A DNA stretch of 22,907 nt. Origin: a virus. The stretch covers positions 1-22,907 of IMG/VR virus record IMGVR_UViG_3300023210_000239; one strand, written 5' to 3'. Below are positions 1 to 22,907 of the stretch, piece after piece (the first letter of the stretch is position 1; every line of letters starts with the position of its first letter). The notes under the pieces are model-generated. The model did not search any database and was not told where the DNA came from. It worked only from the letters and a program-made list of their open reading frames with translations. The translations under genes and the position numbers were made by a program.

Positions 1-494
1 TCCTGCTCACAGACACAGCGTGCCTTGACATCTTCTTCAGTCCATTCTGCCTTGCCCTCCATCCTGTCGTATTGCAGTGTAGTGGGACGCTTGTAAACAA
101 ATCCCGCCTCGAGACCGTACTTCTCAGGGTCGGCGTTGAGCACTTTAAGAAAGGCTGTGACATCGTCGTAGCTCACCGTCTCCACAGGGTGCGTTTCACC
201 CTTGGTGTGGCTAGGATTTTTCCCCATGACCTCCTCGTAAAAGCCCTGCGTCACGGCGAATTTCATTCCCTGTGCAGGATCGTTAGGGATTTGTGCGAAC
301 TCTTTGTAGATGGACATTGCGTCCTCCTTTGATGTGTTGTTGTTGAGCACTGGTTTGGATGTGAAGAATTCTTCCCTCACTAGGCGGAAGCCACAGATGC
401 TGAGCGTGTAGTTCGGGTAGGTGATAGAACGGCGCGCGGACTGCAAGGAATACGCACGGTAGGCCCAATCTCCCCCTCGAAGTATACGATTCAT
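1..494 (-). CDS. FGE-sulfatase/C-type-lectin-fold protein with an N-terminal variable cassette (partial, runs off left edge)
   Basis: The frame is open from an ATG at 494 to the window edge (164 codons). The first 41 residues are a fourth copy of the RGG-W...GFRLVRE cassette. A short linker with an Asn run follows. From the Met at 317 the sequence resembles the N-terminal half of the formylglycine-generating-enzyme (SUMF1/FGE-sulfatase) family: VTQGFYEEVMGKNPS, HPVETVSYDDVTAFLKVLN and YKRPTTLQYDR match the usual VT..QY..VMG.NPS, PVE.VSW.DA..F...LN and YRLPTEAEWE. The start at 494 overlaps the previous stop as ATGA. A strong Shine-Dalgarno site before 317 suggests a second or main start there, giving a normal-looking FGE protein. 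The order is odd, because the cassette normally ends an FGE domain rather than preceding it. In phages such folds often serve as DGR-diversified ligand-binding proteins, so enzyme activity should not be assumed. The C-terminus is outside the window. Confidence 0.8.
   Translation of the reverse strand, partial: MNRILRGGDWAYRAYSLQSARRSITYPNYTLSICGFRLVREEFFTSKPVLNNNTSKEDAMSIYKEFAQIPNDPAQGMKFAVTQGFYEEVMGKNPSHTKGETHPVETVSYDDVTAFLKVLNADPEKYGLEAGFVYKRPTTLQYDRMEGKAEWTEEDVKARCVCEQ
323..330 (-). promoter_or_regulatory. Strong ribosome binding site for internal start at 317
   Basis: On the minus strand AAAGGAGG lies five bases before the ATG at 317. It is the best Shine-Dalgarno match in the left block. 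It supports translation starting directly at the FGE domain, independently of the in-frame cassette upstream. Confidence 0.7.
372..479 (-). repeat. Variable cassette R4 (FGE/C-lectin C-terminal motif)
   Basis: This 36-codon unit starts RGGDW, contains LQSA.R and P.YT, and ends CGFRLVRE. It aligns without gaps to R2 and R3. Differences fall at first and second bases of codons ending in C or T. Its spacing from R3 is 128 nt instead of 132, which puts it in another frame, reached through the ATGA overlap. Confidence 0.85.
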
Positions 495-895
495 ATCTTC
501 TCCCTTGTTAAGCGGAAGCCACAGCCGTCGACCGTGCCGCCCGGGTAGTAGTCAAAACGGTACGCGGACTGCAAGTTGGACGCAAAGTCGTTCCAAGCAC
601 CGCCACGAATGACATAGTCTTTCTTCTTATCCTCCCTCACTAGTCGGAAGCCATAGCTGTAGTACGTGTAGCTCGGGTAGTTGCCATCACGGTGCGCGGA
701 CTGCAAGGCGGGCGCATCGTAGTTCCAAGAACCGCCACGAAGGAAGTAGCGTCGCTTCTCCCTCACCAAGCGGGAGCCGTAGGCACAACTCGCGTTGCTT
801 GAATTGGCGGCGAAATTGTAATAGTCCGCAGCCTGGAAGCAGGACGCAGCGTGGCTCCAAGCACCACCACGGATGATCTTTTCATGCTCACTCAT
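491..895 (-). CDS. Three-cassette FGE/C-type-lectin repeat protein, putative DGR variable protein
   Basis: This 134-residue protein is almost entirely three copies of one motif, at residues 9-46, 53-88 and 97-132, with an exact 44-residue period. Each begins RGG(A/S)W and ends with (G)xRL.RE. This is the terminal segment of the FGE-sulfatase fold, the same segment that serves as the variable region in many diversity-generating retroelement targets. In copies 2 and 3 the variable residues (Y, D, N, S, H, F, G, V, A, P, C) are all ones reachable from AAC or AAT by changing the two adenines. No complete FGE domain is present, so these are orphan cassettes. An AAAAGGAG Shine-Dalgarno site lies just upstream of the ATG. 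The stop overlaps the next start as ATGA, implying translational coupling. Folding and function are unknown; a surface-exposed binding role is inference. Confidence 0.85.
   Translation of the reverse strand: MSEHEKIIRGGAWSHAASCFQAADYYNFAANSSNASCAYGSRLVREKRRYFLRGGSWNYDAPALQSAHRDGNYPSYTYYSYGFRLVREDKKKDYVIRGGAWNDFASNLQSAYRFDYYPGGTVDGCGFRLTREKI
500..607 (-). repeat. Variable cassette R3
   Basis: A 36-codon cassette in the 491-895 gene (residues 97-132). It shares the invariant codons for W, A, LQSA, R, YP, T and GF with R2 and R4. Variable codons between them keep their third base. Confidence 0.85.
632..739 (-). repeat. Variable cassette R2
   Basis: A 36-codon cassette in the 491-895 gene (residues 53-88), 132 nt from R3 and from R1. 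It is rich in Tyr, Ser, Asp and Asn at the variable sites, as expected from NNC or NNT codons. Confidence 0.85.
758..871 (-). repeat. Divergent variable cassette R1
   Basis: A 38-codon cassette at residues 9-46 of the 491-895 gene. It has the same RGG-W start and RLVRE end, but is two codons longer and differs in the framework (FQAA for LQSA, GSRLV for GFRLV). It appears older or derived from a different target or template. Confidence 0.75.
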
Positions 896-942
896 CAGTC
901 TTTCTCCTTTTCCAGTCTTCCTTTAAGCCGTAGCAAATAAGC

Positions 943-961
943 CCCCGCCGCAACAGCGGGG
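943..961 (-). terminator. GC-rich hairpin, possible terminator of the small-gene operon
   Basis: CCCCGC at 943-948 pairs with GCGGGG at 956-961 around a 7-nt loop. It lies after the stop of the 1048-1302 gene and before the cassette gene on the minus strand. The following T tract is weak (GCTTATTTG), so termination may be partial. The rest of 896-1047 holds only the Shine-Dalgarno site of the cassette gene and a short AAAGGCCTTT palindrome. Confidence 0.45.
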
Positions 962-1047
962 ACTTGAACTCACTTCACTGAGGTTCTTTTAGTACTTCAT
1001 AGCTTAAAGGCCTTTCTTTGTTGTGCCCGTAGGCGTGTGAGTGTGAG

Positions 1048-1302
1048 TTAGATGCATACTCGATCGTATAGGCTGGTCACCTTCTTTGAGATCGCCAATG
1101 CGTTGTCTATGCAGCGTGTGAGCTCGTCTCCGACGCGGCAGCCTCCGTGGTGCGAGCCCATACTTGTTTCTGCTGATGGTTCAGGCGTGCACTCGCTAGT
1201 GAGGATTGGAGTGATTAGATCTTCTAACACCCCCATCTCATTAGCTAGTCCAGCCAGAACGCTGCGGTTTTCGCCTACTTGTGGTGTGTTACTGTTGTTC
1301 AT
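1048..1302 (-). CDS. Small hypothetical phage protein (84 aa)
   Basis: I do not recognise this family. The start at 1302 is chosen over an upstream in-frame ATG because TAAGGAG precedes it at normal spacing. The protein begins MNNSNTPQ, has a middle part rich in Leu and acidic residues (LANEMGVLEDLI), a His-Gly stretch near residue 50 and a basic-amphipathic C-terminus ending YDRVCI. No membrane segment or clear metal site is seen; the three Cys are scattered. It is the last gene before the hairpin at 943-961 and starts 11 nt after the stop of the 1313-1639 gene, so it is probably co-transcribed with it. A host-takeover or regulatory accessory role is possible but not shown. Confidence 0.6.
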   Translation of the reverse strand: MNNSNTPQVGENRSVLAGLANEMGVLEDLITPILTSECTPEPSAETSMGSHHGGCRVGDELTRCIDNALAISKKVTSLYDRVCI

Positions 1303-1312
1303 TTCTGTCTCC

Positions 1313-1639
1313 TTATGGTTTGTTTGTGCCCACAATTGAAGGGGCTGAAGCGTCATCATTTACATCGATGGGCAGTCGCAACATCTCGTCGTAGAGCAAG
1401 CACGGCAGGTCTTTCCCTGCGACTGTGTACCAGCTCGAGCGACGGCCACGGCCAGCCCCATAAGGGGGGACAACGAACGTGCTCGCCGCAGTTGGGACTT
1501 CTATTGCCCATACGAGCCGTCCCACTTTTTTTCCCTCCGTCGGAACGAACCACAGGGCAATGCCACGGGTTTGATCCATGCGCTGCGCCCCAGTTGCGGC
1601 CAACTCTTTGGCCATTCGCTTAATTTTGTCTCTTCGCAT
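1313..1639 (-). CDS. Hypothetical phage protein (108 aa)
   Basis: Unrecognised. The start at 1639 has a good Shine-Dalgarno site (AAGGAGA, 1645-1651 on the minus strand) and gives MRRDKIKRMAKELAATGAQRMD, a basic helical N-terminus. The middle looks like a small beta-rich domain (IALWFVPTEGKKVGRLVWAI, then VVPPYGAGRGRRSSWYTV). The C-terminus is acidic and then Pro/Ser-rich. The basic helix and Arg/Gly-rich loop could contact nucleic acid, but this is inference from composition only. It lies between the RadC-like gene and the 84-residue gene in a same-strand series with matching ribosome sites. A longer form starting at 1675 is less likely because it lacks a comparable site. Confidence 0.65.
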   Translation of the reverse strand: MRRDKIKRMAKELAATGAQRMDQTRGIALWFVPTEGKKVGRLVWAIEVPTAASTFVVPPYGAGRGRRSSWYTVAGKDLPCLLYDEMLRLPIDVNDDASAPSIVGTNKP

Positions 1640-1687
1640 GTGATTCTCCTTGTTTTTTTGTTGAGCCGCGATCACTGAGTTTAGATC

Positions 1688-2116
1688 TCATCGCCAATCC
1701 TGCGCAAAACTCACGAAGCGACAGCCGTGGAAAATTAAGTGATCTACGAGCTTGAGGCACAAGAGCTCTCCGCCCGATGCTAGCTGTTTGGTCAGAGCGA
1801 TGTCTGCGCGAGATGGTTCCAGCACGCCCGATGGGTGATTGTGAGCGACGGCGAACCCTGTCGCCCCGACCGTTGTGAGCGCGGTGTGAAAAAGAATTTT
1901 AGCGTCAACATGACACTCAGCCGCTCCGCCTAGCGCGACTAGCTTGTGTTTGAGAATGCGATTCTGCGAATTCAAAACAAAGACCACGAACCCTTCCTGC
2001 GCCCCGCCGAGAAGGTCTGGGTAATTAGCGACGATCTCCGCGTGGATGTCGCAAGGTTTGGCGATCGCTGCCTCGGTCGAGTGGTCGTGGACTTGCGGGA
2101 GGGTTATTGCTATCAT
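1688..2116 (-). CDS. radC: RadC-like JAB/MPN domain protein
   Basis: This 142-residue protein carries the RadC-type JAMM metal motif: AHNHPSG at 91-97 followed by S102 and D105, with a conserved Glu near residue 41 upstream. The order E, then L.S.NR, then ALGGAAECHVDAKILFH, then HNHPSG...SRADI, then LLCLKLVDHLIF follows the RadC family closely. Cellular RadC proteins are usually over 200 residues and carry an N-terminal helix-hairpin-helix part; this one is the metal domain alone, as in many phage and plasmid copies. The biochemical role of RadC is unsettled despite the DNA-repair name, so a role in phage DNA metabolism or defence is inference. An AAAGGAA Shine-Dalgarno site precedes the ATG. 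Neighbours are small uncharacterised genes. Confidence 0.9.
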   Translation of the reverse strand: MIAITLPQVHDHSTEAAIAKPCDIHAEIVANYPDLLGGAQEGFVVFVLNSQNRILKHKLVALGGAAECHVDAKILFHTALTTVGATGFAVAHNHPSGVLEPSRADIALTKQLASGGELLCLKLVDHLIFHGCRFVSFAQDWR

Positions 2117-2161
2117 GTCTGATTCCTTTCCTTTTGTTGCGCTCGAGCACTGTGGCCTTGT

Positions 2162-2188
2162 AGCGGGCCGCCACCTCGGCGACCCGCT
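2162..2188. other. Intergenic hairpin between RadC-like gene and its upstream neighbour
   Basis: AGCGGG (2162-2167) pairs with CCCGCT (2183-2188). An inner CCG/CGG stem (2168-2170 with 2177-2179) leaves a 3-nt bulge. No T tract follows on either strand. It may be an mRNA processing or stability element in the minus-strand transcript; nothing shows its function. Confidence 0.35.
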
Positions 2189-2204
2189 GGGGAAAGGGCG
2201 GGCG

Positions 2205-2432
2205 TTACGCTTGTGCGTAGTTTTTTGCCCACTCCAAGAGGGCCTTACCCTCTAAGACTGCGAGGTGAGTCGTGCAAGTCTCCGACGAGGTGAACACCCT
2301 GATACGCATCAGAGGTCGCGTGACCAGAGGGCCAGCCTTGATTGTCATATCGCCATCAAGCGTGATCGTGCCCACCGCTTCTAGCATCGCTTTGACGCTG
2401 AGGTGCATGGTCGTTGTGTTTTCATTCTTCAT
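2205..2432 (-). CDS. Small hypothetical phage protein (75 aa)
   Basis: Unrecognised. The start at 2432 is preceded by CTAAGGAGA, the same ribosome site type used by the neighbouring minus-strand genes. The sequence begins MKNENTTTMHLSVKAML, continues with alternating hydrophobic residues suggesting a small beta sheet (GTITLDGDMTIKAG, then PLMRIRVFTSSE) and ends with an amphipathic helix (LAVLEGKALLEWAKNYAQA). A small beta-sheet-plus-helix fold is plausible. No motif indicates a function. It lies between the Thr-rich 103-residue gene and the RadC-like gene and is probably in the same operon. Confidence 0.65.
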   Translation of the reverse strand: MKNENTTTMHLSVKAMLEAVGTITLDGDMTIKAGPLVTRPLMRIRVFTSSETCTTHLAVLEGKALLEWAKNYAQA

Positions 2433-2497
2433 TTTTGTTCTCCTTAGAATTGGTGAATAAGGGGGTGGGACATCCACCCCCCTGTTGATGTGTCAGG

Positions 2498-2809
2498 TTA
2501 GCCGTCGAGCCCGTCGATCAGGCTGTCAAGGGGGCGGATGACGCGCATGGTGTCGTCCCCACCGTAGGCCGCCTCGGTGTGGTATGCTGTGTCTAGGGCG
2601 TCGGCGGCGTCGCGCAGCTCGCCTGCTGCGAGGTGACGGATGGCGTCGCGCAGCTCGCCGACCCACTCGGCCTCTGCGGATGCCGCGGCCTCCCAGTAGC
2701 CTACCGTGTCCTGATGCGGATCGACCGCCCACTCGCCCCATCCGACAGCTATTAGATGCTCCGCCATCTGGGTGATGGTTGTGATGGTGGTGGTGGTGTT
2801 GGTGGTCAT
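2498..2809 (-). CDS. Hypothetical phage protein with Thr-rich N-terminus (103 aa)
   Basis: First gene after the leftward promoter, with a CCTAAGGAGA Shine-Dalgarno site before its ATG. The N-terminus is a Thr/Ile run encoded by an ACC/ATC-rich microsatellite. The rest is acidic and helical, with Trp residues (GWGEWAVD, GYWEAA). GELRDA occurs twice, at residues 51-56 and 63-68; the matching 18-bp DNA repeat (2606-2623 and 2642-2659) shows a recent 36-nt duplication. No family recognised. Small acidic proteins made first after infection often bind and inhibit host proteins, but nothing here proves that. Confidence 0.65.
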   Translation of the reverse strand: MTTNTTTTITTITQMAEHLIAVGWGEWAVDPHQDTVGYWEAAASAEAEWVGELRDAIRHLAAGELRDAADALDTAYHTEAAYGGDDTMRVIRPLDSLIDGLDG

Positions 2810-2857
2810 GGTGTCTCCTTAGGATTAGTGATTATCTCAGGCTCCCTGCCCTCGATG

Positions 2858-2878
2858 ACGCCCTTAAGATAGGGGCGT
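2858..2878. promoter_or_regulatory. Inverted repeat over the leftward -10 box, possible operator
   Basis: ACGCCCTT (2858-2865) pairs with AGGGGCGT (2871-2878) around a 5-nt centre, with one T-G mismatch. The repeat covers the -10 hexamer at 2866-2871, the usual place for a repressor to block polymerase. A hairpin role in RNA is an alternative. Confidence 0.4.
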
Positions 2879-2894
2879 TTGTAACATTTGTCAA
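2866..2894 (-). promoter_or_regulatory. Sigma70-type promoter of the leftward operon
   Basis: On the minus strand TTGACA (2889-2894) and TATCTT (2866-2871) are separated by exactly 17 bases. The -35 is a perfect consensus; the -10 matches four of six. It faces the 2498-2809 gene, leaving a leader of roughly 50 bases. Confidence 0.65.
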
Positions 2895-2960
2895 GAGGCT
2901 AGAGAGCCGCTTGGGCACTGGGCTGTAGCCTACCCTCGTCTGGAAGCCCACTCTACACTG

Positions 2961-2988
2961 GTGACAAAGGGGGTCTCTTTTTTATAGT
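2961..2988 (+). promoter_or_regulatory. Sigma70-type promoter facing right
   Basis: GTGACA (2961-2966) and TATAGT (2983-2988) are 16 bases apart, each five of six to consensus. It would start transcription near 2995, about 80 bases before the gene at 3075. It is back to back with the leftward promoter. In the leader, CCCCGA (3014-3019) can pair with TCGGGG (3041-3046), a possible but weak attenuator. Confidence 0.5.
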
Positions 2989-3074
2989 TTTTTTCATCTT
3001 TTTTTGCTACTTTCCCCGATGTCCCCAACTGACAACGACTTCGGGGCAAAACTATTTTTCAAATTGGAGAGAAT

Positions 3075-3590
3075 ATGGCCGTCAAGCCTATGGATCCTGA
3101 AAAAAAAGATAAAATGATGCAGGCCATCGTCGACCGCATCGTGTCGCCATACCCCACTGACCGCCCTTGGAGACTGGTGCTAGGGCGCAAGTATCGACGG
3201 GCAGAGGCCACAGTAGCGGAGCTAGTGCGCACCGCTCGTAAAGAGTTAGCCGTAGGGGGGACAGCCACCCTCGCTGGGCGGAGTGCTGTGGCGGATTCGG
3301 GGCGACTGGATCTCGCAGAGTCGCTCCAGCAGACGGCTGAGGAGCTTGCAAAGCAGGTAGGCGATCGAGTCCGCTCTGGCACTGAATCTACAGAGGGCAA
3401 CATCGTTCAGTCCCTTACGGCACTGGGCATAGCGATTGACAAGCTCACACTCCTGCGTAAATCTGAGGACACGGAGGTGTGGCAGAGGGTGCTGCGAGCC
3501 GACGGAGTGGCAGCCCTCGATGACATGATCGTACAGGTGCGGCGCAAGATAGCCAGCCTACAGGGGGCTAGCATCGGGCACGAGTCCTGA
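3075..3590 (+). CDS. Helical phage protein, possible small terminase-like
   Basis: This 171-residue protein follows the rightward promoter; GGAGAGAAT precedes its ATG. It is mostly helical. A basic stretch RPWRLVLGRKYRRAEATVAELVRTARKEL (28-57) may be a helix-turn-helix-type DNA-binding part. A later LTALGIAIDKLTLLR (114-128) resembles the LGI.VDK..LL segment seen in many phage small-terminase-like proteins. A coiled-coil-prone helix (residues 80-100) could support oligomerisation. The small terminase usually neighbours the large one; here the large terminase is 2.3 kb downstream behind a repeat region and replication genes. A DNA-binding regulator or replication accessory protein is the main alternative. 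Confidence 0.75.
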   Translation: MAVKPMDPEKKDKMMQAIVDRIVSPYPTDRPWRLVLGRKYRRAEATVAELVRTARKELAVGGTATLAGRSAVADSGRLDLAESLQQTAEELAKQVGDRVRSGTESTEGNIVQSLTALGIAIDKLTLLRKSEDTEVWQRVLRADGVAALDDMIVQVRRKIASLQGASIGHES

Positions 3591-3621
3591 TCAGTACTGG
3601 AGCGGCCTGAGCGGCGCCCCC

Positions 3622-3660
3622 CACTGCCCATATCCCTAGTAATGATATGGGAACCCAGTG
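3622..3660. other. Hairpin downstream of the 3075-3590 gene
   Basis: CCCATATC (3627-3634) and GATATGGG (3644-3651) form a perfect 8-bp stem with a 9-nt loop. CACTG (3622-3626) and CAGTG (3656-3660) extend it across a 4-nt bulge. No T run follows, so a classical intrinsic terminator is unlikely; it could be a protein-binding site in DNA or a processing signal in RNA. Confidence 0.45.
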
Positions 3661-3902
3661 CCACAGCGGCCTGAGCGGTGGTCACCCCCCCGTTGGTGGT
3701 GTTGGTATGGTGATTAATATCTATTATAGGGGGAAATCCCACCCCCTACTGTAGCCCACACGGTGGGTGCTGAGCCCAGTGCTGTAGCGGGATGGGTGGT
3801 GATATGGTGTGCCATACCGCTCTAGAGTGGGGTCGGTGGGTATTCTATAGTAGTAGCCACCTGAAGCCCCTCTGGTACTGCGGCGAGGGGTGGTTCCATC
3901 CC

Positions 3903-4004
3903 GTCTCTATAGTACTGGAGCGGTTTGATTGCGCGCGTCTCTATAGTACTGGAGCGGTTTGATTGCGCGCGTCTCTATAGTACTGGAGCGGTTTGATTGC
4001 GCGC
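3903..4004. repeat. Three perfect 34-bp tandem repeats
   Basis: Units at 3903-3936, 3937-3970 and 3971-4004 are identical. Each starts GTCTCTATAGTACTGGAGCGG and ends TTTGATTGCGCGC. They join directly without spacers. The unit length is just over three helical turns. They are not a CRISPR array. Confidence 0.95.
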
Positions 4005-4093
4005 GGTAGGAGCGGTTTTGGCGCGCGGTAGGAGGGGTTTGATTGCGCGCGGGAGGGGCGGTTTTGGCGCGCGGTAGGAGGGGGGAGGGGGGG
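4005..4093. repeat. Degenerate shortened repeats continuing the 34-bp array
   Basis: Units at 4005-4026 (22 nt), 4027-4050 (24 nt) and 4051-4072 (22 nt) keep the GGAG/GGGG, GGTTT and GCGCGC parts of the 34-bp unit but lack its GTCTCTATAGTACT start. A further partial unit runs into a G-rich tract ending near 4093. Confidence 0.8.
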
Positions 4094-4162
4094 TGCGGCC
4101 AACGCGCGGCTCCATTCTCACAGTACACCCCCCCTATCCTTTCTCGAAAAACAAAAAGGGGC

Positions 4163-4191
4163 TTGGATTCTACCTTTACCTTTATTATCTT
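4163..4191 (+). promoter_or_regulatory. Weak candidate promoter in A/T-rich leader
   Basis: TTGGAT (4163-4168) and TATCTT (4186-4191) are 17 bases apart in an A/T-rich stretch before the 4249 gene. The -35 is poor. The same bases may instead be an unwinding element beside the tandem repeats. Confidence 0.3.
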
Positions 4192-4248
4192 ATATAAGTT
4201 GGTTCGTGTGAACTGGCCATGCAAATTTTACCTAGTAGGAGGTTTCTG

Positions 4249-4449
4249 ATGGTTTTGGAGGGTGGTTTTAAGCGTTGCAGTGGTTGTGGTGTAACCTTGC
4301 CAATTGGTTTGTTTCACCGTCACTGGGGTAATCTTGATGGTTACCAGAGTTGTTGTAAGTCTTGTAGCAAGGCTAGTGTTGGTGCTCACCGTGCTCGCAA
4401 CCGTGCTCGTCATTTGGCGCGGCGTGGGGTATTGCATGGTGACGTGTGA
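4249..4449 (+). CDS. Small zinc-ribbon protein
   Basis: This 66-residue protein has two CxxC pairs, C10/C13 and C36/C39, in the pattern C.GCG...P...F.......DG.....CK.C. It belongs to a common small phage zinc-finger type often found near nucleases or replication genes. The C-terminus is very basic (HRARNRARHLARRG), consistent with DNA or RNA binding. The start at 4249 is chosen because AGGAGG lies just upstream; an earlier in-frame ATG at 4219 has no such site. The 3' end overlaps the start of the replication-like gene by 14 bases, suggesting coupled translation. The exact role is unknown; no nuclease motif is present. Confidence 0.8.
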   Translation: MVLEGGFKRCSGCGVTLPIGLFHRHWGNLDGYQSCCKSCSKASVGAHRARNRARHLARRGVLHGDV

Positions 4450-5239
4450 TGTTTGGGAGGTTTTGGCGGCTTATCTCCCTCCTATTGGTCGTCCTTTGTG
4501 CGACATTGAGTTTTTGGTTTTGGTTCACCGTTTTATATCGGGTGGTGAATTAACGAGCGTTCGAAACTTGAGTTCGTTATCAGGCTTAGACCGTCGTCGT
4601 GTGCGTCAATTATTGTCGGATTTTGGGTATGAGATTTTGACGAATCGTTCGTGTAAAATGAGCCGCATTGAGCCCAAAAAGACACCTCCTTCCATGTACC
4701 AGTTACCGACCCAGTTGGAGCCAGTATCTAAGGGGGTTGAGGGTACCCCCTTGTTCCAGTGTCCGACCCCTCATAGTAAGAGAGAGGAGAGTTTAGTTAG
4801 AGAAAGAGTCTTAGAAAGCACAGAGATTAAGGGTAAGAGAGAGGCAGATCTTGTGCCAGTTTCGGGGTCACATTCTTTGTTACGAAAAAACTATTCAGCC
4901 TCGTTCGATGCGTTTTGGAAGCACTACCCTTCTCGCAACGGTCGGAAGGTTGGCAAGCAGCAGGCTTGGCGGTCTTGGTTAAAGATTTCGCCTTCGGGTG
5001 AATTGCTAGCTCAGATTGCGGAGTCGTTGTCATCTCAGGTGAAGTGTGAGGAATGGGCGAAGGACAACGGTCGTTTTATCCCAATGGCCTCGACATGGTT
5101 AAACGGTCATCGTTGGGAGGACGAGGTTATTTTGGGCGGTGAGGATGACATGACGGGATTGTCATCAGGTGCGCAGGAGGCGATTCGTCGTCGCAAGGAG
5201 CAGGAGGTGGACAATGGAGTTCTCAGTCTTCACGGGTAA
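4436..5239 (+). CDS. Replication-organizer-like protein (winged-helix N-terminus, FW..YP C-terminal domain)
   Basis: This 267-residue protein has an N-terminal helix-turn-helix-like part (about 38-66, with LSSLSGLDRRRVRQLLSDFG), a Pro/Ser/Glu-rich linker, and a C-terminal domain (157-230) with FDAFWKHYPSR, a KQQAWRSWLK segment, W...NGRFIPMASTWLNG and a terminal RWEDE. That C-terminal pattern is typical of phage replication proteins that recruit the helicase at the origin (replisome-organizer, lambda O or DnaD-related). The start at 4436 overlaps the zinc-ribbon gene; a longer form from 4304 would add a hydrophobic stretch that only mirrors the zinc-ribbon gene in another frame. The tandem-repeat region just upstream is a plausible binding target. 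Family-level call is inference from motif shape. Confidence 0.8.
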   Translation: MVTCDVWEVLAAYLPPIGRPLCDIEFLVLVHRFISGGELTSVRNLSSLSGLDRRRVRQLLSDFGYEILTNRSCKMSRIEPKKTPPSMYQLPTQLEPVSKGVEGTPLFQCPTPHSKREESLVRERVLESTEIKGKREADLVPVSGSHSLLRKNYSASFDAFWKHYPSRNGRKVGKQQAWRSWLKISPSGELLAQIAESLSSQVKCEEWAKDNGRFIPMASTWLNGHRWEDEVILGGEDDMTGLSSGAQEAIRRRKEQEVDNGVLSLHG

Positions 5240-5864
5240 GCTCGAAACAATTTTTAGCTTGCGTGGTGTTTCACGGAACATTCCCTCGGGTGTTTACGAT
5301 CGGGCGTATGAGATTTTAGCGGAGGGTGCTGACGCGGCGGAGCTTGCGTTCTCTCTTCGTCACCTCGAGGAGAATCTCGACCGTCGGGATTTACTAGGTT
5401 CTTTACAACGGGCAAGGGGTCAGCGTTATTTAGCCCAACCCGTGGGTGCGGCATCGGATCACAAATGCGATTTTTGCCACCAAAGCGGCGTTCTCCCGAC
5501 CGTTCGGGCTGAAGGGGTAGCCAAGGGTAGGCTCGGGTATTACGAGGTCTTACAGCCCTGTTTATGTCGAGGGGGATCTTTGCATCACAAGGTGCGTCAG
5601 GCGTTTGCTTTGGGTGAGCGTGACGATGAGGGCTACGGTTCTTGGTTTCGTCGTGTGATTCATCGCAGTTTGGCTCGTCGTGAGGAGGGCATTTTGCATG
5701 GTGCGCTTTGGTCAACGGTGCGTCGTGCTGTTCTTGACGAGAAGTTGGGGTGGTCAGAGTCGGCTGGCCCGTATTGGTTTGACGACCAGATCTTAATTTC
5801 GGAGGCGTGTGTGGTGGCCGTACAGGACAAGTTTGACAGTTTGATGCGAGGGGAGGCGTTTTAG
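5214..5864 (+). CDS. Cys-rich zinc-binding protein, possible helicase-loader-position protein
   Basis: This 216-residue protein overlaps the end of the replication-like gene by 26 bases and has AGGAGGTG five bases before its ATG. The N-terminal 75 residues are helical (AYEILAEGADAAELAFSLRH). A CDFCHQSG pair (C85, C88) and CLC (C116, C118) frame a likely zinc ribbon. The rest is Arg-rich and helical. No Walker motif is seen, so it is not a DnaC-type ATPase. Its place directly after a replisome-organizer-like gene suggests a helicase loader or other replication accessory, but the sequence itself does not show that. A weaker in-frame start exists at 5169. Confidence 0.75.
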   Translation: MEFSVFTGKLETIFSLRGVSRNIPSGVYDRAYEILAEGADAAELAFSLRHLEENLDRRDLLGSLQRARGQRYLAQPVGAASDHKCDFCHQSGVLPTVRAEGVAKGRLGYYEVLQPCLCRGGSLHHKVRQAFALGERDDEGYGSWFRRVIHRSLARREEGILHGALWSTVRRAVLDEKLGWSESAGPYWFDDQILISEACVVAVQDKFDSLMRGEAF

Positions 5865-7424
5865 ATGGGCGACCTTCGCACCCGTGGTGACCTGCTGCAG
5901 TTTATCAACAGCGATATGTTGCGCAAGCAGGGGCCGATATTGAAAACCGAGTATTACTGGAAACAGAGGTTGTTGCTGATGTTGCATCAAAAGTTCCAAT
6001 GTCTCAGGCGGGACTTCCTGCGTCGTCGTTTTGTGGCGACACCGAAGCAGAAAGAGTTGTTCGAGTTGGGCACTTCGTTTCGCCGACGGGCCATCTTTGC
6101 AGGTAACCGCTGCGGTAAGACGGTGGGTGGGTGTGCTGAGTTGGCCTATCACCTGACGGGTCAGTATCCCGACTGGTGGAAGGGGCATCGGTTCAAACGC
6201 CCGATCAAGGCTTGGTGCGCTTCGACCACCCGTGAGAAGACCATCGGTGGTTTGCAGGAGATGCTGATGGGCAAGATGTCTGATCTGGGGACTTCGTTTA
6301 TCCCTTGGGCTCGGATCGGGAATGTGGAAAAGACCCCGAATGTGACGGGTGGTGTGAGCCGAGTGCGAGTGCGGTGTGGCGATATCCACGAAAATCAAGA
6401 GTCAACGCTATCGTTTAAGTCCTACGAACAGGGTCGAAAGGCCTTTGAGACTGAGCGGGTGGACTTTATTTTGCTTGACGAGGAGCCGCCGTACGACATT
6501 TACCGAGAGTGCCAGATGCGCCTCTTGGGTTCGGATAAAGATGCGGGTGGGCTGATGCTGCTCACCTTCACGCCCTTGCAGGGGATGACGAAGGTTTGTT
6601 TGTCGTTCTTAGAGCCCCATGATCACGGGAATCAACAGCTCGAAGGGTACGAGGATGTAGCGTCCCAAACGACCTACATGATGGCCTCGTGGGAAGACAA
6701 CCCCCACCTGTCGAAGGCCGAATTAGCCGAGCTGATCAACGACACCCCTTCGCACGAGCTGGAGGCTCGACGGTTTGGGCGACCCTCGCTCGGCGCAGGC
6801 AAGATCTTCAAAATCCCAGAAGGGCGCATCATGGTGGAGCCCTTCCCGATCCCTGATCATTGGCTTCGGGGGATTGGACTCGATCACGGTTGGGAACACC
6901 CGACGGCTATCGCTGTCTTTGCCCGTGACCCCAACACTGGTGTGTGTTACCTGACGAATGTCTGGAAGCAATCAGAAACACCAATCCCTGAAGTCGCATC
7001 GATTCTTCGAACCTACGGCGGTTCATATGCACCAATTGTAGCCGATCCTTCGGGTCAGGCTTCCCGCCAAGAGGCAGCAGGTCGGTCAACTTTCGATCAG
7101 TACTTCGACGAGGGTATCACGCTTATCGCAGCGAACAATAGCGTTATCTCAGGGATAGAAGACTTTCGGCAGGGCATGATATCGGGGCAATTCAAGGTCT
7201 TTGCGTTTGAGGGCGGAACGGGCCCGTGCGCTGACTTCTTCGAGGAATACCGCCTGTATCGTCGCAACGACAAAGGGAAGGTCGTCAAGGTGCGAGACGA
7301 TGTCATGGATGCTGTGCGTTACGGTTGGCTAGATCGGGATAATTGGATGTCCAGCGACAGAGCCGACACCAAAGCATGGAGGAAAGCTCGCTACTCAGAC
7401 GGCGACGATTGGAAAACGGCTTAA
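5865..7424 (+). CDS. terL: Terminase large subunit (P22-like)
   Basis: DNA-packaging motor that pumps DNA through the portal and cuts it. The 519-residue protein has the ATPase features in order: Walker A AGNRCGKT (79-86), Walker B FILLDEEPP (201-209) with D205/E206, and coupling motif LTFTP (233-237). The RNase-H-like nuclease follows, with acidic residues in GLDHG (D340), VADPSG (D394) and DDVMDAVRYG (D482). Length and motif spacing match full-length large terminases, so it appears intact. GGGGAGG precedes the ATG, which directly follows the previous stop. The portal gene follows after 45 bases. The small subunit is not immediately adjacent, unlike in many phages. Confidence 0.95.
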   Translation: MGDLRTRGDLLQFINSDMLRKQGPILKTEYYWKQRLLLMLHQKFQCLRRDFLRRRFVATPKQKELFELGTSFRRRAIFAGNRCGKTVGGCAELAYHLTGQYPDWWKGHRFKRPIKAWCASTTREKTIGGLQEMLMGKMSDLGTSFIPWARIGNVEKTPNVTGGVSRVRVRCGDIHENQESTLSFKSYEQGRKAFETERVDFILLDEEPPYDIYRECQMRLLGSDKDAGGLMLLTFTPLQGMTKVCLSFLEPHDHGNQQLEGYEDVASQTTYMMASWEDNPHLSKAELAELINDTPSHELEARRFGRPSLGAGKIFKIPEGRIMVEPFPIPDHWLRGIGLDHGWEHPTAIAVFARDPNTGVCYLTNVWKQSETPIPEVASILRTYGGSYAPIVADPSGQASRQEAAGRSTFDQYFDEGITLIAANNSVISGIEDFRQGMISGQFKVFAFEGGTGPCADFFEEYRLYRRNDKGKVVKVRDDVMDAVRYGWLDRDNWMSSDRADTKAWRKARYSDGDDWKTA

Positions 7425-7437
7425 CTATTATTATATT
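7409..7437 (+). promoter_or_regulatory. Candidate promoter before the portal gene
   Basis: TTGGAA (7409-7414, inside the end of the terminase gene) and TATATT (7432-7437) are 17 bases apart. They match consensus at four and five of six positions. It would drive the portal-to-decoration block. Confidence 0.4.
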
Positions 7438-7469
7438 GATCACGACTTTCAAAGATGTAGGTAGGCCAA

Positions 7470-9482
7470 ATGCTCGACACACAGCGACCAGATATAGCCA
7501 AGGTTGACCTTTCTTCAAGCAAAGTGAAGGAAAGTTCACGGTTCTATCGGTGGTTCAACGAGGCGAACGCCTACTTCGAAGACAACTACCAACAAGCAGC
7601 TACCGCCTTCGATTATTTCGAGGGTGTTCAGTTCACCGAGGCTGAGATGGAGACGCTCAGGAAGCGGAACCAGCCCCCCACGGTGATGAACAAGGTGCGT
7701 GTTTCTTGCGAGTTGGTGATGGGTATTTACGACAAAACCCGCATGGACTCGACGATGTTGCCACGGGGGAAGGACGAAAACGACTGGGCTACGGCGCAGG
7801 GGTTGACGCACGCTTCCAAGTACATCGAAGACACAAACATGACCCCCCACGACTTTCGTTTGGCGTTTCGAGATCAGCTTATCGCTGGTGTCGGCTGGAT
7901 GGAATCAAGTCTCACCGAAGATCCCACACGAGAAGAGCTTGTTGAGCGTTATGTCGATTGGCGAGAGGTTCGCCAAGACCCGCTGTCGAAGCAGGACGAC
8001 TACGATGACGCTCGCTACCTGTTCCGTGTGAAGTGGATGCACCTCGAAGAGGCGAAAAGCCTTTTCCCCGATCATGCTCAAAGGCTTGAAGAGGCAACTG
8101 GTAAGGATTCCTTACACGCTGGTGCAGGGGCTACTGTTGCGGGCGATGACGACTTTATGTCGGTTCCCGAGATTCGGGAGTCGGGATGGCGTGACAGTGA
8201 CTGGACTGACAGCAAGCAAGACCGTGTGCTGATGCTCGAGTGCTGGTATTACAAGCACGAGCGAGCCTCTTTTATTCGTGACAAGCGCACAGGGCGTGTG
8301 GTCGAATACGACCCCAAAGATGTCAATGATGCCACAGCCGCTCTTCTCCTTGGCGGCACAACTGGCACACTCCCTGTTGAGATCTTAAAGGATCGCCCTG
8401 TGCGCCGATGTCGCCAAGCCCTCCTGCTTGGCCCCCATGTTCTAGAAGACAATCCTAGCCCGTTTCAGCACGGGCGCATCCCCTTCACACCCTTCAGGGG
8501 CTGGAAGAGTTGGCGTGACTGTCGGCCTGTCGGGCTGGTCGAAGTGCTGAAAGACCCGCAGGATGCGGCAAATAAGGCGTTGTCCAAGCTCATCCTCGCC
8601 CTGTCCACCAATCAGGTGATCATGGAAGAGGGGGCGGGCGATGTTGAACTGCTTCGTAAAGAGGCGGCAAAGCCAAACGGGTTCCTGCTCGTTAAGCGCA
8701 ACGCCTTGCGAGAGAATCGATTTAGAATCGAGCGCAACCAAGCTGACGCAGCCTCACATCAGGCTATTTTCGAGATGTTCCATCGTTTATCTTCGGATAT
8801 GGCGGGGGGCCTCGAACTACAGGGGATGCAGTCAAATGCCGCCTCTGGCCGTGCCATTGCTCTTAGGCAGGAGCAGGGCCACACTTCTTTGAGTACGCTG
8901 TTTGAGAATTTCAGGTACTCGAAGAAACGGTTCGTGGAGATGCGCCTCGCCAACATTCAGCACTTCTGGAAAGATGAAAAGTACATTCGAATATCAGAAT
9001 TGGGCGATCCTGATCGACAAGAGTTTATCGTCTTAAACGAGAAGCAGGAAGACGGCACGATCCGAAACGATATTTCTGCCTTGAAGGTGGATGTTGTGAT
9101 TGACGAGCAGGCCGCCCGCACAACCGTGCGCCAAGCCTTCGCAGAGCGTCTGATGGACTTCTTGACCCGTATGCCTGACCCACTTGTTGCGATGAGCATG
9201 ATGGATGTGGTGGTGGATCTTTACGATCTGCCTGATCGCCCTGTTATTAAACAGCGCATCATTCAAGCCCAGCAGATGATGGGCATCCAAGTCCAACAGC
9301 AGATGGAACACGAAGCCGCACTTGAGCAGCAGAAACAGGTAGGGGACACGGCGAAGACGCAAACCGCCCCACCCGCAGATATGGAGGCCAGCCAGTCTAC
9401 TGGCGTAGGCTACGACCCCGCCGTTATGGCTAAGATTCAGGCGGCAGATTCTGCCGCTGGGAATATACAACAAGGCAGATGA
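7470..9482 (+). CDS. Portal protein (P22-like)
   Basis: Forms the dodecameric ring at the capsid vertex through which DNA enters and leaves. The 670-residue length is close to P22-type portals. The N-terminus shows the family pattern FYRWFNEANAYF, FDYFEGVQFT, a basic stretch RKRNQPPTVMNKV and a following long helical segment. The middle includes the wing and crown-type alternating strands and W...SWRDCRPVGL. A Gln-rich helical C-terminus (about 590-630) resembles the barrel extension of P22-like portals. Between terminase and scaffold it is in its canonical place. TAGGTAGG lies a few bases before the ATG, a modest ribosome site. Confidence 0.9.
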   Translation: MLDTQRPDIAKVDLSSSKVKESSRFYRWFNEANAYFEDNYQQAATAFDYFEGVQFTEAEMETLRKRNQPPTVMNKVRVSCELVMGIYDKTRMDSTMLPRGKDENDWATAQGLTHASKYIEDTNMTPHDFRLAFRDQLIAGVGWMESSLTEDPTREELVERYVDWREVRQDPLSKQDDYDDARYLFRVKWMHLEEAKSLFPDHAQRLEEATGKDSLHAGAGATVAGDDDFMSVPEIRESGWRDSDWTDSKQDRVLMLECWYYKHERASFIRDKRTGRVVEYDPKDVNDATAALLLGGTTGTLPVEILKDRPVRRCRQALLLGPHVLEDNPSPFQHGRIPFTPFRGWKSWRDCRPVGLVEVLKDPQDAANKALSKLILALSTNQVIMEEGAGDVELLRKEAAKPNGFLLVKRNALRENRFRIERNQADAASHQAIFEMFHRLSSDMAGGLELQGMQSNAASGRAIALRQEQGHTSLSTLFENFRYSKKRFVEMRLANIQHFWKDEKYIRISELGDPDRQEFIVLNEKQEDGTIRNDISALKVDVVIDEQAARTTVRQAFAERLMDFLTRMPDPLVAMSMMDVVVDLYDLPDRPVIKQRIIQAQQMMGIQVQQQMEHEAALEQQKQVGDTAKTQTAPPADMEASQSTGVGYDPAVMAKIQAADSAAGNIQQGR

Positions 9483-9522
9483 CCACTTTTAACGCAGCCC
9501 AGCGATACGGGCAAAAGGGATT

Positions 9523-10353
9523 ATGCCAAACGAAGTTCTAAGCGAAGAAGAGCTTGCTCTTTTGAACGAAGACGAGACAGGTACGGAAACCGAAGCTGAA
9601 GAAACGGACGATATTGGGGAGCCGTTCGCCCCTGCTGAGGAAGAAGAGCCTACTGAAAAACAAGACGAAAACGCAGATGCGGACAAGTCTGAAAAACCTG
9701 TACTGATGGCGAAGGATGGGGAACACACGATTCCCTATGAAGAGCTAGAAGACGAAAGGGCGAGGGTTAAGGAGCTTGAGCAGGAATTGGCCAACTTTAA
9801 GTCGGGCAACGAAGCGCAAGAGGAAACGGAAGACGAGGAGCCTGACGGGGTTGACTTTAAGTCGATGACCCGCACAGAACTTCGAGAATACCGTGACTAC
9901 GCCGACGACGACGACCTTGCAAAGCTGGAATCCTTCGAGGATGAGCAACGCATGGGGCGACTCGCAGCGAAACAGGCACAAAAGCAGGACGAGAGTCATG
10001 TTCAAGAGTTTCTCACGACGCATAAGGAAGCCTTCGACGCTGACCCTGACCTCATACGGGTTATGGATGTCTTTTTCGCGTCGGCACAAGATGGCGGTAA
10101 AAGTGTTGAAGACGCTCTTGAAGTGGTGGCATCTCGGATGGCGACGATGGGACTGATCCAAGACGGTACGAAAAAGATGGCTGAGAAGATCAGCGGTCTG
10201 GAAAACGAGAGGAAACCCCACCGCTCCCTTGCAGGCGCAACGGGGGTTTCTGATCCGAAAACCCTACCTGATGCGGACGGCGATGTCTATGCCGCTGAAG
10301 CTGTGTTTAATTCAATGACCCCTAGCGAACAGGAAAAATGGCTTGCAAACTAA
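9523..10353 (+). CDS. Scaffold protein
   Basis: This 276-residue protein is extremely acidic and low in aromatic residues. The first 60 residues are mostly Glu, Asp, Thr and Ala. Coiled-coil-prone segments follow (for example EDERARVKELEQELANFK, about 78-95, and a Gln/Lys/Glu-rich helix near 150). The C-terminus is a helix-turn type end (FNSMTPSEQEKWLAN). Composition and position between portal and major capsid protein identify it as the assembly scaffold, which directs procapsid formation and is then expelled. There is no serine-protease motif, so it is not obviously a fused maturation protease. AAAAGGGA precedes the ATG. Confidence 0.85.
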   Translation: MPNEVLSEEELALLNEDETGTETEAEETDDIGEPFAPAEEEEPTEKQDENADADKSEKPVLMAKDGEHTIPYEELEDERARVKELEQELANFKSGNEAQEETEDEEPDGVDFKSMTRTELREYRDYADDDDLAKLESFEDEQRMGRLAAKQAQKQDESHVQEFLTTHKEAFDADPDLIRVMDVFFASAQDGGKSVEDALEVVASRMATMGLIQDGTKKMAEKISGLENERKPHRSLAGATGVSDPKTLPDADGDVYAAEAVFNSMTPSEQEKWLAN

Positions 10354-10377
10354 TGCAAAACTGAAAGGCCACAAGTA

Positions 10378-11487
10378 ATGGCTACCTATGCAATCGGGAT
10401 GAACGATCCCAAAACGATTAAAAAGTTTTCCGTAGCTCTTGCTGCTGAAACTTTCCAGAAGAGTTTCTGGGGTAAGAACTTTATCGGAACCTCAGAGTCT
10501 TCCATCATTCAACGCCTAACCGACCTCGAGCGTGAAGCAGGTGATACCATGACGGTAGATCTGTTCAACAACTTGACAGGTTCAGGTGTGTCGGGTGACG
10601 AGACCCTGAAGGGTAACGAAGAGGCCATGTCCTCTGCTACCCAACAGATGTGGATCGACCAGCTACGCCACGGTGTATCTGTCGGTGGCCGCATGAGCCG
10701 TAAACGCTCTTCACACGATGTTCGCCTGATCGCCAAGAAAAAGCTGGCAATCTGGTGGGGTCGTATGTTCGACGAAGCCTTGTTTGTCTACTTAGCAGGA
10801 ACCCGAGGTGCGGAAACGGGCGACTGGTTGATGGCTCCTAGCACGGTAACGGCTGGCACAACCAAGTTGTACAGCAACAACATCGTGACAGGCTACCACG
10901 CAAGCCGTGTGATTCCTTGTAGCACCACTAACACAACGATTGCAACCATGACAAGCGACGATGTCATGACCCTCGCATCCTTGCAGAGTATCAACTATGA
11001 GTTGAAGACGATGGCGAACCCGCCAACGCCCTTGATGATTGACGGCGAAGAGTCGTATATCGTGATTATGCACCCCAAGGCCGAGAAAGACCTTCGCACC
11101 GAGACGGGTGAGGGTGGTTGGGCAGAGATCCAAAAGTATAGCCAGAAGGGTCAAGCCGCAATCCTACGCAATAGCCTAGGTCGTGTTGGTAAGTTGGTGC
11201 TGTATTCGCACAACAAGATCCCTGTCGGCAACGATGGCGGTACAGAAACACCTGGCGAGGGAGACGCAATCTGCTACAATATGCTACTTGGCGCACAGGC
11301 AGGCTTCTTGGCTCATGGCAATACGGGTGCGGGAATGCACTTTGATTGGCACGAGGAAGTGGACGACCGTGGTAACAAACCTGTGATTGATACGGGTTCC
11401 ATCTTTGGTGTCCAACGCTCAATCTATGACAGCGTGGACTTTGGGGCAATCCTTATCCCAAGCTATCATAGCGCAAGTGTTAGCTAG
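10378..11487 (+). CDS. Major capsid protein (N4-gp56 family)
   Basis: Main shell protein with the HK97 fold, 369 residues. It begins MATYAIGMNDPKTIKKFSVALA and continues with SFWGKNFIG, LEREAGDTMTVDLF, LTGSGVSGDETL.GNEE, and a W.DQLRHGV...GRMSRKRSSHDVR segment that are typical of the N4-gp56-family capsid proteins. Later segments VIMHPKAEKDL and the C-terminal GVQRSIYDSVDFG also fit. The position after the scaffold gene is standard. Length is normal for the family and no cleavage site is evident. GAAAGG lies upstream of the ATG, somewhat far; the start is supported by the short gap to the scaffold gene and the clean N-terminus. Confidence 0.92.
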   Translation: MATYAIGMNDPKTIKKFSVALAAETFQKSFWGKNFIGTSESSIIQRLTDLEREAGDTMTVDLFNNLTGSGVSGDETLKGNEEAMSSATQQMWIDQLRHGVSVGGRMSRKRSSHDVRLIAKKKLAIWWGRMFDEALFVYLAGTRGAETGDWLMAPSTVTAGTTKLYSNNIVTGYHASRVIPCSTTNTTIATMTSDDVMTLASLQSINYELKTMANPPTPLMIDGEESYIVIMHPKAEKDLRTETGEGGWAEIQKYSQKGQAAILRNSLGRVGKLVLYSHNKIPVGNDGGTETPGEGDAICYNMLLGAQAGFLAHGNTGAGMHFDWHEEVDDRGNKPVIDTGSIFGVQRSIYDSVDFGAILIPSYHSASVS

Positions 11488-11498
11488 AGAGGCTCGTC

Positions 11499-11864
11499 AT
11501 GGCGCAAATGGTTAAAGTGGTTCCTAGCTCAAAGCAAGAAACATGGGTTAAGATCGACGGGATGCGAAAGATGATCCCTGCTGGCGGCCTATCCGTTCCC
11601 CTTGCTTTTGCGAAGGAGCTTGTCAAGTATGACACACTTGAGTACGAATACCCTCTACTCATCAAGAAGGTTTACCTCGACGATGACGACGACGAGGGTA
11701 AGGAAAACTGTGTCCGCAAAGCCAAGCCTGTTATCAGTAACAAGCCACAAGTCTTTGTTTGCGCAGAGTGCGAGAAAGAGTACAAAAATGCTTACTGGCT
11801 TGAAAAACACAGGGAGCGAACGCACCCTGTTCAACCAGTTGGCGAAGAAAGAAAGGAAGCCTAA
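11499..11864 (+). CDS. C2H2 zinc-finger protein in the capsid cluster
   Basis: This 121-residue protein starts 11 bases after the capsid stop. The N-terminal half looks like a small beta domain (VKVVPSSKQETWVKIDGMRKMIPAGG, about 5-30) ending in an Asp run (61-65). The C-terminal part is a classical C2H2 finger: C88, C91, H104 and H109, spaced C-x2-C-x12-H-x4-H, with aromatic and Leu residues at the usual core positions. Such fingers are rare in phage structural blocks. The tandem of a structural-looking domain and a finger suggests a virion-associated or head-completion protein that holds zinc and may touch DNA. No close family recognised, so the role is inference. Confidence 0.85.
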   Translation: MAQMVKVVPSSKQETWVKIDGMRKMIPAGGLSVPLAFAKELVKYDTLEYEYPLLIKKVYLDDDDDEGKENCVRKAKPVISNKPQVFVCAECEKEYKNAYWLEKHRERTHPVQPVGEERKEA

Positions 11865-11866
11865 CA

Positions 11867-12346
11867 ATGGCAACTGTAATTAACAACCAGACTTGGCTTG
11901 AGCGGGCAACCGTTCAAACCGTTTCTGAGAACCTTGTGACTGAAGTGTTCGCTATCGAGCAGGCTGTTGCTGCTGCTGCTAACGCTGTGATCACAGAGCT
12001 ACCCTTTGGGTCAACCGTGATTGCGTGTAGCGTGAATGCGAAAACTGCTACCGATGCCGCTGCTATCTTGTCCGTTGGTGTGTACGCATCAGACGACTTC
12101 GATGGCACAGACTTGGCGGGTTCTGCGACTGGCTACGATGTGGACGGCTTGGCCGTTACCACAACCCTTGCCGTTGCAGGCCATCAGGCAGGTGCTGGTG
12201 CACTTCTGGGTATCAAGCTAGACGAAACCGTGTTCACGGGCGCAGACCAGTTTGGCGAACCCCTCATCGTAGGTGCAAGCGTTGCGACTCAGGATATCGA
12301 CGCTAGTGCTGATGTTCGCATCGTCCTGACCTACAAACTCCCTTAG
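11867..12346 (+). CDS. Putative capsid decoration or head-associated protein
   Basis: A 159-residue protein beginning two bases after the zinc-finger gene stop. It is rich in Ala, Val and Thr, with alternating strand pattern throughout, and no Cys except one near residue 50. The N-terminal half has VFAIEQAVAAAANAVITELPFGSTV and the end has SADVRIVLTYKLP, a beta-sandwich-like ending. Abundant small beta proteins directly after the major capsid gene are usually decoration or head proteins. The strong terminator right after its stop marks it as the last gene of the head transcription unit. Function is by position and composition; no family is recognised with certainty. Confidence 0.75.
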   Translation: MATVINNQTWLERATVQTVSENLVTEVFAIEQAVAAAANAVITELPFGSTVIACSVNAKTATDAAAILSVGVYASDDFDGTDLAGSATGYDVDGLAVTTTLAVAGHQAGAGALLGIKLDETVFTGADQFGEPLIVGASVATQDIDASADVRIVLTYKLP

Positions 12347-12359
12347 CCTCCTGTGTGTT

Positions 12360-12400
12360 CGGGGGGTTGGCTTCGGTTGGCCCCCCGATTCTTTCATTTA
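12360..12400 (+). terminator. Intrinsic terminator after the head gene block
   Basis: CGGGGGG (12360-12366) pairs perfectly with CCCCCCG (12381-12387). TTGG and TTGG segments around CTTCGG add wobble pairs inside. ATTCTTTCATTT follows. This is the clearest rho-independent terminator in the window. Confidence 0.85.
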
Positions 12401-12413
12401 ACTTGGGGGCATC

Positions 12414-14528
12414 ATGCCTAAGAAGCTACTTTTAATTCTGTTGTTCCCGACGCTACTTTTTGCGAGAACCATTGGCTTCGGTGGGGTTGCGTCGGATACC
12501 ACAGGGGTGGGCTGTACCGAGTGGTACTCTAGCTTTGTAGGGTGCTTCGGGAATGAAGAAGCTGCGGACACCCTCCGACAGGTGGGGTCAAGTTATGACG
12601 CTTTAACAGACAGCGAGTTTAACCTTGGAGCGGTCGGCGACATTGTCGTGATTGGCACGCCAGCCGACACAATTGTGGTAGAATCAGAAGATCCTGCGGG
12701 TTTGAGTTTCCGTTGCAATAACTTAAAGCTCCACGATGTCTATTATCGAGGCTCGTGTTATCTGAAAAATTCGGGTGCCGACAGTTTTGTTTGGGACGGC
12801 GGTTGCTTCAGCACGATTACCAATCCGCCGCACGACCCTATCTACGATACAGCCCTTCGCATATATGGCACGAGTGCGCTATTTCAGAACATGAGTTTTA
12901 ACGGCGCAGCCGAGGAAGACTTCTCTTACGATATCGTTGCAAGCGGATTAGATTCAACGCATCAGGTTGCCTTTGAAAATTGCACAGTAGACCTTGTGAA
13001 CATTTTTGATGTTAAAGATCATAACGGCGGGTCGGTCAGGTTCTCTGATTGCGATATCCGCCTGCGGGGGTACTTGCGCATACAGGCATCAACGTATGGC
13101 CCCCTTGACAGCCTTATTGTTGAGGATTGCACATGGCGAGCAGATCACGTTGATCGGTGTATACGCATTGAAGAAACATCAGAGCTACAACTACTCAGAA
13201 TACAGGGCAACACAATCAGCGGCCTAGCGGCTGACAGCTTCTGCGAGGTGGTTGTAGAAGAGTCGATTGACTTCACTTCAAAGGACAACCTCTTCAAGTT
13301 CCGATACGGGAGCAACTCCGCACTTGCCATCTACGACATCTACGACAAAACCAAAGAGTCACGCTACACCTTTGACGGGGATGTCGTCTGGCGCACTGAG
13401 GGTGTGGGGTACTTGCGAGACTATCTAAATATGTGGGCCGTACCTGATAGCGGGGTGATGCAGAACCTCGAGCTTCATGCGGGGGCTATCACCATCCTAA
13501 CAGACGCTGACGCTCCTGATACACTAGAAGCGACTATCGCCACGGGCTGGGACTTCAACAATATCGAGATCGACCACACGGGGTGGGAGCCTATCGGATC
13601 GACCATGCGGTCTGTTGCTCTCGGCTTCGTAGGGAGCCACTCCACCTTTGATAATATCGCCATCACCTCCCCAGCGTCCCACAGTATGCTATTCGGTGAC
13701 GATGTGGTAGATGAAAACCAGTGGGCACCCGCTTGGCAGGGGATTTGTGCAAGTGACAATGTTGTTAAGAACAGCTCCTTTACCCAGCTAAACCTACATG
13801 ACGGCGAAGCGGCCTACGGCCTCGTTGATAAGGGTGATAACCAAGAAATTTACAACAACACCTTCAGGGTGAACGGATCAGACGGCTCGGTCAGCAAGGC
13901 TTATTCGTTTGGCGGCGACAACACGCTATTTTACAACAACCGTATTTTTGTAGGGCCAAGTTCTGCAACTAAGACGGGGGTGGTTGGTCTTATTGCACAG
14001 GGGCCAAGCGGTCATAAGCATCAGCCATCTGGTCAACTTGTCCACAACAACTACGCCACAGGCGTAAGCGACTATGTGTTCGCCAAAAGTTCGGGTGATG
14101 GTACTGGCTACACGGAATCGCACAATATATTTGACACAGGCTGGACTGATTTTAACAGCCAAACGGCAGACGAACCCGCCCCCTCCTCCTTCATCGAAGG
14201 GGCTTGGAAGACGAAGTATGGCGGCACAGCCGTAGCAGGCGCATCGGTCACCATCCCACATACCGATCAGGGGTTTTATCCCATCGGCCTGCTGCCCGAG
14301 ACAGCCCACACCGAGCCACGAGTTAGCTCACGCTGGTTAAGCGGTTTCAACACACCCCGAGAGCTTTGCGGTGTCCTTGACACGCTTGGAATGGTGGGTG
14401 TCCAGTTGGAGATGTATGTGAGAACAGACGCAGACTGCGCACAAGTTGACCTTTGGTGTAACGATCAGATTGTGGATGGGGACGATGTGACAGCAGACAC
14501 ACTATGGATTAAGAGGTGCATCAAATGA
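12414..14528 (+). CDS. Secreted-type beta-helix protein (tailspike- or depolymerase-like)
   Basis: A 704-residue protein. Residues 1-17 form a signal peptide (MPKKLLLILLFPTLLFA, then R18) with a basic start, hydrophobic core and a plausible signal peptidase I site after Ala17. Much of residues 70-600 shows the short repeated strand-turn pattern of right-handed beta-helix proteins (FENCTVDL, VRFSDCDIRL, LIVEDCTWRA, LRIQGNTISG, and later YNNTFRVNG, FYNNRIF). Such folds form tailspikes and polysaccharide lyases. The last 40 residues (665-704) are a module shared with the next gene. A phage virion protein normally lacks a signal peptide, so this may be exported after expression. No catalytic residues can be assigned. 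Stop and next start overlap as ATGA. Confidence 0.8.
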   Translation: MPKKLLLILLFPTLLFARTIGFGGVASDTTGVGCTEWYSSFVGCFGNEEAADTLRQVGSSYDALTDSEFNLGAVGDIVVIGTPADTIVVESEDPAGLSFRCNNLKLHDVYYRGSCYLKNSGADSFVWDGGCFSTITNPPHDPIYDTALRIYGTSALFQNMSFNGAAEEDFSYDIVASGLDSTHQVAFENCTVDLVNIFDVKDHNGGSVRFSDCDIRLRGYLRIQASTYGPLDSLIVEDCTWRADHVDRCIRIEETSELQLLRIQGNTISGLAADSFCEVVVEESIDFTSKDNLFKFRYGSNSALAIYDIYDKTKESRYTFDGDVVWRTEGVGYLRDYLNMWAVPDSGVMQNLELHAGAITILTDADAPDTLEATIATGWDFNNIEIDHTGWEPIGSTMRSVALGFVGSHSTFDNIAITSPASHSMLFGDDVVDENQWAPAWQGICASDNVVKNSSFTQLNLHDGEAAYGLVDKGDNQEIYNNTFRVNGSDGSVSKAYSFGGDNTLFYNNRIFVGPSSATKTGVVGLIAQGPSGHKHQPSGQLVHNNYATGVSDYVFAKSSGDGTGYTESHNIFDTGWTDFNSQTADEPAPSSFIEGAWKTKYGGTAVAGASVTIPHTDQGFYPIGLLPETAHTEPRVSSRWLSGFNTPRELCGVLDTLGMVGVQLEMYVRTDADCAQVDLWCNDQIVDGDDVTADTLWIKRCIK

Positions 14529-14797
14529 AAACCTTAACCCTCCTTTTGCTCCCCGTTATTGCATGGGGCGCACTCACGGTTCCGTCAGAAATTAACCCTC
14601 GAGGCACTATTTGGAATAGCCCAAATGCTGCGCTAGAGCTGATCGCAGCTCTAGAGCCAGCCCCTGCGGAGATTCCAGTCGTGATGACGATGAAGGTGCG
14701 AACAACAGCAGACCTTGCCACCATTAAGCTGTGGTGCGCAATTGATCCGTCAGGGGCGAAGAGTGACACGCTTATAATCAAGGCTTGTACAAAATGA
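14525..14797 (+). CDS. Small exported protein sharing the spike C-terminal module
   Basis: This 90-residue protein starts at 14525, chosen over an in-frame ATG at 14516 because it overlaps the previous stop as ATGA. Residues 1-16 are a signal peptide (MKTLTLLLLPVIAWGA). Residues 55-90 match the end of the 704-residue protein: M.VRT.AD.A...LWC, then DTL.IK.C.K. Both copies keep two Cys at equivalent positions, possibly a disulfide after export. The middle (20-50) is Pro/Ala-rich. Its own stop overlaps the holin-like gene as ATGA. Being a free form of a module on the spike-like protein, it could cap, assemble with or compete with it; this is inference. Confidence 0.8.
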   Translation: MKTLTLLLLPVIAWGALTVPSEINPRGTIWNSPNAALELIAALEPAPAEIPVVMTMKVRTTADLATIKLWCAIDPSGAKSDTLIIKACTK

Positions 14798-15042
14798 ATG
14801 GGTTTACAGCCATGCCTGTGGATGAAAAAATCTTATTTAAGCTGGACGCTGTCGGCAAACAACTCAACCGAATTGAAGAAAAGACAAGCAAGATTAGCGA
14901 TGCCATCTGGGAGCCAGATACAGGGCTATTTGCACGAGTAGCGACAAATACGGTTGCACGGAAAGCCCTCTTGTGGATCGTGACGATCCTTGGGGCATCC
15001 ATCGTTGCAACGATGGTGCGGGTCTACTTAGGGAAGGCTTGA
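14794..15042 (+). CDS. Holin-like small membrane protein
   Basis: An 82-residue protein. The N-terminal half is a coiled-coil-prone helix (KLDAVGKQLNRIEEKTSKISDAI, about 16-38). Residues 58-79 form one membrane helix, with a basic residue before it (RKALLWIVTILGASIVATMVRVYLG). This layout resembles XhlA-like and other phage accessory holins. It sits directly before two peptidoglycan hydrolases, the usual site of a holin, and starts with an ATGA overlap to the secreted protein gene. A TTG start at 14785 would add three residues. With only one membrane segment, it could instead be a pinholin, a spanin-like component or a hydrolase anchor. Confidence 0.75.
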   Translation: MNGFTAMPVDEKILFKLDAVGKQLNRIEEKTSKISDAIWEPDTGLFARVATNTVARKALLWIVTILGASIVATMVRVYLGKA

Positions 15043-15046
15043 CGAT

Positions 15047-15547
15047 ATGCAAACAGGCGACCTTGTGTTCGCACGCTCGAGAGGGCTACTCGGCTGGGTG
15101 ATCCTTATCGGCACAGCAGGGCTATCGGCCTTGGTGAAGAATAAGTGGGTTCCTACTCATGTGGGGATCTTGAATCAAGCAGGCAAAACCCTTTGGGTTC
15201 ACGAGGCCACCACGCATCGGGGCGGCGAGGCCCGAGTCCCCCTTGCAGTCTTCATGAAGAGGTATGGGGAAAAGAATGTCCGTTTTGTTTCCGTAGGGGC
15301 GATAGGGCGTAAACGCTTAATAAAAAGTGCGCTAATCGCCTTTGCGGGGACACCTTACGAGAGGTGGGTAAATATGCCCGCTGTGGCCTTCGATGCGAAC
15401 AAGGGTGGCCCAAGTCGTCTTTTTTGTTCCGAGCTCGCTGTGCGCGTCCTAGCGTGGGCAGGGGTTCTTTGGGCCAAGATACTCGATCCAAACAACACCG
15501 ACCCTGAAGAGCTTTACCATGCGGCTGTGAAAGCGGCTGCTAAATGA
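15047..15547 (+). CDS. Permuted NlpC/P60 (YiiX-like) papain-fold hydrolase
   Basis: This 166-residue protein shows the circularly permuted papain-like pattern: GDLVFARSRG (4-13), VPTHVGIL with His38, VHEA with Glu53, AFAGTPYE near 100, and FCSELAVRVLAWAG with Cys127. In YiiX/YebB-like proteins the His precedes the Cys, as here. Such enzymes cut amide bonds in peptidoglycan or lipids. A hydrophobic GWVILIGTAGLSALV segment (16-30) could be a membrane helix or buried strand. Located between the holin-like gene and the M15 peptidase, with an ATGA overlap into the latter, it is probably a lysin. A virion role in entry cannot be excluded. Confidence 0.85.
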   Translation: MQTGDLVFARSRGLLGWVILIGTAGLSALVKNKWVPTHVGILNQAGKTLWVHEATTHRGGEARVPLAVFMKRYGEKNVRFVSVGAIGRKRLIKSALIAFAGTPYERWVNMPAVAFDANKGGPSRLFCSELAVRVLAWAGVLWAKILDPNNTDPEELYHAAVKAAAK

Positions 15548-16011
15548 ACCTCTTCAGTGTGGTATCGTCTGGGAACCTTGAGCAGTGTCACCCCTACTTG
15601 CAAGAGGTGGCGATTCGTGTACTAGAGATCATCAACATCGCAGTTGACTGCGGCCACCGCCCGCAGGTGGATCAAGAAAAAGCGGTTAGAGAAGGGAAAA
15701 GCAAGGTGCATTACCCACATAGCGCACACAACAGTTGCCCATCCCTTGCGTTTGATCTTCGCCCTTGGCTCCCCCAACTGGGTGTGAATATCTATAACAC
15801 CTTCGATCCAAAGGTGGCCGCCATCTGGGGGCAGCTTGCAGGCGTTGTTATTGCTGTGGGTAACGAGGTGGCGAAGACCCGTGCGGAGTGGAAGCGGTTC
15901 TCTATAATTTGGGGAAGCGACTGGAACGGGGACAGGAATGTGCTTGATACCAACTTTTTAGATTACGGCCACTTTGAGGTCAAGATAGGAGGCGCACATG
16001 GCAACGGCTAG
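15544..16011 (+). CDS. M15-family L-alanyl-D-glutamate-type endopeptidase (endolysin)
   Basis: A 155-residue zinc peptidase of the VanY/M15C family, like the T5-type endolysins. Motifs: SSGNLEQCHPYLQEVA (8-23), CGHRPQVDQEKAVREG (36-51), SAHNSCPSLAFD with zinc ligands H62 and D71, and FLDYGHFEV with H143. The catalytic Glu/Asp lies close by in this final motif. It should cut the peptide stem of peptidoglycan at lysis. There is no signal peptide, so a holin is needed, which the adjacent membrane protein could supply. Its start overlaps the YiiX-like gene by four bases, and its end overlaps the adaptor gene by 14. Confidence 0.9.
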   Translation: MNLFSVVSSGNLEQCHPYLQEVAIRVLEIINIAVDCGHRPQVDQEKAVREGKSKVHYPHSAHNSCPSLAFDLRPWLPQLGVNIYNTFDPKVAAIWGQLAGVVIAVGNEVAKTRAEWKRFSIIWGSDWNGDRNVLDTNFLDYGHFEVKIGGAHGNG

Positions 16012-16891
16012 AAGCCTTATTGACGATGCCCGAAGACGGCTAGTAGACCCCACAGGGAATCGTTGGGGTGACGACGAGATGCTCGATTATCTCAACTACA
16101 GCATTAACCAATACGCAAGGCGCAGCAAGTCGTTCAGGCGACTGCTTCACCTCGAGACGGGGCAGTTCCCCCAAAGGTTTGAGCTTCCTTCTGATACTGT
16201 CGAAGTCTACATTGTAGAGTATGACAATGTTGTGATGGATCCGTCGTCATGGCAAGAGCTGTCTTCTGAAGACGACAAGTTTTCTACCCGAACAGGTGCG
16301 CCAGAGCGGTGGTATCAAGACCTGACCGACATCTCTGAAATGCGGTTATACCCAATCCCTACCGACAACGACGAAGATCGAGCGGCCTTCCACGATATGG
16401 AAGACCCTTACACGATTACAGAAGTCGGGGGTGTTTGTACACTCGAGGTCGATGGGTCGCTGGCGACGATTTACGAAGAAGAATTTGGTGTTGTTGTAGG
16501 GATCGAGGATGAAGAAGAGACCCGTGAGTGGGAGTTTGTCGCTGACGATGCAGACACCCCCGTGTTTAACCAATCGAACTCATTAAATGATGAAAATATC
16601 AACAGGGGCGCACTTGTGGCCGTGGCCGCCTCTAAGGTGCGCATTGGCTACACCTATATCCCAGCGGCCTTGGGCGACATTGGTAGCGATGTGGTCATCC
16701 CTGACCACCTAGAAGAGGGGCTAGTGTTCGCCTTGCTTGCACGAGCCTACGAGAAAGACGGCGTGACACAGGATCTCAAGAAAGCTCAGTACTGGGATCA
16801 GAAGTTTGACCTTGTGACGGCTGAAGCATTAAGACGGGCAACAGAAGGCTTTATGCCTCGTGCCAGAACAACTGAAGGACTATGGCTATGA
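15998..16891 (+). CDS. Head-tail adaptor protein
   Basis: A 297-residue protein beginning MATARSLIDDARRRLVDPTGNRWGDDEMLDYLNYSIN, the hallmark start of phage adaptor (connector) proteins that bind below the portal. F..LP.DTVEVYIVEYD, an acidic loop region and a C-terminal helical part (LVFALLARAYEKDGVTQDLKKAQYWDQKFD) also fit that family. The middle contains a Glu/Asp-rich inserted segment (about 155-180). The position directly after lysis genes rather than after the capsid is unusual, though the fibre and nozzle genes follow. It overlaps the fibre gene by ten bases. AGGAGG lies close before the ATG (start at 15998), supporting this start. Confidence 0.85.
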   Translation: MATARSLIDDARRRLVDPTGNRWGDDEMLDYLNYSINQYARRSKSFRRLLHLETGQFPQRFELPSDTVEVYIVEYDNVVMDPSSWQELSSEDDKFSTRTGAPERWYQDLTDISEMRLYPIPTDNDEDRAAFHDMEDPYTITEVGGVCTLEVDGSLATIYEEEFGVVVGIEDEEETREWEFVADDADTPVFNQSNSLNDENINRGALVAVAASKVRIGYTYIPAALGDIGSDVVIPDHLEEGLVFALLARAYEKDGVTQDLKKAQYWDQKFDLVTAEALRRATEGFMPRARTTEGLWL

Positions 16892-17874
16892 GCGTTATTT
16901 TAAGAAAAGCAAAACTTGGCGTAGAAGATTGCCATGTAGGCAGCGGTACGCACCTAACCCCTACAAGTAGTGGCGGCGAGCGAACTGTTAACGGCCTCGC
17001 TTCAAAGTTTATCACCGTGGACGGCGGGCAGACGATTAACGGTGCGCTTGATGTGGCTGGGGCTGTTGCGTGCGCCTCTACGCTTGATGTGGTGGGGACG
17101 ACAACGGTCGACGATCTTGATAGCACGGGGACGGCGGATTTATCGACCGTTACGGCCACGACAATCACGGTAGGCATAGGCGGGCTTGTGAGCACGAGCG
17201 GCTCGACAACCCTTGGAGTAACTGCCGTAGACGAGCTTGATGTGGCTGGGGCTGTTGCGTGCTCTGATACACTTAGTGTGGAGGGGGCTGTCGTCTTTGA
17301 CGACGACCTAGAAGTGGGGCAAGTTGCTTCCCTAAAATCTGCTGTGATTAACACAACTTTAGCGGTTGGCACGAACGCTACCATAGACGGGAAGGCCAAC
17401 ATTGGAGACACATTTGATGTAGCAGGGAAGTCTACCCTTGTAGGTGATGTTGTGTGTGGCGGGGCTAGTGGAAGCGAAAATGCAAAACTGACAACCACCA
17501 CCTTTGAAGCAACAGGCGACGCTGATGTCGGCGGTACGGTGCAGGCTGTGAATGTTGCAGCGAGTGGCACTTGTGCCGCAGACATCGTGGTTGCTTATAC
17601 ATCGATGACGCAGAACGGAAGCACCGTTCTTGACGAGGATGACCTTGGGGTAAAGGTCGTTGAAGTTGACCAAGCGACCTCAGCGTGTCAGCTCCCAACT
17701 AGCGGATCAGCCCCCCCCGCCGCAGCGATTGGACTTGTCGGGCAACTTTGGATTACTCATAGCGATTCTACCTGCAGGGTTAAGATCTGTGTCCAAACGG
17801 ACTCTTCAGCCTTTGAGTGGAAGACGCTAGGAAACTCGGCTGAAGATTTCGACTACAGCTACGCCCCAGCCTAG
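16882..17874 (+). CDS. Repetitive tail-fibre-like protein
   Basis: A 330-residue protein, low complexity and rich in Thr, Val, Gly, Ala and Asp. Residues 50-230 repeat a short strand pattern such as LDVAGAVACASTLDVVG and TTTVDDLDSTGTADL, as seen in trimeric fibre shafts. A 28-bp exact DNA repeat underlies two of them. The C-terminal 100 residues (from about 235) look like a globular head: DEDDLGVKVVEVDQA, LVGQLWITHSDSTCRVKI and FEWKTLG. AAGGAC-like bases precede the ATG at 16882; a second ATG at 16888 overlaps the adaptor stop as ATGA. It is probably a fibre or short spike; receptor is unknown. Confidence 0.8.
   Translation: MAMSVILRKAKLGVEDCHVGSGTHLTPTSSGGERTVNGLASKFITVDGGQTINGALDVAGAVACASTLDVVGTTTVDDLDSTGTADLSTVTATTITVGIGGLVSTSGSTTLGVTAVDELDVAGAVACSDTLSVEGAVVFDDDLEVGQVASLKSAVINTTLAVGTNATIDGKANIGDTFDVAGKSTLVGDVVCGGASGSENAKLTTTTFEATGDADVGGTVQAVNVAASGTCAADIVVAYTSMTQNGSTVLDEDDLGVKVVEVDQATSACQLPTSGSAPPAAAIGLVGQLWITHSDSTCRVKICVQTDSSAFEWKTLGNSAEDFDYSYAPA
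17046..17073 (+). repeat. 28-bp direct repeat, copy 1, in fibre gene
   Basis: Identical to 17235-17262, 189 bases downstream, in the same frame. It encodes LDVAGAVAC. It reflects duplication of a shaft segment. Confidence 0.9.
17235..17262 (+). repeat. 28-bp direct repeat, copy 2, in fibre gene
   Basis: Second exact copy; the spacing of 63 codons between copies is a whole number of shaft units and keeps the frame. Confidence 0.9.
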
Positions 17875-17883
17875 AGGACACTA

Positions 17884-20352
17884 ATGATCGGCGAATTTTC
17901 AAAGTTTAACGGCGGGCTAAATCAAGTGGCAGACCCACGGGATAGGGATGCCTTTGCTTTGAACCAAGCCCAAGTGATGGTCAATTGCGATATCACGAAG
18001 GGGCCACTACGCCCAAGCCTACGCCCAAGCCTAGTGGGGATGTTGTCCACAGCAACCCATAACTTCGCTCACCTGTCTTCAGGCGGCGATGACGGCTGGG
18101 TGGAAGGTGGCGAGGATGTGTCGTTCTTGCCGTGGCAATCTGGGTACACTCGATTCACACCAGACTACTCTTCTTTCCATAATGAAGGCGCAAGCACCCC
18201 GCTAGGGATGCCGCCGCCATCTGAAGATAAGTATGCACAGTTGACGGGCGACAAAAAGCGATTCTATAAGCTCTCTATAAAGATGTCGCTTCAGGATCAG
18301 CTCCCGTATGTGGGGACGATCCCCGAAGAATACAGCACGATTAAACATCGAACCCAGCGTCTCACCCTAAGGGGTGAGGAGGGGGAGGCTCCCCCCGAAG
18401 ACCTGCTTGGTGCTTATCTTTATCTCGACTGGTCAGTTACCGCAGCCGTAGTGACCCGCATCCATAGCGTAGAGGTCGAAGAGGTAACAAATGTCTACAC
18501 GCTTGATGTCACCCTTTCGATACACCCCGACCGTGACCCATTCGAGAACGGGGGGACTTTGGGCTTCTCGGTCGATGACGTAGTCCCTGAGTTTACTATT
18601 GAAAAAGCCGCTACCGAGGTTGTCGAGTTCGAGGGGACAATCCTTGAGTATGAATCGGATGATCAGTATCCAGAAGGTTCGATTTCCCCTCTAGAGTCTG
18701 TCACGATACTAACCCTTGACATCTCAGAATTTAATTCAATTGTCGGGGCGAGTGAGCGAGTTTGGGTTAGCGCACGCCCGAGAACAGGTGTCTCACATAG
18801 TTGGCTTTCTCGTGTTGTTCACAAGAGTCAAGCTGCGAACAACACCTTTATGGATTCGGGTACTTATCGCTACCTGATTACAAATGTGAGTAGCGACGGA
18901 GTGGAGTCGCCCCCCTTTATCCCAACAACAGATCCTGATGTAAACGAGGCTGTTGGACTATCGCTCCCCTTAAGTGCAAACATCGAAGGCCAGTATATCC
19001 TTACCCGAAAGTGGGACAAAAAGGCGTTTGCTCGTGAGTATGCGAGACTGCGAAGCCTTGTAATTACTCGGCCTGAGGGCGGGCATTTCGACAGGTACAA
19101 TGACACCATTAGGGAACTTGCGGACGACCTCAGAAAGGCGTTTACCGAGGAGCAGGAACTGCTTCCCCAATCAGAGATTATGGGGAATGACCTGTCAGGC
19201 GACCCATTCTGGCCTGTGGTTCAAGTCCCTTCGGCTCTTTATGGAGGGGTTGATCGCAAGGTGCGGCTCTATCGCACGACATCCGCAGGTGGTGCGCTTT
19301 TCTTGGCGAAGGAATTTACGACTGATGACTTCAACGGGGCCACCACGGTTGAGTATGTGGACTGGGTAACGGATTGGGTACTTATCGGGAACCCTTTGCT
19401 GGAGACCGAAGACTTGTTGCCGCCAATATATAAGTACACAGGCGGCCTGCACCCCACAAGGGTTTATCCCCACATCGTTGAGTCGCATCTGGGGCGTGTG
19501 TGGGCCGCTGTGGATGATCGGGTTTATTTCTCTGAAGCAGGGGTTGCGGGGCAATGGGGCACAGGTAACTGGTTCCAACTAAACGGCCAAGTGACCGCCC
19601 TTGTATCCCTTGTTGACAAGCTCTTGGTGTTCACCCGAACCTCTCTGAGTATTATAGCAGGGCAGGGCGCATCCTCGTTTACCAAGGTTGAGCTTGCAGG
19701 GCTGTATGGGGCGATTTCCCACAAGACTATCGCAAGGGTGGCGGGTCGTGTTGTCTGGGTAAGTGATCAGGGCATTTTTGCCTACTCAGCCGACTCGCTT
19801 ACCAACCACACAGAACATCTGCTGGTCGATTTCGTCTTCTCAGAAGTCACCTGCGCCACCGTTGACGGCTCAGAATATGTCGCCTTCTACGGAAACAAGG
19901 CCCTTCGATTAGACTTCGCTAGGGGCGCAATACTGAAGCAGGAAGAGCTCTTGAGCGACATTGTCGTGCGGGACGCTCACACGAAGCGATCTGATGGGCA
20001 GGCGTGTGTGCTTGCGCTAGACAGCGTCAACTCCGTTGTTGGTGCGTTTGCGCTAAGTGGGGGCGGGCCAAACCCCTTCACCTATCGCACAGGTATCGCT
20101 GAGGACAAGCTCGCAGGCGTGACAAAGACCTACAGCAAGGTTTTCGCCCACATTATCGGCAATGCCGATGTAGATGTGTACATTGACGAACGACTCGTTT
20201 ACACATGGGAAATCCAAGATGGCACAGGCCCGCTGTCGGTTTACCTGCCCACCTCGCAAGACCTGCGAGGCGAAGGTATCTCGTTTGAGATTACAGGGAC
20301 AGGAACATTGCACTATGTGCGCTATGAATATGCGCCGTTGCAAGTAGATTAG
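17884..20352 (+). CDS. Tail nozzle-like / tubular protein B-like protein
   Basis: An 822-residue protein starting MIGEFSKFNGGLNQVADPRD, the kind of start seen in podovirus tail nozzle proteins (T7 gp12 or P22 gp10 role). The central and late parts have the beta-propeller features of that group: HLGRVWAAVDDRVYFSEAG, NWFQLNGQVTALVSLVDKLLVFTRTSLSIIAG and GLYGAISHKTIARVAGRVVWVSDQGIFAYSAD (about 535-645). The C-terminal 100 residues form another beta domain. A 12-bp tandem duplication at 18007-18030 doubles a Leu-Arg-Pro-Ser segment near residue 42. It probably extends the tail tube below the adaptor. AGAGGA precedes the ATG. Exact family is inferred from pattern. Confidence 0.8.
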   Translation: MIGEFSKFNGGLNQVADPRDRDAFALNQAQVMVNCDITKGPLRPSLRPSLVGMLSTATHNFAHLSSGGDDGWVEGGEDVSFLPWQSGYTRFTPDYSSFHNEGASTPLGMPPPSEDKYAQLTGDKKRFYKLSIKMSLQDQLPYVGTIPEEYSTIKHRTQRLTLRGEEGEAPPEDLLGAYLYLDWSVTAAVVTRIHSVEVEEVTNVYTLDVTLSIHPDRDPFENGGTLGFSVDDVVPEFTIEKAATEVVEFEGTILEYESDDQYPEGSISPLESVTILTLDISEFNSIVGASERVWVSARPRTGVSHSWLSRVVHKSQAANNTFMDSGTYRYLITNVSSDGVESPPFIPTTDPDVNEAVGLSLPLSANIEGQYILTRKWDKKAFAREYARLRSLVITRPEGGHFDRYNDTIRELADDLRKAFTEEQELLPQSEIMGNDLSGDPFWPVVQVPSALYGGVDRKVRLYRTTSAGGALFLAKEFTTDDFNGATTVEYVDWVTDWVLIGNPLLETEDLLPPIYKYTGGLHPTRVYPHIVESHLGRVWAAVDDRVYFSEAGVAGQWGTGNWFQLNGQVTALVSLVDKLLVFTRTSLSIIAGQGASSFTKVELAGLYGAISHKTIARVAGRVVWVSDQGIFAYSADSLTNHTEHLLVDFVFSEVTCATVDGSEYVAFYGNKALRLDFARGAILKQEELLSDIVVRDAHTKRSDGQACVLALDSVNSVVGAFALSGGGPNPFTYRTGIAEDKLAGVTKTYSKVFAHIIGNADVDVYIDERLVYTWEIQDGTGPLSVYLPTSQDLRGEGISFEITGTGTLHYVRYEYAPLQVD

Positions 20353-20360
20353 GAGGACAA

Positions 20361-20969
20361 ATGAATCCAGCAACTATTGGTCTGATTATGGGCGGTGTCC
20401 AGATGGTGGGCAACTTCCTTAGTGGGAGGTCAGCGTCTCGTCAACAACGACAAAATCAGCGACGCCTGATGGCTGCGATCAGGGAAGATCAAGCCCAATG
20501 GGATAAGTTGGCCGCCCCCGTGCAGGCGGCTATTCAGGGCTATCTTACAGGAACAGAGACAAGCCAACAAAGGGCGGGGCGTGAGGCGATAACCCTTGGG
20601 AAGGCAAACTCTGCAATGTCCTTAGCTGCGCCCGCAGTTCAGGCGAACTATGCCACTCAGGGGCAAAGACTACAATCAAGTCTTGCCGCCCGTGGGATGG
20701 GAGGTAGCGGGATTGCTGCAAAGGCAACAACAGACCTTGCCCAAAGTAAGCAGCAAACCTTAGCAGGAATGCGACAGCAATCAATTGCACAGGGTGGTCA
20801 AGCCCTTGCGCAAGAGCGACAAAACTATCTTCAAGGAATGGGGCCACGCCCATCTCTTGCAGGTGGCTATCAATCGATAGCGGGGCAAGCCCCCATCAAC
20901 ACTCAAATTGACCTGAGCGGGATCACGCAGTCGCTGATGTCACTTGCACAAAAACCAGCGGGGTCTTAA
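20361..20969 (+). CDS. Putative ejection (internal virion) protein
   Basis: A 202-residue protein. A hydrophobic Gly-rich N-terminus (TIGLIMGGVQMVGNFLSG, 5-22) could insert into a membrane. The rest is rich in Ala, Gln, Ser and Arg and helical (SRQQRQNQRRLM, AAPAVQANYATQGQRLQSSLAARGMGGSG). That pattern, and the position after the nozzle and before larger helical proteins, match P22 gp7-like or T7-like internal proteins that exit with the DNA to breach the host envelope. AGGAGG lies right before the ATG. The stop overlaps the next start as TAATG. Confidence 0.75.
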   Translation: MNPATIGLIMGGVQMVGNFLSGRSASRQQRQNQRRLMAAIREDQAQWDKLAAPVQAAIQGYLTGTETSQQRAGREAITLGKANSAMSLAAPAVQANYATQGQRLQSSLAARGMGGSGIAAKATTDLAQSKQQTLAGMRQQSIAQGGQALAQERQNYLQGMGPRPSLAGGYQSIAGQAPINTQIDLSGITQSLMSLAQKPAGS

Positions 20970-21982
20970 TGATTACTTTTTCAGGTGTCTCTGAGGGCAT
21001 CAAGGCGCATCAAGCCGCAGAAGAGCGCAAGCGTCAAGTGGCCCGTCAAGTGAAAGCTGACGAGCGGGCGGTGGCGGTTGCAGAACGGCAAGATATAACA
21101 TTCCAGCAGGGCCAAGAAGATCGAACTACCCGCAAAAAAGAAAAGCAATACACAGCAGCGCAGAACGCTATGGGAATGATTGAGACTTTTGCTGCGAATG
21201 CAGAGACAGGGGAGGCTGTCCGTGTCCCCTACCAGCTTGCGGCCCCCCTATATGACCACCTAGGAGTGGTTTCACAAGACGATCTTTTGGTAACAACAAC
21301 GGCAGACGAGCGGATATACTCCGTAGATAACCGCCCCCTCTTTCGCTTGAACCGAAAAGCGAAAACGATAACAACTACAGAGATAGTGGAAGAAGGTGGG
21401 AAAAGGTGGGAGGTTACGGCTACACAAGCGGTAGACCCAGAGACGGGTACGTCTGTTGGTAAACCTAGTGTAACACAGAAGAAGCAGGTCGTCAAAAAAG
21501 AAACAACCCAAAAAAAGAAACAGTACACCGCCCAACTTAAAAACCGCTTCACAAGCACCAAGCGAACAAAGGCAACGACGGCGCAGGATAGTGGCATTGC
21601 CGCCCTCAAAAAGAAAGTAACCAATCTTGAGGACACACTTGCGGAAATCCCAGTGGGTACAGCTCTTAGTGGCGAGGGATTGAAACTTAAGACGGATACC
21701 GAAAGTGGTCTAGCGGCGGCGCAAGCCGCGCTGAAGAAGCTCGAAGCAAAAAAATCGACAGCCGAGGCCAGCGATGAGAAATACAAGGCGATCAAGCGAA
21801 AAACAGAGGCCCTACTAGAGCAAACCCCTGCCCTAAGTCTGAACGATGCGATTGTTCAAGCCATCATGAGTGCGATTCCAACAGATGGTAGATCGCCGGG
21901 TGAGGTATCACTGACTGCTAAGACATATGCAGATGAGCTTGGAGTGTTAGAGGAACTTAAATCCTTTTTGGGCGAGGAGTAG
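20969..21982 (+). CDS. Coiled-coil protein, putative ejection protein
   Basis: A 337-residue protein, mostly charged and helical. Residues 8-55 are a long Ala/Glu/Lys/Arg/Gln helix. A small beta region follows (about 80-165, with DHLGVVSQDDLLVTTT and TITTTEIVEEGGKRW). A Lys/Thr-rich linker (about 170-205) leads to a second coiled-coil (LKKKVTNLEDTLAEI and AAQAALKKLEAKKSTAE). No enzyme motif is seen. Coupled by TAATG to the previous gene and followed two bases later by another helical protein, it probably belongs to the DNA-ejection set. No family recognised. Confidence 0.7.
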   Translation: MITFSGVSEGIKAHQAAEERKRQVARQVKADERAVAVAERQDITFQQGQEDRTTRKKEKQYTAAQNAMGMIETFAANAETGEAVRVPYQLAAPLYDHLGVVSQDDLLVTTTADERIYSVDNRPLFRLNRKAKTITTTEIVEEGGKRWEVTATQAVDPETGTSVGKPSVTQKKQVVKKETTQKKKQYTAQLKNRFTSTKRTKATTAQDSGIAALKKKVTNLEDTLAEIPVGTALSGEGLKLKTDTESGLAAAQAALKKLEAKKSTAEASDEKYKAIKRKTEALLEQTPALSLNDAIVQAIMSAIPTDGRSPGEVSLTAKTYADELGVLEELKSFLGEE

Positions 21983-21984
21983 CA

Positions 21985-22907
21985 ATGACCTCAGTAGAGA
22001 TTGAACGGCTACGAGCCGAACACTTAAAGCAGAAGAAAGAGCAAGAGGCTCGTGACGAGGCTTCTAAGCGGGTGGCTGTCACAGAAGGTGCGCAAGACAT
22101 CAACGGCCCGACAATCGCCAAAGCAGCTTGGGAAGAGCGGGGAAGCGTGGATGGTGATCAGGGTCAGCCCCCAGTTGATCAACCACAGCCCCCACCAGTT
22201 GAACTACAGCCCCACACGGTAGATGCGTGGAGCGGGAAGACCTCGCAGGAGCTGCTCCAAGAAGGCATCCACGGTGTCCCAGAGGCGGAGACGCTTGACC
22301 AGCAGCCCACTCTGGGCATCATCCCTATCGACCCCGATATGGTGGGCGGGCGTGAGGATGTGAAGTATGACATGGAGACGGGTGGGTTCTTCTATGAAGA
22401 GGTGCAGCTCGACCGTCAAAGCCTAACCGCCTACACAGAGCCTGAGCAGCACACGGTGCGTGTCCCAGTTGAGGTTGGAACATCAGTAGAGAATGCAGAG
22501 TGGCGGCAGAAGATTGCAGGCGCAACGAACATCCAACTTGAGCGTGATCTAGGGCCGCTAACGACCCAGATGCTTCAGTGGCCCGTTTCGCCAAACAAGA
22601 TGTCGCAGGAGGACTTCTATAAAAAGACCGACGGATCATCCCTTGATGCACTAGAATACAACACCCCTGCAAGGCGCAAGACAAGGACTAAGGCGGCGAG
22701 TGTCGCAATGAAGGTGTCTCGGGCTGCCTTTGAGCGGGATCTTCGTAACAACACAGATCTTTCCCCAGAAATGCAGGATAAGGTGTTAGCGTCCGACGGT
22801 GCGCAAAAAACCGTTTTAGACCTGTACGACAACACGATTGCCGACGCTTTAACACAGGGCACTTCAGATCGGCTCAAGATCGGCATCGACATGCGGAACA
22901 CTCTTGT
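21985..22907 (+). CDS. Large helical virion protein, 3' end cut by window (putative ejection protein)
   Basis: Open from an ATG at 21985 to the window edge (307 codons, no stop). GAGGAG lies just before it, close to the previous stop. The N-terminus is a charged helix (IERLRAEHLKQKKEQEARDEASK). A Pro/Gln-rich stretch (about 58-74) follows, then a mixed region, then helical repeats up to the edge (AAFERDLRNN, MQDKVLASDGAQKTVLDLYD). A very long reading frame at the end of the ejection-protein block is usual for podoviruses, where one internal protein may carry a lytic transglycosylase; no such motif is in the visible part. Confidence 0.75.
   Translation, partial: MTSVEIERLRAEHLKQKKEQEARDEASKRVAVTEGAQDINGPTIAKAAWEERGSVDGDQGQPPVDQPQPPPVELQPHTVDAWSGKTSQELLQEGIHGVPEAETLDQQPTLGIIPIDPDMVGGREDVKYDMETGGFFYEEVQLDRQSLTAYTEPEQHTVRVPVEVGTSVENAEWRQKIAGATNIQLERDLGPLTTQMLQWPVSPNKMSQEDFYKKTDGSSLDALEYNTPARRKTRTKAASVAMKVSRAAFERDLRNNTDLSPEMQDKVLASDGAQKTVLDLYDNTIADALTQGTSDRLKIGIDMRNTL

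Follow-up and report, generated by a model that had tools for sequence, protein, structure and literature searches.

Tandem FGE-type variable modules at the start of a phage gene carry a codon pattern typical of diversity-generating retroelements

The window analyzed here is the whole of a 22,907-base IMG/VR virus fragment, which is truncated, with its left end inside an FGE gene. Genes for a terminase large subunit (5865-7424, plus strand) and a P22-like portal (7470-9482, plus strand) place the contig in a tailed phage of podovirus type. A RadC-like JAB-domain protein is also phage-encoded, at 1688-2116 on the minus strand. A repeat search found four copies of a short cassette near the left end, at spacings of 132, 132 and 128 bases: R1 (758-880), R2 (632-748), R3 (500-616) and R4 (372-488), all on the minus strand. 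R1 is a diverged module and R2 to R4 are variable modules, with cores running from a conserved Trp to a conserved Gly at 727-650, 595-518 and 467-390, respectively. R1, R2 and R3 share a single frame in ORF1 (491-895, minus strand; 134 residues), whose frame differs from that of the FGE body. R4 reads in the frame of the body and forms with it ORF2 (3-494, minus strand), made up of R4, the linker EEFFTSKPVLNNNTSKEDA and a partial FGE body that is open at the contig end.

ORF1 starts with the ATG at 895-893, behind the ribosome-binding sequence AAGGAG at 904-909 (minus strand). ORF1 has no FGE body upstream of it, so the array starts the gene. The ORF1 stop, after R3, and the ORF2 start, before R4, overlap in an ATGA at 491-494 on the minus strand, and AAGGGAG at 500-506, inside the tail of R3, is the ribosome-binding sequence for the ORF2 start. 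R1 to R3 would be made as a three-module polypeptide, with translation of R4 and the body restarting at the overlap. The linkers between modules are rich in Lys, Arg and Glu and include purine-rich sequences of ribosome-binding type.

Each cassette encodes about 37 residues running from RGG-W to GFRL, which correspond to the C-terminal variable module of the FGE/C-lectin fold and not to a whole fold. ORF1 residues 48-89 match the C-terminal end (221-264 of 266) of the FGE-type PHROG phrog_18508, and ORF2 residues 86-151 match Pfam FGE-sulfatase (PF03781, E=3.7e-8). A sequence-only reading of this DNA had proposed tandem FGE/lectin-fold cassettes at 372-871. The range was right, and the cassettes are tandem and FGE-type, but they are variable modules alone rather than lectin-fold domains and lie on the N-terminal side of the body. 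As in DGR (diversity-generating retroelement) targets, the variable segment belongs to a C-lectin/FGE scaffold (Pfam, phrog_18508 and FGE alignments). According to PMC7517822, target genes of DGRs have their variable regions close to the 3′ end almost without exception, and in this respect the window departs from the usual plan: R4 is N-terminal to the body, R1 to R3 are further upstream, and the usual C-terminal place is beyond the contig.

In the FGE family the body is followed by GNVWEW and then by RGGSW...GFRL, whereas in the window RGG...GFRL lies upstream of the body. The first part of the body motifs VTQ..W..VMG.NPS..KG...PVE.VS..D aligns in ORF2, and the place of GNVWEW falls beyond the contig end, as does most of the part that would bear the catalytic cysteines of an active FGE. 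Ten viral loci with modules upstream of an FGE body, 1-16 modules each, allow the order to be followed further. The last module is stop-free and in frame with the body in all ten, and in nine of them the body ends without an in-frame C-terminal module, making the protein circularly permuted. In the longest array (L119:1744-3866), 16 FGE variable modules stand in tandem; several are mini-genes that have start and stop codons of their own, and the sixteenth is joined in frame to an FGE body. In the relative L017, residues 47-227 of the module-plus-body protein align on residues 42-239 of PvdO (5hha), and its N-terminal module (3-38) aligns on the C-terminal residues 249-284, that is, in permuted order; this second piece is weak on its own, and the motif order in the FGE alignment agrees with it. 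AlphaFold gave models too poor to use, both for ORF1 and for the permuted module and body of a relative. Since the FGE body of the window is cut off, we infer from the relatives that its protein would likewise be a circularly permuted FGE, with the N-terminal module in place of the usual C-terminal one.

The evidence for retroelement activity comes from a codon-by-codon comparison of R2, R3 and R4 on the minus strand across the 26 codons from Trp to Gly. Fifteen codons differ and 11 are identical, and the third base is constant, as C or T, in 14 of the 15 variable codons, the sole exception being CCC/TCC/TAT; both counts agree with those of the sequence-only reading. By codon position the variable columns number 14/14/1 (hypergeometric P = 5e-6 for so few third-position changes). 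The third bases of the variable codons are 35 C and 10 T, 45 in all, whereas only 53% of codons in the other genes of this phage end in C or T (for 15 codons, P is about 8e-5). The residues Lys, Glu, Gln, Met and Trp are avoided throughout. Synonymous change is seen in none of the 10 degenerate constant codons of the core but in six of the eight conserved codons just outside it (Fisher P = 0.0015). The RGG codons, for example, are CGT GGC GGT in R2 and R3 versus CGA GGG GGA in R4, and the Arg, Leu and Glu codons 3′ of the core also differ synonymously. The absence of synonymous change in the core, set against its presence at the flanks, argues that the copies diverged first and that one common source then overwrote their cores. 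The codon directly before Trp is variable as well (TCT/GCT/GAT).

Mutagenic retrohoming from an AAC/AAT template would leave just this mark, NNC/NNT codons altered at their first two bases only, and within the window the hypermutation reading is well supported. The clean variable copies in the window number only three, and the adenine specificity is deduced from this codon pattern because neither a template nor a reverse transcriptase is seen for the window phage. R1 looks different: its core is longer by two codons, its constant codons differ from those of R2 to R4, and its 3′ end reads GSRL, having lost GFRL. Nevertheless, 21 of 26 R1 codons end in C or T (P = 0.003), and R1 is probably either an old copy or one made from a different template.

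The same pattern separates two sister phages, G002 and G007, which are about 80-95% identical over most of their genomes. In the neighborhood of the array, the 42 codons of the leader and first module are unchanged, and 4 of the 191 codons of the FGE body differ. By contrast, 19 codons differ between the two phages in two orthologous modules, and the 29 base changes fall 15/14/0 across the codon positions. Other pairs give a weaker version of this picture; between L113 and L117, for instance, the flanks are 99-100% identical while 12 of 26 codons differ, 11 of them with a C or T third base unchanged. Of the 12 viral loci recovered with a search pattern of the FGE module in NNY codons, several have modules in tandem. 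Because such a pattern itself favors the signature, loci were then chosen by the FGE body alone. Across the resulting 78 phage loci, 83% of codons in the cassette cores (3,786 codons) end in C or T, while the FGE bodies at these loci reach 54% (16,350 codons).

Positive selection combined with gene conversion among the repeats might be offered instead of a retroelement, as tandem repeats can convert each other, and conversion would at the same time explain why the constant codons stay alike. Selection on the protein, however, has no means of fixing the third base as one pyrimidine in 14 of the 15 codons that change, and it cannot explain the avoidance of the five amino acids. The orthologous modules of the sister phages, with 19 changed codons and no third-base change, tell against it too. 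We consider this explanation highly improbable.

Close relatives of the window phage itself were sought by megablast and blastn against phages, by blastn of the cassettes against plasmids, and by scans of IMG/VR with the terminase and ORF2, all of which returned only unrelated or distant matches. An exact DNA scan for the constant bases of R2 to R4 gave chance matches only, an LQSA-type cassette pattern gave zero matches, and a first tandem-cassette pattern gave zero viral matches; the genome matches to that first pattern were rejected as arrays, being ordinary FGE genes or chance. Several other candidates were set aside. The Manatee Spring phage (MW202622) carries a complete FGE gene of the ordinary kind and, in the stretch examined, lacks an array, and L001 is a short chance match. 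The locus L043 of G016 is a chance pattern match without a cassette, so the reverse transcriptase of that record is not linked to an array. In related phages, multi-module variable arrays recur, an apparently undescribed means of building a variable binding protein.

Long open frames across the cassettes were rejected as proof of function. Hypermutated NNC codons cannot yield a stop in any frame, so that such frames are to be expected. One case is the FGE gene at 21060-22760 of G012 (in L035, G012:20001-33699), where a long frame rich in Ala, Pro, Ser and Thr runs through five out-of-frame modules, NNC being read as NCN.

The source of the diversification was sought in the window and in the relatives. 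There is no reverse transcriptase in the 22.9-kb window, whose end falls within the target gene so that the neighborhood is missing, and no template copy elsewhere in it: the next best match agrees at 28 of 53 constant positions, compared with 34 for R1. An RVT_1 domain was found in none of 65 related records that carry either FGE modules or an FGE body (12 records, G014, G018 and G021, and a further 50; about 6 to 277 kb, most of them fragments), in a search that recovered the BPP-1 enzyme at 9e-19. No Asn-rich template was present among the module matches in nine related records searched whole, and the inferred all-Asn template peptide had zero matches in phages and plasmids. The sequence-only reading had called DGR-type hypermutation. 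The hypermutation itself is borne out by the window codons, the sister phages and the 78 loci; a DGR of the phage's own is not, given the truncated window without enzyme or template and the array-bearing relatives without reverse transcriptase.

The most informative relative is G002. Bases 14-139 of this record are the same as its last 126, and the sister phage G007 spans that junction; G002 is therefore probably complete, at about 65 kb. (The record, which holds loci L028-L031, is filed as linear, 13 extra bases having masked the 126-base end overlap.) G002 has no reverse transcriptase, and a module profile recovers its four modules only, with no Asn-rich template. Its primase has Synechococcus phage S-H1 as the nearest named phage (48%). 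FGE genes on cyanobacterial plasmids make up most of the matches to the module consensus, and the annotated DGR targets closest in module sequence are mostly cyanobacterial. A known DGR, on plasmid pANA02 of Anabaena sp. 90, served as a control: its target ends in the same FGE module, which upholds the earlier identification of RGG-W...GFRL as an FGE variable segment. The Anabaena template reads NNNPENCRSAYRNNNNLDNNNNNIGFR, and 18 of the 22 mismatches between template and variable region lie at template adenines.

Two origins for the enzyme deserve consideration. The phage's own DGR, with reverse transcriptase, Avd and template, could lie just past the left contig end, as it would in a BPP-1-like arrangement. 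The contig does stop within the target gene, and the template and reverse transcriptase come after the target both in Anabaena sp. 90 and in BPP-1. The absence of RVT_1 from all 65 related records, despite recovery of the BPP-1 control, and the probably complete G002 genome lacking both enzyme and template weigh against it, leaving a possibility that we regard as somewhat doubtful. Alternatively, a DGR of the host cell diversifies the array in trans and the phage carries targets only. Remote targets are known for cyanobacterial DGRs (PMC7517822), and this precedent, the lack of a reverse transcriptase in the relatives, the failure to find an Asn-rich template in the nine whole records, the S-H1-like primase and the cyanobacterial module matches together make a host DGR the preferred explanation for the relatives. 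Against it, most of the related records are fragments; we give this origin about an even chance for the window array. If the relatives truly lack a reverse transcriptase, these phages use the diversification machinery of the host for their own binding proteins.

Taken together, we judge, at roughly 80% probability, that R1 to R4 are a tandem module array of one FGE/C-lectin-type binding protein, with R2 to R4 rewritten by retrohoming, the FGE permuted, and the reverse transcriptase either beyond the contig or supplied by the host. The pattern suggests that R2, R3 and R4 were each overwritten fairly recently from one AAC/AAT-rich template. A reverse transcriptase would copy the template RNA and place random bases opposite adenines, and the cDNA would replace each module from about the codon before Trp to GFRL, with R1 remaining as an older copy. 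R4 would then read into the FGE body to give the permuted protein that relatives encode. Enzyme and template would be located past the contig end or else come from the host in trans, as appears to be the case in the relatives. Among the points against this model, besides the small number of clean copies and the lack of a close relative, is that the FGE body proper (3-317, minus strand) has a possible start of its own, ATG at 317, behind the strong ribosome-binding sequence AAAGGAGG at 323-330, which would permit a body without R4.

The extra modules most likely provide further binding surfaces or a store of variants. Recombination between near-identical repeats could bring stored variants next to the body, and module number does differ between the sister phages (four in G002, three in G007). 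It is unlikely, in our view, that R1 to R3 are instead non-functional debris of repeated tandem duplication. R1 has decayed and lost its GFRL end, a lone 37-residue module should not fold, and all three modules are out of frame with the body, as debris might be. On the other hand, ORF1 is open, has a good ribosome-binding site and is coupled to ORF2; R2 and R3 appear to have been overwritten as recently as R4; and multi-module arrays persist in several divergent lineages.

Parts of this arrangement have counterparts in known systems. The cyanobacterial FGE/C-lectin DGRs (Anabaena sp. 90 pANA02; PMC7517822) share the module and the AAC/AAT-type randomization, and, as in the array phages, there are remote targets that lack a reverse transcriptase of their own, which in the cyanobacteria sit in the same genome as the DGR. 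Their variable region, however, is 3′ in a whole C-lectin gene, whereas the window is phage DNA in which bare modules are repeated ahead of the body. Like BPP-1 Mtd, the window protein would be a phage binding protein of C-lectin fold randomized by mutagenic retrohoming, but in BPP-1 the variable region is single and C-terminal, and Avd, the template and the reverse transcriptase lie next to it. DGR 4/5 of Thiohalocapsa PB-PSB1 also has several variable regions, with three tandem C-lectin domains in one target protein, each bearing a variable region and diversified unequally; in the accessible part of that source (PMC10907252) these are whole domains of a bacterial conflict system, with no permutation described, unlike the bare phage modules here. 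Several variable regions occur in 28.6% of surveyed DGRs, 31 of them within one ORF, and the accessible text of the survey (PMC6642488) describes neither arrays of N-terminal modules nor permuted FGE bodies nor modules selected by frameshifting. From these two sources, multi-variable-region targets are known as whole C-lectin domains or as separate genes. A literature search did not find bare tandem modules before a permuted body in phages. What appears to be new is a variable module detached, repeated up to 16 times and set ahead of the body.

A second layout is seen in related genes with an FGE body followed by at least two variable modules. The adjacent module is in the -1 frame in 19 such genes at 18 loci (L073-L077, L079, L080, L084, L085, L087-L089, L095 with two genes, L096, L098, L099, L103 and L144) and in the +1 frame in none. 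These genes are related to each other and do not represent 19 independent events. At the junction of body and module lies an in-phase heptamer: GGGAAAG in 12 genes, AAAAAAG in one (L089) and GGGGGAG in six, the last not a classical slippery site. GGAG or GAGG stands exactly 10 bases upstream of the heptamer in 18 of the 19. GGGAAAG is the slippery site of lambda G-GT, and E. coli dnaX has the A AAA AAG heptamer behind a ribosome-binding-like sequence. A literature search returned no relevant paper joining DGRs with ribosomal frameshifting. The predicted -1 product ends after the first module, and in most genes the predicted 0-frame product runs through the first module in a different frame and stops behind the second one. 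Judged from these features, the 19 genes appear to use programmed -1 frameshifting to choose between two hypervariable C-termini, a layout that would let one gene show two different random surfaces. It is tempting to combine both layouts in one proposal, to which we give slightly less than an even chance: phages without a reverse transcriptase of their own may have their modules randomized by a host DGR in trans and use them either as N-terminal arrays on a permuted body or as C-termini chosen by -1 frameshifting. A 121-kb viral contig (L082:63-6638) carries a further arrangement, about nine tandem FGE genes, most with a variable module of their own.
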